Positions 1 to 64,000 of a DNA stretch of 64,000 nucleotides are shown one piece after another (the first letter of the stretch is position 1; each line of letters starts with the position of its first letter). The notes under the pieces were generated by a model. That model saw nothing but the letters and a program-made list of their open reading frames with translations. It did not search any database and was not told the DNA's origin. A program made the position numbers and the translations under genes. The stretch is from Parolsenella massiliensis (GTDB lineage: Bacteria > Actinomycetota > Coriobacteriia > Coriobacteriales > Atopobiaceae): assembly GCF_900143685.1 (NCBI RefSeq), contig NZ_LT671675.1:347111-411110 (forward strand). The letters are read 5' to 3'.

Positions 1-1
1 C

Positions 2-733
2 GCCCCCTGCAGCGCCCTGTCCGTCCTCTACACCGACGACGGCCAGTTCGACCGCTACCTGTTCCTGCCGGCCAACCCCAACATCGTCCTCATGGACACC
101 ACCGTCATTGCCGCGAGCCCGGTGCGTCTCACCGTCTCCGGCATGGGCGACGCCCTGGCCACCTACTTCGAGGCCCAGGCCACGCATGACGCCGATGGCG
201 CCACCTGCGCCGGCGGCAAGGGCGGCCTGGCAGCCCTGCAGCTTGCCCGCCTGTGCTACGACACCCTCATGGAGGACGGCGTGAAGGCCAAGGTCGCCCT
301 CGAGGCCGGCGCGCTCACCTCTGCCGTCGAGCACGTCATCGAGGCCAACACGCTGCTGTCCGGCATCGGCTTCGAGAGCTCGGGCCTGGCTGCCGCGCAT
401 GCTATCCACAACGGCCTCACGCTGCTGTCCGAGTGCCACGGCATGTATCACGGCGAGAAGGTCGCCTTCGGCACCCTCGCCCAGCTCGTGCTCGCCGACG
501 CCTCCACCGAGCAGCTCGAGGAGGTCCTCGGCTTCTGCATCGAGGTGGGCCTGCCCGTCACCCTGGGCGAGCTCGGCGTCGAGGAGGTCACGCGCGAGAA
601 GGCCATGATCGTGGCCGAGGCCGCGTGCGCCCCGGACGACACCATGGGCAACATGCCGTTCGACGTCACGCCCGACATGGTCGCCGATGCCATTCTCGGC
701 GCCGATGCCCTGGGCCACTACTATCTGGACTAG
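2..733 (+). CDS. gldA: Glycerol dehydrogenase, C-terminal part (gene runs in from the left edge)
   Basis: Family II (iron/zinc-type) polyol dehydrogenase that oxidises glycerol to dihydroxyacetone with NAD. The frame is open from base 2, so the N-terminal NAD-binding half lies outside the window and about 243 residues remain. The text after the edge (APCSALSVLYTDDGQFDRY) is typical of GldA. Expected metal ligands are visible: Asp in GMGDALATYF, His in AAHAIHNG and His in YHGEKVAFG; the GIGFESSGLAAAHA segment is characteristic of the family. It is followed by a terminator hairpin and convergent fucO, so it is probably the last gene of its unit. Function is confident from family motifs; substrate preference is inferred. 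Confidence 0.93.
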   Translation, partial: APCSALSVLYTDDGQFDRYLFLPANPNIVLMDTTVIAASPVRLTVSGMGDALATYFEAQATHDADGATCAGGKGGLAALQLARLCYDTLMEDGVKAKVALEAGALTSAVEHVIEANTLLSGIGFESSGLAAAHAIHNGLTLLSECHGMYHGEKVAFGTLAQLVLADASTEQLEEVLGFCIEVGLPVTLGELGVEEVTREKAMIVAEAACAPDDTMGNMPFDVTPDMVADAILGADALGHYYLD

Positions 734-756
734 GCCATAAGACATTTGCCGTTTTA

Positions 757-791
757 GGGCGCGCTGGCCGCTTGGCTGGCGCGCCCCTTCT
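757..791 (+). terminator. Intrinsic terminator after gldA
   Basis: GGGCGCGC pairs with GCGCGCCC around a partly paired loop and is followed by a CTTCT tail, 24 bases after the gldA stop codon. Confidence 0.6.
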
Positions 792-871
792 CGTTGGGAG
801 GGCGTCATGCAGATCGGGTCCATCATGTGCTGCTGCGGAGGCGGAGTTTGCTTTCACAACGCAGCACACGC

Positions 872-910
872 ACAAGAAGAGCCCCTCCCGTCCGTGGACG
901 AGAGGGGCTC
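872..910 (-). terminator. Intrinsic terminator after fucO
   Basis: On the minus strand GAGCCCCTC...GAGGGGCTC forms a strong stem with an inner GTCC/GGAC pairing, followed by TTCTTGT. It lies about 37 bases past the fucO stop. Confidence 0.65.
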
Positions 911-946
911 GATGCGTTCTCTCTGCGAGAAGACGTGCGGCGATCG

Positions 947-2116
947 CTAGGCGCTCGGGCAGATCTTCTTGAACAGGGCCACGACGTCGTCGTGGTTGGC
1001 CTCACGCGGGTTGCCCGGGAAGCAGGCGTCGGCCATGGCGTCGGTGGCGAGCTGGTCAATCTCGTCGGCCTTCATGGCCTCGCAGACGTGCGGGATGTTG
1101 ACGTCGGCGGAGAGCTGCTTCACGGCGGCGATGGCGGCGTCGGCGGCCTCGTCGTCGCTCATGCCGGTGGTGTCAACGCCCATGGCCACGGCGACCTCGG
1201 CGAGGCGCTTGGTCACGACGGGCTTGTTGAACTCCATGGCGATCGGGAGCAGCATGGCGCAGGCAACGCCGTGCGGGGTGTCATAGTGCGCGGAGAGCGT
1301 GTGCGCCATGGCGTGGTCGATGCCCAGGCCCACGTTGGAGAAGCCCATGCCGGCGATGTACTGGCCCAGGGCCATGCCCTCACGGCCGCTGCCGGGCTGG
1401 CCGCTCTTGGCCTCGGCCACGGAGTCGCGCAGGTTCTTGGAGATGAGCTGGATGGCCTTGAAGTGGAACATGTCGGAGAGCTCCCAGGCACCCTTGGTGG
1501 TGTAGCCCTCGATGGCGTGCGTCAGCGCGTCCATGCCGGTGGCGGCGGTGAGGCCGGCGGGCATGGAGGCCATCATGTCGGGGTCGACGACGGCGACGTC
1601 GGGGATGTCGTTGGTGTCGACGCAGACGAACTTGCGGACCTTCTCGGGGTCGGTGATCACGTAGTTGATCGTGACCTCAGCGGCGGTGCCGGCCGTGGTG
1701 GGAACGGCGATGGTGAACGTGGCGTGCTTCTTGGTGTCGGCAACGCCCTCGAGGGAGCGGACGTCGGCGAACTCGGGGTTCTCGACGATGATGCCGATGC
1801 CCTTGCAGGTGTCCATGGAGGAGCCGCCGCCGATGGCGACCATCATGTCAGCGCCGGACGCCTTGTAGGCTTCGACGCCGTCCTTGACGTTCTGGATGGT
1901 GGGGTTGGGCTTGATCTCGGAGTAGAGCGTCCAGGGGATGCCGGCGGCATCGAGCTGGTCGGTGACCTTGGCGGTGACGCCAAACTTCACGAGGTCGGGG
2001 TCGGAGCAGACGAAGGCCTTCTTGTAGCCGCGACGCTGGATTTCGCCGGGGATCTCCTTGATGGCGCCGGCGCCGTGGTAGGAAATGTTGTTCAGGACAA
2101 AGCGGTTCACTGCCAT
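947..2116 (-). CDS. fucO: Lactaldehyde reductase / 1,2-propanediol oxidoreductase (iron alcohol dehydrogenase)
   Basis: 389-residue iron-dependent group III alcohol dehydrogenase that would reduce L-lactaldehyde to 1,2-propanediol with NADH, the redox-balancing step of anaerobic fucose or rhamnose breakdown. The sequence tracks E. coli FucO closely: GGGSSMDTCK in the nucleotide-binding half, PTTAGTAAEVTINYVITD, and metal ligands Asp and His in DALTHAIEG plus two His in DHAMAHTLSAHYDTPHG. The ATG at 2116 is chosen over an upstream in-frame ATG because AGGAGGG sits just before it. It lies downstream of, and on the same strand as, the SDR gene. No fucose kinase or aldolase is nearby, so the pathway link is inferred. 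Confidence 0.93.
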   Translation of the reverse strand: MAVNRFVLNNISYHGAGAIKEIPGEIQRRGYKKAFVCSDPDLVKFGVTAKVTDQLDAAGIPWTLYSEIKPNPTIQNVKDGVEAYKASGADMMVAIGGGSSMDTCKGIGIIVENPEFADVRSLEGVADTKKHATFTIAVPTTAGTAAEVTINYVITDPEKVRKFVCVDTNDIPDVAVVDPDMMASMPAGLTAATGMDALTHAIEGYTTKGAWELSDMFHFKAIQLISKNLRDSVAEAKSGQPGSGREGMALGQYIAGMGFSNVGLGIDHAMAHTLSAHYDTPHGVACAMLLPIAMEFNKPVVTKRLAEVAVAMGVDTTGMSDDEAADAAIAAVKQLSADVNIPHVCEAMKADEIDQLATDAMADACFPGNPREANHDDVVALFKKICPSA

Positions 2117-2348
2117 GCTTACCCTCCTAGGGTTTGTGGTGGCTCGCGGCAAGCCCCTGCCACAGGCCAGCTTGCTCGGCCGTATGCCGTGCTAACTAGC
2201 ACAAGCATACCCAGCGATGCCATGGGGAATCTGACAAATCGGGTGAGCGGTTCAAAAATGGAACGCCGTTCGTAATCGCGAACTAAATGACCAGGCAAGA
2301 ATGGACAGCCGGGCCGCGCGGGGCAGCCCGGCTTCGTGCCCTGCCGCG

Positions 2349-3089
2349 CTAGAACGGCGCCTTCGTGACGCGATGCAGGCGGATCTCGTCGCAGACGGCG
2401 TCGGTGCGGTGGCACAGCAGGTACTCCACGGCGTCTGCCATGTCGTCCGGCGCGATCATGGGCATGCCCGTGAGGTCGGGCCTGGCGATGGCCACCATGT
2501 CGGTGAGCACCCCTCCCGGCGAGATGACGTGGACGCGGATGCCCTCGTCGTACACCTCGGCGGCAAACGACTTCGACATGCCGTAGAGCGCGTGCTTGCT
2601 CGCCACGTAGGCGCTCTGGTTGGGGTATCCCGCGTGCGCCACGACCGAGCACACGTTCACGATCTCTGCCGCCTTCGAGGCGCGTAGAAGCGGCAGCGTC
2701 TCGCGCATGAGGATGAACGGCACGCGCACGTTCGTGGCCATGACGGCGTCGAACTGCTCGGTGGGGACGCCCTTGAGAGGGCCCGCCTGCACGATGCCGG
2801 CGTTGTTCACGAGGATGTCGAGCCCGCCCTCCTCGGCCACCGTGGCAACGAGCCCGAGAATGGACGCCTCGCTCGTGAGGTCGCACGTGTGGGTGACGGC
2901 TGTGGTGTCATGCCCCGCCTCGCGCGCGGCGTCGTTGCACAGCGTGGCCGTCTCGTCGAGTGTCTGCTGCGTGCGGCCCACGAGCGTGACCGTGCAGCCA
3001 AGGCTCGCGAGCCTTGTGGCCACCGCTCGCCCGATGCCGCTTCCCGCGCCCGTGACGAGCGCCCTCTCTCCTGCGATGCTGGTCTTCAT
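2349..3089 (-). CDS. Short-chain dehydrogenase/reductase
   Basis: 246-residue classical SDR with a Rossmann fold. The cofactor motif TGAGSGIG is at residues ~10-17, NNAG near residue 90, and the catalytic Ser and YxxxK lie in SVVAHAGYPNQSAYVASKHA. Substrate cannot be told from sequence. The ATG at 3089 is preferred to an upstream in-frame start because AGGAAGGGG precedes it. A palindrome of TetR-operator type lies in the divergent intergenic region toward the DUF6110 gene. About 230 bases separate its stop from fucO, so co-transcription with fucO is uncertain. Confidence 0.88.
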   Translation of the reverse strand: MKTSIAGERALVTGAGSGIGRAVATRLASLGCTVTLVGRTQQTLDETATLCNDAAREAGHDTTAVTHTCDLTSEASILGLVATVAEEGGLDILVNNAGIVQAGPLKGVPTEQFDAVMATNVRVPFILMRETLPLLRASKAAEIVNVCSVVAHAGYPNQSAYVASKHALYGMSKSFAAEVYDEGIRVHVISPGGVLTDMVAIARPDLTGMPMIAPDDMADAVEYLLCHRTDAVCDEIRLHRVTKAPF

Positions 3090-3211
3090 GGGTTCCCCTT
3101 CCTGTATGTGCCGTGTGGCAAAGATACGTCTGCCGCGCCCGAGCCGGCTGCTCGTTTCGACGGCTGGCGCCTCCGTCCCTTGTAATGTGACCAATGAGTG
3201 AACCTTGGTGA

Positions 3212-3226
3212 ACTCACTGAGTGAGT
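3212..3226. promoter_or_regulatory. Perfect palindrome, TetR-type operator candidate
   Basis: ACTCACT-G-AGTGAGT is a perfect 7+1+7 palindrome in the divergent region between the SDR gene and the DUF6110/P-type ATPase genes. A related half-site (ATGAGTGAACC) lies at 3194-3204. No TetR-family regulator is in the window, so the binding protein is unknown. Confidence 0.45.
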
Positions 3227-3311
3227 CGCGGTAAACTCATGAACCGGCTATCCCCGCAGGGGCGGGGACGCGGCGCTCGCGCCGCGCAAGGCGAGAGGAA
3301 AGGATCACACC

Positions 3312-3554
3312 ATGAAGAAGTCCACCCAGAACGGCCTGCTCGTTGCCGGCGGCTTTTTGCTCGGCACCGTGGGCGTCAAGGCCCTGTCCTCCGAGACGGC
3401 CAAGAAGGGCTACGTCCAGGCGGTCGCCTGCGGTATGCGCGCCAAGAACTCCTACGACGCCATCGTCGAGCAGGCCAAGGCGCAGGTCGACGACATCGTC
3501 TCCGAGGCCAGCTACCTCACCAAGAAGGACGACGAGGGCGAGAAGGCCGAGTAG
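3312..3554 (+). CDS. DUF6110 family small protein
   Basis: 80 residues with a short hydrophobic segment near the N-terminus (GLLVAGGFLLGTVGVKAL) followed by a charged helical tail ending in acidic and lysine residues. I recognise it as the DUF6110 family from the pattern G-V-K-x-L-SS-x-x-A-K-K. Such proteins are typically encoded immediately before P-type ATPases like the one here, whose start is only 8 bases after this stop. It is probably a single-pass membrane accessory of the pump, but the biochemical role is unknown. GGAAAGGA lies upstream of the ATG. Confidence 0.8.
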   Translation: MKKSTQNGLLVAGGFLLGTVGVKALSSETAKKGYVQAVACGMRAKNSYDAIVEQAKAQVDDIVSEASYLTKKDDEGEKAE

Positions 3555-3562
3555 CGCTTCCC

Positions 3563-5647
3563 ATGCAGTACACAATCGTTAGCGAAATACCGGGTCGCGT
3601 GCGCGTGCGGCTCGCCGGCAACGTGCCCGAGGCAGACGTCGAGCCGCTCCAGGCGGCCCTCGAGAAGTCGCCTGCCATCGCGAGCGCCCGCGTCTACCCG
3701 CGCATCGGTTCGGTGGCGCTTGCCTATGACGCCGCCGACGCCTCCGCGTGCGACGCCGCGCTGGCCTGGCTCGGCATGCTCGACGCCGCCGCCATCGACG
3801 AGGCCCGCGCGGGATGTGCGGGCGCGCTCGCGCCGCGCGCTGACAACCTGCTCATGGACATCGCCGAGCTCGTGGGCTTCCACTACATGCGCCGCTGGTT
3901 TTTGCCGGCGCCCATCCGCGCCGCCTGGACGCTGTGGGCCTACCGCAAGTTCCTGCTCGCGGGGCTGCGCTCGCTTGCCAACGGGCGCCTGGACGTCCCC
4001 GTGCTCGACGCCGCCGCCGTGGGCATCTCGTTCGTGAAGGGCGACTTCCTCACGGCCGGAAGCACGATGTTTCTGCTCAATATCGGCGAGGCGCTCGAGA
4101 GCTACACGAAGGCGCGCTCGCAGCACGAGCTCATCTACTCGCTGCTCGCGATGCCCGAGACGGCCCGTCGCATCGAGGACGGCGCCGAGGTGTGCGTGAG
4201 CGCCACCGAGCTTGCCGAGGGTGATCTCGTCGTGGTGCGCACCGGCATGCCCGTGTGCGTCGATGGCGTCGTGGAGCGCGGATGCGCCATGGTGAACCAG
4301 TCCGCGCTCACCGGTGAGCCGCTCGCCGTCGAGCGCGGCGTGGGCGACTCGGTCTATGCCGGCACCGCCTGCGAGGACGGCGAGATGTTCGTGCGCGTCA
4401 CGCACGGCGCCGGTGGCACGAAGCTCCGCTCGATTGTCTCGATGGTGGAGCAGTCCGAGGGTCTCAAGGGCCAGGCACAGGACCGCAGGGAGCGCTTGGC
4501 AGATGCCATCGTTCCCTGGAACTTCCTGCTTGCGGGCATCGTGGCGCTCACCACGCGCAGCCTCGTGAAGACGAGCGCGGCCCTCATGGTGGACTACTCG
4601 TGCGCCCTCAAGCTCACGAGCTCCATCTCGGTGCTCTCGGCCATGAGCCAAAGCGCCCGCGCCGGCTTCACCGTCAAGGGCTCGAGGCACTTCGAGGAGC
4701 TCGCCGCTGCCGACACCATCGTGCTCGACAAGACCGGCACGCTCACCGAGGCCATCCCGAACCTGGCCGGCGTCCTGGCCTTTGGCGACTGGCACAAGGA
4801 CGACGTCCTGCGCTTCTCGGCCTGCCTGGAGGAGCACTTCCCCCATCCCGTGGCGCGCGCCGTCGTTCGCGCGGCTCAGGAGCGCGGGCTTGAGCATCGC
4901 GAGCGCCATGCCGAGGTCGAGTACGTGGTGGCCCATGGCATCGCGAGCTCGCTCGAGGGCAAGCGCGTCGTCATTGGCTCGCGCCACTTCGTGGTCGAGG
5001 ACGAGGGCGTGTGCGTCTCCGCCGAGCAAGACCGTCTCATCGAGGGGCAGACGGCCGGCCTGTCCTCGCTCTACCTTGCCGTTGACGGCGAGCTCGTGGG
5101 CGTGCTGGCCATCGCCGACCCCATCAAGCCCAGCGTTCCCGCGGCCATCGCGAGCCTGCGAGAGCTTGGCTTCTCCCACATCGTGATGCTCACGGGCGAC
5201 AACGAGGTCGCTGCGGCTCGCATTGCCGCCCAAGCGGGCATCACGGAGTTCGAGGCGAACCTTTTGCCCGAGGACAAGCACGCCTACGTCGAGCGTCTGC
5301 GCGAGCAGGGGAGGCGCGTGGTCATGGTTGGCGACGGCGTGAACGACTCCCCGTCGCTCTCCACCGCCAACGTTGGCGTTGCCATGGGCAACGGCACGGC
5401 CATCGCCAAGGAGGTGGCCGACGTCACGCTCGTGCAGAGCGACATGGCCGCCCTCGTTGGTCTGCGCCGGCTGTCCTGCGAGCTCATGGACCGCATGAGC
5501 ACCACGTTCACGCAGGTCATCGGGTTCAACTCGGCGCTTCTTGCGCTGGGGATCGCAGGGGTGATCACCCCACAGATGTCGAGCCTGCTGCACAACTCGA
5601 GCACGGTGCTGTTCTCCATGAGGGACTCGCGCTCGTTTGACATGTAG
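3563..5647 (+). CDS. Heavy-metal-type P-type ATPase with non-canonical SCALKL transmembrane motif
   Basis: 694-residue P1B-like cation pump. Visible in order: an N-terminal metal-binding-like domain without a CxxC pair (IVSEIPGRVRVRL), membrane helices, the actuator motif SALTGEP, the phosphorylation motif DKTGT (Asp ~389), the P1B-specific HP dipeptide in FPHPVAR, TGDN and GDGVNDSPSL (Asp ~591). The membrane metal motif, CPC in copper or zinc pumps, reads YSCALKL with a single Cys (~347). Together with the DUF6110 partner this marks a distinct subclass, so the ion is not predictable. The ATG at 3563 is 8 bases after the DUF6110 stop. Its terminator has been split by an IS element. Confidence 0.9.
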   Translation: MQYTIVSEIPGRVRVRLAGNVPEADVEPLQAALEKSPAIASARVYPRIGSVALAYDAADASACDAALAWLGMLDAAAIDEARAGCAGALAPRADNLLMDIAELVGFHYMRRWFLPAPIRAAWTLWAYRKFLLAGLRSLANGRLDVPVLDAAAVGISFVKGDFLTAGSTMFLLNIGEALESYTKARSQHELIYSLLAMPETARRIEDGAEVCVSATELAEGDLVVVRTGMPVCVDGVVERGCAMVNQSALTGEPLAVERGVGDSVYAGTACEDGEMFVRVTHGAGGTKLRSIVSMVEQSEGLKGQAQDRRERLADAIVPWNFLLAGIVALTTRSLVKTSAALMVDYSCALKLTSSISVLSAMSQSARAGFTVKGSRHFEELAAADTIVLDKTGTLTEAIPNLAGVLAFGDWHKDDVLRFSACLEEHFPHPVARAVVRAAQERGLEHRERHAEVEYVVAHGIASSLEGKRVVIGSRHFVVEDEGVCVSAEQDRLIEGQTAGLSSLYLAVDGELVGVLAIADPIKPSVPAAIASLRELGFSHIVMLTGDNEVAAARIAAQAGITEFEANLLPEDKHAYVERLREQGRRVVMVGDGVNDSPSLSTANVGVAMGNGTAIAKEVADVTLVQSDMAALVGLRRLSCELMDRMSTTFTQVIGFNSALLALGIAGVITPQMSSLLHNSSTVLFSMRDSRSFDM

Positions 5648-5711
5648 CGAGTGCCTTGCGGGGCCGTCCGGGTTTGAACTGCGCCCCAAAACTTGGACGC
5701 CTGAATAGCGA

Positions 5712-6623
5712 CTAGGCCGTGAGGGCCTGTCTCCGGAACTCCTCCGGGGTCAGGCCCTTCAATCTTACCTGCCTCCGGCGCGTGTTCCAGTGGACGACGT
5801 ACGCCTCGAGGTCGCGCTTGAAGTCCTCGAAGCTGTCCCACTCGCAGCCCCGGTAGAACTCGTCCTTGACGTGGCCGAAGAGCTGCTCGGTGGCGGCGTT
5901 GTCGATGCAGTTGCCCTTGCGGGACATGCTCTGGGCGATGCCAGCCTCCCTGAGCCTCGCCGCGTACCGCTCGTGCTGATACTGCCAGCCCATGTCCGAG
6001 TGCATGACCGGCGACGCCCCCTCCGGGAGCCTCGCCAGGAGCTCATCCAGCATCCTAAGCTGCTGGGTCATGTCGGGCGAGGCCGAGACGTCGCTCGCCA
6101 CGATCTCCTTGGTGCAGAAGTCCAGCGTGGGCGCCCAATAGGCCTTGCCGCCGGCCACCTTGAACTCGGTGACGTCCGTGCCGAGCTTCTCCCACGGGGC
6201 GCCGGCGGCGAAGTCCCGGGCGAGCAGGTTCTCGAACGTGCTGCCCACGACTCCCCTGTACGAGCTGTACCTGTGGTAGGCGGTCTCGCGGCGTATGCCG
6301 CAGCGGATCCCCATCTCGCGCATCATCTTGAGCACCGTCTTGTCGGCGATCACGGCGCCCTCCTCCGCCCTGAGGCACATCGCGACCTGGCGGTGGCCGC
6401 AGCCGTTGGCGGTGCGGGAGAAGATCTCGGCCGCCGCCTCCCAGAGCTCCGGTCTCGTCGGCCGCGGCGGGTGCGCCAGGGCGTAGTAGTAGGTCGACCT
6501 TGCGAGCCCCGAGCACGCGAGCAGGTGCCGCAGCGAGTGCCCCTCGGCGCGCAGGGCCGCGACCGCCTCGGCCTTCGCCCCGGTCAGAGCCCGTCCCGCT
6601 CGGCCAGGGCGCGCAATTTTTTT
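5712..6623 (-). CDS. IS3-family transposase OrfB (DDE integrase core), copy 1
   Basis: Catalytic half of the transposase, read as an OrfAB fusion through a -1 shift at A7 (6617-6623 on the plus strand). It carries an HTH_21-like N-terminal stretch, then the rve integrase core: first Asp in LGTDVTEFK, second Asp in MHSDMGWQYQ, Glu in NAATEQLFGHVK. It ends with the family's LKGLTPEEFR tail. The SRKGNC-DNA signature fits the IS150-like branch of IS3. The reading frame is intact, so the copy is potentially active. Confidence 0.92.
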   Translation of the reverse strand, partial: KKIARPGRAGRALTGAKAEAVAALRAEGHSLRHLLACSGLARSTYYYALAHPPRPTRPELWEAAAEIFSRTANGCGHRQVAMCLRAEEGAVIADKTVLKMMREMGIRCGIRRETAYHRYSSYRGVVGSTFENLLARDFAAGAPWEKLGTDVTEFKVAGGKAYWAPTLDFCTKEIVASDVSASPDMTQQLRMLDELLARLPEGASPVMHSDMGWQYQHERYAARLREAGIAQSMSRKGNCIDNAATEQLFGHVKDEFYRGCEWDSFEDFKRDLEAYVVHWNTRRRQVRLKGLTPEEFRRQALTA

Positions 6624-7090
6624 AGGTAGGCGACCTCGGCCTCGAGCCTGCGGCAGCGTTCCTCGAGCTCCTCCTCGCGGCTCCTCGGCCCGGGCCCCGC
6701 GGCCTTCGGCCTGCCCCTGGGCTTCGGGCGCAGCGCCTCCGCGCCGCCCTCCCGGTAGAGCCTGCACCAGCGGTCGAGGGGAGACTTCGACATGATGCCG
6801 AACCTGGCCATCGCCGCCGGCCTTGGCATCCCGCGGTCGACGACGGCCGAGGCGGCGGCGACCCTCTGCTCGTACGTGTACCTGGCCTGCTTCCCGTCCA
6901 TGCGCAGCAGCACCTCGCTCCCGAACGCGCGGTATATCTCCTGCCATTTTCTCACGGCGGCAATCGGGGCCGGGAGGCTGGCGGCGACCGACCTGCAGCC
7001 CAGTCCAGAGGAGAAGAGCTCCGCGGCCCTCCTCCTCACCCCGACGTCGTATCTAAACCTGAGGTCCGCCCGCATGAGAAAGCCTCCCAT
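6584..7090 (-). CDS. IS3-family OrfA (helix-turn-helix), copy 1
   Basis: 168-residue DNA-binding half. A helix-turn-helix region (RRRAAELFSSGLGCRSVAA) is followed by a second HTH, a basic GRPKAAG linker and a C-terminal leucine-zipper-like coiled coil (EEELEERCRRLEAEVAYLKKL). OrfA stops just after the slippery A7, as expected for IS3 elements that make OrfA alone and the OrfAB fusion. Confidence 0.9.
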   Translation of the reverse strand: MGGFLMRADLRFRYDVGVRRRAAELFSSGLGCRSVAASLPAPIAAVRKWQEIYRAFGSEVLLRMDGKQARYTYEQRVAAASAVVDRGMPRPAAMARFGIMSKSPLDRWCRLYREGGAEALRPKPRGRPKAAGPGPRSREEELEERCRRLEAEVAYLKKLRALAERDGL

Positions 7091-7141
7091 TTCTCGTGTC
7101 CAAGAAATGGGAGGCAGTTCAGTTCGGGCGGCCCCGTTTTT

Positions 7142-7503
7142 CGTCGTACGGGACTTTGGGCCAACGTTTTTGGCAGAAAAGGCCTTCGAGAGTGCGCTGG
7201 GAGGAAGGCCAGGAACGCAAACGAGGGCAAAACGGCGCCAAATGCTATCCGTTAAATTCGTTCCCGGAGTCCAAGTTGCCTTCCAGGGCGAAGTTGAGTG
7301 ATCAAGAGGTGTCACCAGCGCACACTCGAAGGGTATTTCTGCCATCCGCCCGCATCCACACCATCCCGGCCTGGCCAAGCCCTGTTCTCTCTTACAAATC
7401 GCGTGAAAAGTTCGAGTTTTTAACGTGCGGTTGCCCGCGATTTGAGTAAGATACAGCTAGCGTTAGTTAAGTCCGTAACCAACAAGGAGAAAGGTGCTCA
7501 AAC
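7142..7503. other. Intergenic region, no gene seen
   Basis: Between the IS-split terminator and the EIIB-SIS gene. No convincing gene or RNA motif was seen. An AAGGAG ribosome-binding site near 7483 serves the next gene, and the AT-richer stretch 7390-7455 probably holds its promoter, but no clear -35/-10 pair could be assigned. Confidence 0.4.
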
Positions 7504-8400
7504 ATGGTTAATGCCCTGGTTGTCTGCCGAGCCGGCGTCGGTTCCAGCATGCTGCTCCAGACGAAGATCCAGCAGATCTGCGCCAAGCGCGGCTACCGCA
7601 TCGACGTCACGCACGGCAAGCTCGAGGACCTCATCGGCTATGACGGAGACGTCATCATCACCATGAGCGACCTCGCCCCCGAGATCGAGGGCAAGTTCCC
7701 CAGCGTCATCAGCATCTTCGACATCACCAACGAGGAGGAGATCGGCCAGAAGATGGGCGAGTTCATCACGTCCCACGACCACATCTCCTCTGCCGCCGAT
7801 GACAAGAAGGCCGTCGACGTCTTCCTCGGCATCATGAAGGAGCAGGTCGCCGCCTTCATGGACGCCATCGACTACGACTCCATCACCGCCGCCAAGCGCC
7901 TGATCCAGGAGTCCGAGGCCAACGGCGGCCGCCTGCACGTGACGGGCATCGGCAAGCCGGGTCACGTCTCCGGCTACGCCGCGTCGCTGTTCTCCTCCAC
8001 CGGCACCCCCACCTACGAGCTCCACGGCACCGAGTGCGTCCACGGCTCCGCTGGCCAGGTCAAGCCCGGCGACGTCGTCATCGCCATCTCCAACTCGGGC
8101 AACACCTCCGAGCTCAAGGCCACCGTCTCCTGCCTCAAGGGCAACGGCGTCAAGATCATCTCCCTCACGGGCAACCCCGACAGCTGGCTGGCCAAGGAGG
8201 GTGACGTCACCCTCATCGCCGGCGTCAAGGAGGAGGGCGACCCCATGAACAAGCCGCCTCGCGCCTCCATCATCGTCGAGATCCTCATGCTCCAGAGCCT
8301 CTCGATCCTGCTGCAGGAGGACTTCGGTCTGAACCCGCAGCAGTACGTCAAGTGGCACCCGGGCGGATCGCTCGGCGCGTCCATCCGCGAGGGCAAGTAG
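7504..8400 (+). CDS. PTS EIIB-like domain fused to KpsF/GutQ-type SIS sugar-phosphate isomerase domain
   Basis: 298 residues. Residues ~1-95 look like a galactitol/ascorbate-type PTS EIIB domain with the phosphocysteine loop CRAGVGSSM (Cys8). Residues ~110-298 are a SIS domain of the arabinose-5-phosphate isomerase type (GIGKPGHVSGYAASLFSSTG, HGTECVHG, AISNSGNTSELK), without the CBS pair of KdsD. SIS enzymes isomerise or bind phosphosugars, so the fusion suggests an isomerase or sensor whose state is set by PTS phosphorylation. No EIIA or EIIC gene is adjacent. Substrate is unknown. Confidence 0.85.
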   Translation: MVNALVVCRAGVGSSMLLQTKIQQICAKRGYRIDVTHGKLEDLIGYDGDVIITMSDLAPEIEGKFPSVISIFDITNEEEIGQKMGEFITSHDHISSAADDKKAVDVFLGIMKEQVAAFMDAIDYDSITAAKRLIQESEANGGRLHVTGIGKPGHVSGYAASLFSSTGTPTYELHGTECVHGSAGQVKPGDVVIAISNSGNTSELKATVSCLKGNGVKIISLTGNPDSWLAKEGDVTLIAGVKEEGDPMNKPPRASIIVEILMLQSLSILLQEDFGLNPQQYVKWHPGGSLGASIREGK

Positions 8401-8435
8401 CCAACTCGCGCGGCGCTGCCCAAAGGTGACGCTCA

Positions 8436-8470
8436 AGCGGTCCGTGGCCCCAGGCTGCGGGCCGCTTTCT
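8436..8470 (+). terminator. Intrinsic terminator after EIIB-SIS gene
   Basis: AGCGGTCCG pairs with CGGGCCGCT (one G-U) and is followed by TTTCT, 36 bases after the stop. Confidence 0.55.
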
Positions 8471-8607
8471 CATGTCGCGCGCCCAGGGCGTCCCGTCCCC
8501 GTCTACCGAGACAAGACGCGCTCACGCGTCGCCACGTCGCCGTCGTGGCTACACTAAAAGTTACGAACGAACCCGCGCCCGTGGGCGCGCAGAGAAGGGG
8601 AGACAGC

Positions 8608-10332
8608 ATGGATGACAAGATTCTCGCTGCGGCGAAGCTCTGGAAGGAGAACGTCACCGAGGCCGACCTCGCCTCCGAGCTCGACGAGCTCATGGCAGAC
8701 CCCGACCCCGAGAAGCTCTCCGACGCGTTCTACCGCAGCCTCTCGTTTGGCACGGCGGGCCTGCGCGGCACGCTCGGCGTGGGAACCAACCGCATGAACG
8801 TCTACACGGTTTCGCAGGCCACGCAAGGACTTGCCACCTACCTCAACGCCCACTTCGAGAACCCCACGGTGGCCATCGCCCGCGACTCGCGCAACAAGGG
8901 CGAGGACTTCGTGAAGGCCGCGGCCGGCGTGCTTGCCGCCAACGGCATCAAGTCCTACGTCTACCCGCGCATCGAGCCGGTTCCCACGCTCTCGTTCGCC
9001 ACGCGTGACCTGCACTGCTCTGCTGGCATCGCCGTGACGGCCAGCCACAACCCCGCGCCCTACAATGGCTACAAGGTCTATGGCGACGATGGCTGCCAGA
9101 TCGCCAACGAGGCCGCAGACGAGATCCAGAACACCATCTACGAGACGGACATCTTCACCGGCGTCAAGCACATGGACTTCGACGAGGCTCTGGAGGCCGG
9201 CCTCGTGGTCTGGACGCCCGACGAGGTGCTCGACCGCTTCATTGACGCCGTGGCCTCCCAGTCCATCGGCGCCAAGCCCAACCCCGACTTCTCCGTGGTC
9301 TACACGCCGCTCAACGGCACGGGCATCGAGTGCATGAACAAGATCTTGGCCCGCGTGGGCATCAGCAACGTCACGGTGGTGCCCGAGCAGGCCGAGCCGG
9401 ACGGCAACTTCCCCACCTGCCCCTATCCCAACCCGGAGTTCCGCGAGGCGCTCGAGAAGGGCCTCGAGCTGTGCGACAAGGTCCACCCCGACCTCATGCT
9501 CGCGACTGACCCCGACGCAGACCGCATGGGCGTGGCCGTGCCGCATGACGGCGACTACAAGCTCATGACGGGCAACGAGATGGGCATCCTGCTCATCGAC
9601 TGGCTCTCCCGCATGAAGGCCGAGGCCGGCGAGGACGTCTCGCGCAAGGTCGTCGTGACCACGATCGTCTCCTCTGCCATGCCCGACGCCCTGGCCAGGC
9701 ACTACGGCTTCGAGACGCGCCGCGTGCTCACGGGCTTCAAGAACATCGGTGGCCAGATGGACCAGCTCGTCGAGGCCGGCGAGCCCGACCGCTTCCTGCT
9801 TGGCTTCGAGGAGAGCTACGGCTACCTCGTTGGCCTGCACGCGCGTGACAAGGACGCCATCGTGGCCAGCATGCTCACCTGCGAGATGGCCGCCTGGTAC
9901 GCCGAGCGCGGCATGGACCTCTACGAGGCCATGGACGCCCTGTACAAGGAGTACGGCTACTACCTCAACGGCGTGGTGAACGTGAGCTTCCCGGGTGCCG
10001 CCGGTGCCGACAAGATGAGCGCCATCATGAGCGGCCTGCGCCAGAACCCGCCCACCCAGATCGCCGGCATGCCGGTCAAGGGCTTCGTGGACTACAAGAC
10101 CGACGTCCAGATGACGGTCACCGGTGGCGACGGCTCGTGCCCCGCGCAGCTGCTCCCCAAGAGCAACGTCCTGGAGTTCCAGCTCGACGAGGGCGTCAAG
10201 GTCATCGTGCGCCCGTCTGGCACCGAGCCCAAGATCAAGGCCTACCTCTTCAGCAAGGGCGAGACCCGCGAGGAGTCCCAGGCGCTCAACGACAAGCTCG
10301 CCGAGGTCGCCAAGACCGAGCTGCTTGCGTAG
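8608..10332 (+). CDS. pgcA: Phosphoglucomutase / phosphomannomutase
   Basis: 574-residue alpha-D-phosphohexomutase interconverting glucose-6-phosphate and glucose-1-phosphate, feeding GalU and so UDP-sugar supply for the polysaccharide locus. Four-domain architecture is evident from the phosphoserine loop TASHNP (Ser ~146), the metal loop ATDPDADRMG, the sugar-binding GFEESYGYL and the phosphate-binding RPSGTEPKIKAYL. Length fits the PgcA/PGM2-like group. The ATG at 8608 is preceded by AGAAGGGGAG; an upstream in-frame ATG at 8545 has no such site. A strong terminator follows. Confidence 0.93.
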   Translation: MDDKILAAAKLWKENVTEADLASELDELMADPDPEKLSDAFYRSLSFGTAGLRGTLGVGTNRMNVYTVSQATQGLATYLNAHFENPTVAIARDSRNKGEDFVKAAAGVLAANGIKSYVYPRIEPVPTLSFATRDLHCSAGIAVTASHNPAPYNGYKVYGDDGCQIANEAADEIQNTIYETDIFTGVKHMDFDEALEAGLVVWTPDEVLDRFIDAVASQSIGAKPNPDFSVVYTPLNGTGIECMNKILARVGISNVTVVPEQAEPDGNFPTCPYPNPEFREALEKGLELCDKVHPDLMLATDPDADRMGVAVPHDGDYKLMTGNEMGILLIDWLSRMKAEAGEDVSRKVVVTTIVSSAMPDALARHYGFETRRVLTGFKNIGGQMDQLVEAGEPDRFLLGFEESYGYLVGLHARDKDAIVASMLTCEMAAWYAERGMDLYEAMDALYKEYGYYLNGVVNVSFPGAAGADKMSAIMSGLRQNPPTQIAGMPVKGFVDYKTDVQMTVTGGDGSCPAQLLPKSNVLEFQLDEGVKVIVRPSGTEPKIKAYLFSKGETREESQALNDKLAEVAKTELLA

Positions 10333-10358
10333 CCGATGATCGCGCATCCATGAAATGA

Positions 10359-10396
10359 GGGGCGCCGGAGGTGATGTCATCTCCGGCGCCCCTTTT
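10359..10396 (+). terminator. Strong intrinsic terminator after pgcA
   Basis: Perfect 12-bp stem GGGGCGCCGGAG/CTCCGGCGCCCC with a 10-base loop followed by TTTT. Confidence 0.85.
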
Positions 10397-10516
10397 GGTT
10401 GGCGCGTGTATGTGTGTGGGCCGCTGCGCGTGAGGGCTGATGCGTGCGCGCGAGCCGGCGTGCGACCCGGCGCCCGCACGCGAGCCAACGCGCCGCCGTC
10501 CGGCTCTGGGCTCGCC

Positions 10517-12556
10517 CTACTCCCAGCCGGCCACGCTCTGTGCCGTTGGCGTGGTCCGCAGGGTCATCGGGGCGGAGCCCGCGGCGCACGTGACGTCGTA
10601 GCTCACCGTCATGGTCTCGCCACCGTCGATGCGCGGGTTGGCAAACGTCACGTTGAAGCCGTTGTAGGGCAGCTCGGTGAAGTCCTGCAGCGCCATGTCG
10701 CCACCCTCCTGCGACACGTTCGAGATGCTGCCGCCCGCGGGCGCCACCAGGTACAGCCACATGACCATGTCCGTGTTGTCGCGGCGGTCGGTGTTGTAGC
10801 CGGTGATGTAGCTCGCCGAGCTTGCGGCCTCGTCGGCCGTGAGGTGGTTGGAGAGCGTGGTGGTCACGTGGTAGGTCACGGTGCCGTCCGCGTTGGTGAC
10901 GCCTGATCCCACCTGCGTGTCGGTCGAGAAGAACCAGCTCTTCTTGGAGTACGTGTCGTCAGAGATGAAGACGCCAAGCTGCGGGTTTGCCGCGTCGTTC
11001 ACGAGCGTGCCGGCAGCACCGGCCTTCTCCACGAGTGCCTGCTCGTCGGCGTTGGCCATCCAGGCAAAGAGGTGCTGCTCGCCCACGGCGTCTCCGAGCG
11101 TCTGCATGAGGTCCGTGACGCTCACGCTGCCAAGGCTTCCCATGACGTGCTCAAAGGCCTGGCTCGCCACGTCAGAGAAGAACTGGTCCGTCTGCTCAAC
11201 GGGCATCTCGTTGTACGCGTCGTTGAGCAGGGCCTTGGCTGCGTTGGTGCCGTCAACGGTGTGGCCGTTGACCTCGATGCCGCCCGTGAGTGCCAGCAGC
11301 TTCTGCAGCAGCACCGGGTCGATGGCGATGACGCCGTCAACGGAGCTTCCCTTCTTGTCCTGCCACCACTCGCTCCAAATCTGGGAGTCTCGGGCAAAGT
11401 CGGGGATGAGGTTGGTGTCGCAGATGTGCTTGCCGAGGCGATCGTTCTTACCCCAGATGGCCATCTCCTCATCCGTGATGCCGTAGTGCCCGCCGTCCTC
11501 GTTGTCGAGCGACGTGGCAGGAACGAACTCGTTGAGCGAGATGCGCCCGTTGTCGATGGTGAGCACTCCCATGGAGCCAGGAAGGCCGCCCGTACTGCGT
11601 AGCTCCGCCAGATTCTGCGCCACGAGCAGGTAGTTGCGCGTTCCGCTCGCGCCCAGCATCTGAGGAAGTACGGGGGCAATCTCGTTGAAGCCCTTGAGCG
11701 TCTCGGCCGCGCTTGCGATGGGGCCGCGCACCTTGTCCACGGCGTCGCGCACCTTGCCGATGTGTGCCTGCGGTAGCGCGTCGATGGCGCTGCTGGCCTG
11801 CTCCACCACGGGCTGGGCCTGGGAGAGCGCTGCCGAGACGCTCTCGAGCGTTTGCACGTCAACGGTGCCGTCCTGCAGAAGCGTCGAGAGGCTTACGCCC
11901 TGGAGGCTCTGGGCCACAGGCATAAGCGCGTTCTGCATGAGGTTGTCTGCCTGCTCAACCACGCCGCGGGCCGCGCGGATGTCGTCGCCCAGCACGGGGA
12001 GGGCCGATGCCACGTTCCAAAGCGGTCCGTCAACCTTGGAGCGCATGCCCGAGACCTCCGAGGCCATCTGCGAGGCCGTCTGGACAAGCGAGTCCCCGTC
12101 ACCGCTCTTGAGGGCGTCGCCCACGGTGGAGGCCTGGGTCATCACGGTCTTTGACTGGCCCAGGACGTCCATGGCGTCGCGATAGAGGAGCGCTCCGCAA
12201 ATGCCGGCGACAACGAGGAGCGCCACCACGACGCCTCCCACCACAGCAGCGATGCGCCGGCCACGGTGGTGGTGATGATGGTGGTGGCGATGGTGCCTGT
12301 GGCCGCCATCATCCGAGCCTCCGCCCAGATTGCTCATCCAGGCGTCACCAAAATTGCCATCCCCCTGTGCAGGATTCGAACCACCCTGCGTGGCCTGGGC
12401 AAACTGCCCAGGGGCATACGGGTTAGTCTCCTGCGGGGCCGAGAATCGCTGCTCGGTGTTAGCTGGCTGGGTCTGGGGTGTCTCGTCTGCGGCCCACGGG
12501 TCCTCGCCGGGCGTCTGCTTGAAGTGCCTGCCGCGGGTGTGCGGGGTGTCTGTCAT
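10517..12556 (-). CDS. DUF4012 membrane-anchored protein
   Basis: 679 residues. A hydrophilic, Q/P-rich N-terminal tail (~75 residues) ends in a histidine cluster (HRHHRHHHHHHHRGRR), then one transmembrane helix (IAAVVGGVVVALLVVAGICGALLY) and a large extracytoplasmic part. The latter carries the DUF4012 signature RNYLLVAQNLAELRSTGG followed by G-x-x-G. DUF4012 proteins are common in actinobacterial envelope-polysaccharide loci, and this one is transcribed divergently from the loaP-led capsule genes. Biochemical role is unknown. The ATG at 12556 has GGAGGTC just upstream; an earlier in-frame ATG was rejected. The His run could bind metal or simply be a charged juxtamembrane patch. Confidence 0.85.
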   Translation of the reverse strand: MTDTPHTRGRHFKQTPGEDPWAADETPQTQPANTEQRFSAPQETNPYAPGQFAQATQGGSNPAQGDGNFGDAWMSNLGGGSDDGGHRHHRHHHHHHHRGRRIAAVVGGVVVALLVVAGICGALLYRDAMDVLGQSKTVMTQASTVGDALKSGDGDSLVQTASQMASEVSGMRSKVDGPLWNVASALPVLGDDIRAARGVVEQADNLMQNALMPVAQSLQGVSLSTLLQDGTVDVQTLESVSAALSQAQPVVEQASSAIDALPQAHIGKVRDAVDKVRGPIASAAETLKGFNEIAPVLPQMLGASGTRNYLLVAQNLAELRSTGGLPGSMGVLTIDNGRISLNEFVPATSLDNEDGGHYGITDEEMAIWGKNDRLGKHICDTNLIPDFARDSQIWSEWWQDKKGSSVDGVIAIDPVLLQKLLALTGGIEVNGHTVDGTNAAKALLNDAYNEMPVEQTDQFFSDVASQAFEHVMGSLGSVSVTDLMQTLGDAVGEQHLFAWMANADEQALVEKAGAAGTLVNDAANPQLGVFISDDTYSKKSWFFSTDTQVGSGVTNADGTVTYHVTTTLSNHLTADEAASSASYITGYNTDRRDNTDMVMWLYLVAPAGGSISNVSQEGGDMALQDFTELPYNGFNVTFANPRIDGGETMTVSYDVTCAAGSAPMTLRTTPTAQSVAGWE

Positions 12557-12918
12557 ATGACCTCCATGGGTGTCATGGATAGGGTGCGTGCTCGATTGCA
12601 TGGCTTTGGAAAGCAGTATCCCACCTTAATAGGACAGAACTTGTGAAGGTAGTGGGTTTAAAAATAATAGATAGCAAACAAAAATTTAAATACACGCAGT
12701 TAGCACGTACTACGTTCAAAAACTCTCTCAGAGTTCATTAATTCTGCGTGGGGGGGGGTATCAATAGCGTGCTATGCTAGCTGAACATATCCTAAAGGCT
12801 GGCAATCGTCGTCAAGCGCGCGTTGCAGGTGCTGTTTGGGGCAAGAAGACGCAATCAGATGCCATGGACGGGCGGCCGTGAGGGCGCTCGGATGGCGAAG
12901 CCATACGGGGAGGTCGCC
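12557..12918. promoter_or_regulatory. Divergent promoter region with a G9 tract, upstream of loaP
   Basis: This region is AT-rich around 12640-12745, unlike its neighbours. It contains a run of nine G (12750-12758) and a -10-like TATGCT (12773-12778). With a normal 17-base spacer the -35 position would fall at 12750-12755, inside the G tract, so tract length could tune promoter activity. AACTCT/AGAGTT at ~12721-12735 forms a small hairpin. Promoters for both loaP and the DUF4012 gene are expected here. Confidence 0.5.
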
Positions 12919-13434
12919 ATGGGAGTCTACGTCTTGCAGGTGCCGGGCGGCCAGGAGAGGCGCGCGGAGGAGCTGGCGCAAAGGCTGCCCAAGGACGTGA
13001 TCTCCAGTTGCTTCATTCCCGTTCGCGAGGTCAAAAAGCGAAGGGGAGGGGAGTGGAAAATGGAACGGGAGCTGCTGTTCCCGGGATACCTGTTCGTGGA
13101 GACCAACGAGCCGGAGCTGGCATCTGAGAGGTTGCGCGAGCTGCCGTTGTTCATGCGCGTGCTCGCGGACGTTGGCGGCGAGTTCTTACCCCTCGGCGAT
13201 GACGAGACGTCTTGGATTCGCTCGCTCACCACGGAGCGTTCGCACGTGGTGGAGATGAGCGAGGGCGTCATCGAGGGAGGCAGGGTGATCGTGACGCAGG
13301 GCCCGCTCAAGGGGCGGGAGGCGTGGATTACAAAGGTCGATCGGCACAAGCGGCTGGCCTGGCTGGATATGCGGATGTTCGGCAGAACCAAGTCGATAAA
13401 GGTTGGCCTTGAGATTGTCTCGAAGCGAAGTTGA
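12919..13434 (+). CDS. loaP: NusG-family specialised antiterminator (LoaP-like)
   Basis: 171-residue NusG paralogue. The N-terminal NGN domain (VYVLQVPGGQERRAEELAQRL, then ELLFPGYLFVE) is followed by a KOW domain (VIVTQGPLKGREAWITKVD). LoaP proteins bind RNA polymerase, recruited by a leader RNA hairpin, and let it read through terminators in long polysaccharide or polyketide operons. Its place as first gene of a ~12-kb capsule operon fits this. The start is taken at ATG 12919 because GGGAGG precedes it; in-frame ATGs upstream lack a site. Housekeeping NusG is less likely because there is no secE/rplK context. A hairpin lies just downstream. Confidence 0.88.
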   Translation: MGVYVLQVPGGQERRAEELAQRLPKDVISSCFIPVREVKKRRGGEWKMERELLFPGYLFVETNEPELASERLRELPLFMRVLADVGGEFLPLGDDETSWIRSLTTERSHVVEMSEGVIEGGRVIVTQGPLKGREAWITKVDRHKRLAWLDMRMFGRTKSIKVGLEIVSKRS

Positions 13435-13447
13435 CAGAGTCATTTCG

Positions 13448-13481
13448 ACGCCGTACTCCGAGCCAGTGGAGCACGGCGTTT
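13448..13481 (+). promoter_or_regulatory. Leader hairpin between loaP and capsule genes (LoaP target or attenuator candidate)
   Basis: ACGCCGTACTCC (13448-13459) pairs with GGAGCACGGCGT (13468-13479) except for one A-C mismatch; the loop is 8 bases and TTT follows. It lies 14 bases after the loaP stop and ~100 bases before the next gene. It could act as a weak terminator or as the RNA element recognised by LoaP. Confidence 0.5.
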
Positions 13482-13575
13482 CTGGTGGGGCGAGTACGGA
13501 CGCAAACGAGGTCTATGACCGTGCTGAGCGTCATGAAGCTGCCATTGTCGATGCAAAACCTGTTTTTAAGGCGGT

Positions 13576-14430
13576 GTGCGCATAGTGGCCAGTGTTTTCA
13601 CGGCCGTTTGCGAGCCCGCGAAAGTGAGGTCCGACGTTCGGGATTCGCCGTCAACTGATGCCAGCCGAGCGACGGGGAATAACAGTGCTTTGGAGCGCAA
13701 AACCGTGCGAAGCGGCGTCGCGTATGACATCAATGACGGCGGGGGTTCGGTCGAAAGCTCCGAGCGCGCCAGGCGCCTCAAGGAGGAGCTTGGGAGTGTG
13801 CCGGTTACCGGCATCGAAGACAGGGTGGCGTACCGCTTTGTTAAGCGTGCGTTCGACATCGTTTTTAGCGCGGCGGTTCTCGTCGTGTTCTGCTGGCTGT
13901 ACGCCATCATCGCGATCCTCATCAAGCTCGACGATCCGAAGGGCCCCGTGTTCTTCAGCCAGGAGCGAGTGGGCAAGGACGGCAGAACCTTCCGGATGCT
14001 GAAGTTCCGCAGCATGTGCGTGGACGCCGAGGACAGGCTTGCCGAGCTCAAAGAGCTCAACGAGAAGACTGGCCCGGTGTTCAAGATCGCCGAGGACCCA
14101 CGCATCACCCGCGTTGGCAAGCGGCTGCGCAAATTGTCGCTCGACGAGCTGCCACAGTTCATCAATGTCCTGCGCGCGGATATGAGCATCGTGGGGCCGC
14201 GTCCCGCGTTGCCGGTTGAGGTCGCGACCTACGACGACTACCAGCGCCAAAGGCTGCTGGTGAAGCCCGGCATGACCTGCTACTGGCAAACCCGCCGCAA
14301 CCGCGACTCCATAACCTTCGACGAGTGGGTCGATTTGGATTTGCTTTATATCAAGAAATGTTCCGCCTGGAGCGACTTTAAGTTGATTGTTCAAACCGTT
14401 GGCGTCGTACTGACGGCGCAAGGGAGCTAA
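13576..14430 (+). CDS. Priming sugar-phosphate transferase (undecaprenyl-phosphate hexose-1-phosphate transferase)
   Basis: 284 residues from GTG 13576. It is a bacterial sugar transferase (PF02397) that starts lipid-linked repeat-unit assembly by moving a sugar-1-phosphate to undecaprenyl phosphate. One membrane helix (FDIVFSAAVLVVFCWLYAIIAIL) precedes the catalytic domain with FSQERVGKDGRTFRMLKFRSM, LSLDELPQFINVL and SIVGPRPALP, as in the single-helix PglC/WcaJ core. The ~85-residue N-terminal extension has no recognisable domain, so the real start may be a later GTG (13585, or 13705 with GGAG upstream). The donor sugar is not determinable. Confidence 0.9.
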   Translation: MRIVASVFTAVCEPAKVRSDVRDSPSTDASRATGNNSALERKTVRSGVAYDINDGGGSVESSERARRLKEELGSVPVTGIEDRVAYRFVKRAFDIVFSAAVLVVFCWLYAIIAILIKLDDPKGPVFFSQERVGKDGRTFRMLKFRSMCVDAEDRLAELKELNEKTGPVFKIAEDPRITRVGKRLRKLSLDELPQFINVLRADMSIVGPRPALPVEVATYDDYQRQRLLVKPGMTCYWQTRRNRDSITFDEWVDLDLLYIKKCSAWSDFKLIVQTVGVVLTAQGS

Positions 14431-14433
14431 GCC

Positions 14434-15207
14434 GTGCCCGAGACTTTGACGAAAGACCCGCGAATGGCGCGTGTGGACGTCATAGGCGTGCCGATTACCG
14501 CTACTAATATGACTGATTTCATGAGCCTGCTTTCGGATCGCCTTGATGATATGCGTGGCGGTTATGTTTGCGTGTCGAATGCTCATGCCTGCGTGATGGC
14601 TCATGATGATCAGGATTACTGGGCTTGCCAGGCTGAATCGACGGCGTCCATACCCGACGGCAAGCCGCTTTCCGTGATCGGGCGGAAGAAGGTGCCGACC
14701 ATGGGACGCGTGACCGGCCCCGACTTGATGCGCGAGGTGTTTGCGGCCTCCGTCGAGCATGGCTGGAGTCACTATTTCTACGGCGATAAGCCCGAGACTC
14801 TTGATGCGCTGCGTTGTGCGCTTGAGCACGAATATCCGGGTATGGAAATTCGTGGTATGGAACCGTCAGTCTTTCGGCCTCTGTCCGAGGACGAGAAGAT
14901 CGAGCTGTGCGGCCGCATCGATGCTGCAAGCGCCGATTTTTGCTGGGTGGCGCTTGGCGCGCCTAGGCAAGAGATTCTAATGCATGACCTAAACGGTCGC
15001 ACTAACAGCCTGATGGTAGGCGTGGGCGGTGCTTTCAACGTATTGGCGGGGCGAGTCCCCGAGGCGCCTCGCTGGATGCAGGATGTCGGTCTGGAATGGC
15101 TTTACCGTCTCATGCAAGAGCCAGGTCGCCTATTCAAACGATATGCGATCACCAATACGAAATTCATTTGGTATCAGCTAACCAATGCTAAGCGCAAGGA
15201 GATATAA
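14434..15207 (+). CDS. WecG/TagA/CpsF family glycosyltransferase
   Basis: 257-residue GT26 transferase, typically adding ManNAc(A) or another HexNAc as the second sugar on a lipid-linked acceptor. Family features: VSNAHACVMAHDD, the SIPDGKPLSVIGRKK segment with catalytic Asp, VTGPDLM, WVALGAPRQE and GVGGAFNVLAGRVPEAPRWMQ, followed by a C-terminal basic amphipathic tail for membrane contact. It starts at GTG 14434, three bases after the priming transferase stop (GGGAGC upstream), so the two are translationally linked. Confidence 0.92.
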   Translation: MPETLTKDPRMARVDVIGVPITATNMTDFMSLLSDRLDDMRGGYVCVSNAHACVMAHDDQDYWACQAESTASIPDGKPLSVIGRKKVPTMGRVTGPDLMREVFAASVEHGWSHYFYGDKPETLDALRCALEHEYPGMEIRGMEPSVFRPLSEDEKIELCGRIDAASADFCWVALGAPRQEILMHDLNGRTNSLMVGVGGAFNVLAGRVPEAPRWMQDVGLEWLYRLMQEPGRLFKRYAITNTKFIWYQLTNAKRKEI

Positions 15208-15211
15208 AAGA

Positions 15212-16270
15212 ATGAAGCCAACGACGGCCTTCAAGGACAAAACCTTAATGATCACTGGCGGCACGGGCAGCTTCGGCAACACCGTGCTCAAGCACTTCAT
15301 GAACACCGACCTGGCCGAGATCCGCATCTTCTCCCGCGACGAGAAGAAGCAGGACGACATGCGCCACCGCCTGCAGGAGAAGTCGCCCGAGCTCGCCTCC
15401 AAGGTGCGCTTCTTCATCGGCGATGTCCGCAACGCCCAGAGCGTGTGCGACGCCATGCACGGCGTGGACTACATCTTCCACGCCGCCGCCTTGAAGCAGG
15501 TGCCCTCCTGCGAGTTCTTCCCCATGGAGGCCGTCCGCACCAACGTCATCGGAACGGACAACGTCCTGCACGCCGCGATCGACGAGGGCGTCGACCGCGT
15601 CGTTTGCCTGTCCACCGACAAGGCCGCCTACCCCATCAACGCCATGGGCAAGTCCAAGGCCATGATGGAGTCCATCATCTACGCCAACGCCCGCAACGGC
15701 GCCGGCCGCACCACCATCTGCTGCACCCGCTACGGCAACGTCATGTGCTCGCGCGGCAGCGTCATCCCGCTGTTCATCGACCGCATCCGCAAGGGCGAGC
15801 CGCTCACGGTCACCGACCCCAACATGACCCGCTTCCTCATGAACCTCGACGAGGCCGTCAACCTGGTGCAGTTCGCCTTCGAGCACGCCAACCCCGGCGA
15901 CCTCTTCATCCAGAAGGCCCCGGCATCCACGATTGGCGACCTCGCCGAGGCCGTGCAGGAGGTCTTCGGCCGTGTGGGCACCCAAGTGATCGGCACCCGT
16001 CACGGCGAGAAGCTGTTCGAGACGCTGATGACCCGCGAGGAGCGCCTGCGCTCCGAGGACATGGGGAACTACTTCCGCGTGGCCTGCGACTCGCGCGACC
16101 TCAACTACGACAAGTTCGTGGTGAAGGGCAACGTGAAGACTCAGGCGGACGAGTCCTACACCTCCCACAACACCGAGAGGCTCGACGTAGAGGGCACCAT
16201 CGCCAAGATCAAGACCGCCGAGTACGTGCAGCTGGCCCTGGAGGGCCGCGAGCACGAGGCGGTGCAGTAG
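15212..16270 (+). CDS. capE: UDP-GlcNAc 4,6-dehydratase/5-epimerase (CapE/FnlA)
   Basis: 352-residue extended SDR that begins UDP-L-FucNAc synthesis from UDP-GlcNAc. It carries the nucleotide motif TGGTGSFG, AALKQVP, the STDKAAYP segment and the variant active-site region MGKSKAMME (Met-x3-Lys in place of Tyr-x3-Lys, usual for CapE/FlaA1 enzymes), then RYGNVMCSRGSVIPLF. AAGGAGATATAAAAGA directly precedes ATG 15212, which is preferred to an in-frame ATG 27 bases upstream. capF follows after one base and capG after seven, giving the full three-enzyme set. Confidence 0.93.
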   Translation: MKPTTAFKDKTLMITGGTGSFGNTVLKHFMNTDLAEIRIFSRDEKKQDDMRHRLQEKSPELASKVRFFIGDVRNAQSVCDAMHGVDYIFHAAALKQVPSCEFFPMEAVRTNVIGTDNVLHAAIDEGVDRVVCLSTDKAAYPINAMGKSKAMMESIIYANARNGAGRTTICCTRYGNVMCSRGSVIPLFIDRIRKGEPLTVTDPNMTRFLMNLDEAVNLVQFAFEHANPGDLFIQKAPASTIGDLAEAVQEVFGRVGTQVIGTRHGEKLFETLMTREERLRSEDMGNYFRVACDSRDLNYDKFVVKGNVKTQADESYTSHNTERLDVEGTIAKIKTAEYVQLALEGREHEAVQ

Positions 16271-16271
16271 G

Positions 16272-17489
16272 GTGCGTGTCCTCGTCACCGGCTCCAGGGG
16301 CTTCGTCGGGAGGAACCTCTGCTGCGCCTTGAAGAACATCCGCGACGGCAAGGACCGTCGCGCGAAATACCGGCCCCTCCTTCCCCTCGAGGTCATGGAG
16401 TACGATGTCGACTCGGCACGCGAGGAGCTGGAGGAGTACTGCTCCCGCGCCGACTTTGTCTTCAACCTTGCCGGCGTCAACCGCCCCAAGGACCAGTCCG
16501 AGTTCATGGAGGGCAACTTCGGGTTCGCCTCGACGCTGCTCGAGACGCTCGAGCGCCACGGCAACACGTGCCCCGTCATGCTCTCCAGCTCCGCGCAGGC
16601 GAGCCTGTCGGGCCGCTTCGAGGGCTCGGTCTACGGCGAGTCGAAGCTGGCGGGGGAGGGCCTGTTCCGGGAGTACTCGGCGCGCACGGGCGCCCCGGTG
16701 CTCATCTACCGCTTCCCCAACCTCTACGGTAAGTGGTGCCGCCCGCGCTACAACTCCGCCGTCGCGACTTTCTGCGACGCCATCGCGAACGGCCGTCCCT
16801 ACACCGTCAACGACCCGAGCGTGGAGCTGGAGCTCCTCTACATTGACGACCTCGTCGTCGAGATGCTGGGCGCGCTGCTCGGCGAGGAGCACCGCTGCGG
16901 CTACGACGGGCTGGAGCGCGTGGAGGGCGAGGAGTTCTGCTACGTCCCCGGAACCGACGTGAAGACGCTGGGCGAGATCGTCTACCTGCTCGACGGCTTC
17001 CGAGACAGCCGCGAGACACTCTCGGTGCCCGACCTCGCGGAGGGCTCCTTCTCCAAGAAGCTCTGGAGCACGTTCCTGTCCTACTACGAGCCGGGGCATT
17101 TCGCCTATAGCCTGAAGCCCAATGTCGATGATCGCGGCTCGTTCACCGAGTTCCTGCGTACGCCGGATCGCGGGCAGGTCTCGATTAACGTGAGCAAGCC
17201 TGGGATCACCAAGGGCAACCACTGGCACATGAGCAAGTGGGAGAGGTTCCTGGTGGTCTCCGGCACCGCCTCCATCAAGCTCAGGAAGGTGGGGGAGGAC
17301 GCCGAGGGCAACCCGTTCCCCGTCGACGAGTACATCGTCTCGGGATTCGACATGCGCGCCGTGGAGATGATCCCCGGGTACACGCACTCAATCACCAACC
17401 TGTCCGACACCGAGGACCTCGTGACGGTCATGTGGGCCAACGAGCTCTTCGACCCCGAGAACCCCGACACCTACTACGAGGAGGTCTAG
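16272..17489 (+). CDS. capF: CapF-type bifunctional reductase/epimerase with C-terminal cupin
   Basis: 405 residues. The N-terminal SDR (TGSRGFVGRNL, FNLAGVNRP, YGESKLAGEG with the catalytic Tyr/Lys) reduces the 4-keto intermediate. The C-terminal ~130 residues form a cupin (GNHWHMSKWERFLVVSG, PGYTHSITNLSDTEDLVTVMW) that catalyses the preceding epimerisation in characterised CapF. The product is UDP-6-deoxy-L-talose-type HexNAc. It starts at GTG 16272 one base after capE ends. Length fits CapF/WbjC (about 370) with a slightly longer N-terminal domain. Confidence 0.93.
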   Translation: MRVLVTGSRGFVGRNLCCALKNIRDGKDRRAKYRPLLPLEVMEYDVDSAREELEEYCSRADFVFNLAGVNRPKDQSEFMEGNFGFASTLLETLERHGNTCPVMLSSSAQASLSGRFEGSVYGESKLAGEGLFREYSARTGAPVLIYRFPNLYGKWCRPRYNSAVATFCDAIANGRPYTVNDPSVELELLYIDDLVVEMLGALLGEEHRCGYDGLERVEGEEFCYVPGTDVKTLGEIVYLLDGFRDSRETLSVPDLAEGSFSKKLWSTFLSYYEPGHFAYSLKPNVDDRGSFTEFLRTPDRGQVSINVSKPGITKGNHWHMSKWERFLVVSGTASIKLRKVGEDAEGNPFPVDEYIVSGFDMRAVEMIPGYTHSITNLSDTEDLVTVMWANELFDPENPDTYYEEV

Positions 17490-17496
17490 CCAACCC

Positions 17497-18678
17497 ATGG
17501 CGAAGGACTACTCTGATATCAGATTCAAGGACGACGGCCGCCTTAAGCTGCTGATCATCGTGGGCACGCGTCCGGAGGTGATCCGCCTCTCCGAGGTCAT
17601 AAAGAAGTGCCGCCGCCACTTCGACTGCCTGCTGGCGCACACCGGGCAGAACTACGACTACACGCTCAACGGCATCTTCTTCCGCGACCTGTCGCTGGGC
17701 GACCCGGACGTCTACCTGGACGCCGTGGGCACGGACCTCGGCGAGACAGTCGGTAACATCATCGCCACCTCCTACAAACTCATGGTTCAGGTGCAGCCCG
17801 ATGCACTGCTGATCCTGGGCGACACCAACTCCTGCCTGTCCGCCATCGCGGCCAAGCGCCTGCACATCCCAATCTTCCACATGGAGGCGGGCAACCGCTG
17901 CAAGGACGAGTGCCTGCCCGAGGAGACCAACCGCCGCATCGTCGACGTGATCTCGGACGTGAACATGGCCTACTCCGAGCACGCCCGCCGCTACCTCAAG
18001 GACACCGGCTGCGCCCCGGAGCGCACCTACGTCACTGGCTCCCCCATGGCAGAGGTCCTGCGCGCGAACCTGGACAAGATCGGGGCATCCGACGTCCTTT
18101 CCGAGCTCGGCCTTGAGCCCAAGCGCTATATGCTCCTCTCGGCGCACCGCGAGGAGAACATCGACACCGAGGCGAACTTCGAGAGCCTGTTCACCGCGAT
18201 CAATGCGCTTGCCGAGAAGTACGACATGCCGATCCTGTACTCCTGCCACCCGCGCTCCCGCAAGCGCCTGGAGGCCACCGGCTTTAAGCTGGACCCGCGC
18301 GTACGCATGCACGAGCCTATGGGCTTCCACGACTACAACTGCCTCCAGATGAACGCCTTCGCGGTGGTCTCCGACTCCGGCACCCTGCCCGAGGAGTCCA
18401 GCTTCTTCGCGAGCGTCGGCCACCCGTTCCCCGCCGTGTGCATCCGCACCTCGACCGAGCGCCCCGAGGCCCTGGACAAGGCGTGCTTCACTCTGGCCGG
18501 CATCAGCGAGAGAGGCCTGCTCCAGGCCGTCCACACCGCCGTCGAGCTCGACGCCGAGGGGTCGCTGCCCGAGGCGCCCGTGCCCGACTACGCCGACGAG
18601 ACCGTGTCCACCAAGGTGGTCAAGATTATCCAGAGCTATACCGGTGTCGTGGACAAGATGGTGTGGAGGAAGATGTAG
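17497..18678 (+). CDS. capG: UDP-N-acetylglucosamine 2-epimerase family, CapG/FnlC
   Basis: 393 residues, GT-B-fold non-hydrolysing 2-epimerase. Given capE and capF directly upstream, it most likely converts the CapF product to UDP-L-FucNAc rather than making UDP-ManNAc. Motifs: IVGTRPEVIRL, HTGQNYDYTLN, LGDTNSCLSA, FHMEAGNRCKDECLPEETNRR, SAHREENID, the HPRS segment and SDSGTLPEESS. It starts at ATG 17497, seven bases past capF. Confidence 0.92.
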   Translation: MAKDYSDIRFKDDGRLKLLIIVGTRPEVIRLSEVIKKCRRHFDCLLAHTGQNYDYTLNGIFFRDLSLGDPDVYLDAVGTDLGETVGNIIATSYKLMVQVQPDALLILGDTNSCLSAIAAKRLHIPIFHMEAGNRCKDECLPEETNRRIVDVISDVNMAYSEHARRYLKDTGCAPERTYVTGSPMAEVLRANLDKIGASDVLSELGLEPKRYMLLSAHREENIDTEANFESLFTAINALAEKYDMPILYSCHPRSRKRLEATGFKLDPRVRMHEPMGFHDYNCLQMNAFAVVSDSGTLPEESSFFASVGHPFPAVCIRTSTERPEALDKACFTLAGISERGLLQAVHTAVELDAEGSLPEAPVPDYADETVSTKVVKIIQSYTGVVDKMVWRKM

Positions 18679-18680
18679 AT

Positions 18681-19178
18681 ATGGGTGTCGCCTACAGGAT
18701 TCTCGATGGCGCTTCCCGTGCCTACAATAAGCTGCTCCTACTGCCCGCGCTTCGACGCTCTTTTGCAGCATGTGGAGACAATGTAACGCTCGGTCGCCAC
18801 AGCGAGGTCGCCGGGGCGGGGAACATTTACATTGGCCACGACGTTTACCTGGGTCCTCGAACCACGTTGCTCACGACCAACGCGAAGATTCGCGTTGGTG
18901 ACTACGTCATGAGCGGGCCCAATCTGACAGTAATCACCGGTGACCATCGCATAGATATCCTCGACCGGCCCATGATGACGCTCGCCGACGAGGACAAACT
19001 CCCCGAGAACGACCAGGATGTCATCATCGGAGACGATGTATGGATGGGTAGTGGCGTGACGGTCCTCAAGGGCGTTTGCGTCTCCGACCACTGCGTGATT
19101 GCCGCCGGATCCGTTGTGACCAAGAACGTGGAGCCCGAGTATTCCATCTGGGGGGGGGGGTTCCTGCTCGCTGCCTAG
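18681..19178 (+). CDS. Left-handed beta-helix O-acyltransferase with frameshifting G11 tract at its end
   Basis: 165-residue hexapeptide-repeat acetyltransferase of the maltose/WbbJ type that would O-acetylate the polysaccharide. Repeats include NIYIGHDVYLGPRTTL and IGDDVWMGSGVTVLKGV; the catalytic His is in TGDHRID. It starts two bases after capG. The conserved C-terminus should read IWGGVPAR; here a run of 11 G gives IWGGGFLLAA and a premature TAG. With 10 G the text becomes IWGGVPARCLGSRLKG and stops at a TGA overlapping the next gene's ATG. The present frame is therefore shifted, by phase variation or by sequencing error. Confidence 0.88.
   Translation: MGVAYRILDGASRAYNKLLLLPALRRSFAACGDNVTLGRHSEVAGAGNIYIGHDVYLGPRTTLLTTNAKIRVGDYVMSGPNLTVITGDHRIDILDRPMMTLADEDKLPENDQDVIIGDDVWMGSGVTVLKGVCVSDHCVIAAGSVVTKNVEPEYSIWGGGFLLAA
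19150..19160 (+). repeat. G11 homopolymer in acyltransferase 3' end
   Basis: Eleven consecutive G inside the coding region. Removing one restores the conserved C-terminal motif and moves the stop to 19196-19198, overlapping the downstream start codon at 19195. Confidence 0.9.
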
Positions 19179-19194
19179 GCTCGCGGCTTAAAGG

Positions 19195-21303
19195 ATGATG
19201 ATGGTTTCAGCTCAAAAAATAGTACACGCGAAAGTTCTGATGGTCGGCCCCGATCTTTCCCTGCACGGCGGGATTGTATCCGTCGTGCAGGGTTATCTCG
19301 ATGGAGGCCTTCCCGAGGCATGTGATGCCTTCGAGTACCTGGGGACGGGGGTTGGCTACTCTAAGCTAGGAAAATCCTTCGCCTTCGCCCGTGCTCTTGC
19401 TCGTTATGCGAAAGCCATGCCCTCCTACGACATCGTTCACCTGCACATTAGCGCCCGTGGGTCTTACAAACGTAAGTCAATTATGGCCTGCATGGCACAT
19501 AAAGCAGGCAAGTGCGTGATCTTGCACGATCATGACGGGGAGTTCAAGAAGACCTTCGAAGAGAGCGATGACGCTTACCGCCGCAATGTGAGAGAGACCT
19601 TCGGCATCGCTGACCGCGTTGTAGTGCTCTCGGAAGAGTGGCGTGATTACTTCGCTGAAAACGTTTGCGACCCCGGGAAAATCGATGTCGTCCATAACGG
19701 CGTTAAGGTGCCGGCGAAGCCATGCTCACCTTGTTCGCGTCAAGACGTCCTGTTTTTAGGACGTCTTGACGCGCGCAAGAGCCCTGACGTGCTCTTGCGC
19801 GCGTCAAGGGAAGTCCTGGAGCGTTTTCCGGACACGAAAATCGTGTTCGGTGGTGACGGCGAGGTCGAAAAGAATAAGCAGCTCGCTGAGGAGCTCGGCA
19901 TTGCCGACCGATGCGAGTTCCACGGCTGGGTCACTGGCGATGAGCGTGAGGCCCTTTTCGAGCGCGCCGCTGTGTACTGCCTGCCTTCCAAGAACGAGGG
20001 GCTTCCCATGAGCGTGCTTGAGGCCATGGCGTACGGCATACCGACTGTGGCAACCGCCGTGGGAGGGGTGCCGCAGGTCATCGAGGACGGTGTGAACGGG
20101 TTTCTCGTTGATGTGGACGACGAGGCGACGCTTTCCGAGAGATTGGCTTCGCTACTCGCGAAATCTGAGTTGCGAGAAGAGCTTGGACGCAACGGCAGGG
20201 ATCAGATTGTTCGCAATTTCGGGCTCGATAGGACTGTCGCCCAGGTTGTCGATATCTACGGAGCGCTTATGCGCGGAAGGGGGGGGCATTCGGTGAGTAG
20301 CAGCAAGCCTTGGCTGTCGCTTGTCGTGCCCGCATACAACGCAGAGCGTTTTCTCGAGGAGTGCGTCTCGAGTTTCAGGCTCGCTGCGAACCCCGATGTC
20401 GAAGTCATTGTAGTCGATGACGGCTCGACCGATGGCACGCCTGGTGTATGCGATCGCCTTGCGTCTGAATCTGCGAACGTGAAGGTGATCCACCGTGATA
20501 ACGGTGGATCACCTTCAGCGCGCAACGCCGGTTGCTTGCGTGCTGAAGGTGATTGGGTCTGGTTTGTCGACTCCGACGACGTTATTGCGCCTTATGCGCT
20601 TGACGTTTTGAGGGAGCGTGCCCTTGCGACGAAGTGCGACGCCGTCCAGATTCAGTTCCTGAGGTTTTCGGACGGCGAGAAGCCGGCTTGGCCGGCTTCA
20701 ATGCCGCCCGAAAACCCCGTTGCCCTTTCCTCCGAGGAATATCTTCGCGAGATATACCGAGGCCGTGGGCAGCACTATATGTGGTCATTCCTACTGCGCG
20801 CGGACGCATTGCTCAGCAGGAATGACCACGCCACGCCCGAGTGCAGCAGGAATGAACACACCGGTTGGCCCTTCCGCGAGGATTTCTCCCTTTATGAGGA
20901 TGTTGTCTCGATGGAGGAGATACTCAGACGCTTCGACGGCATCGAGGTCCTCATGGGGCAATACTACGGCTATAGGCAGTCTGCTGGCTCAATGACGCAG
21001 AAGCCAAGCAACAAGGCGGCGGACAGCGGCCTTCGTGCGGTTCTCGAACTCTCTGCACATGACGACGCCGGCGACCCTAGGGGAAAGCTATGCCTTGAGA
21101 TCAGCCTCCTGTTCAATGCCTACAAACTCATCGAATGGAGCGGGCTCGAATCTGAGTCGCTGCGCAAACGGTACAAGGTCGAGATCTCCTCGCGCGTGAG
21201 GGAAGTCGGCGTTTCCCACCTGGGTCTCGACCGCTTTGGGAGGCTCGTCCTTATGCGGACGGGGCTCCTCGACTACTTTTTCAAGAGGAGGTATTGCCGA
21301 TGA
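19195..21303 (+). CDS. GT4-GT2 fused glycosyltransferase (fusion depends on a G8 tract)
   Basis: 702 residues. Residues 1-~360 form a GT-B family 4 transferase (VDVVHNGVKV, LFLGRLDARKSPDVLL, and the SKNEGLPMSVLEAMAYG donor motif). Residues ~367-702 form a GT-A family 2 transferase (LSLVVPAYNAERFLEECV, VIVVDDGSTDGT, WFVDSDD). They meet at RGRGGHSV, encoded by eight G (20279-20286). With seven G the GT4 part ends in GGIR and a TGA overlapping a GTG (20293) that would start a free GT2. The two were probably separate overlapping genes. The DNA contains several long perfect inverted repeats. Both domains would extend the repeat unit; sugars unknown. Confidence 0.9.
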   Translation: MMMVSAQKIVHAKVLMVGPDLSLHGGIVSVVQGYLDGGLPEACDAFEYLGTGVGYSKLGKSFAFARALARYAKAMPSYDIVHLHISARGSYKRKSIMACMAHKAGKCVILHDHDGEFKKTFEESDDAYRRNVRETFGIADRVVVLSEEWRDYFAENVCDPGKIDVVHNGVKVPAKPCSPCSRQDVLFLGRLDARKSPDVLLRASREVLERFPDTKIVFGGDGEVEKNKQLAEELGIADRCEFHGWVTGDEREALFERAAVYCLPSKNEGLPMSVLEAMAYGIPTVATAVGGVPQVIEDGVNGFLVDVDDEATLSERLASLLAKSELREELGRNGRDQIVRNFGLDRTVAQVVDIYGALMRGRGGHSVSSSKPWLSLVVPAYNAERFLEECVSSFRLAANPDVEVIVVDDGSTDGTPGVCDRLASESANVKVIHRDNGGSPSARNAGCLRAEGDWVWFVDSDDVIAPYALDVLRERALATKCDAVQIQFLRFSDGEKPAWPASMPPENPVALSSEEYLREIYRGRGQHYMWSFLLRADALLSRNDHATPECSRNEHTGWPFREDFSLYEDVVSMEEILRRFDGIEVLMGQYYGYRQSAGSMTQKPSNKAADSGLRAVLELSAHDDAGDPRGKLCLEISLLFNAYKLIEWSGLESESLRKRYKVEISSRVREVGVSHLGLDRFGRLVLMRTGLLDYFFKRRYCR
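20279..20286 (+). repeat. G8 homopolymer at GT4/GT2 junction
   Basis: Eight G between the two enzyme domains. One fewer G separates the domains into two genes overlapping by four bases (GTGA). Confidence 0.9.
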
Positions 21304-22538
21304 GCGGCTTTATCGCATCCGGGCATGACGATGCTTTTTCGAGGCGTCGCGTCGCGCGGGGCGGCCTTTCGTCCCTTCCCGTCCTGCCGATGATGGCGGC
21401 GCTGTTCTTCATCCTCACCTTTCTCATCAAGGCGCTCGTAGACGATGCCTTCACCAGGGGTGATATTTCCGCGGGCATTGCTTACACCAAGTATGTCACC
21501 GCGGCTATCGCTTGCTTGGCGGCGCTGGCATATGCCCTTAAGCACGGTGAGCGCGTGTTCATCAAGGAGTTCAACGCCCTTGCCTTCATCTTCATTATTT
21601 TCACGATGGTATCCGCTTTTCTGCAAGTGAAGACGGGGCACTTCTCCACCGGGGTGTTTGTTGAGCTCTTCAAGTTAGCCATCCCCATCTTCCTCGCATA
21701 CGCCGTGCTCAACGCCTTGACACCCCATGCGCTCTACCGTTGCATGGTGGCCGTCCTTCTCGTTTCCATTCTCGGCTACTTATTGAGCCTGTCCCACGAG
21801 GGAGTGGGGGTTTCTGAAATCCTTAAAGCCAGCTTCGAGGATTCAGACAGCGCTTCAGAATCTTCAACCTTTTCAGGAATTTTCCTTGTACTCACCTTCT
21901 ATTTCGCTTTCTTCAGGCATCAGAAGGTATGGCTGGCTCTCTCCGCCTTATTCTGCATTCTTACCTTTAAGAGGCTTGCTATCGTTGCAGTGATTTTCGC
22001 TCTCGCTGCCAGCTTTCTTGCACCGAGACTCATGTGGGTCAAGGTCTCCCATGGCGCCATTGTCGCCCTTAAAATTAGCACGCTCTTGTGTGCCGTCCTT
22101 TGGACCTGGTTACTGCTTCCCGATCAGCAGAACCTGTTTATCCAGTTGATCGGCGACACGCCGTCGCATTTCTCCATGGGCAGGAGCGATGTGCTTGGCT
22201 ATCTGTTGAGTTCGGGCTTCGAAAGTTATGGGTACGGCTCAGCCAACGAAGTTGCCAAGGCTGTCTTCGCTGCACCTTTCGAAATGGATCTGACCAAGAT
22301 TGCCCTCGAGCTCACCCCCCTTGTCATGGCTCTTTTCGTTTGGCTCTTTTGGGACGTCGCGGGTGACTCTCTATGGGGCGTCGTTATCATCGGTTATTTT
22401 ATGATCAACATGATCACCTCCGATTCGTTAACGTCTAACTTCTGCCTCACGCTCGCTTACATGACCTGCGGCCTTGTTACTCAGACGTTTGAGCGTAGCG
22501 GGAAAAATGTGCTGGAGATTTCTGATAATGCCTTCTAA
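21300..22538 (+). CDS. Wzy-like polysaccharide polymerase
   Basis: 412-residue integral membrane protein with roughly 10-12 hydrophobic helices, a hydrophilic loop near residues 170-190 (FEDSDSASESSTFSG) and a larger periplasmic-type loop near 285-345 (MGRSDVLGYLLSSGFESYGYGSANE). This topology and its place among transferases and a flippase fit an O-antigen polymerase; sequence conservation in this family is low, so the call rests on topology and context. ATG 21300 overlaps the previous TGA (ATGA) and has AGGAGG at 21282. Confidence 0.75.
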   Translation: MSGFIASGHDDAFSRRRVARGGLSSLPVLPMMAALFFILTFLIKALVDDAFTRGDISAGIAYTKYVTAAIACLAALAYALKHGERVFIKEFNALAFIFIIFTMVSAFLQVKTGHFSTGVFVELFKLAIPIFLAYAVLNALTPHALYRCMVAVLLVSILGYLLSLSHEGVGVSEILKASFEDSDSASESSTFSGIFLVLTFYFAFFRHQKVWLALSALFCILTFKRLAIVAVIFALAASFLAPRLMWVKVSHGAIVALKISTLLCAVLWTWLLLPDQQNLFIQLIGDTPSHFSMGRSDVLGYLLSSGFESYGYGSANEVAKAVFAAPFEMDLTKIALELTPLVMALFVWLFWDVAGDSLWGVVIIGYFMINMITSDSLTSNFCLTLAYMTCGLVTQTFERSGKNVLEISDNAF

Positions 22539-23577
22539 TGGAACGATTGCGATGGCTACGCCTGCTTCTGGCGTGACGATCACCGTATGCGTGCCCGTAT
22601 ACAACGTCGAGCGGTATCTTTGCGAGTGCCTAGACTCCATCTTCTCCCAGGACTACGCCGACTTCGATGTCGTCATGGTCGATGACGGTTCTACCGACGG
22701 CAGCGGCTCTATTTGCGATGAATACGCAGCGCGCTTTCCGCAGCGGGCCTTCGTTATCCATAAGGACAACGAAGGCCTGCTGCTCGCGCGCCGCAACGGC
22801 TTCGCGCGAGCAGCAGGCAACTACGTTATGTGCGTGGATTCGGACGACGCACTTGTTCCTGGGGCCCTCGCTTCTGTTGCTGCCGCGGTGGCGGAGACGG
22901 GCGCTGATGTTGTGCGCTTCGGTTTTACGCGGGAGAAGAGCGAGGCTGCACCTGTTGGGTCATCTATCTCTTTCAGATTCTATTCCGCCGAGGAGAAGCA
23001 TAAGATGCTACGCGCTCTGTGTCGCTCGACCTGTGGCTCGGAGAACCCGATGTGGTTCAAAGCTATCCGTCGGTCGTGTGTCGGAGCCGAAGTGGACTTC
23101 TCGGAATTCAAAGGTCTCACTTTTGCCGAGGACTTTCTGCAAACCCTTACCGTGTATGACCGCGCCCGGACATTCTGCTTCATCGACGCCTCCCTCTATT
23201 ACTATCGCCCGGGCTCCGGAATCACTCGCGCATATGATCCGCACTTCTACCGCGATGTTTGCCGCTGCCTCGATGTGGCCGAAGACTTCGCGCGCCGCTG
23301 GGAGCGCGAGTACGGCTGCAATGAACTTATGGCCGGTATCGCCGCTTGCAGGCTTGACTCCGGCGCACAATATGCGGAATGGATGGCTTCGCAGGGGGAT
23401 ACGGTGGGTCTTGATGACCTGCTCGCCTCGCGTGACTTTGCGCGTTGTCTTATGACACCGGGCACGGGAGAGTTGCTTCGATTTGACCGACGTCTGGTTC
23501 TGTGGGCATTGAGGCGGCGGTCCTTCCTGATTATAGCCGGCATCGCTAAGGCCAGAGCGGCTAAAGCGAGAAGATAG
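22528..23577 (+). CDS. Family 2 glycosyltransferase
   Basis: 349-residue GT-A enzyme: TVCVPVYNVERYLCECLDS, VVMVDDGSTDGSG, VIHKDNEGLLLARRNG and the metal-binding DSDD, then a variable acceptor domain and a basic C-terminus (AKARAAKARR) probably touching the membrane. ATG 22528 overlaps the polymerase end by 11 bases and has GGAGA upstream; ATG 22552 is an alternative. Two overlapping inverted repeats (14 bp with one mismatch, and a perfect 16 bp) lie at 22746-22818 over the HKDNEGLLLARRNG segment. Acceptor and sugar unknown. Confidence 0.9.
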   Translation: MPSNGTIAMATPASGVTITVCVPVYNVERYLCECLDSIFSQDYADFDVVMVDDGSTDGSGSICDEYAARFPQRAFVIHKDNEGLLLARRNGFARAAGNYVMCVDSDDALVPGALASVAAAVAETGADVVRFGFTREKSEAAPVGSSISFRFYSAEEKHKMLRALCRSTCGSENPMWFKAIRRSCVGAEVDFSEFKGLTFAEDFLQTLTVYDRARTFCFIDASLYYYRPGSGITRAYDPHFYRDVCRCLDVAEDFARRWEREYGCNELMAGIAACRLDSGAQYAEWMASQGDTVGLDDLLASRDFARCLMTPGTGELLRFDRRLVLWALRRRSFLIIAGIAKARAAKARR

Positions 23578-23627
23578 CCTGTAACCGGACCCCATCTGAA
23601 GGCGCACTGCGCCATAAGCTTTTTGGA

Positions 23628-25070
23628 TTGGATTTAGAATTGACAAGCATTTTTTCAACCGAGGAGCGGGGAGGCATCACCGGCAACCTGGCATACGCCG
23701 TCATCGCTCAGGGGATAGGTCTGTTCTCGAGCATTCTGACATCCCTGGTGCTTCCCAAATTCCTGAGCGTGGAGGACTATGCGTACTGGCAGCTTTTCTT
23801 GCTGTATTCCTCGTACTCAGGGTTCGCCCTGCTCGGGCTCAACGACGGCATTTACCTGCGCCTTGGCGGCAAGCGCTACTCGGAGGTTGATCACGGGGAG
23901 CTGAAGGCGCAGCAGTGCGTCGTCGCGGTGTCGCAGCTGCTCGTTGCCGCCTGCTGCCTGGCCGCAGTCCTCGCCGCCGGATTCGAGCCGTATCGGGCTC
24001 TCGTGCTCGCGCTGTGTGTGCTCTTCGGCCTGCTCACGAACCTGACTCAGTGCCTGCGCTACGTGTTCCAGTGCACGAACCTCACGCGCATCTCATCGCT
24101 CGCCGACCTCTTCTCCAAGGGGCTTTTCGTCATCTTCATGGCGACGGCGCTTCTCATGGACGTGGGCTCGTCGCTGCCGTTCATCGTGGGATACGTCGCC
24201 TGCCAGGCGGCGGCGTTCCTTTACGTGCTAGCATGCGCCAGGGACACCCTGCGCGCCAAGGCGGCGTTCAGGGGCGTGCTGCGCACCTGCGCCGCCGACG
24301 TGCGCGCGGGCCTGAAGATCATGGTGGCCTACTACGCCGACTCGCTGATCGTCGGCTTCACGCGCATGCTGACCGACTGGCGCCTGGGGCTTGCAGCCTT
24401 CGGCAAGCTATCGCTGTCCTTCTCGCTCACGAACTTCGTGCTCGCCTTCATCGGGCAGGTGTCCATGGTGGCGTTCCCCGTGCTCAAGCGCTTGGACGCC
24501 GAGGGGCAGAGGGAGAAGTACCTGACCATCAGGCTCCTGCTGCACACGGCGCTGCCTTGCGCGTACCTGCTTTACGTTCCCGTGAAGCTGCTCCTGGGGC
24601 TCTGGTTGCCGGCCTACGGCGAGAGCCTGGTGTACCTGGCGCTCACCATGCCCTTGTGCGTCTACAGCTGCAAGGCGAACCTGCTGTTCAACACCTACCT
24701 GAAGATGGGGCGGCGCGAGGGGACGCTGTGCGCGGTGAACGTCGCCGCCATGGCTCTGAACGCGGCGCTGGCCTTGGCGAGCATCGTGGGCCTGGCGAGC
24801 GTGGAGCTGGCGACGTGCGGGATCGTGGCCTCGGTGGCGCTTCGCGACCTGGCGTTCGAGCTGATCATGTCGCGCAGGTTCGGCAATCCCGTGGCGGGCT
24901 TCTGCGCCTCGGAGGCCCTGCTGACCGCCGGTTTCATGGCGGCGTCGTGGTTCATGGGCTCGTGGAGCTGGCCTGCGGTGGCGCTGATGCTTGTCGTGTA
25001 CCTGCGGATAGACAAGGACGGCGTGAAGTTGGTTACGGCCGAGGCGAGAAGGAAGCTCGGGCGTGCGTGA
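23628..25070 (+). CDS. Wzx-like polysaccharide flippase (oligosaccharide transporter)
   Basis: 480-residue MOP-superfamily membrane protein with about 12-14 helices; the start (GNLAYAVIAQGIGLFSSILTSLVLPKFL) followed by a YAYWQLFLLYSSY segment is typical of polysaccharide biosynthesis exporters. It would flip the undecaprenyl-linked repeat unit for Wzy. The start is uncertain: TTG 23628 gives MDLELTS, TTG 23640 is an alternative; no ATG precedes the first helix. Its GC content is visibly higher than that of the preceding wzy and GT2 genes, suggesting a different origin for this part of the cassette. Confidence 0.87.
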   Translation: MDLELTSIFSTEERGGITGNLAYAVIAQGIGLFSSILTSLVLPKFLSVEDYAYWQLFLLYSSYSGFALLGLNDGIYLRLGGKRYSEVDHGELKAQQCVVAVSQLLVAACCLAAVLAAGFEPYRALVLALCVLFGLLTNLTQCLRYVFQCTNLTRISSLADLFSKGLFVIFMATALLMDVGSSLPFIVGYVACQAAAFLYVLACARDTLRAKAAFRGVLRTCAADVRAGLKIMVAYYADSLIVGFTRMLTDWRLGLAAFGKLSLSFSLTNFVLAFIGQVSMVAFPVLKRLDAEGQREKYLTIRLLLHTALPCAYLLYVPVKLLLGLWLPAYGESLVYLALTMPLCVYSCKANLLFNTYLKMGRREGTLCAVNVAAMALNAALALASIVGLASVELATCGIVASVALRDLAFELIMSRRFGNPVAGFCASEALLTAGFMAASWFMGSWSWPAVALMLVVYLRIDKDGVKLVTAEARRKLGRA

Positions 25071-25212
25071 GCTTGCGATGGCCAAAGAACGCGCGTTTGG
25101 GCTCGCCGGACCGGTGAAGGCGCCGGCTATGCTCGTCATCGTGCTCAACCACGTGTGCGCCCTTTACGCCGGCGCGTGGTTCGGCGAGCCGGCCACCTCG
25201 TGTCGGCGATAG
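25063..25212 (+). pseudogene. Remnant of an acyltransferase-3 gene (N-terminal fragment)
   Basis: Reads from a GTG overlapping the flippase stop: 49 codons containing PAMLVIVLNHVCALYAGAWF, which resembles the first helix and catalytic His of membrane O-acyltransferase family 3, then stops at TAG 25210-25212. A shifted frame stays open briefly beyond. The rest of an expected ~340-residue protein is absent, so this looks like a decayed capsule O-acyltransferase at the cassette edge. Confidence 0.45.
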
Positions 25213-25347
25213 CCGCCGCGCCATTTGCTGATTCGTTTTCCCGTGGGCTTAGGGATCAACGTCGCCCACAATCGGTGGAACGCGGCGGCGGGGTTTTCAG
25301 AGACTGATGACGAGCCATGCAGCCAGGCGGGGCGGGTGGCAGGACAG

Positions 25348-28179
25348 TTAGGCCGCCTTAACGAATACCCATGTCTGGGCGGGGTCCCCGAGGCTCGAGG
25401 CATACCCCCACACCAGCGCCCCCTCGCCCGTGTCGCGCCACCTGTCGTCGAGGGCGTTGCCGGTCGCGGCGTTCACGATGGCGTAGCCGCCCTCGACGGC
25501 CGTGACGGACCACATCTGCGAAGCCGAGCCGTCGGGCGACGTCAGGGAGAGCACGGCGCCCTCCATCGTGAGCGCCTTGCCGTCCGCCGTTATCTTGTAG
25601 AACCCCGTCTTGTTCGAGCATCCGAATTCGAAACGGGTGGGTGCTTGGGACATCTCGCAGCCCTGTTCGGAGGCGGAGATGCCTGCGGTGCCGTCGATGA
25701 CGCTCATGATAGAGTAAGCGCCGTCCGCCACGGCGGGGGCCCCGATTCCCGCCAAAGCCCATGTTTGTGCTGCGGTCCCGTTGGCGCTGTAAAGCCATAC
25801 CTCGGAGCCTTCCGCGGCAGTGCACCATTTGGCATCAATGGCCATGTTGTTTGCGGCGTTCACGATGGCGTAGCCGCCGTCGACCGCACGCACCTTCCAC
25901 AGCTGGGCGCCGCTGCCGTTCGGTTTCGCCATGCAGGCCGTGTTGCCTTCTGCGGTGAGCTCGAGCCCGTTCTTCGACAGCCTGTAGTAACCGGTGGAGG
26001 CGTCGCGTTCGAAGCGAATGGCCTCGGCGCCGGCGTTCATCTGGCTTCCCGACGCCGATGTGTTCACGGCCAGGCGCGGGTTCAGCGTGCTCAGCACCCT
26101 GTAGGTCCCGTCCTCGATCGTTCGCGCCTCCGGCGCCTGCAGATTCCATGTTTGTGCTTGGTTGCCGATAGAGGGCCAGTAACCCCACACCAGCGCCCCC
26201 TCGCCCGTATCGCGCCACCTGTCGTCGAGGGCATTGCCGGTCGCGGCGTTCACGATGGCATAGCCGCCCTCGACGGCCGTGACGGACCACTGCTGCGACG
26301 CCGAGCCGTCGGGTGTCGCGAGTGAGAGGTTGGTTCCCGACATCGTGAGTGCCTTCCCGTCTGCTGAAATGATCGTGTAGAACCCCTTGTCAGCATCGAA
26401 GCTAAATTCGAGGCATCCGGCGGCGGATGACAGCGTGCAGCCGTTTTCAAATGCTGAGACGCCCATCGAGTCGTTAATGGAGCTCATGATTCGGTACTGC
26501 CCGTCCTTGATGTCTTGCGCGGCGGGTGCTGCAAGGGCCCATGTCTGGGCGGGGTCCCCGAGGCTCGAGGCATACCCCCACACCAGCGCCCCCTCGCCCG
26601 TGTCGCGCCACCTGTCGTCGAGGGCGTTGCCGGTCGCGGCGTTCACGATGGCGTAGCCGCCGCCTGCTTCAACAAGCGACCATTGTTGGCTCGTCGAGCC
26701 GTCGGGTTCGGTAAGGGAAAGTTCGGCGCCCGTCATCGTGAATGCCTTCCCGTTCGCTGTTATCGAGTAGCGTGCCGTGGACGCGTCGAATTTGAAATAG
26801 AGTGCACGCGGGGCCTTCGTCATTGAGCAGCTCGATTCGGAGATGGCCACGCCCGAGGCGGCGTCAATCGTGCTCATGATCTTATAGGAGCCGTCGGGAA
26901 TCAGGGCTACGACAGGATACTCGACCTCGAAGTCGAACCTCGCCGACCACTCGTAGCTCGAGACAGTCGTGACGTTCGACGCCGCGGTGAGCGTCACGGC
27001 GCCGTCGGCGTTGCTCCACTCCTGCTGGTTCATCGCGTACGCAACGATTGCGTTCTGAATCCCGGAGATGCTGGGCGGGAAACTGCCGTTATCGGCATCG
27101 ATCGAGAAGCTCTCCTCGCGCGCGTCCAGGTGCTGTTGGATGCGCTCGGCGTAGGCCTTCGCCCACTCATCAGCCTTTCCGCTTCTCACAAAGTAGTTGT
27201 CGGAGAGATCGACTGACCTGTAGGCATAGTCGTCTGCCTGGTAGTTCTTTGCATGGTTGCTGTGCGCGATGGCCATGAGCTCATCGGTAAGGCCAAAGTA
27301 GAGGTGGCGTTGATCAAGGTCGCCGTACCAGTTGTCATTGGTATCGTCCCACGTGAGGTCCATCTGGCACCACTTGCCATCGATGCGCGCGGCATTCCAG
27401 GTGTGGCCGTTTCCCTCAATGCGCCCGTTCGCGATGCCGGCGGCGTTCAGAAGTTTGGCGTAGATGCGCTGGTAGCTCTCGCAGGTGCCCAAGCCACGTG
27501 TAAGGCCGCTCTCGGCCGAGCAGTAATTGAGGGAGTGGTCATACTCGAGCTGGTCAAGGGCCCAGTCATGCAGCCACAGAGCCATGTCGTACTCGGAGCC
27601 CGACGTCTCGGCCCGGCACTGGGCCACGGCGTTGTTGACAATCTGGGTAACCGAGGGCCGGGCCGCATCGTTTATCTCCACGACCACCGTGGTGCGCAGG
27701 TACCAGATGCCGCTGTCGGTATCCATAAAGTAGAAGTTGATTCGGTAGGTGCCCGAAGCCGTTAGCTCGAACGAGAAGTCATATCCGCTCTCGCCAAGCT
27801 CGTAGTAGCCGCCCCACTGGTCTCGCGAGGGGTCGCAGACACTCTCCTAGCTATTGTCGATATCCCAATAGGTGGGCTCGTCCATGCGCGCCTTGGCGGA
27901 GGAGCTGCCACCGATCTGCAAAACGTGGAAAGTGGTTTCGCTCCCGGCAGGTGCATCGTTCCAGCCAACGGTAAAGGTAATGCCGCTCTGCTCGGCGGTG
28001 ACGGTATGGGCGTACGTGGCGGAAAGCTCGGTTGCCTCGCTGTTGCCAGCGTCCGCCGTCGTCGTTGACGGCACATCCAGGCTTGCGTCGGCCATCTCGG
28101 CATAAGACGGGCTCGGAGCAGTGAAGCAAAATGCCATGGCAACAAGGAGGGCGAGCGCGACGGGCTTCGTCTTCTTCAT
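25348..28179 (-). pseudogene. Secreted transglutaminase-like protein with ricin-type repeats, interrupted by an in-frame TAG
   Basis: Residues 1-~28 are a signal peptide (MKKTKPVALALLVAMAFCF). After residue 110 (YWDIDNS) an amber codon at 27847-27849 stops translation. The same frame continues without a gap through ESVCDPS and on to MDTDSG, aligning with the intact paralogue at 48449-50566 (MSAPFYFDTDG...). Next come a transglutaminase core (Cys in GTCESYQRIY, His in GHTWNAARI, Asp in DLTWDD) and four ricin-B-like repeats of ~115-120 residues sharing IVNAATGNALDDRWRDTGEGALVWGY, without choline-binding repeats. Either a nonsense mutation or, less likely, readthrough. Confidence 0.85.
25368..26661 (-). 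repeat. Identical 124-bp direct repeat copies within the ricin-like repeat region
   Basis: Bases 25368-25491 and 26538-26661 are identical over 124 bp, 1170 bp apart. A third, slightly diverged copy lies at ~26190-26270. Recombination between them would delete or add whole lectin repeats in frame (1170 is divisible by 3). Confidence 0.9.
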
Positions 28180-28439
28180 GGGATGCCTCTCTTTGTAGGG
28201 GAGGGTGCAACAATTAGCTTTCTATGGTAAATGCAAGGGGACGTCACGATTGCCTGCAGGCCTATGGCGGTAGGCAAATAAGCCGCTGGCAACTGCAGAC
28301 GGTCGTTCTACTGATGGCGCGCGCTCCGGCATTTGAGGTGCATAAATGACGGACCTCATATTCGCCCGCGCTATTCTTGGATGGACGGCCCCTCACATTG
28401 GGGCAGGCCCCGTTCGTCTCTCCAAGGTAATGAGGTCCT
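28180..28439. other. Divergent intergenic region
   Basis: Separates the pseudogene promoter side from the Abi-alpha-like gene. GAGGT(...)ACCTC near 28337-28358 can form a short hairpin. No gene seen. Confidence 0.35.
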
Positions 28440-29276
28440 ATGTCCAACGACGCGCTCGACTCTCTCGCCAAAACGGATATCCCTGGCAAGCTCTATGACG
28501 ATCTTGTCCATCCCACCGCGCGATCGATTGGAAAGACGGCCAGCTTCATCCCCAGAACGATTGGCGTCTGGCTGGGAAGATGGGAATGTTGGATAGCCAA
28601 CGGAGAAAAGAGCATCAAAAGGGCTATCGACGCCGCCGGTGAGAAGGCGCAAGCCATCCCCGAGGAGCACCTCGTCGAACCTCCCGCGTATGTGGCGGTT
28701 CCCGCCATCCAACAGCTTGCGTACAGCTATGACAGCGAGGACCTCCGCGAGATGTATGCGAACCTGCTTGTCTCGTCCATGGACGATCGGACGTCCGAGT
28801 ACGTCCATCCGAGCTTTGTTCAGATCCTCAAGGAAATGAGCCCAGACGAGGCGAGGCTGATTTCCTCTATTGCAAGGGGCATGGCGGAAGATCCCGAGTT
28901 CGCGATTCCCCTTATCGACCTTAGGGTTGTTCCGACGGGTCCGATGCTTCCCTTCAGGTGGCGCGATCTTGTCCGAGGCTACAACGTATGCTGCGAGGGT
29001 GTTTGCGAGCGCCCGGATCAGTCGCTTGTCTACCTGGGGAATCTTGAGCGCCTCGGGGTTATTGAGAACTCCGACAGCTATCCCGAGGACCTAGCTTCCA
29101 AATTCGAGGATCTTGAATCGAGAGAGCCCATAGCGAGGGCCAAGGTCGAGGCGAGCCTCCCCGAGGGCTGGAAGTTCGATGTCCGTCATTGGACGTATTG
29201 CGTCACCAACTACGGACGGAACTTTATCAAGACCTGCACGGATGTCGGAACCGTGCGAAGCATAATCGCAGCTTAA
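28440..29276 (+). CDS. Abi-alpha (DUF4393) family protein
   Basis: 278 residues. An N-terminal segment (DIPGKLYDDLVHPTARSIG, then a hydrophobic-amphipathic FIPRTIGVWLGRW) precedes the signature region EHLVEPPAYVAVPAIQQLAYSYDSEDLREMYANLLVSSMD, which I recognise as the DUF4393 / Abi-alpha family linked to phage abortive infection. A central helical region and a C-terminal domain (VRHWTYCVTNYGRNFIKTC) follow. It starts at ATG 28440 with GAGG upstream. It stands alone, next to tandem repeats and an HTH gene, between capsule genes. A defence role is inferred from the family only. Confidence 0.75.
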   Translation: MSNDALDSLAKTDIPGKLYDDLVHPTARSIGKTASFIPRTIGVWLGRWECWIANGEKSIKRAIDAAGEKAQAIPEEHLVEPPAYVAVPAIQQLAYSYDSEDLREMYANLLVSSMDDRTSEYVHPSFVQILKEMSPDEARLISSIARGMAEDPEFAIPLIDLRVVPTGPMLPFRWRDLVRGYNVCCEGVCERPDQSLVYLGNLERLGVIENSDSYPEDLASKFEDLESREPIARAKVEASLPEGWKFDVRHWTYCVTNYGRNFIKTCTDVGTVRSIIAA

Positions 29277-29282
29277 GGCACT

Positions 29283-29351
29283 GACTACCCGATTAACATA
29301 AGCCTGACTACCAGATTTGCATAAAGCAGACTACCCGATTTACATAAGTTT
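29283..29351 (+). repeat. Three tandem 23-bp repeats
   Basis: Units begin GACTACCCGATTAACATAA, GACTACCAGATTTGCATAA and GACTACCCGATTTACATAA at 29283, 29306 and 29329, exactly 23 bp apart with 3-6 differences. They lie directly after the Abi-alpha-like gene. Confidence 0.85.
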
Positions 29352-29421
29352 GAATTGCCGAGTCCGGGTAGCTCGTCTTGCTCACCAATATTCTTAGCCC
29401 CCATGTCCACTGAATTATCCT

Positions 29422-29492
29422 TTGACTCATAGCAGTTTCTCCGCCTATGATTCACTTATAAATGAAACATAGGCGGAGGCGACCGGGGGGGG
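29422..29492 (+). promoter_or_regulatory. Promoter with overlapping palindromic operator and G8 tract
   Basis: TTGACT (29422-29427), an 18-base spacer, and TATGAT (29446-29451). An 11-bp perfect inverted repeat CTCCGCCTATG/CATAGGCGGAG (29439-29449, 29468-29478), with inner TTCA/TGAA, overlaps the -10, suggesting an operator, perhaps for the HTH protein itself. A run of eight G follows at 29485-29492 in the transcribed leader. Confidence 0.65.
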
Positions 29493-29555
29493 ACTATTCG
29501 GCTGCGAACCATAAGCTAATCATGCGGCTCATGGGCTGAATGAAGGGAAAAGCCA

Positions 29556-29834
29556 ATGGAGACGGTCAACCTTTCCAAGTTCATGGAAGAAACCGAGAGT
29601 GCGGAGACGCTCTCATATAAGTACGCCCTCGATATTTCCCACCTTATGGTTAGCGAGATGCAGAGGCAGGGTCTGACCAAGAGGGAGTTGGCGGAGCGAA
29701 TGGGAGTGAGTCCCCAACGCCTTGCCAACCTCTTGAATACCCAGCCAAATATGACGCTCAAGACCGTGGCTCAGTTTGCGCTTGCCCTTGGTATACGCGT
29801 GGAGTTCAGTCCCGGCCCAAGGACCGTCTCCTAA
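29556..29834 (+). CDS. Small XRE-type helix-turn-helix protein
   Basis: 92 residues. The C-terminal half is an HTH_3/XRE domain (LTKRELAERMGVSPQRLANLLN, then MTLKTVAQFALALGIRVEF), preceded by a ~40-residue helical arm. This architecture resembles single-gene antitoxins of the HigA type, but no toxin gene is adjacent. The leader carries a palindrome over the -10, consistent with autoregulation. The next gene starts 180 bases later with its own promoter. Confidence 0.85.
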   Translation: METVNLSKFMEETESAETLSYKYALDISHLMVSEMQRQGLTKRELAERMGVSPQRLANLLNTQPNMTLKTVAQFALALGIRVEFSPGPRTVS

Positions 29835-29904
29835 GCCCCGTTTGAGGCGCCCAAACGAGGCCCACTCTTAAATACCGGTCTGAATAGCGAAAATATTGCG
29901 GACA

Positions 29905-29933
29905 TTGACAACAAGCTTGAAGCTAACTGATAC
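29905..29933 (+). promoter_or_regulatory. Promoter candidate for the wzz-kinase unit
   Basis: Consensus -35 TTGACA (29905-29910), 17-base spacer, weak -10 TGATAC (29928-29933). It lies ~80 bases before the wzz-like start. Confidence 0.5.
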
Positions 29934-30014
29934 CATTTCCTAGCGTAATTGAGGGGCGGGGTATCAAAATCGCCCAATATTGATGTCTTGTATGGCTAAG
30001 GAGCATCACAAGGA

Positions 30015-30674
30015 ATGACCCTTCTCGAACTGCTGTATCTCTTGAGAAAGCATCTCAAGCTCGTCATTGCCCTGCCGCTTGCCTGCATGCTTGCCGTGGG
30101 TGCCTACAGCTACGTCGCCATGCCCAACACCTACTCGGCAACGGTGAGCATGTACGTCCTCGTCAAGCAGGAGAACACCAACTCCAACTCGCTTTCCTCC
30201 GACCTCTCCGCCTCGCAGATGGTCACGAACGACGTCGCAACGCTCCTCAAGAGCGATCGCGTGGTCAACGAGACGGCAAGCGCGCTTGGCCTGGATAGCC
30301 TCAAGGCCTACAAGACCTCCATCACCAGCTCCACCACCTCGCGAGTCCTCTCACTCGAGGTCACGGGTCCCGACGCGGAGATGGCGGCAAACGTCGCCAA
30401 CAAGATGGCCGACGAGGTCTCCTCCGTTGCCCATGACGTCATGAACGTTGACTCGGTCAACGTCGTTGACTCCGCAAAGGTGCCCACGGCCCCCTCTGGT
30501 CCCAAGCGCCCGCTGTTCATGGCGATCGGTCTGCTCGGCGGTCTGTTCGTGGCCGTCGCCATCGTTGTGGTCTCCGACATGCTCAACACCAAGGTCCGCG
30601 ATCAGGAGGAGCTCGAGGAGCTTCTCGGTGTGCCCGTCATCGGGCGCATTCCTGCCATGAAGGGAGGTCGATAA
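30015..30674 (+). CDS. Wzz/CpsC-type chain-length determinant (BY-kinase activator)
   Basis: 219 residues. A cytoplasmic N-terminus, transmembrane helix 1 (LVIALPLACMLAVGAYSYVAM), an extracellular domain of ~130 residues, a proline-rich P-x2-P segment (KVPTAPSGPKRP) and transmembrane helix 2 (FMAIGLLGGLFVAVAIVVV), then a short cytoplasmic tail. This is the Gram-positive CpsC/CapA layout in which the tail activates a separate kinase, encoded 3 bases downstream. It controls polymer length with Wzy. Start ATG 30015. Confidence 0.92.
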   Translation: MTLLELLYLLRKHLKLVIALPLACMLAVGAYSYVAMPNTYSATVSMYVLVKQENTNSNSLSSDLSASQMVTNDVATLLKSDRVVNETASALGLDSLKAYKTSITSSTTSRVLSLEVTGPDAEMAANVANKMADEVSSVAHDVMNVDSVNVVDSAKVPTAPSGPKRPLFMAIGLLGGLFVAVAIVVVSDMLNTKVRDQEELEELLGVPVIGRIPAMKGGR

Positions 30675-30677
30675 GCC

Positions 30678-31607
30678 ATGGCGAAGCAGAATGGTGACCG
30701 CGCGGTCATGCAGAATGCGGTCAAGACGCTTGCGACTAACATCCGTTTCGCGTCTGTCGATAATCCCGTCCGCAGCATCGTGGTGACGTCCTCCATTCCA
30801 AACGAGGGCAAGTCCACCATCTCCGTCGCCCTGTCCGAGGCGCTGGCCTCCGGCGGCAAGTCGGTCCTGCTCGTCGAGTGCGACATGCGCCGCCGCTCCA
30901 TCGCCGGAATGCTCGGGGTCCATGCACAGAATGGTCTGTACGCCATACTCTCCGCGCAGGTTGAGCTCGAGGATGCTGTTGTGCGCACCTCCATGCGAGG
31001 CGTGAGCTTCCTTGACGCGGAACCGCACATTCCCAACCCTGTGGACATCCTGGGCTCGCGTCGCTTCCACAGCTTCGTCGAGACCCTGCACTCCTCCTAT
31101 GACTACGTGATCTTCGATACGCCTCCGCTGTCGGCCTTCGTGGACGCCGCGGTCATCGGATCTGTGGTCGACGGCACGCTTCTGGTGGTTCGTCGCAACT
31201 TCACCAAGCGCGAGGCGGTGCTTGGGTCGTATGAGCAGCTCAAGAAGGCGGGCGCCAACGTGCTTGGCACCGTGCTCAACTACTGCGAGAACGAACACTC
31301 CGAGTACTACTACGAGTACTTCAACAAGAAGGGCTCCAAGCGAGACCGCGCTGCTGACGCCGATGCGCCGCAGCTTCCGACGACGCCAACCCGGCAGACC
31401 GCGCCGGTAGCAAGGCAGACGGCCCCTGCGCCTCGCCCGGCAACGGCTCCAGCCACCCGGCAGACGCCTCAGGCGTCTCCCGTTGCGCGGCAGGGGAGCG
31501 GTCTTCGTCCCATCCCCCAGGGAACCGTGGCCGCCTCGCCCGACAGCACGTCTCAGTTCCTGGCGCAGGCGGGCTACCGTCCCCGCTATGGCGAGGACGA
31601 CGAGTAA
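30678..31607 (+). CDS. Bacterial tyrosine kinase (CpsD/CapB)
   Basis: 309-residue BY-kinase. Walker A (SSIPNEGKST), Walker A' (LLVECDMRRR) and Walker B (VIFDTPP) are all present. A tyrosine cluster EHSEYYYEYF follows the kinase core. Unlike typical CpsD, where the Tyr cluster ends the protein, ~85 further residues rich in Pro, Thr, Gln and Ala follow, with repeated RQTAP motifs and a final YRPRYGEDDE containing two more Tyr. It phosphorylates itself and partners to set capsule assembly. It sits between its membrane activator and its phosphatase. Confidence 0.93.
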   Translation: MAKQNGDRAVMQNAVKTLATNIRFASVDNPVRSIVVTSSIPNEGKSTISVALSEALASGGKSVLLVECDMRRRSIAGMLGVHAQNGLYAILSAQVELEDAVVRTSMRGVSFLDAEPHIPNPVDILGSRRFHSFVETLHSSYDYVIFDTPPLSAFVDAAVIGSVVDGTLLVVRRNFTKREAVLGSYEQLKKAGANVLGTVLNYCENEHSEYYYEYFNKKGSKRDRAADADAPQLPTTPTRQTAPVARQTAPAPRPATAPATRQTPQASPVARQGSGLRPIPQGTVAASPDSTSQFLAQAGYRPRYGEDDE

Positions 31608-31623
31608 CTACCTATAGAGAGAG

Positions 31624-31667
31624 GAGCGGCCGGCAGCCATCTGCTGGCCGCTCTTTGTTTGCAAGGC
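31624..31667 (+). terminator. Hairpin between kinase and phosphatase genes
   Basis: GAGCGGCCGGCAG pairs with CTGCTGGCCGCTC (one G-U), loop CCAT, then TTTGTTT. It would reduce expression of the phosphatase relative to the kinase unless read through. Confidence 0.65.
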
Positions 31668-31692
31668 CAGACGCACCCACGGAGCCACATAC

Positions 31693-32349
31693 ATGAGAGA
31701 CCTTCACTGCCACATCCTGCCCGCCGTCGATGACGGCTCCCAGAGCCTCGAGCAGAGCCTCGAGATGCTCGAGGCCGCCCGTGCCGCGGGCGTCACGAGC
31801 ATCGTGTGCACGCCGCACTGCCGCAGTCCCTACTTTGACTATGAGGCCATGTGGCAGTCGTTCGAGACCCTCAAGCAGGCGGCGGCTGGCTTTCCGCTCA
31901 CGATGGGGTTCGAGGTCAACCACACGAAGCTCCTCGAGCTTGGCGTTGAGCAGTGGGCTCCCTACCTTGGGTTTGACGGAACGGGGGAGTTCCTGCTGGA
32001 GCTTGACACTCACTGCTCCGAGCGAGACTTCGATGAGTACGAGCGCACGATTTACGTCCTGCAGGGGATGGGCTACGACGTGATCATTGCGCACCCCGAG
32101 CGCTATCGTGCCATCCAGGAGAACATAGAGCTTGCCCGTAGGCTGCTTCGCATGGGCTGCAAGCTCCAGGCGTCGGCAGACTTTATCGCAGGCGGTCGCC
32201 TTGGGCGCGAGAAGAAGCCGGCCATCAAGATGTTCGACGAGATGCTCTACCGCTATATAGCGAGCGACGCCCACAGGCCCGAGCACTACGCCTATCTGGC
32301 AAAGGCCTGCTCCGAGTTCCGTTGCCGTGGGGCGCACATGAGGGTCTAG
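31693..32349 (+). CDS. PHP-type protein-tyrosine phosphatase (CpsB/YwqE)
   Basis: 218 residues. Metal-dependent PHP phosphatase removing phosphate from the BY-kinase tyrosine cluster. Metal-ligand motifs: DLHCHILPAVDDGS at the N-terminus, CTPHC, EVNHT, IAHPERY and SDAHRPEHY. Length is slightly below CpsB (~243). It is separated from the kinase by a terminator-like hairpin. Confidence 0.92.
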   Translation: MRDLHCHILPAVDDGSQSLEQSLEMLEAARAAGVTSIVCTPHCRSPYFDYEAMWQSFETLKQAAAGFPLTMGFEVNHTKLLELGVEQWAPYLGFDGTGEFLLELDTHCSERDFDEYERTIYVLQGMGYDVIIAHPERYRAIQENIELARRLLRMGCKLQASADFIAGGRLGREKKPAIKMFDEMLYRYIASDAHRPEHYAYLAKACSEFRCRGAHMRV

Positions 32350-32412
32350 GGCGCGGAGCTGCCACGGTGCGTTACCGAAATGTGTGCAAACCGTGGAGCC
32401 GTCCCCCTCGCC

Positions 32413-32441
32413 TTGCGGGGGCGGCGCCGGGAGCGTATATT
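32413..32441 (+). promoter_or_regulatory. rRNA operon promoter
   Basis: TTGCGG (32413-32418), exact 17-base spacer, TATATT (32436-32441), ~250 bases before the 16S gene. The stretch 32442-32690 is the rRNA leader; no gene in it. Confidence 0.65.
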
Positions 32442-32691
32442 ACTTCCTCGCGCCGCGCACCCAGCCGACCGGCCGGGCCCGCGACCAGGGCGAACCTTGA
32501 GAACCGGATACCGCGATCGAAGAGATCGGACCAGTTACAGACAGCACTATTTTCAGGATGGTTGGCGAGTGCGCGCAAGCGCCTCGTCGATTCCTTTCCC
32601 AAAGATAGATGAGTCCGTGAAGCGATAGACAGCGAAACGGAGCGACGGGTCGGACCCGATAATCAAACTGGAGGCGCTCACGCGCCTGCAC

Positions 32692-34209
<1,518 letters not shown>

Positions 34210-34434
34210 CTAGGGAGAATGAGTCTTCCAAGAGAGACAACACCTTTTACGGGGCGGCCCGTCCACTCCATTTGCCTATCAAGCTGGTCCGCATCGCGAG
34301 GTCGCGGCGTCCGGTCCCGAGGGCTCGCCCCCCGACCGCACCTTGAGAGCCGCATAGCGTAGCAACGAGATTTTCTAGCATGATCGCATCTGTACGATGG
34401 ATATGTGACGACCCGCCATCTTGTCGATATGGAA
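34210..34434 (+). other. 16S-23S spacer without tRNA genes
   Basis: About 225 bases. No tRNA-like cloverleaf or TTCGA T-loop was found, unlike operons carrying tRNA-Ile/Ala. Confidence 0.7.
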
Positions 34435-37372
<2,938 letters not shown>

Positions 37373-37493
37373 TTCGGCTATCCGATGTGCGGGACGTCAC
37401 CCGGAGTCGGACGCGACCATGCCCCTCGCTGCGCGCTGTGCGGCCCCCAGGGCGCGGCCACAGGGCCGCCCCCTGACAGCCGAATGCCCCTCG

Positions 37494-37613
37494 TTGGTCA
37501 GCGACCATGGCGGGGGAGGTACACCCGGTCCCATTCCGAACCCGGAAGTTAAGCCCCCCAGCGCCGATGGTACTGCGGAGTGAGTCCGTGGGAGAGCAGG
37601 ACGTCGCTGACCA
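37494..37613 (+). rRNA. 5S ribosomal RNA
   Basis: Contains GGTCCCATTCCGAACCCGGA and the closing helix GTTGGTCAGCGAC / GTCGCTGACCAAC. This helix extends outward to CCCCTC/GAGGGG, probably part of the processing stem. Confidence 0.93.
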
Positions 37614-37633
37614 ACGAGGGGCATTTGCTGTAG

Positions 37634-37675
37634 ATATACCCTGGTAGATTCGTTAATCTACCAGGGTATATTTGT
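37634..37675 (+). terminator. rRNA operon terminator
   Basis: Perfect 17-bp stem ATATACCCTGGTAGATT/AATCTACCAGGGTATAT with a CGTT loop, 20 bases after 5S. AT-rich, unlike most hairpins in this window. Confidence 0.7.
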
Positions 37676-37710
37676 ATGTGTTGGAAATGACGACGTATCT
37701 GGAGATGCGC

Positions 37711-38115
37711 ATGAAGAAGCTTATCGAGCAGATCCTCAAGTTTGGTGTCGTTGGCATCTTTGCCACGGTCATCGACTTCGGCGTCTTGTACATCCTCTCA
37801 CAGCCTTTGGGGTTGGACCCCGTTCTCTCGGCGGGCATCTCGTTCTGCGTGTCTCTCGTATTTAACTACGTGGCCTCCATGCGATACGTGTTCACGCACC
37901 GTGAGGATATGAGCCGCTCGCGGGAGTTCGTGATCTTCCTTGTGCTGTCGCTCATCGGCCTGGCTATTAACGAGGCTATCATGGCCGCTGGCGTGGCTGT
38001 TCTCGGGAACTCTGCGCTTGCCGTTATGGGCACCAAGGTGCTCGCCACGGCGATTGTCATGGTTTGGAACTTTGTCTCGCGCAAGAAGTGGCTGGATGCG
38101 GGAGACGCTCAGTAA
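37711..38115 (+). CDS. GtrA-family membrane protein
   Basis: 134 residues, four hydrophobic helices (LKFGVVGIFATVIDFGVLYIL, AGISFCVSLVFNYVASMRYVF, FVIFLVLSLIGLAINEAIMAAG, GTKVLATAIVMVWNFVSRK). GtrA proteins are thought to flip undecaprenyl-phosphate-linked glucose or similar lipid-linked sugars. The convergent neighbour is a GtrB-like transferase, the usual partner. ATG 37711 (GGAG upstream) is chosen over ATG 37687. Confidence 0.9.
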   Translation: MKKLIEQILKFGVVGIFATVIDFGVLYILSQPLGLDPVLSAGISFCVSLVFNYVASMRYVFTHREDMSRSREFVIFLVLSLIGLAINEAIMAAGVAVLGNSALAVMGTKVLATAIVMVWNFVSRKKWLDAGDAQ

Positions 38116-38120
38116 AAGAG

Positions 38121-38157
38121 AGGCCCGAAGGTGTTGGACACTTTCGGGCCTTAATCT
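38121..38157. terminator. Bidirectional terminator between gtrA-like and gtrB-like genes
   Basis: AGGCCCGAAGGTG/CACTTTCGGGCCT stem (one G-U). T-rich tails on both strands fit the convergent genes. A second small hairpin, CCCAAAGGG/CCCTTTGGG, follows near 38173-38197. Confidence 0.75.
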
Positions 38158-38204
38158 TATTTGGCGTATGTCCCAAAGGGTCTGACCCCTTTGGGAATTA
38201 GTTG

Positions 38205-39170
38205 TTATTTCTCGTCCTCGTCCCAGGTGCGCTTGGACATGATCCAGCGTGGGCGGTGCTTGGACTCGAGGTAGATCTTGCCCACGTACTCGCCTATGAC
38301 GCCCAGGGACAGCATCTGGACGCCGCCCATGAAGAAGACGGCCGCCGTGGTGGACGCCCAGCCCGAGACCGTGGCACCCAGGGCGTGGGCCACGAGCACC
38401 CACCCCACGGCCACGAGGCTCGCCAGCGCCACCGCCAGGCCTGTCCAGGTGATGAGACGGATCGGGCGCACCGACAGGCTCGTGATGCCGTTGACGGCCA
38501 AGGCCAGCATCTTGGAGAGCGGGTAGTGCGACGACCCCGCCATGCGCTCGTGGCGCTCGTAGTAGACGCTGGTGCTCCTGAAGCCCACGAGTGGCACCAT
38601 CCCGCGCAGGAACAGGTTGACCTCGCGGAACTCGGAGAGCGCGTCCAGGGCGTCGGCGGCCAGCAGGCGGTAGTCGGCGTGGTTGTAGACGCACTCCACG
38701 CCCATGGCGGCCAGCAGCCTGTAGAAGGACTGGGCCGTGAAGCGCTTGAAGAAGGTGTCGGTCTCGCGGCTGGAGCGCACGCCGTAGACCACGTCGCAGC
38801 CGTCCAGGTAGGCGTCCACCATCTGCTCCATCGTTGCGATGTCGTCCTGGCCGTCGCAGTCGATGGATATCGTGGCGTCGCAGCGTCCGCGCGCCTCCAT
38901 GAGGCCGCCGAGCAGCGCGTTCTGGTGGCCGCGGTTGCGCGACAGCGAGCAGCCCCGGTAGGCTGGGTCGGAGGCCGCCAGCCCCTCGATGATCTCCCAG
39001 GTGCGGTCCTTGGAGCCGTCGTTCACGAACAGCACGTGGCTGCCCGGGGCCACCTTGCCCTTGGCCTCGAGGTCCTCGAGCTCCGTCTTGAACAGCCCGC
39101 AGGTGACGGGGAGGACCTCTTCCTCGTTGTAGCAGGGGACGACTATCGCCAGTACGGGCGGCTTTCTCAT
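38205..39170 (-). CDS. GtrB/DPM1-like polyprenyl-phosphate glycosyltransferase
   Basis: 321 residues. GT2 domain: AIVVPCYNEEEVLPVT, VLFVNDGSKDRTWEII, SLSRNRGHQNALLGG, ISIDCDGQDD and a YRLL segment; then two C-terminal membrane helices (ITWTGLAVALASLVAVGWVLVAH and STTAAVFFMGGVQMLSLGVIGEYVGKIY). It makes undecaprenyl-phosphate-hexose for side-chain addition outside the cell. ATG 39170 with GGAGC upstream is preferred to an upstream ATG. Confidence 0.93.
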   Translation of the reverse strand: MRKPPVLAIVVPCYNEEEVLPVTCGLFKTELEDLEAKGKVAPGSHVLFVNDGSKDRTWEIIEGLAASDPAYRGCSLSRNRGHQNALLGGLMEARGRCDATISIDCDGQDDIATMEQMVDAYLDGCDVVYGVRSSRETDTFFKRFTAQSFYRLLAAMGVECVYNHADYRLLAADALDALSEFREVNLFLRGMVPLVGFRSTSVYYERHERMAGSSHYPLSKMLALAVNGITSLSVRPIRLITWTGLAVALASLVAVGWVLVAHALGATVSGWASTTAAVFFMGGVQMLSLGVIGEYVGKIYLESKHRPRWIMSKRTWDEDEK

Positions 39171-39201
39171 GCGGAGCTCCAGACGTTCGCGGTTCGACCC
39201 G

Positions 39202-41289
39202 CTAATTGTATCCCTCGACGTCGACCGGGTACTGATTTCCCGTAAAGGTCCAATCCGAGAAGTCATTGGCGTCTCCGTCGACCTTGTACTCTACGAGGTA
39301 GCGGTCGTGCTTGCCGTCGTGGTCGTTCCAGTAGAAGTAGCGCGGGCGGTCCTCGTCCGTGACCTCGAACACGGGCGTGCTGCCGGCCATGACGGTGGAG
39401 CTGCCCTGCTCGTCTGCCGCGCTGCCATCCCAGGCGCCCACGGCCCACTCCAGCGTGGCGGGAAGGTCGATGTGGCCGGTGGGGACGTTGCTCGTCTGGA
39501 GCGGCTGCGTGGAGTCTGCGCCTGCGGGCTTCACGAGAAGGATCGGGGAGGTCGTCTTGGACAGGCGGGCGTTGTTCCAGGGCCAGACGCCGTGGTCGGC
39601 CGTGATGACGATGGTCGACTGGTCGTAGACTCCCAGGTCCTTGAGCTGGCGGATGTACTCCTCGACGATGTCGAGCGAGCCGCGCGCCTGGCGTACGAGG
39701 GCCGTGTTGTCCTGACTCTCGGTGACGCGGTTGCCGTTCTCGTCCATGATGTAGGGCCAGTGGGAGCCCTGGCAGTGGATGACGCGATAGGCGCCGCCCT
39801 CGGAGGTGTCGGCGGCCGTGAGGACGGGCTGGCTGAAGCGCTCGTGCATGCCAGGGTCATCGATGACGTAGGGCGTGTTCTCGGGTGAGCGCGCGTCCGT
39901 GGGGACCACGGCGTCGTTGAGCTGGTCAGTCGTGAACCAGAAAGTTGGCTTGAACGCATAGGGAAGGTCGCGGTAGAGGCCCACACCGCCAAGCGTGCGC
40001 GCGCAGCTGAGGAAGTCTGCGAAGAAGGGCGCCAGCTCGTGCACGTTCATGGTCTTGCCCTCGAGCGCGCGGGCGCCGTAGGTCACGGAGTCTGAGTAGA
40101 CGCCCACGGAGTAGCCCTGCTCGTTGGCGACGTCGAGCAGGTTGCGGTCGCTGAACCAGCTCTCGAGGTCATTGGTGGTGAACTGACCCTCCGTGGGGTC
40201 GAAGTCATGGCCGGTCACCACGTAGGGGACGCCATAGCGCGTGGGGATCATCGAGCCCAGGGAGTTGTGGTACCAGGTGAAACCCGTGAGCTCGTCTGCG
40301 GCCTCGGGGTAGGTGGCCATGACCTGGTCCATGTCCTTGGTGTCGAACATGTCGAGCACAAAGACGATGACGTTGCTCTTGGACGAGACGGTGGTGAGGC
40401 CCTCCTCGGTCGCGACGGGACGGCTGAGGGCGTCGGCATACTGGGCGCCGAGCATGCCCAGGCCAACGCTCTGGGCGATCACGATGAGCAGGCAGGCTAC
40501 GACGGAGGCGACACGCGAGGCAATCGGGCGCCTGATGGCGAGCACGAGGAAGACGGCGATGACGGCGAGCCAGCCGACGGCAGAGAACGCATGGGCCTTG
40601 TTGTAGTTGCCCCAGTCGACGGGCGAGCCGTCGGCCGTGGGGAGGTTGCCGTTGAAGAAGAGCTCCTGGAGAAGCGTACACACGCAGATGGCGGCGAGCA
40701 GCGCGAGAACGACGTCGAAGGCGCGGCCGCGGGCGGCGCTGGACGCAAGCGCGATGGCGGTGCCCACGAGGGCCACGAGGCCGATGAGGGGCAGCCAGAC
40801 GTTCGCGAGCGTGAACGAGAGCGAGGAGCTGCCGGGGATGACAACCTCGAGCGGCGCCACGAACAGGACGCAATAGGTGAGGGAGAGGGCGCAGACGAGT
40901 GCGAGGATGAGGCGCGTGCGCCACGAGAGCGCGGGGGCGAAGGGCTTGCAGGGGAGCGTGAGCTCGCGGGCGGCTTCGTCTGCGGAGACGTGGGCCGCCG
41001 CGTCGTCTGCGTCAAGCGCGTGGACGCTGCCCTCGACGGCCTTGCCGGCGTTCTCGTCCACATGCATGGCACGCAGCAGCCAACGGCGGGCGCGGCGCCA
41101 CACCACACCGAGAACCGCGGAGAGCGCCACGGCGACGCCCGCGAGCGCCTGGATGGTGTACGTCATGACCGAGGGGTCAACGTAGGCCAGGGCCGGGCGC
41201 GTGAGCGCGAGCCAGGCGCAGGCGAGAATGGGCAGGGCAAAGGCGACGTCGAGCAGGACGACGGCGCCGCGACGGAGGGTGCGAGTCAT
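39202..41289 (-). CDS. Membrane-bound sulfatase-fold enzyme (LtaS-like / phosphoglycerol transferase family)
   Basis: 695 residues. Six or so N-terminal helices within residues ~1-300 precede an extracytoplasmic alkaline-phosphatase-superfamily domain. Visible elements: VIVFVLDMFD (metal Asp), SMIPTRYGVPYVVTG with a Thr where LtaS has its nucleophile, HCQGSHWPYIM and TADHGVWP. Such enzymes move phosphoglycerol or phosphoethanolamine onto surface glycans. It is 31 bases upstream of the GtrB-like gene on the same strand, so they probably form one unit. The ATG at 41289 has GAAAGG upstream. Exact substrate unknown. Confidence 0.85.
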   Translation of the reverse strand: MTRTLRRGAVVLLDVAFALPILACAWLALTRPALAYVDPSVMTYTIQALAGVAVALSAVLGVVWRRARRWLLRAMHVDENAGKAVEGSVHALDADDAAAHVSADEAARELTLPCKPFAPALSWRTRLILALVCALSLTYCVLFVAPLEVVIPGSSSLSFTLANVWLPLIGLVALVGTAIALASSAARGRAFDVVLALLAAICVCTLLQELFFNGNLPTADGSPVDWGNYNKAHAFSAVGWLAVIAVFLVLAIRRPIASRVASVVACLLIVIAQSVGLGMLGAQYADALSRPVATEEGLTTVSSKSNVIVFVLDMFDTKDMDQVMATYPEAADELTGFTWYHNSLGSMIPTRYGVPYVVTGHDFDPTEGQFTTNDLESWFSDRNLLDVANEQGYSVGVYSDSVTYGARALEGKTMNVHELAPFFADFLSCARTLGGVGLYRDLPYAFKPTFWFTTDQLNDAVVPTDARSPENTPYVIDDPGMHERFSQPVLTAADTSEGGAYRVIHCQGSHWPYIMDENGNRVTESQDNTALVRQARGSLDIVEEYIRQLKDLGVYDQSTIVITADHGVWPWNNARLSKTTSPILLVKPAGADSTQPLQTSNVPTGHIDLPATLEWAVGAWDGSAADEQGSSTVMAGSTPVFEVTDEDRPRYFYWNDHDGKHDRYLVEYKVDGDANDFSDWTFTGNQYPVDVEGYN

Positions 41290-41394
41290 TGCGGGCCTTT
41301 CACAAGACTGCCGCCAACACGTGCGCTGGCGGCAGATATCATTCAGCAATGCTCAAGTATAGGGCAGAGAAGCCCGTTATCGCTGCTAGGCGGC

Positions 41395-41745
41395 ATATTA
41401 TTCGTGTTGCTTGGCGAGATCTGTTCTCGCACAAATAGCTGCCGGCGCGGGGCGAGAAGAGCGACGAGTAGATAAATACGCAGGATTTGCCTTGATCGTC
41501 CTAAAAAGGCTGATAGCAAGGCAAATCCTGCGTAGTTTGCGGCGGCACGGCGCCCGCTTATCTCGCGAGCGCGCTTCACGAGGGCGAACACCACCTTGCC
41601 GATGACGTTGACCGCAAAGATCACGATGGACACGAGCGCGGCGCACTCGACGAGCATCTGCGTGTCGAAGCATCTGCGTGTCGAAGTCGCTGATGAGCAG
41701 CGCCAGCGGCATGTGAGAGACGTTGGCGAGAAACGCCACGGCCGG
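41395..41745 (-). pseudogene. Remnant of a membrane protein with a 16-bp tandem duplication
   Basis: Minus-strand text reads AFLANVSHMPLALLISDFDTQML in one frame and then VECAALVSIVIFAVNVIGKVV in another. The frames join at a perfect tandem duplication of GCATCTGCGTGTCGAA (41654-41669, 41670-41685) whose 16-bp length breaks the frame. Further along, a perfect 18-bp inverted repeat (41477-41494/41517-41534) disrupts it again. It looks like the C-terminal helices of a lost transporter; the family is not recognised. Confidence 0.5.
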
Positions 41746-42550
41746 CGAGGCCGGCTGGATTGCGGACGGCAAGCTCACGGCAGCGGGCCTGTCCGCGCTG
41801 GAGCCGTACCGCGTGAGGAGGGCCGTGTTCATCGCGGCCGGGTTTGGCAGCAGGCTTGTGCCCATCACGCTGAAAACGCCCAAGCCGCTCGTGCGCGTGA
41901 GGGGCACGAGGATCATCGACGCCCTGCTCGATGCCGTGACGGCTGCGGACATCGAGGAGACCTACATCGTGCGCGGCTACTACGGCGAGCAGTTCGATGC
42001 GCTGCTGTACAAGCATCCCAACATCAAGTTCATCGAGAACCCCATGTACAGCGAGGCCAACAACATCTCGAGCCTCATGGCGGCGAGGTATCTGCTGCAG
42101 GGGGCGTACGTCATTGAGAGCGATCTTCTGCTGAGCAGCCCAGCGCTCATCAAGAAGTACCAGTACCACAGCAACTACCTGGCGATTCCGATGGAGCGCA
42201 GCGACGACTAGTGCTTCGATGTGAACAAGAAGGGCGTCATCGAGCGCGTGCGCGTGGGCGGCGACGGCGGCGTGTGGCAGATGGTGGGCATCTCGTACTG
42301 GACGCCCGAGGACGGGCGCAAGCTCGTGGGGGATATCGAAAAGACGATTTCGATGCCGGGCGGCAAGGAGCGCTACTGGGACGAGGTGGCGCTCACGTAC
42401 TGCGCCGAGCACTACGAGGTTCACGTGCGCGAGTGCAGTACCGACGACATCGTGGAGATCGACACGTTCAAGGAGCTCCAGGCGCTCGTCTGCGCGTACG
42501 CGAAGTTGGGCGTTGCGGGAGCGATTGAGCTTGGGCCGTCGGCGTGTGCC
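41744..42550 (+). pseudogene. Broken licC-like nucleotidyltransferase (in-frame TAG)
   Basis: Homologous to the HTH-LicC part of the protein encoded at 62075-63841: EAGWIADGKLTAAGLSALEPYRV then AVFIAAGFGSRLVPITLKTPKPLVRV (nucleotide-binding loop). At 42209-42211 the codon after MERSDD is TAG, where relatives have a Trp before CFDVNKKGVI. The same frame then runs to DIVEIDTFKELQ, the normal LicC end. The N-terminal HTH is truncated and the original stop is also displaced, since the frame runs into a terminator. A decayed second CTP:phosphocholine cytidylyltransferase. Confidence 0.82.
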
Positions 42551-42564
42551 GGCGGCCCTTTTTT
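42533..42564 (+). terminator. Intrinsic terminator after the licC remnant
   Basis: GGGCCGTCGGC/GCCGGCGGCCC perfect 11-bp stem (one G-U), GTGT loop, TTTTTT tail. The degenerate licC frame reads through it. Confidence 0.85.
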
Positions 42565-42665
42565 GCGTTTCGCTGGCCATAGCCACGGCCGGATTTACAA
42601 AGGAGAGCTCGGGATATACTCGTATATATCGTTTGGCGTACCCTTGCCCTGCAAAGGAGCTCGCA

Positions 42666-43847
42666 TTGATTGACTTCCGAAATCCCTATACTCCCGGCGC
42701 TGGCGTGATGCCAAAGTACCTTGCGGGACGTGAGGAGCTCCTGGGCGCGGCGGAGCTTAGACTGAAGTCCGTTTCCGCTGGTTATCAGGCGAGGTCTGTT
42801 GCCTTTTACGGGCTTCGCGGCGTGGGCAAGACGGTCATCTTGAATGCCATCGAGTCAATAGCCGAGAACGAGAATGTTCTCGTGCGTCACATTGAGGTGC
42901 AAGAGAAGAAGGGCTTTGCAAAGGCCCTGGCAGCCGCCTCGAATGCCTTTACCCTCAATCTGAGCTCTCGCGAGAGAATGAAGGACAAGTTCGAGAGGCT
43001 CAAGTCTGTCGTGGCCTCATTTTCCGCGACGTGGAACCCGGAGGACAATACAGTTTCCTTTGGGTTAGACGAGAACCGCTTTGCGGCGGCCGTTGCGGGA
43101 ACGGGCGACATCACAAATGATCTCACTGAGCTATTGGTTGCGCTTGGGAAGTATGCCCAGGAGGCGCAGGCTTCCGTCTGCTTCTGCATAGACGAGCTCC
43201 AGTATGCCAAGAACGATGAGCTCGAGGGCCTTATTGCCGCGCTCCATAGGTGCGCGCAGCTGAACCTCCCCGTGTTGGTCTTTTGCGCGGGCCTTCCGAA
43301 GCTTCTCAAGTCCATGAGCGAGGCAAAAACCTACAGCGAGCGTCTGTTTGAGTTCGTCGAGGTTGGATCGCTGGATGGCGAGGCCGCTCGTAAGGCAATC
43401 GTCGAGCCTGCTGAGAAGCTTGACGTGCGCTATGAGGATGAGGCTGTTGAGAAAATCCTGTGCTTCACGGAGGGCTATCCCTATTTTATCCAGGAGCTGT
43501 GCTCTACCATTTGGCAGCTTGGTGATGGCAGAATCGTCACTCCCGAGATGGTGGATAAGGCTTTGGTTGAGACGACGGAGAGGCTGGACCAGGGCTTCTT
43601 TAGTGTCCGTTACAACCGGTGCACCGAGTGCGAGCAGCGATTCATGTTTGCCATGTTGGACTGCGGAGAGCTCCCCTGCACGATTTCCAACGTGGCGCAC
43701 AACATGGGTCGCACGGTGAGCCAGGTCTCGCCGTTCAGGGCAAAGCTGATCAGCAAGGGCCTCATCTATTCGACTGGGTATGGGGAGATTGATTTCACCG
43801 TCCCTCAGTTCGATAAGTTCCTCGAGAGGGAGCGGATGAGAGGATAG
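42666..43847 (+). CDS. AAA ATPase with C-terminal winged-helix region (ORC/archaeal-ATPase-like)
   Basis: 393 residues. N-terminal YLAGREELLGAAE motif, Walker A GLRGVGKT, Walker B VCFCIDELQ, a sensor-like VLVFCAGLPKL, and a C-terminal helical/winged-helix region (CTISNVAHNMGRTVSQVSPFRAKLISKGLIY). This is the MoxR-unrelated, ORC1/Cdc6-like AAA class often annotated only as ATP-binding protein and found with toxins and mobile DNA. TTG 42666 is chosen because AAGGAG lies 6 bases upstream and no earlier good start exists. Possible promoter: TTTACA (42594) with TATACT (42615), spacer 15. No partner is fused. Confidence 0.82.
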   Translation: MIDFRNPYTPGAGVMPKYLAGREELLGAAELRLKSVSAGYQARSVAFYGLRGVGKTVILNAIESIAENENVLVRHIEVQEKKGFAKALAAASNAFTLNLSSRERMKDKFERLKSVVASFSATWNPEDNTVSFGLDENRFAAAVAGTGDITNDLTELLVALGKYAQEAQASVCFCIDELQYAKNDELEGLIAALHRCAQLNLPVLVFCAGLPKLLKSMSEAKTYSERLFEFVEVGSLDGEAARKAIVEPAEKLDVRYEDEAVEKILCFTEGYPYFIQELCSTIWQLGDGRIVTPEMVDKALVETTERLDQGFFSVRYNRCTECEQRFMFAMLDCGELPCTISNVAHNMGRTVSQVSPFRAKLISKGLIYSTGYGEIDFTVPQFDKFLERERMRG

Positions 43848-43968
43848 ACAAGCGGTTTTGTTCTTGCAAGCGCGCTTTGATAGACATCTGAACCATTAGA
43901 GCAAAGGCTTCCATTCCCTGGCTGCGTGTGTCTAGCCGTTTGGTATCAAAAGCTAAGGAGATTTGAGC

Positions 43969-44799
43969 ATGGCTGACGAGGAGGTATCCGAGAGAGTACT
44001 TTGCAAGATTGTCTACTTCGATGAAGGCTCTGCTACGGACTTCGTGCAGATTGTGCATGGCGGTGGCCTCAAGACTACAACCGAACTGTTTAAGTCGGGG
44101 GAGGACAAAAGCGCGGCTACCGTTAATGCTGAAGCGAAGGCCAGCCTGGGCGCTTTGCTTCACGGTCTCTTGGGTGCTAAGGCGTCTGCTGGTGCGGATG
44201 CATCTCTTTCTACTTCGTTTGACTCGGGAGAGATGGCTAAGAGCATCATCACGAACACTCTGCTGACGGACTTTCTCGCCTGCGTCTCTTCTTCGAACGA
44301 CTCATCGATTCAGGTTTTCGAGGGCTATGGCATCAGCCCGGTCAACAACTCGATGTCGAGCTTCATGCTCTTGACGCCGTATCTTGGAATGCTGCACAGC
44401 GGCAGCTCCGTTTCGGCCGGGGACTTCGCCATATCACTCGACCGGATAGACGATGCCATCAAGAAGGGGAAGGGCTACTACGAGTTTCTTGCCGTCAGCA
44501 AGACCAACGAGAAAGACAGGCGGCTCCTCAGGTTCAATGGCTCGGCGTTGAAGAACAATTACAAGCTCCCCGATTTGACCAAGATGGACCTACTCTTCTA
44601 TGCCGTAAAGGTTGGCAAGACGCGTATCTCCGATTTGGATGTTGAGAGCGAGCTTGAGTTCGTCGGGAGCTCCAGCATGCCGAAGAATCCGGATTATCCC
44701 GTTGCGAGTACGGCTGCGGGCAACGATTTGGCGTCTGATGATGAGGAACTTGATATGTACGATGTAATTCTAGTGGGCGTGAAGAGCAATGACCAATAG
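43969..44799 (+). CDS. DUF6414-type protein paired with an AAA ATPase
   Basis: 276 residues. It opens with CKIVYFDEGSATDFVQIVHGGGL, which I recognise as DUF6414. An Ala/Ser-rich middle (ASLGALLHGLLGAKASAGADASLSTSF), a region IITNTLLTDFLACVSSS and a C-terminal domain with YYEFLAVSKTNEKDRRLLRFN follow, then an acidic tail. No catalytic motif is evident and no signal peptide is present. AAGGAG precedes ATG 43969. Its last 11 bases overlap the start of the Clp-like ATPase gene, so the pair is co-translated and probably functions as one complex. Function unknown. Confidence 0.7.
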   Translation: MADEEVSERVLCKIVYFDEGSATDFVQIVHGGGLKTTTELFKSGEDKSAATVNAEAKASLGALLHGLLGAKASAGADASLSTSFDSGEMAKSIITNTLLTDFLACVSSSNDSSIQVFEGYGISPVNNSMSSFMLLTPYLGMLHSGSSVSAGDFAISLDRIDDAIKKGKGYYEFLAVSKTNEKDRRLLRFNGSALKNNYKLPDLTKMDLLFYAVKVGKTRISDLDVESELEFVGSSSMPKNPDYPVASTAAGNDLASDDEELDMYDVILVGVKSNDQ

Positions 44800-45964
44800 G
44801 GCCATCCACGTATTTACGGGCAGCAACAAGGATTTCGAACGCTTTATCGAGGAGCAAATCGGGGAGGACGAGATCTCGATCTCTTACCTCGAGCTTATCG
44901 GCGATTACAACGCCAAGATTCGCGCTACGACGGAGTATGCGACGAGCAACCTTTCTCACATTCACGACAGAGTCGACAACGTGGTGGTCAGGTCTGCCGA
45001 CTTCGGGTCGGTGGTGAGCCACGTCATCAGCAACTTTGCGCAGATTGCCGTCATGGGGTGCGACTTCAGGACAATGTACATCCAGAACCCTCCTCGTCAG
45101 ACTCTCAAATCGCTTGAAGCGATGTTTCCTAACACGGTTTACTACTCGGAGACTAGGTACGAGAAGATAGGGAAGAAAACCGTTCTTAAGGCGCATAGCA
45201 AGCTCGAGGATGCCGTGCTCGGACAAGAAGACTGCAAGGCCGAGATTGACCTTAGCCTGTACAAGCTTTCCGTGATGGGAGGCGAGAAGCCCGTGGTCCT
45301 GCTGTTCTACGGTCCCTCCGGCGTCGGCAAGACCGAGACCGCGAAACAGCTGAGCGAGGCCATGGGTGGGAGTTTAACCCGAATCCAGTTCTCGATGTTC
45401 CAGAACCAGGAGGCGTTCGACTATGTTTTCGGGTCGGAGCATTCCAAAGGCAGCTTTGCACGCGATCTCCTGGGCAGGGAGACGAATGTCGTCCTCCTGG
45501 ACGAATTCGATAAGGTGAACCACGGGCTTTACAACGCCTTCTACGAGTTATTCGACGAGGGCGTGCTGACGGACACATACTACAGGGTGGAAATGGGCGG
45601 TGCGCTCTTCGTTCTGACTACGAATTTCGGGTCTGAGAAGGAAATCAAGCAGGCATTGGGCCCTGCCATGTTCTCGCGCATAAGCGCGTGCATAAAGTTC
45701 AACGATCTGTCGGTTGACGAGAAAAGGACAATCATTGACAGACATTTCGACTATGTGATTGGCTTTCTTGATGAGAATGACGCCAAGGTGGTTAACGACA
45801 AGGATGTACGAGGGTGGTTTCTTCGCAATGCCGCTCATTATGACAACATGAGAATCATGAAGAACAAGATTGAACGAGCGATTTTCGGGGTGCTCACCGA
45901 ACGACTGCTTGATGTTTCGTGGGATGATGAGCGTGCAGTTGTTGAAATCCCTATGAATGACTGA
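44789..45964 (+). CDS. Single-ring Clp/HSP100-type AAA+ ATPase with a novel N-terminal domain
   Basis: 391 residues. Residues 1-~150 (from HVFTGSNKDFERFIEEQIG) match no family I know. Residues ~150-391 resemble the second AAA module of ClpA/ClpB: VLGQEDCKAEIDLSLYKL, Walker A FYGPSGVGKTETAKQL, Walker B VVLLDEFDKV, sensor 1 VLTTNFGS, and the arginine-finger region MFSRISACIKF. No ClpP-binding tripeptide or protease gene was seen nearby. ATG 44789 overlaps the DUF6414 gene by 11 bases. Together they may form a remodelling machine guided by the DUF6414 protein; a defence role is possible but unproven. Confidence 0.82.
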   Translation: MTNRAIHVFTGSNKDFERFIEEQIGEDEISISYLELIGDYNAKIRATTEYATSNLSHIHDRVDNVVVRSADFGSVVSHVISNFAQIAVMGCDFRTMYIQNPPRQTLKSLEAMFPNTVYYSETRYEKIGKKTVLKAHSKLEDAVLGQEDCKAEIDLSLYKLSVMGGEKPVVLLFYGPSGVGKTETAKQLSEAMGGSLTRIQFSMFQNQEAFDYVFGSEHSKGSFARDLLGRETNVVLLDEFDKVNHGLYNAFYELFDEGVLTDTYYRVEMGGALFVLTTNFGSEKEIKQALGPAMFSRISACIKFNDLSVDEKRTIIDRHFDYVIGFLDENDAKVVNDKDVRGWFLRNAAHYDNMRIMKNKIERAIFGVLTERLLDVSWDDERAVVEIPMND

Positions 45965-46267
45965 TGGAATTAATAGAGACAATCGGCGCCTGGAGAAGGT
46001 GTGACTCGCGAAGGATGTGTCTCGGCTCATCCAGGAATCGGGCTCAATCATGAAGTCGGCGAGTGGGCGGTGGCTTCGTCGATAGTGCTCGCCGAGTAGT
46101 GATTAAGCCCTTGGTTTAGGCTCTAAGCGATTGGTTAATCTTGCGAATTAACCATTGCTTAGCTCCTATGCAAATCCCGTGGCATTCAGTATACATAGCT
46201 CTTAGAAAGCATATTATGTCGTATCATATTCGTGCACCTAAAACCAACCGCACGGAGTCTAATATCC
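45965..46267. other. Intergenic region before galU
   Basis: No gene. TGGTTAAT/ATTAACCA (around 46131-46155) is a perfect 8-bp inverted repeat with a 7-base loop. The stretch after 46140 is AT-rich, and TATACA (46190) or TATTAT (46212) could be a galU -10, without a convincing -35. Confidence 0.4.
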
Positions 46268-47155
46268 ATGAAATCCATCATCCCCGCCGCTGGCCTTGGC
46301 ACGCGATTCCTTCCTGGTACCAAGGTGACGCCCAAGGAGATGCTGCCCGTTCTCGATAAGCCCGTTATCCAGTATGTCGTCGAGGAGGCCCTGGCTCCCG
46401 AGGAGGTCGACGAGTGCATCATCGTGAGCTCGCCCTCTAAGCCGCAGATTGCCAGCTACTTCACTCGCGATCCGGGCCTTGAGGACCTGCTGCGCTCTCG
46501 TGGCAAGAGTGCCTATGCCGATGCCATCGCAGAGGCCGGTAGCGTTCCCGTGCACTTCTGCTACCAGAGCGAGCCCCGCGGCCTCGGCCATGCCGTGCGC
46601 TGCGCCTCTTTCGCCACGGGCGACGAGCCGTTCTTTGTGCTTCTTGGTGACTACGTGGTGCCCGACAAGAAGATCCTTCCCCGCATGAAGGAGATTTCTG
46701 ATGCCCACAATGGAGCCTCCGTCATCGCGGTGGCTGCCTGTGCGGCGGACGAGGTCTCTCGATACGGCATTATCGCGGGCGAGTCCGTTGGCGCCGTCTC
46801 TGACTTCCCCGAGGCGACCGGTGAGGACGAGGGTGCCGTCTGGCGCATGACTGGCATGGTCGAGAAGCCTGCCGTCGAGGATGCCCCGAGCCGTCTGTTT
46901 GCCGTGGGTCGCTACCTGCTCTCTCCCCGCGTGATGGAGCTGCTGGCCGACCAGGAGCCCGGCGCTGGCAACGAGGTGCAGCTCACGGACGCGATGGTTC
47001 GCGCCATGGCGGAAGAGGAGTTCTACGCTCTGGTTATCGACGTCCACGAGGGCTACGACACCGGCACTCCCGCCGGCTGGATTGCGACGAATGCTTGTCT
47101 TGCCGCGAGTGACCCCCGCTTTGCGGCTGCCTTCCAGGAGGCAATGGGGGCGTAG
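46268..47155 (+). CDS. galU: UTP-glucose-1-phosphate uridylyltransferase
   Basis: 295 residues. Makes UDP-glucose from UTP and the glucose-1-phosphate supplied by the phosphoglucomutase at 8608-10332. Family motifs: IPAAGLGTRFLPGTKVTPKEMLPVLDKP (nucleotide loop), EEALAPEEVDECIIV, FVLLGDYVVPD (metal Asp), VEKPAVEDAPS and HEGYDTGTPAGW. Length fits bacterial GalU. ATG 46268 has GGAG ten bases upstream; an in-frame ATG at 46232 is not needed. Confidence 0.95.
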   Translation: MKSIIPAAGLGTRFLPGTKVTPKEMLPVLDKPVIQYVVEEALAPEEVDECIIVSSPSKPQIASYFTRDPGLEDLLRSRGKSAYADAIAEAGSVPVHFCYQSEPRGLGHAVRCASFATGDEPFFVLLGDYVVPDKKILPRMKEISDAHNGASVIAVAACAADEVSRYGIIAGESVGAVSDFPEATGEDEGAVWRMTGMVEKPAVEDAPSRLFAVGRYLLSPRVMELLADQEPGAGNEVQLTDAMVRAMAEEEFYALVIDVHEGYDTGTPAGWIATNACLAASDPRFAAAFQEAMGA

Positions 47156-47193
47156 GGCCTAGAGCGTGCTGCTTGATACGGTGATCTTGATAT

Positions 47194-47234
47194 GGGGCGC
47201 TCCAGCTCGTTTTATCCCAGAGCGCCGCTATTTT
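47194..47234 (+). terminator. Possible terminator after galU
   Basis: GGGCGCTC(...)GAGCGCC hairpin followed by GCTATTTTG, ~40 bases past the galU stop. Confidence 0.4.
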
Positions 47235-47263
47235 GTTATCTCTCATTTGGAGACCTATAATCT
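47235..47263 (+). promoter_or_regulatory. Promoter of the GT2-DUF2304 pair
   Basis: TTGTTA (47235-47240), 17-base spacer, perfect TATAAT (47258-47263), 36 bases before the start codon. Confidence 0.7.
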
Positions 47264-47299
47264 CAATCCAGGTTAATCAGGTTTGATTCAGGAGTAGCT

Positions 47300-47986
47300 T
47301 TGTCCAAAGTCCTAGCAATAGTGCCTGCTTACAACGAGGAGGGCTCACTCCTTGCGACGATTAACGAGCTTGTGTCTGTGGCGCCGGAAGTTGACTACGT
47401 AATCGTCAACGATGGCTCGCGGGACGGAACACTTAAGCTCTGCCAGAACAACGGCTTCGACTACGTGAGCCATCCCACTAACCTTGGCCTCACGGGCGGA
47501 GTTCAGACGGGCATGAAGTATGCGCTTCGCCATGGCTATGACATGGCGATTCAGTTTGATGCGGACGGCCAGCATGATCCGGCCTACATTGCCTCGCTTG
47601 TTGCCGACATGGAGTCAACGGGTGCGGACATCGTTGTGGGTTCTCGCTTTGTGACCGAGGAGAAGCCAAAGAGCCTGCGCATGCTGGGCTCCAACCTCAT
47701 CTCCGACATGATCAAGCTCACCACGGGCAAGCGTATTATGGATCCCACCTCTGGCATGAGGCTCTACAATGCGCGCGCCATTAAACTGTTTGCCACCGAG
47801 GACTGGCTTTCGCCAGAGCCCGATACCCTGGCATGCCTCATCAGGAGGGGTTTCAAGGTCGATGAGGTGCAGGTGAGCATGCGCGAGCGCTTGGCAGGGG
47901 AGAGCTACCTCAATCTCTCGCGCTCGATTAGCTATATGGCCAACACCTGTATGTCGATTCTCTTCTCCCAGTGGTTTAGGAGTTAG
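47300..47986 (+). CDS. Family 2 glycosyltransferase (DPM1-like), DUF2304-associated
   Basis: 228 residues. LAIVPAYNEEGSLLATI, YVIVNDGSRDGT, NLGLTGGVQTGMKYA, QFDADGQHDP and MDPTSGMRLYN place it with polyprenyl-phosphate-sugar synthases lacking their own membrane helices. It starts at TTG 47300 with AGGAG upstream. The next gene begins three bases later and encodes a small membrane protein, the recurrent GT2-DUF2304 pair, which probably anchors the enzyme. Confidence 0.92.
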   Translation: MSKVLAIVPAYNEEGSLLATINELVSVAPEVDYVIVNDGSRDGTLKLCQNNGFDYVSHPTNLGLTGGVQTGMKYALRHGYDMAIQFDADGQHDPAYIASLVADMESTGADIVVGSRFVTEEKPKSLRMLGSNLISDMIKLTTGKRIMDPTSGMRLYNARAIKLFATEDWLSPEPDTLACLIRRGFKVDEVQVSMRERLAGESYLNLSRSISYMANTCMSILFSQWFRS

Positions 47987-47988
47987 CC

Positions 47989-48318
47989 ATGACGGGCAAC
48001 CTTCGCATTTTTCTTCTTATTGGCGCCGCGCTGCTTCTCGTTCTGGTGGCTCGTAAGATTAAGAAGTCGCAGTTTGATACGCATGACACGTTCTTTTGGC
48101 TGGGACTTTCGGTCCTGCTGATTCTTGCGGCAGCGTTTCCGCAGCTTGTGTATGCGGTTTCGAATCTGCTCGGCTTCCAATCGGCTTCGAACTTCGTGTT
48201 TCTGGCAGTCATCGCTATTCTGCTGTGGCGGCTGTTTAGACTCCAGGAGAGCGTAGTGACTTTGCGCAGAAAGCTGACAACGCTTGCTCAAGAGATTGCG
48301 CTTAAAGATATTAAATAG
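47989..48318 (+). CDS. DUF2304 membrane protein
   Basis: 109 residues with three predicted helices (LRIFLLIGAALLLVLVARKI, TFFWLGLSVLLILAAAFPQLV, SNFVFLAVIAILLWRLF) and a C-terminal coiled-coil tail (QESVVTLRRKLTTLAQEIAL). The family is almost always next to a GT2 as here and probably serves as its membrane partner or a flippase; this is inferred. Confidence 0.88.
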   Translation: MTGNLRIFLLIGAALLLVLVARKIKKSQFDTHDTFFWLGLSVLLILAAAFPQLVYAVSNLLGFQSASNFVFLAVIAILLWRLFRLQESVVTLRRKLTTLAQEIALKDIK

Positions 48319-48385
48319 ACGCCGAAACCGTTTGAGGACAAGAGCGCCGCTCGCGTCTTAAAACAACCTGATACGTGCTAATTTG

Positions 48386-48428
48386 AGGAGTGCCATTCCT
48401 GTCTAGGGGGTGGCACTCCTTATTTATA
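48386..48428 (+). terminator. Terminator after DUF2304 gene
   Basis: AGGAGTGCCA (48386-48395) pairs with TGGCACTCCT (48411-48420), followed by TATTTATA. Confidence 0.7.
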
Positions 48429-48448
48429 TCTGGTTGGAAGAGGAACAC

Positions 48449-50566
48449 ATGAGAAAGCGACTCTTCGGGATAATTGCCGCTCTGTTTGTGGCAATTGCTG
48501 GGGCTTGTGCCTTTGGAAGTCCTGCTTTTGCTGGAGAAGGCGGCTATGCGCATGTCGAGTCAGAGACGGCAGGAGACGTCACTCTTGCGGTCTCGTATAA
48601 CGACCCTGTGGCGGGACAGCCCTTGACGCTTCACGTCTCAGCGACCGGTGGGAGCGGTCAGTGCAAGTACTATATGTCCGCACCGTTTTATTTCGACACC
48701 GATGGAAACTACGACTCTGTCATGGACCCGGCTCACATGCCTGGATATACGGGAGTTCAGACCGAGGCGGACTATCAGTTCACGCCGATGGCCTCCGGAA
48801 CCTACCAGTTTCAGTTCCAGGTTATGGACATGGCGAACACGGGCCTGTATCTCCGCAAGACCGTGTCAGTAAAGGTCTCCGATTCGAACTATCCTTCAGT
48901 CTCTAATCGTGTTGCCAAGGCCGTTGCGCAGTGCAATGCCGAGACCGATGGCTCCGAGTACGAGAAGGCTCTTTGGCTCCATGACTGGCTGCTTGAGCAG
49001 CTGGAATATGACAATTCCTTGACGTGGAGCAGCGCCGAGAGTGCGCTTTGCCGAGGGACGGGTACGTGCCAGGCGTATGAGGAGGCCTATTCCAAGCTTC
49101 TTGCGACTGCAGGCATCGAGAATGAGGAGACCCGCGATGCCGGTGACGGCCATACCTGGAACGCCGTGAAGATTGATGGCGAGTGGTGCCAGGTCGATTG
49201 CACGTGGGATGACACGAGCGATAACTGGTATGGCTTTGACCAAAGGCATCTCTACTTTGGCCTGAGCGATGACCTTATGGCCATTGCACATGGCAAGTGG
49301 AGGGACTCTGACGGCTCCACGTATGGAACCCACAAGACGACGCTTGCGAATAACTACTTTGTGCGTAACGGTGAGGCCCAGAAGTGGGCGGACGCCTATG
49401 CGCCGGAGATTCAGAAGCATCTTGATGCGGGGGAGACCTCATTTACCGTTGCCGCTACAAATGCAAACGATCCAGAGAGTATCTCGGGAATCATCAACGG
49501 AATCGTGGCTAGCGAGCTCAATGGAATGAGGTGGGAAACGAGTCCCAGTGAAGTTGACGTTAGATTTGAAGCAAGTGCAGCTGCGTTTAGTGTAAGCGCG
49601 TCATATCGCCCCAAAGGTTTTACCTCGGGTCACCCCGGATGGAATCTAGATAACGGGACTTGGTATTATTGCGACTCTGCCGGCCAGGCCTGTCGAGGAT
49701 GGGCTTATGTCAATGGAAGCTGGTACTACCTCGACCTGTCGACCGGAGCCATGAAGACCGGATGGCTTGATGATGGTGGGGCTCGCTACTACCTCGACCC
49801 GTCTGGAGCGATGAAAACGGGCTGGCAGTTTGTCTCTGGGCAGTGGTTCTATCTCGAGCCGTCCGGCGCGATGGTCACCGGCTGGAAGTGGCTTGGGAAT
49901 TGGTACTACTTGGGAGCCAACGGAGCCATGGCTTCCGGATGGCTGGATCTCAATGGTGCTTGGTATTATCTGAACCAATCCGGAGCCATGCAGACTGGGT
50001 GGCTTTCATATTGCGGAAGCTGGTACTTCCTGGACTCTTCTGGTCTCATGCAGACTGGGTGGATTAGCACGGGTGGAGCCTGGTATCACATGGAAGGCTC
50101 CGGCGCTATGCAAACCGGCTGGCTGTTTGACGGCGGTACCTGGTATCTGCTTGGTGGGTCTGGCGCGATGCAGGTTGGCTGGCAGCTCGTTGGCGGCACG
50201 TGGTACTACTTCTTTGGTAATGGCTCGATGGCCAAGGGCTGGCAGGTTATCGGTGGCACCTGGTATTACTTCTACGACTCGGGGGCCATGGCTTCTAATG
50301 CTTGGGTGGGAAACTACTATCTTTCTGGCTCCGGGGCAATGGCGACCAGTCAATGGATTGGGCCCTACTATGTAGGCTCTGACGGTGCCTGGATTCCGGG
50401 CTATGGGCAAGGACCTTATTATCGAGTCGGAAACAGCGATGTCTATCACAATCACTGGTGCAGGACCATGGGCTCTGTATCGAACTATCAAACGTATCCG
50501 ACGCTTCAATCGGTGCTAGCATCTGGCGCGAAGCGGCAGTGTAGAAACTGCGCTCAGATGGACTAA
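48449..50566 (+). CDS. Secreted transglutaminase-like protein with choline-binding-type repeats
   Basis: 705 residues. Signal peptide (MRKRLFGIIAALFVAIAGACAFG), an N-terminal beta-domain, a transglutaminase/protease core at ~150-270 with Cys in GTCQAYEEAYSKLL, His in GHTWNAVKI and Asp in DCTWDD, a linker, then about eleven 20-residue W/G repeats (GTWYY...GAMKTGW pattern, ~395-640). The C-terminus is VYHNHWCRTMG...RQCRNCA, a possible metal-binding knuckle. It is the intact paralogue of the broken gene at 25348-28179, which carries ricin-like repeats instead. Probably cross-links or cleaves surface protein while docked to the wall polymer. Confidence 0.88.
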   Translation: MRKRLFGIIAALFVAIAGACAFGSPAFAGEGGYAHVESETAGDVTLAVSYNDPVAGQPLTLHVSATGGSGQCKYYMSAPFYFDTDGNYDSVMDPAHMPGYTGVQTEADYQFTPMASGTYQFQFQVMDMANTGLYLRKTVSVKVSDSNYPSVSNRVAKAVAQCNAETDGSEYEKALWLHDWLLEQLEYDNSLTWSSAESALCRGTGTCQAYEEAYSKLLATAGIENEETRDAGDGHTWNAVKIDGEWCQVDCTWDDTSDNWYGFDQRHLYFGLSDDLMAIAHGKWRDSDGSTYGTHKTTLANNYFVRNGEAQKWADAYAPEIQKHLDAGETSFTVAATNANDPESISGIINGIVASELNGMRWETSPSEVDVRFEASAAAFSVSASYRPKGFTSGHPGWNLDNGTWYYCDSAGQACRGWAYVNGSWYYLDLSTGAMKTGWLDDGGARYYLDPSGAMKTGWQFVSGQWFYLEPSGAMVTGWKWLGNWYYLGANGAMASGWLDLNGAWYYLNQSGAMQTGWLSYCGSWYFLDSSGLMQTGWISTGGAWYHMEGSGAMQTGWLFDGGTWYLLGGSGAMQVGWQLVGGTWYYFFGNGSMAKGWQVIGGTWYYFYDSGAMASNAWVGNYYLSGSGAMATSQWIGPYYVGSDGAWIPGYGQGPYYRVGNSDVYHNHWCRTMGSVSNYQTYPTLQSVLASGAKRQCRNCAQMD

Positions 50567-50570
50567 GACA

Positions 50571-50612
50571 AAGCGGCTGCGGATGGAGCTACATCCGCAG
50601 CCGCTTGCTTGA
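50571..50612. terminator. Bidirectional terminator between two repeat-protein genes
   Basis: Perfect 15-bp stem AAGCGGCTGCGGATG/CATCCGCAGCCGCTT with a six-base loop, between convergent genes. Confidence 0.8.
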
Positions 50613-50624
50613 AAAGAGAACCGA

Positions 50625-52622
50625 CTATGCCCCAGGTACCCAACGTCCGCTGCTGTCAACATAATAGGGACCTATCCACTGGCTTGTTGCCATGGCGCCG
50701 CTGGAAAGCAGGTAGTAGTTGCCAATCCAACGTGAAGATTGCATAGCACCGCCGCCATCAAGGAAGTACCAGGTCCTCCCATCAAGGATCCAACCCGTTT
50801 GCATGGCTCCTCCATTGGGGCTGAGGTAATACCAAATTCCTCCGATGTACTGCCACCCAGTTTTCATGTCACCATTCGAGGGGTCTAGCCAATACCAGGT
50901 GTTGCCATCAAGGAACCAGCCGGTGTCCATAGAGCCGGAAGAGGATAGGTGGTACCAGGTGCTCCCAAGGAGACACCAGCCTGTCTTCATGGCATAAGTT
51001 GATTTGTCAAGCCAGTACCAAACATCTCCGACTCGCTGCCAGCCATTTACGAGCACGCCGGATTCTGACGCGAGATACCAAGTGCCATTTGCAAAGCACC
51101 ACCCCGCCTCTCCCATTCGGCCATCGCTATCAAACGCGTAAACCGATGAGCCGAAGGAGACGGTCCTGTTAATTGCGGCCTTGCCGCTTTGATCGAACCA
51201 ATACCAATTGCCGCTTATCTGACGCCAGCCGGCTGCTCTTGAGCCGTTTTCCAACCAGTATTTGGCCCCGTCTCTCGTATCCCAGCCAGAGGAATACCCA
51301 ATCCATGAGCCACCGCTTGCAAAGTCTGACCAGAGCCCGTCGATAAGGGTTCTGGATGCGGCCATGACGCCAGAAGAGGGATTGAACCAGTACCAGGAGC
51401 TACCGATGACCTGCCATCCAGTGGCCATGGCTCCGGAGCTGTTCAACCAGTACCATGTCTCCCCAAGCAGCAGCCAGCCCGTCTTCATGGCACCGGAAGA
51501 ATCCAGCCAGTACCAAGAGCCATCAACATAGACCCAGCCTGTCCTCATCGCACCAGTATTTGAGTCGAGATAATACCAAGAACCGTTCACATGCGCCCAG
51601 CCTTTGGTTCGCACGTGTCCAGAGACGGTTTCCAGATACCAGGTTCCGTCTTCGTAGACCCACCGTCTGACAACGGAGAGATAATGGGCTTTCTCGTCCC
51701 TATAGCGGTTCTGCCAGCCTTGCCAGTACTCAGGCTGAGACGGGTAGCGTCGGGCGACATTATTGATAACGTAATCGCAGAGCGTTTCAACAAATTGCCC
51801 ATCATCCATAGCGCCGTTGACGCCGGAGTTCTTGATGAACCAATTGGCACCATAGTAGAGCCCGCGGGAAACGTAGGCGCTGCCCCCACCTTGCCCAAAT
51901 AGATTTGCCATACCCCATACGAGGCTCTTGACGCTGTCCGGCCGATTGTCGATGTCTATTCCCATTGCACGAAGACTGCCCCGGATGCCCGTGGATCCGT
52001 CGTAGTACTGGGTGTATGCCCAATCGTTTTGAAGTGCAGAGAACTCGCTCGGATCTGCTGCGTAAGCCGAGTGCCAGGCCCAATTCAGGTCGTTGCCCAG
52101 CTGGGTAAAGGAACCGTCGCTGCGCGTTGCACCGCTGACGTCCCAACCATAGCGGCTTCCGATAATTGCGAGAGAAGAGTACTTTGACGGATTATAGGAA
52201 TAGGCTGCCTGGAGAAAAGAGCCAAGGTCATAGCGGTTGTCAAACTGGAAGTAGCCCATTGCGTGATAGCCATCGCCCCAACTGAGGCCTTGATCGTAGT
52301 TCTGCCCGCTCTCCCACTTGCAGAAGTAGAGCATCTCGGAAGATACGTATCGAGGGGAGACGGACCGGATGCGCTCGCTATACGTGGCAATCCCAGAATT
52401 GTCATCTAACGAATACGGTGCGACAGTGGAGTTTGAGGTGTTATCTGAATCGACTTCAACGTCATCGTATTCGCCAGCTTCGATAACGGTTTCGCGGTCA
52501 TACTCCGTTCCATAAAGATCGGAGATTGTATCGGCTCTTGCAACTGTTGGCATCGCAACGAGTGCGAATGCAAATACAAACGGGATTAAACCCGTACGGG
52601 CAAAAGCAGCTCTTGTCTTCAT
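50625..52622 (-). CDS. Secreted lysozyme-like wall hydrolase with choline-binding-type repeats
   Basis: 665 residues. Signal peptide (~30 residues), an acidic linker, a catalytic domain at ~85-310, then W/G repeats to the C-terminus. The catalytic domain contains YFCKWESGQNYDQG and, later, HAMGYFQFDNRYDLGSFL. A Glu-Ser-Gly followed by a G-Y-x-Q motif is the pattern of lysozyme-superfamily or phage tail-lysin glycosidases; I cannot name the exact family. Two repeat blocks are longer (DFASGGSWIGYSSGWDTRDGAKYWLENG), matching blocks in the next two genes. Its own terminator region is shared with the convergent gene. Confidence 0.8.
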   Translation of the reverse strand: MKTRAAFARTGLIPFVFAFALVAMPTVARADTISDLYGTEYDRETVIEAGEYDDVEVDSDNTSNSTVAPYSLDDNSGIATYSERIRSVSPRYVSSEMLYFCKWESGQNYDQGLSWGDGYHAMGYFQFDNRYDLGSFLQAAYSYNPSKYSSLAIIGSRYGWDVSGATRSDGSFTQLGNDLNWAWHSAYAADPSEFSALQNDWAYTQYYDGSTGIRGSLRAMGIDIDNRPDSVKSLVWGMANLFGQGGGSAYVSRGLYYGANWFIKNSGVNGAMDDGQFVETLCDYVINNVARRYPSQPEYWQGWQNRYRDEKAHYLSVVRRWVYEDGTWYLETVSGHVRTKGWAHVNGSWYYLDSNTGAMRTGWVYVDGSWYWLDSSGAMKTGWLLLGETWYWLNSSGAMATGWQVIGSSWYWFNPSSGVMAASRTLIDGLWSDFASGGSWIGYSSGWDTRDGAKYWLENGSRAAGWRQISGNWYWFDQSGKAAINRTVSFGSSVYAFDSDGRMGEAGWCFANGTWYLASESGVLVNGWQRVGDVWYWLDKSTYAMKTGWCLLGSTWYHLSSSGSMDTGWFLDGNTWYWLDPSNGDMKTGWQYIGGIWYYLSPNGGAMQTGWILDGRTWYFLDGGGAMQSSRWIGNYYLLSSGAMATSQWIGPYYVDSSGRWVPGA

Positions 52623-52675
52623 CAGTTAAGCTCCGTTTCGTGGCTGCGCTATTCCATCATTATATGGATGGGCCA

Positions 52676-52717
52676 AGAAAAAACGACCTCACCGGATGGA
52701 TATCCAGTGAGGTCGTT
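52676..52717 (-). terminator. Terminator after the L,D-transpeptidase gene
   Basis: On the minus strand AACGACCTCAC/GTGAGGTCGTT (11 bp) encloses an inner ATCC/GGAT pairing and is followed by TTTTTT. Confidence 0.8.
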
Positions 52718-52739
52718 GGCTTCGTAACTTCTCTGGTGA

Positions 52740-55070
52740 TTACCAGACAACAACCTTGGTGCCGCGAGGAATGTTGTCGTAGATCCACTTTGCATTCTCG
52801 ATGGCGAGACGGACGCAGCCATGGGAGAGGTGCTGGCCGAGGCGACCGTCCTGAATTCTAAACGTATCCTGGTAGTACAGGACCGAATGGAACAGATAGT
52901 CGTTGTGGAACTGCGTGTAGTAGTAGCAGCTATAGCCATGGCCAAAGACATAACCCTTGTCCTGAACCGTGAACTGGCCCTTGACGGTGGGAGTTGATGG
53001 AGCGCCGGGCGAGCAGATGAACTCCTTTGCGGGAGCCCATGCGCCATAGCGGCCATAATAGATGCCAACCCTGCAGTTCTGCGTGTCAACGAGAATGAGG
53101 TAGTTCGTGGCGCTTGAGTAGTCCTGCGCCCAGTTGAACATATCGCGCCACTGAACGTTGACGTCAATCCAGTGCCCGTCGGAAGCGCAAAAGTAGTATG
53201 CGCCGCCATCCCAGATCCAACCGGTGCCCATGGCACCGCTCGTGGTGTCAAGCCAATACCAGGTTCCGCTCAGGTTGAGCCAGCCAGTCTGCATCCTGCC
53301 ACTAGCGTTCATGTAGTACCAATTGGCGCCATCCCAGACCCAGCCGGTCTTCATAGCGCCGCTCGTTGTATCGAGCCAGTACCAATCGCCGTCGGTCTTA
53401 AGCCAGCCGGTCTTCATGGCCCCAGAAGACGAGTCGAGATAGTAGTAGGCACCTCCCCGGTTCTGCCATCCCGTTAGCGGGCTGCCATCCTGGCCCAGGA
53501 GATACCATGAGCCATCGAGAACCCAGCAGTCGACCTGCTTTGCGCCCTTCTCGTCATAGTGATAACGAGCGCCGTTCTCGTCCGCGTGCCAGCCGGTGAC
53601 CGCCCTGCCCGTCTTCTCATCAAAGAGGTGGGTCGTGCCATCAATGTCGATAGCGCCGTGCTGAATCGTGCCGTCAACGATGTAGAACCAGGCTCCGCCA
53701 ATTTGGGTAAGGCCATCTGCGGGCTTGGAGCCGTCGGAGCCGTTGTACATGGTGACCTTGTCATCGACGATCTTGGCCGTCAGAGCACCGTCACTGCCAA
53801 GCAGAGAAGAGCTGCCATCGCCATCGTCGATCCAGCAAGAGCTGTCCATGGAACCGGAGTTGGAGAGGTGGTACGTCTTACCGCCAACGCTCAGCCAACC
53901 GGTTTGCATTTTGGCGGTGGTGCTGTCCATCCAATACCAGGCGCCGTCAATCCATTGCCAGCCGGTGAGAAGGTGGCCATCAGAAGAGGAGTTGGTAGCG
54001 TAGTACCAGCATTTTTCAGTCTGGTCATAGGCCCAACCGGTCGCCATGGCGCCCGAGGGCATCATGTAGTACTTCGTTCCATTGAAATCGAGGAGACCGG
54101 TCGCCATGGCCTTGGACTCTTGGTTCATCCAATACCAGAATCCGCCAACATAACGCCAGCCGCTTTCAAGGGCGCCGGACTGCCCGGCCCAGTACCACGT
54201 ATTGTTGGCGAGCACCCATCCACTCTGGCCCATCGCACACGAGGAATCAAAAGCGTAGAGCTCCGGACCGATTTCCCTGGTCTCGTTCTGGGCGCAGACA
54301 CCCGTTTCGGGGTCTGCCCAGTACCAGCGTCCGCCAATCCACTGCCAGCCGGTTCGTACGTCGCCGTTTGACTGATCGAGCCAATACCAGTTTCCACCAT
54401 CCAGAAGCCAACCGGAGTCCATGGCGCCGGAGGCAGAGAGATGGTAACGGGAGCCACTGACGTTGGCCCAGCCGGTGCACATGACGCCGGAATCATCCAT
54501 CCAGTACCAAGAGCCGTTGACGTATCTCCACCCGCGTGCGAGCTGCCCGCCGTTCTCAAGCCAGTGCCAGGCGCCATCCCTCAGGTCCCAGCCGCTGGCA
54601 TAGCCGCTCCATGCTCCCGACGCGGAGAAGTCCGACCAGCTTCCGTTGCAATCCGTGCGGTCTGTTGCCATCACGCCGGATGCGGGGTCGAGCCAATACC
54701 AGGAGCCGTTTACGTACTGCCAACCCGTGGCCATGTTTCCGGTGGTCTCGTTGAGCCAGTACCAGGCGCCGTCAAGCTGGAGCCAACCCTTGTGAATCGA
54801 GCCATTCTCGTCGTAGTAGCGCCTTGTCCCGTCCTCGTTCTGCCAACCCTGCTTGGGCTGTTCTACGGGCTCTTCGGTGACGTCGGAAGCGGGGGTCTCG
54901 GGCTCTTGATTGCCTGCGGCGCTCACCTCGTCGGTAGGGGCAGCTGACTCTGTGGATATAGCATCATCTGCCCACGCAAGGCGAGGAACTGCCACCGATG
55001 CTACGCTCAGCGAGCCGCCGAGAGCCAAGGCGGCGATAAAGGCAGCTGCCTTTCTGCTTGTGGTGCTCAT
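52740..55070 (-). CDS. L,D-transpeptidase (YkuD) with many choline-binding-type repeats
   Basis: 776 residues. Signal peptide (~33), a short Glu/Pro/Thr-rich linker, ~25 W/G repeats (residues ~75-640), and a C-terminal YkuD domain with the catalytic HLSHGCVRL motif preceded by FHSVLYY. The enzyme would form 3-3 peptidoglycan cross-links or attach proteins, an unusual activity to combine with this many wall-binding repeats. AAGGAGCAAG precedes ATG 55070. The repeat DNA is internally repetitive, so copy number may vary between strains. Confidence 0.9.
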   Translation of the reverse strand: MSTTSRKAAAFIAALALGGSLSVASVAVPRLAWADDAISTESAAPTDEVSAAGNQEPETPASDVTEEPVEQPKQGWQNEDGTRRYYDENGSIHKGWLQLDGAWYWLNETTGNMATGWQYVNGSWYWLDPASGVMATDRTDCNGSWSDFSASGAWSGYASGWDLRDGAWHWLENGGQLARGWRYVNGSWYWMDDSGVMCTGWANVSGSRYHLSASGAMDSGWLLDGGNWYWLDQSNGDVRTGWQWIGGRWYWADPETGVCAQNETREIGPELYAFDSSCAMGQSGWVLANNTWYWAGQSGALESGWRYVGGFWYWMNQESKAMATGLLDFNGTKYYMMPSGAMATGWAYDQTEKCWYYATNSSSDGHLLTGWQWIDGAWYWMDSTTAKMQTGWLSVGGKTYHLSNSGSMDSSCWIDDGDGSSSLLGSDGALTAKIVDDKVTMYNGSDGSKPADGLTQIGGAWFYIVDGTIQHGAIDIDGTTHLFDEKTGRAVTGWHADENGARYHYDEKGAKQVDCWVLDGSWYLLGQDGSPLTGWQNRGGAYYYLDSSSGAMKTGWLKTDGDWYWLDTTSGAMKTGWVWDGANWYYMNASGRMQTGWLNLSGTWYWLDTTSGAMGTGWIWDGGAYYFCASDGHWIDVNVQWRDMFNWAQDYSSATNYLILVDTQNCRVGIYYGRYGAWAPAKEFICSPGAPSTPTVKGQFTVQDKGYVFGHGYSCYYYTQFHNDYLFHSVLYYQDTFRIQDGRLGQHLSHGCVRLAIENAKWIYDNIPRGTKVVVW

Positions 55071-55142
55071 CTTGCTCCTTTCGAGTAACGTCTAGGATCC
55101 TTGCTTTTCAAAGTCTATCCCGATTGGGGAGTGGGGGGACAA

Positions 55143-56906
55143 TTAAGAAAGCGGCTGGTTGTTGCACCACCCCCACTTGGGGCTGTACGTGGTTGTGTAG
55201 TACTCGAGCCAGTCGTTGAGCGGCATGGTGCGGACATAGCCAACATTGTCCATGATCATGCCCTCGCCGATATAGATGCAGACATGCCCATAGATGCCAC
55301 CGAGATAGGTATGGGTGTGGGATGGGATGGCAACGATCATGCCAACCTTGAGCTCACGAAGGTCGGAGCGGCTGCACCACTGCCAGAACATATCGCAGGC
55401 GTTGCCCTCTGGATACCCGAGGCCCGCACGGGAGAAGACTTGGCTGACCCACATAGCGCAAAGTCCGCCTCCCGGGCTAGGGGTGACTCCAGCAGCCTCT
55501 ACGATTCTTCTCTGGAGGTCGGTCGAAGGTGCCTGCTCGGGCTCGTGGAGTGCCCCGGTGTAATCATCGAGCTGCCAGCGCGAAGAGCCGATATTTATCC
55601 AGCCGGTGGCCATTGCGCCAGAGGAGTCAAGCCAGTACCACAGGCCATCGACCAAGACCCAGCCGGTGCGCATGGTGCCATTATTCGGGTCGAGATAGTA
55701 CCAAGTCCCGTTGAGGTTGAGCCATCCCTTAGCCAGGGATCCATCTTGATTGATGTACAGCCAGGAGTCGTCCCGCCTTACCCAACCCGATGCAAGCTCG
55801 TCCGAATTGCGGTCCTTGTAGATAAGGCCATTCCGCATTTCGAACGTTGCATGGCCATCGGCGCTCATGTAGAGCCTTGTGTCGCCGATGTAATCGACCC
55901 ATTCATTTGCGGCCATCGCGCCGGATGACTTGAGGAAATAAAGGGCGTCACCCTCTTGGTACCAGCCGGTGAACATTTGAGCATTGTCTGGGCGCAGATA
56001 GTACCAGGTTGAACCAACCTTCTGCCATCCAACGAGCAAACGTCCGTCCGAGCTATCGCTTGAGGCGAGATACCAGCATGAGTTGTCTTCATCGTAGGCC
56101 CAGCCCGTTGCCATGGCGCCCGAATCTTGCAGATAGTAGGTTGCATCGCCGCGCGTTTGGAGACCCGTCAGCATAAGGTGGTCGTCACCGATCAGGTACC
56201 ACGTGCCGCTTATATATTGCCAACCGGTCTTGAGACAACCCGAGGCGTCTGCGAAGCACCAGCGACCCGACGCAGGGTCGACGCCCCAGCCCGTGGCCAT
56301 GGCTCCGTTGACCTGGAGGAGGTAGCTGCTTCCGTTGGTCTCTTGGATCCCGGTCAACATTGAGCCGTCGTCGGCGAGAAGATACCAGCTCCCGCCCGTG
56401 TAAAGCCAGCCGATGTCGAGAGCTCCAGAGGGCTTGGCGTGATACCAGGTGCCATCACAGAGCGTCCAGCCAACCTGCATGCGGCCATCGTTATCGAAGC
56501 AGTAAAGAGAGCCGTCAATCTTCTGAACTCCAGTGAGGACAATTCCCTCCTCAGAGAAGTAGAACCAGCTTCCGTTGTCGTATAACCAACGATTGGTTAG
56601 CCTCTCTCCGTCCTGCTGATACCAGAGGGATCCGGTGCCGCCATGCCAACCGTCTGATACTTCTTCGGCAATGGGCTCTTTTTCGGTCGTCGATGTGGGC
56701 GTCTCGCCCTCGGCTTCAGCGCTTGCCGTTACGCTGTCGCTTTGGGCCTTGTTCTCTTCTGGAGAGGGAGTCTCGATCGTTTCCGAAGCGGGCTGAGGCA
56801 AGTTCGCGACGGTTTCTGCTGACGCGGTGTTTGGAATTGCCGCTGCCGCAGAAGCGCAGAGCGCAAGGCATGAGCCTAGCGCTAGCAATCGTTGTGCTCT
56901 GTTCAT
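55143..56906 (-). CDS. Choline-binding-type repeat protein with C-terminal NlpC/CHAP-like peptidase
   Basis: 587 residues. Signal peptide, Glu/Pro/Ser/Thr-rich linker to ~80, W/G repeats ~85-455, then a ~125-residue cysteine-peptidase-like domain: Cys in GGLCAMWVSQVFSRAGLGYP, KVGMIVAIPS, His in YGHVCIYIGEGMIMDN. The order Cys-His and the GHV-YIG strand fit NlpC/P60 or CHAP amidases that cut stem peptides. It is transcribed divergently from the related gene at 57066. It ends 73 bases before the L,D-transpeptidase gene, same strand, without an obvious terminator. Confidence 0.85.
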   Translation of the reverse strand: MNRAQRLLALGSCLALCASAAAAIPNTASAETVANLPQPASETIETPSPEENKAQSDSVTASAEAEGETPTSTTEKEPIAEEVSDGWHGGTGSLWYQQDGERLTNRWLYDNGSWFYFSEEGIVLTGVQKIDGSLYCFDNDGRMQVGWTLCDGTWYHAKPSGALDIGWLYTGGSWYLLADDGSMLTGIQETNGSSYLLQVNGAMATGWGVDPASGRWCFADASGCLKTGWQYISGTWYLIGDDHLMLTGLQTRGDATYYLQDSGAMATGWAYDEDNSCWYLASSDSSDGRLLVGWQKVGSTWYYLRPDNAQMFTGWYQEGDALYFLKSSGAMAANEWVDYIGDTRLYMSADGHATFEMRNGLIYKDRNSDELASGWVRRDDSWLYINQDGSLAKGWLNLNGTWYYLDPNNGTMRTGWVLVDGLWYWLDSSGAMATGWINIGSSRWQLDDYTGALHEPEQAPSTDLQRRIVEAAGVTPSPGGGLCAMWVSQVFSRAGLGYPEGNACDMFWQWCSRSDLRELKVGMIVAIPSHTHTYLGGIYGHVCIYIGEGMIMDNVGYVRTMPLNDWLEYYTTTYSPKWGWCNNQPLS

Positions 56907-57065
56907 ACTGTCCCTTCCATTCCCTCCTTTTTGGCAGGTAAAGTCTATTCCTTTCAGATTCTCTGAAGGGATGGGGAGTCTAAGTTGCTAACATGTTTTT
57001 GATTTTAGCGGAGTAGTTTTGGCCTTCAGCGGCTGCGTTGGGTTGCCCAAGGTGGGAGGACAATA

Positions 57066-59600
57066 GTGAGATTAAAGGAAGCTGCATTTCCCATGGTGGC
57101 CGGACTGATGATGGCGGCTCTCATCCATCCTGTTCCGGCGCTTGCTGGGCAGGTGACAACGGATGACGTGCCTGGCATCGAGAACGGAGCAGACGCTTCG
57201 CCGGTAACTTTGAGTGCGAGCGATGAGGCTCCGTCTGCAGTTGCTGGGCCAACTACCTCGTCAGCGGATGACCCTGTCACCTCAACTGGGGTATCCGAGG
57301 CGCCGTCAACGGCTGACGGCTGGGTTGACACGGATGCCGGCCGTGAATATTGGAAGGACGGTGCACCTCTAAAAGACGAGTGGCTTGAACTAAACGGTGC
57401 CCGTTACCGTTTCTCTTCCGATGGAGTCGTGCTCACGGGGTTCCAAGATATCGATGGGGCACGCTATTACTTTTCTCCTGGCTCAGGGGTCATGCAGACT
57501 GGCTGGCAGCTGCTTGACGGCGCATGGTACTGGTTCGATGTGACTTCGGGCAAGATGGCTATAAACCAGGCATTTGCCGAGGGACGCTGGTCTCGATTTG
57601 ACGGACAGGGAAAGTGGCTCGGCTATACGAATGGTTGGGTGCTGGACAGCGATGACTGGTACTGGACTTCCGCCGGTGCGTCTCAAACCGGTTGGCACTG
57701 GATTAACGGCGCCTGGTATTGGCTGAATCCCGCTAATGGCAAAATGGCCACGGGCTGGGCTTGGGACGGCGGCGCCTGGTATTACATGAATCCGTCAGGG
57801 GCCATGCTTACTGGCTGGCAGTATGTTGATGGACGTTGGTACTATCTCTTCCCCAACGGAGCCATGGCTACGGGCTGGTTTTATGAGAACGGTACCTGGT
57901 ACTGGCTTGGAGGCTCGGGTACCGCGGCTCAGAACGAAGTTGCTAAGGTAGGCTCCCAGAGCTATGTCTTTAATTCCTCATGTGGCATGGGGAGCTCGGG
58001 TTGGTGTCTCCTCGATGGGAAGTGGTATCTTGCTAGCTCCTCTGGTGCCTTGCGGACGGGATGGCGCCGGGTCAATGGCTTCTGGTACTGGATGGACCGG
58101 TCCGATTGCGCGATGAGAACGGGTCTCCTCAGTCTTGGAGACTCCAAGTACTACCTGACTTCCTCGGGTGCTATGGCGACTGGCTGGGCGTGGGATGACG
58201 TAGACCAGTGCTGGTACTACGCGACGCCCGACAACAATGACGGAAGGCTCCTTACTGGCTGGCAGTGGATTGGCGGCAGCTGGTACTGGATGGACCAAGC
58301 TGCTGCCAAGATGCGCACGGGCTGGCTCGACTTTCCTGATGGCAGCTACTTCCTTTCTGGCTCTGGAGCGATGCTGTCCTCGAGCTTGCTTGATGACGGT
58401 GGCAACAAGTACTGGTTTAACGGCTCCGGTCTATGTGTCTCTGGCTGGATTGACACACCGTCTGGAAGGTTCTACTTCGAGCCGAACTCAGATGACTCGG
58501 AGACCGCGAGCACAAGGCATCCGGCCAAGCTGGGGCGTGTCGAGATCGATGGGAAGACGTATCAGATCAATGCCAACTCCGGCGTGGTGAGGAGCGCCTG
58601 GGTTGACAACGAGGACGGGTCAAAGAGCTGGGCAAGCGATGATGGCTCGCTGTCCGCGATTACGCTTCGTGATGACGTGCTGACGCTCGAAGACGGTACG
58701 CTTGCCTCTGGCTGGGTCGATATTGAGGGCTCTCGGTTCTATGCGGACGCTGATGGCAAGCTCAGCTCTGGCTGGGTGACTGTTGACGGAAAGCAGTATT
58801 ACTTTGACCCGACGACGCATGCAATGAAGACTGGTTGGCTTGCGGATGGCGGCTCATGGTATTGGCTTCGTAGCGACGGAGCGATGGCAACTGGTTGGGT
58901 GTATGTTCCTAACGACGCCTGGTATTACTTGAACTCTGACGGGCGCATGGCTACTGGATGGCTCGAGCTGGACGGGAAGCACTACTGGCTCGACGGGAGC
59001 GGGCGGATGGCTACGGGAGTTCGCTACATCGATGGCTACCGTCGCTACTTCTGGACCGACGGTGCGTGCGACAAGGTGGGCTGGCAGAACCCGTCGCAGT
59101 ATCCTCAGGTGAGCTCTTGGAACGTGACACTTCCGAGCTATAGTTCTGGCAAGTTCGCCTATGCCACTCCGTCTCGTATCTCGGTCGATGCCACTCGAGA
59201 GGACTGCATCAACGCGTTTGTGGGCCGTGCCTACGAGTATCTGGGCACTCCCTACATCTGGGACTACGCATGTGCTCCTGGAGTCGGAGTTGATTGCGCG
59301 GGCTTGGCGCTTCAGTGCCTGTATGCCTGTGGCGTTGATACGTTCCCAATGAACCCGTATGACCACTACTACACGCCGGGCCACGACCACTATGCAAATG
59401 ATCTCTGGAATCACAGTGGATTTCTCCACCTGGACTTTTCGCAAGTTCAAAGAGGAGACATCGTCTGCTACTCGGGTCATGTTGCCATCTATATCGGTGG
59501 CGGAAACATCATCGAGGCCGCGAGTCCGCGCTTGGGCACTCGAATCGTGTCGGCTACATACCGAAGCGATATCCGCGGTGTTCTGAGGCCGTTTGTGTAG
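57066..59600 (+). CDS. Choline-binding-type repeat protein with C-terminal NlpC/P60 peptidase
   Basis: 844 residues from GTG 57066 (GGTGGGAGGAC upstream). Signal peptide (LKEAAFPMVAGLMMAALIHPVPALA), an Asp/Ser/Thr-rich linker, W/G repeats from ~85 to ~690, and an NlpC/P60 domain at ~705-844: GTPYIWDY, catalytic Cys in GVDCAGLALQCLYACG, DIVCYSGHVAIYIGGGNIIEA with the catalytic His. It would hydrolyse gamma-D-Glu-diamino-acid bonds in peptidoglycan. Its terminator-like hairpin has been split by IS copy 2. Confidence 0.9.
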   Translation: MRLKEAAFPMVAGLMMAALIHPVPALAGQVTTDDVPGIENGADASPVTLSASDEAPSAVAGPTTSSADDPVTSTGVSEAPSTADGWVDTDAGREYWKDGAPLKDEWLELNGARYRFSSDGVVLTGFQDIDGARYYFSPGSGVMQTGWQLLDGAWYWFDVTSGKMAINQAFAEGRWSRFDGQGKWLGYTNGWVLDSDDWYWTSAGASQTGWHWINGAWYWLNPANGKMATGWAWDGGAWYYMNPSGAMLTGWQYVDGRWYYLFPNGAMATGWFYENGTWYWLGGSGTAAQNEVAKVGSQSYVFNSSCGMGSSGWCLLDGKWYLASSSGALRTGWRRVNGFWYWMDRSDCAMRTGLLSLGDSKYYLTSSGAMATGWAWDDVDQCWYYATPDNNDGRLLTGWQWIGGSWYWMDQAAAKMRTGWLDFPDGSYFLSGSGAMLSSSLLDDGGNKYWFNGSGLCVSGWIDTPSGRFYFEPNSDDSETASTRHPAKLGRVEIDGKTYQINANSGVVRSAWVDNEDGSKSWASDDGSLSAITLRDDVLTLEDGTLASGWVDIEGSRFYADADGKLSSGWVTVDGKQYYFDPTTHAMKTGWLADGGSWYWLRSDGAMATGWVYVPNDAWYYLNSDGRMATGWLELDGKHYWLDGSGRMATGVRYIDGYRRYFWTDGACDKVGWQNPSQYPQVSSWNVTLPSYSSGKFAYATPSRISVDATREDCINAFVGRAYEYLGTPYIWDYACAPGVGVDCAGLALQCLYACGVDTFPMNPYDHYYTPGHDHYANDLWNHSGFLHLDFSQVQRGDIVCYSGHVAIYIGGGNIIEAASPRLGTRIVSATYRSDIRGVLRPFV

Positions 59601-59674
59601 ATCGGTGCGATAGGGGCTGGACGAGTTCGGGGCCGTCTCCGTGTGAACTGCCTCCCATTTCTTGGACACGAGAA

Positions 59675-60181
59675 ATGGGAGGCTTTCTCATGCGGGCGGA
59701 CCTCAGGTTTAGATACGACGTCGGGGTGAGGAGGAGGGCCGCGGAGCTCTTCTCCTCTGGACTGGGCTGCAGGTCGGTCGCCGCCAGCCTCCCGGCCCCG
59801 ATTGCCGCCGTGAGAAAATGGCAGGAGATATACCGCGCGTTCGGGAGCGAGGTGCTGCTGCGCATGGACGGGAAGCAGGCCAGGTACACGTACGAGCAGA
59901 GGGTCGCCGCCGCCTCGGCCGTCGTCGACCGCGGGATGCCAAGGCCGGCGGCGATGGCCAGGTTCGGCATCATGTCGAAGTCTCCCCTCGACCGCTGGTG
60001 CAGGCTCTACCGGGAGGGCGGCGCGGAGGCGCTGCGCCCGAAGCCCAGGGGCAGGCCGAAGGCCGCGGGGCCCGGGCCGAGGAGCCGCGAGGAGGAGCTC
60101 GAGGAACGCTGCCGCAGGCTCGAGGCCGAGGTCGCCTACCTAAAAAAATTGCGCGCCCTGGCCGAGCGGGACGGGCTCTGA
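59675..60181 (+). CDS. IS3-family OrfA, copy 2
   Basis: 168 residues, amino-acid identical to the copy-1 OrfA at 6584-7090 as far as I can read. HTH domains plus a C-terminal leucine-zipper-like helix. The stop lies just after the A7 slippery sequence at 60142-60148, in the correct A_AAA_AAA phase for -1 shifting. Confidence 0.9.
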   Translation: MGGFLMRADLRFRYDVGVRRRAAELFSSGLGCRSVAASLPAPIAAVRKWQEIYRAFGSEVLLRMDGKQARYTYEQRVAAASAVVDRGMPRPAAMARFGIMSKSPLDRWCRLYREGGAEALRPKPRGRPKAAGPGPRSREEELEERCRRLEAEVAYLKKLRALAERDGL

Positions 60182-61053
60182 CCGGGGCGAAGGCCGAGGC
60201 GGTCGCGGCCCTGCGCGCCGAGGGGCACTCGCTGCGGCACCTGCTCGCGTGCTCGGGGCTCGCAAGGTCGACCTACTACTACACCCGGGCGCCCCCGCCG
60301 CGGCCGACGAGACCGGAGCTCTGGGAGGCGGCGGCCGAGATCTTCTCCCGCACCGCCAACGGCTGCGGCCACCGCCAGGTCGCGATGTGCCTCAGGGCGG
60401 AGGAGGGCGCCGTGATCGCCGACAAGACGGTGCTCAAGATGATGCGCGAGATGGGGATCCGCTGCGGCATACGCCGCGAGACCGCCTACCACAGGTACAG
60501 CTCGTACAGGGGAGTCGTGGGCAGCACGTTCGAGAACCTGCTCGCCCGGGACTTCGCCGCCGGCGCCCCGTGGGAGAAGCTCGGCACGGACGTCACCGAG
60601 TTCAAGGTGGCCGGCGGCAAGGCCTATTGGGCGCCCACGCTGGACTTCTGCACCAAGGAGATCGTGGCGAGCGACGTCTCGGCCTCGCCCGACATGACCC
60701 AGCAGCTTAGGATGCTGGATGAGCTCCTGGCGAGGCTCCCGGAGGGGGCGTCGCCGGTCATGCACTCGGACATGGGCTGGCAGTATCAGCACGAGCGGTA
60801 CGCGGCGAGGCTCAGGGAGGCTGGCATCGCCCAGAGCATGTCCCGCAAGGGCAACTGCATCGACAACGCCGCCACCGAGCAGCTCTTCGGCCACGTCAAG
60901 GACGAGTTCTACCGGGGCTGCGAGTGGGACAGCTTCGAGGACTTCAAGCGCGACCTCGAGGCGTACGTCGTCCACTGGAACACGCGCCGGAGGCAGGTAA
61001 GATTGAAGGGCCTGACCCCGGAGGAGTTCCGGAGACAGGCCCTCACGGCCTAG
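60142..61053 (+). CDS. IS3-family transposase OrfB, copy 2
   Basis: Integrase-core half made as an OrfAB fusion by -1 frameshift at A7. The same DDE residues as copy 1 are present. It differs from copy 1 mainly at the TYYY segment (TRAPPPRP here, ALAHPPRP in copy 1). Intact, so potentially active. Confidence 0.92.
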   Translation, partial: KKIARPGRAGRALTGAKAEAVAALRAEGHSLRHLLACSGLARSTYYYTRAPPPRPTRPELWEAAAEIFSRTANGCGHRQVAMCLRAEEGAVIADKTVLKMMREMGIRCGIRRETAYHRYSSYRGVVGSTFENLLARDFAAGAPWEKLGTDVTEFKVAGGKAYWAPTLDFCTKEIVASDVSASPDMTQQLRMLDELLARLPEGASPVMHSDMGWQYQHERYAARLREAGIAQSMSRKGNCIDNAATEQLFGHVKDEFYRGCEWDSFEDFKRDLEAYVVHWNTRRRQVRLKGLTPEEFRRQALTA

Positions 61054-61133
61054 TCGCTATTCAGGCGTCCAAGTTTTGGGGCGCAGTTCATGTGGAGGCG
61101 GCCCCGAATTTGAATCTGAGTGCTAGTACCTGG

Positions 61134-62072
61134 TTACGAATTCTTGCGTCCAAATAGCTCGTTCCAGTCTGACGCGGCGAGAATGGTGCCAACAAGGATG
61201 AGGATGCAGCAGAAGACTGTCGCGGGAGTTGGCACAGTGCCTTGCAGGATAAAGCCAAAGGCCACTGCCCAGGCAGAGTATGAGATATTGAGCGCCATTG
61301 CCTTTGCCGCGCCAATGACAGAAATGCCCTTGTAGTAGAAGAGGTATGAGGCGGTTCCGGCAAGCGCGGACAGCGCGACGATACCCGTGGCGAAGTTGGG
61401 AATGGCGTGTGCCGTAAAGCCCCAGGCGCCGAAGAGGGGGAGAACAGCGATTCCGTAGACGAGTGCGGATGCGGTTTCGCGGATTTGGAGTGCTGTCTCG
61501 TTGTCCACAGCGTCGTCCTTCATGCCCCAGGCGCAGAGTACGGCTTCCGATCCCCAGCCGATCACGGCGAGGATGGCTCCAACGAGTCCAATTGTGGTAT
61601 TGCCCATCTCGGAATCGCCCGCGGAGATATAGCCCATGGCCATGACACCAAACAAGGCAACGATCAGGGAGGCTATCTGCTTGGCGCTCATCTTCTCCTT
61701 GAGCAACACGTAAGAGAGAAACGCGCCAAGCGCGGGATAGAAGGCAGAGATGATGGCGGTGTACGCGGCGCCGATGTTGTTGATGGCAATTACGTAACCC
61801 GTCATGCCAATGGGGCCGCCAAGTAGGGCTCCGGCGATGACAACGAGCCCGCTCCTGGTCTTGAGGGCTGCGAGGGTGTCCTTGAGGCGTCCTCGGACGC
61901 CCATGTAGATGGCAAGCCATATGGCACAGGCGGCATCATGGAGAAACGAGCTGGCAACGGCGGCGAAGGCAATGGCCTCCGGCGTATCGATGAAGGGCGC
62001 CATGGAGAGGGCAATTCCCAGGACGACGGTATCGAGACCCCAGAGTATGCCGCTGAACAGTCCAAAACGCAT
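61134..62072 (-). CDS. licB: Choline transporter of the DMT/EamA family (LicB-like)
   Basis: 312 residues with ten hydrophobic helices in two EamA repeats (FGLFSGILWGLDTVVLGIALS at the start, ALLGGPIGMTGYVIAINNIG, LSYVLLKEKMSAKQ, then IAVIGWGSEAVLCAWGM). The length and the GILWG opening are those of LicB choline importers in phosphocholine loci. The ATG at 62072 lies two bases past the end of the HTH-LicC-LicA gene and shares its AGGAGG, so the two are co-translated; this context makes choline the likely substrate. Confidence 0.88.
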   Translation of the reverse strand: MRFGLFSGILWGLDTVVLGIALSMAPFIDTPEAIAFAAVASSFLHDAACAIWLAIYMGVRGRLKDTLAALKTRSGLVVIAGALLGGPIGMTGYVIAINNIGAAYTAIISAFYPALGAFLSYVLLKEKMSAKQIASLIVALFGVMAMGYISAGDSEMGNTTIGLVGAILAVIGWGSEAVLCAWGMKDDAVDNETALQIRETASALVYGIAVLPLFGAWGFTAHAIPNFATGIVALSALAGTASYLFYYKGISVIGAAKAMALNISYSAWAVAFGFILQGTVPTPATVFCCILILVGTILAASDWNELFGRKNS

Positions 62073-62074
62073 CG

Positions 62075-63841
62075 CTATGCCTCCTCATACAGAGCTAGAG
62101 CCTTGGTGAGGTACTCACGCCCGTAGTTGTAGTAGATGTAGAGCCACTCACCCACGAAATCGCCTTCGGCCTCCTTAAGGAGGGCCCAAAGGTACCAGCA
62201 CCAGCCGGCAAGGGCGATGTGGGCGTAGTTGTGGGCGCGCTCACCCGGAGTTGCCTTGCGATCAAAGTACTCGTCAAGCGCGGCGTCGACTTCGGCGGGC
62301 TTGAGCTCGCAGCAGACGCAGCAGGTGCCAAAGTCGTTGGCGTAGTCGCTCATGCCCGCATACTCCCAGTCGATGAGGTAATACTTGTTGGCCTCGTCGA
62401 TAAGGAAGTTGAGATAGAAGAAGTCATTGTGGCAGAGGCACTTTGGCGCTTTGTCCGCTCTGACATACTCTTCGAGACGATCGACTTCCGCGGCCATCTC
62501 CCAATACCCTGGGATGTCGATTGGTCCCTTCTCGAGGAGGAGCGATTCATAGCGCTTCGCCTCCTTGTAGAAGTCGAACTCGGTCTCAACATGCGCACCC
62601 GAGTCATGGAGGGTGCGGCATACCCTCATCATTTGGGCCATCTGAGCGGCGTTGTGTGGGTCGGGCTGCTTGGCATTTGAGACGAACTTGGAGATCTTCC
62701 ACCCTCGCTCCGGGTCCTCGTGGATGAACGTATCGTCCAGGCCAAGCTCCTTGGCCTTCTTGAGAGCGGTGTACTCGCTGCGACGATTCACGAGAAGTTC
62801 GGTCCCAACGCCGGGATGACGGTAGACATACTCGCCCTCGTTGGTGGCGAAGTGGCAGCTGAGATTTGTAAGGCCCTGCTTGAGGGGATAGACATCATGA
62901 ATCTCCGCCTTGGTGCACCCAAGGATTTCCGTGATGTTGTCGAAGATCTCAGAGTCGACGTTCTCAAGGAAATGCGGGTCAAAGGCACGAAGCTCGTCAA
63001 GAGAGTCAAACTCGTTGATAACGCCGGCGGGGTAGGGGCGCATCGTCATGTCGAGTTCCTTGATGTGGTCGATGTAGAGGTCTTCCCACAGCTTATCGAC
63101 GGTCTCCGGGTCGTTGTACTCGCTTTCGAGAATCTCGACAAAGCGTTTCGAGAACGTGCGGTCAAAGTAGACATGTCCGAGCATGTACCAAGAGTTTGAG
63201 CCCCCGACAACGACCTTGGTGATTCGGTCCTGAGCACCCGTGGTGATGCACCATTCCTTGGTGTCGCCTGCGGCGTATTGTGCGGAGTAGTAGGCCTTGT
63301 AGACATAAGGCTCAAACGGGTTCTCGGTAAAGTAGTCGTCGCTGGAGCAGACGTAGGTATTGCCGAGCTTTTCACGGACTCGATAAAGCGAGCCGTTGTT
63401 GTTGCGAGAGGCGTATTCGTCATTGTTGACGATTGTGACACCGTATTTCTGGCGGAGGTAGAAGAAGTACTCCTTCTTGTAGCCCACGACTACGGTGATA
63501 TCCGTAATGCCTGCTTCGAGGAGTTGCTCGATCTGGCGCTCGATGAGGACCTCTCCGCGAACTTTGAGCAGGCCCTTGGGCTTCTCATACGAGATGGGGG
63601 CAAAGCGAGAGGAAAGGCCGGCCGCCATGATGACGGCGTTTTCGACCTTGTGGGGCGCGAGCGCCTGGAGGCCGGTGCTCGTGAGCTTGCCATTCTGCAC
63701 AAGGCCGGCTTCGGTGACGGCCTTCATTGCGGCGTTGACCGTACCAAGGGATAAGTCCGAAGCGTTGGCGATGTCGCGTTGGCTTATACCTGGCGTCTGG
63801 CGGAGGGCATTGAGCACAGCGAAGGATTTCTTATCGAGCAT
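62075..63841 (-). CDS. HTH-CTP:phosphocholine cytidylyltransferase-choline kinase fusion (LicC-LicA)
   Basis: 588 residues. Residues 1-~65: winged helix of MarR/GntR size (LDKKSFAVLNALRQTPGISQRDIANASDLSLGTVNAAM). Residues ~66-290: LicC-type nucleotidyltransferase (AVIMAAGLSSRFAPISYEKPKGLLKVRG; SDDYF with metal Asp). Residues ~310-588: choline/ethanolamine kinase (CHNDFFYLNFLI, then LIDWEYAGMSDYANDFGT). It would turn imported choline into CDP-choline for surface decoration; the HTH may autoregulate the operon. ATG 63841 with AAGGAG upstream is preferred to an in-frame ATG 54 bases earlier. In pneumococcus and Haemophilus these activities are separate proteins. Confidence 0.9.
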   Translation of the reverse strand: MLDKKSFAVLNALRQTPGISQRDIANASDLSLGTVNAAMKAVTEAGLVQNGKLTSTGLQALAPHKVENAVIMAAGLSSRFAPISYEKPKGLLKVRGEVLIERQIEQLLEAGITDITVVVGYKKEYFFYLRQKYGVTIVNNDEYASRNNNGSLYRVREKLGNTYVCSSDDYFTENPFEPYVYKAYYSAQYAAGDTKEWCITTGAQDRITKVVVGGSNSWYMLGHVYFDRTFSKRFVEILESEYNDPETVDKLWEDLYIDHIKELDMTMRPYPAGVINEFDSLDELRAFDPHFLENVDSEIFDNITEILGCTKAEIHDVYPLKQGLTNLSCHFATNEGEYVYRHPGVGTELLVNRRSEYTALKKAKELGLDDTFIHEDPERGWKISKFVSNAKQPDPHNAAQMAQMMRVCRTLHDSGAHVETEFDFYKEAKRYESLLLEKGPIDIPGYWEMAAEVDRLEEYVRADKAPKCLCHNDFFYLNFLIDEANKYYLIDWEYAGMSDYANDFGTCCVCCELKPAEVDAALDEYFDRKATPGERAHNYAHIALAGWCWYLWALLKEAEGDFVGEWLYIYYNYGREYLTKALALYEEA

Positions 63842-63870
63842 AAGGCTCCTTGGATAGCGTTCGATTTGAT

Positions 63871-63935
63871 AGTGATGTTCAGATAAACTGAACAATAACG
63901 TTCAACCTTTCAAATTGCAATGAGAATCTGAACAG
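63871..63935 (-). promoter_or_regulatory. Promoter and operator candidate for the lic genes
   Basis: On the minus strand TTGCAA, a 17-base spacer and TATTGT form a promoter. GTTCAG-ATAAA-CTGAAC (63877-63893) is a perfect 6-bp inverted repeat just downstream of the -10. Further GTTCA/TGAAC half-sites lie at 63900 and 63929, suggesting cooperative binding, perhaps by the HTH domain encoded downstream. Confidence 0.5.
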
Positions 63936-64000
63936 TCATTATTATTGGCAAGCGTGTCCAAGGGATTCGTGGCTCCGTCTCTTCTTATAATTTAAAGGCA

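Follow-up and report, generated by a model that had tools for sequence, protein, structure and literature searches.

The window analysed here comprises 64,000 nucleotides (bases 347111-411110) of a 2.0 Mb genome in one contig, whose source shares its order with Collinsella and belongs to a different family. It contains a polysaccharide cluster that begins with a loaP-type antiterminator gene, followed by genes for a sugar transferase, a WecG-like transferase, nucleotide-sugar enzymes and a hexapeptide O-acetyltransferase (AcT), and then by GT4 and GT2 glycosyltransferase genes, a gene for a predicted membrane protein, a second GT2 gene and a gene for a further large predicted membrane protein. 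Apart from two G-tracts, namely the G8 at the GT4/GT2 junction within this cluster and a G11 in the AcT gene, the reading frames of the cluster are open and clean (Table 1). The true loaP start may be internal to the tabulated frame. About 60 bases upstream of that frame is a G9 tract, a candidate for an element of variable length within the promoter or leader region of the entire operon; scanning for promoters ahead of loaP turned up a single weak hit, and the G9 is not part of it.

Table 1. Features of the polysaccharide cluster (window numbering)
Feature	Position	Strand	Basis or remark
G9 tract upstream of loaP	12750..12758	+	
loaP-type antiterminator gene, head of cluster	12823..13434	+	NCBIfam NF033641, 164.5 bits (cut-off 125)
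AcT, hexapeptide-repeat O-acetyltransferase, tail out of frame	18681..19178	+	PF00132
G11 tract, 3' end of O-acetyltransferase gene	19150..19160	+	
GT4 gene in split (G7-like) frame, TGA 20294-20296	19195..20296	+	Domains; stand-alone orthologues
702-aa fused ORF of sequenced allele	19195..21303	+	
Shine-Dalgarno GAAGGGGG for GTG 20293, formed by G-tract	20276..20283	+	-11.9 kcal/mol
G8 tract, GT4/GT2 junction	20279..20286	+	
GT2 gene, putative native GTG start	20293..21303	+	PF00535; start fits stand-alone relatives
Gene after GT2, predicted membrane protein, Wzy-like by position	21300..22538	+	ATGA overlap with GT2

Reading frames and translation start at the junction

In the sequenced allele the frame runs, as an earlier note on this DNA had read it, from GT4 through the G8 tract into GT2 for 702 residues; the GT4 domains make up its first half and the GT2 domain begins at residue 375. 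When the tract length was changed in silico, G5, G8 and G11 gave a GT4-GT2 fusion of 701-703 amino acids, G7 and G10 gave a GT4 of 366-367 amino acids that ends in ...GGIR, and G6 and G9 gave one of 367-368 amino acids that ends in ...AFGE a few codons beyond the GGIR stop. The same note's prediction that seven G would end GT4 in GGIR at a TGA overlapping GTG 20293 thus holds in silico; in these G7-like frames the GT4 stop and the GT2 start share GTGA 20293-20296, a 4-nt overlap that the G8 allele reads through. That this geometry matches the neighbouring genes is also correct, as an NTGA overlap of the same kind is found between GT2 and the next gene (ATGA 21300-21303) and, given an in-frame AcT tract, between AcT and GT4 (ATGA 19195-19198).

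A one-base change in the junction tract alters the product, fused versus split, and neither enzyme is lost by it. In an AlphaFold model of the fusion (mean pLDDT 69.9, good for the GT4 half only, the GT2 half being mostly below 50 with a shallow alignment) the GT-B fold of GT4 is complete by residue 362, ahead of the tract, so no frame damages GT4, and residues 364-375 over the tract form a low-confidence stretch, a linker. Since GT4 and GT2 are complete in all three frames, slippage at the junction would change their tethering or coupling and would not turn an enzyme off.

The G-run is also part of a strong Shine-Dalgarno sequence. GAAGGGGG, about 9 nt before GTG 20293, pairs with the 16S rRNA tail at -11.9 kcal/mol, a value that is unchanged from G6 to G12 and is -11.4 at G5, and this pairing is stronger than at the best 1% of random positions. 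The purine run in the last GT4 codons is most simply explained as a ribosome-binding site. Because the G-run itself forms this top-1% site, the fused frame would also allow GT2 to be made from an internal start, and GT2 need not depend on the frame; with so strong a Shine-Dalgarno, translation of GT2 is likely partly independent of that of GT4. The suggestion that the tract "decides" between one fused protein and two coupled genes is accordingly right for the frame outcome and too strong for the expression of GT2, whose start has its own Shine-Dalgarno.

Relatives of GT4 and GT2 and the origin of the fusion

The six closest GT4 orthologues, 47-83% identical to that of the window, are all separate proteins (Collinsella 83, 79 and 62%; genome G364 about 60%; G013 59%; G130 47%), and a G-run at the GT4 end is absent from every full-length GT4 orthologue retrieved. 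An extra GT4 copy in the Collinsella locus L070 has the same kind of end, but it is internally broken by a 64-nt deletion. The two closest full-length GT2 relatives (G364, 42%, and G256, 41%), which are distant and do not have the junction in common with the window, are stand-alone proteins of 325 and 337 amino acids that begin near the position matching the GTG 20293 start; a search of 45 Collinsella genomes for GT2 gave zero matches at 1e-30. The closest syntenic locus, that of G364, has the order GT4, another acetyltransferase, GT2 and membrane protein, the last being a relative of the gene that comes after GT2 in the window. Neither the GT4 orthologue ends nor the G364 GT2 start has a G-run, so the slippery site is not conserved in these homologues, and the G-run before GT2 in G256 belongs in frame to an acetyltransferase gene. 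With the G364 gene order in mind we also considered whether G8 is a relic of a lost acetyltransferase 3' end; by eye its flanks show no resemblance to one.

No fused GT4-GT2 orthologue, and hence none with a conserved fusion that lacks a G tract at the junction, was found among the orthologues of either half. The stand-alone relatives with their own ends and starts, together with the matching overlap geometry, support the proposal of the earlier note that the split arrangement is native; this comparison shows the split to be the ancestral state and the fusion, seen once, to be derived. We note that AcT and GT4 (18681-20278) are 83-84% identical in protein sequence to those of Collinsella, a member of another family, and that neither had a match in a second genome of the window's own genus at the cut-offs used. 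This cassette was likely acquired by transfer.

The lengths of G-runs give some measure of how unusual the tract is. The window has 32 runs of five G, seven of six and none of seven, followed by runs of 8, 8, 9 and 11, and it has no C-run of seven or longer. Its four G-runs of at least 8 compare with 1.6 expected from a first-order Markov model, the GGGGGGG word count is not above that of shuffles, and real G-runs decay with length faster than the model. With one artefact region set aside, the genome has about 22 runs of at least 8, of which nine are 10-12 long, and long G-runs taken together are more frequent than the decay of the shorter ones would predict. The junction G8 by itself is within chance, at the short, uninformative end of that class. 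The artefact region (genome 1500673-1500950, positions 4673-4950 of locus L111) has G-runs of up to 24, a poly-T run and, built into the contig, a near-match to TCGTCGGCAGCGTCAGATGTGTATA, which we take to be a Nextera adapter-type transposon end, and it is likely an assembly artefact. It lies away from the G8 site, yet it is a reason for caution about a one-base error. A library poly-G artefact like that region is an unlikely explanation of G8 itself, as coding frames continue on both sides.

Searches of 397 genomes of the order and a scan of viral contigs with the junction sequence found no second allele of the junction. One allele does not distinguish a live switch from a one-base change that has become fixed or from an error of base calling; that the fusion is a slippage state is no more than possible, and a frame transition seen once could just as well be an indel that is fixed or an error of sequencing.

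We think it probable that GT4 and GT2 are natively separate and have been joined in the sequenced genome by the one-base offset of the G8 tract, slippage being its presumed origin. Two complete polysaccharide-cluster glycosyltransferases would meet at the 4-nt GTGA overlap, where the purine-rich end of the GT4 gene doubles as the GT2 Shine-Dalgarno; G8 would be one base off G7 or G9, either of which separates the proteins, and GT4 would be read into GT2 through a linker of about ten residues. The expected products would be some GT4-GT2 fusion and some free GT2 from the internal start. That the tract changed by replication slippage is suggested by its sequence class and by the genome's excess of long G-runs. 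Since none of the three frames truncates either enzyme, any effect of the fusion is probably modest and would consist of tethering or of lost stop-restart coupling.

It is rather unlikely that the cell in fact has G7 or G9 and no fusion, the G8 being an error of base calling or assembly. Homopolymers are error-prone, and a Nextera-like end with poly-G is embedded elsewhere in the contig; against this, the cluster genes are otherwise open and clean, and the homopolymers of the assembly, which contains sequence from a short-read library, were presumably not called from long reads alone. The fused state is also a singleton, and a survey of frame transitions regarded such single cases as probable indels or errors of sequencing (PMC3711429). 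We regard as unlikely true phase variation, in which high-rate slippage would give a population that mixes fused and separate GT4 and GT2, with different polysaccharide outcomes. The genome-wide excess of long G-runs and the length-variable tract in the adjacent AcT gene would agree with it, as would the 8G/9G switching of wlaN in Campylobacter (PMC7248181) and the fusion of two ORFs by a G9 tract in B. breve (PMC9187656), but no length variant of the junction was found, its G8 is short, either enzyme is intact in every frame and GT2 retains its own Shine-Dalgarno. Ribosomal or transcriptional slippage on G8, by which one allele would give both fused and separate proteins, is quite improbable: the tract is read GGG GGG in the GT4 frame and a shift either way reaches a stop within five codons, but no orthologue conserves the site. 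Least of all do we favour a native bifunctional enzyme, its fusion ancestral or selected, which we hold to be very improbable; chains with two glycosyltransferases do exist, among them the chondroitin and heparosan synthases, to which the GT2 half is partly similar, but the orthologues of either half are all separate proteins.

Several known systems resemble the junction in part. In the sortase-dependent pilus genes bbr_0113a/b and bbr_1889a/b of B. breve UCC2003 the G-tract lengths were measured as mixtures, and a G9 fuses bbr_1889a and b (PMC9187656). There, as here, the host is a gut actinobacterium and the length of a G-run sets whether ribosomes that translate the first ORF go on into the second, but the B. 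breve ORFs are halves of one gene, the second without active initiation, whereas both enzymes of the window are complete, its GT2 has its own start and Shine-Dalgarno, and one allele is known. The Campylobacter jejuni lipooligosaccharide gene wlaN is likewise a glycosyltransferase gene with a G8 tract in which a one-base change shifts the frame, at a rate that rises about tenfold from 8G to 11G; in wlaN, however, 9G truncates and inactivates the enzyme (PMC7248181), and here no length truncates a catalytic domain. In G7-like frames the junction resembles the ATGA/GTGA coupled overlaps (PMC6728339), with a 4-nt stop/start and a Shine-Dalgarno inside the upstream gene, but the G8 allele reads through the overlap. 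It resembles the chondroitin and heparosan synthases (PDB 2z86, 8vh7) in having two glycosyltransferase domains in one chain; those fusions are fixed, whereas that of GT4 and GT2 was found in one genome only.

We consider it unlikely that the G-run acts as Shine-Dalgarno and frame switch at once, so that a gut bacterium flips two complete glycosyltransferases between tethered and free beside a phase-variable O-acetyltransferase in the same operon. If so, what varies in phase would be the architecture and stoichiometry of the enzymes and not an ON/OFF state, and a live junction tract would make variation act on how two enzymes join and not only on whether one is made.

The O-acetyltransferase tract and other repeats

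The earlier note missed the G11 tract upstream of the junction, which is longer than G8 and lies at the 3' end of the O-acetyltransferase gene; the best solved relative of AcT is maltose O-acetyltransferase. Orthologues of AcT end in SIWGG[V/I]PAR..., with WGG coded by T plus the G-run, and a G-run is found at this tail in all eight copies that are at least 71% identical to the window AcT (window included), with lengths of G7, G8, G9 and G11. The window G11 is out of frame and gives the tail GGGFLLAA (FLLAA in place of VPARCLGSRLKG), where G9 would give the conserved WGGVPAR. The tract is in frame as G9 in three Collinsella genomes (G187, G175 and G176) and in G123, of the window's own family, and as G8 in Collinsella G205. 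It is out of frame as G7 in Collinsella L067/G201 and as G9 in L070/G179, two loci with 95.5% identity across 3.8 kb in which G8 would be in frame. The WGG protein motif does not require a tract, since L154, a 50% relative, uses GGC GGA for these glycines and has no run. Other cluster acetyltransferases have a G-run at this motif as well, in frame in G256 (G9) and G130 (G8) and out of frame in G364 (G5). Thus the frame at the GG[VI]PA[RK] tract of O-acetyltransferases is kept in some genomes and lost in others, and the AcT tract varies in length among close relatives with both kinds of allele, the pattern by which a contingency locus is recognised. The comparative evidence that the AcT tract is such a locus is good, and loss of the conserved tail may change AcT activity. 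Of the tracts of the cluster, this is the one with real evidence of variability, and it is a better contingency candidate than the junction G8. The G-run at GG[VI]PA[RK] recurs across Coriobacteriales polysaccharide clusters (19150-19160 of the window, L067, L070, L147-L153, L063, L127 and L128).

Even without a live junction, the cluster points to poly-G contingency loci in Coriobacteriia polysaccharide clusters, of which a literature search found no description, and the O-acetyltransferase tract offers a cheap and direct target for tests of glycan variation in Collinsella and relatives. Further candidates for phase-variable loci in the genome are a G9 a few bases after TTGACA, possibly in a promoter spacer (1319000-1319008, L110), a G12 upstream of a surface-protein-like frame of more than 1000 codons (583457-583468, L103) and an intergenic G10 (801405-801414, L107).

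Three glycosyltransferase genes of the cluster contain near-perfect inverted repeats (19736-19808, 20480-20553, 20781-20829 and 22740-22818), most of them as adjacent pairs that cover conserved motifs, which are FLGRLDARKSPDVLLRAS for GT4 and HxDNxGxxxARxxG for both GT2s. Against synonymous-codon shuffles they give z values of -5.2, -3.8, -2.3 and -3.7 in coordinate order, and they make up the top seven of 379 segments from ten cluster genes. The DNA of the GT4 repeat is almost identical in Collinsella L067, although the flanks there are 75-80% identical; L069 (62% protein identity) retains it with changes that are paired, and in L070 the 64-nt deletion removes it. These repeats may be due to template switching, or may serve as RNA structures or recombination sites. 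A hairpin element, GAGCGCTGCAAATCGG... / ...GATTTGCAGCGCTC, is present in two copies with a G8 in the loop region (genome 689317-689324, L104, and 1966560-1966567, L118). A 34-nt hairpin, GCCTCCCATTTCT...AGAAATGGGAGGC, occurs at 7082-7115 and 59650-59683 of the window with opposite loop orientation, and is possibly a dispersed palindromic element.
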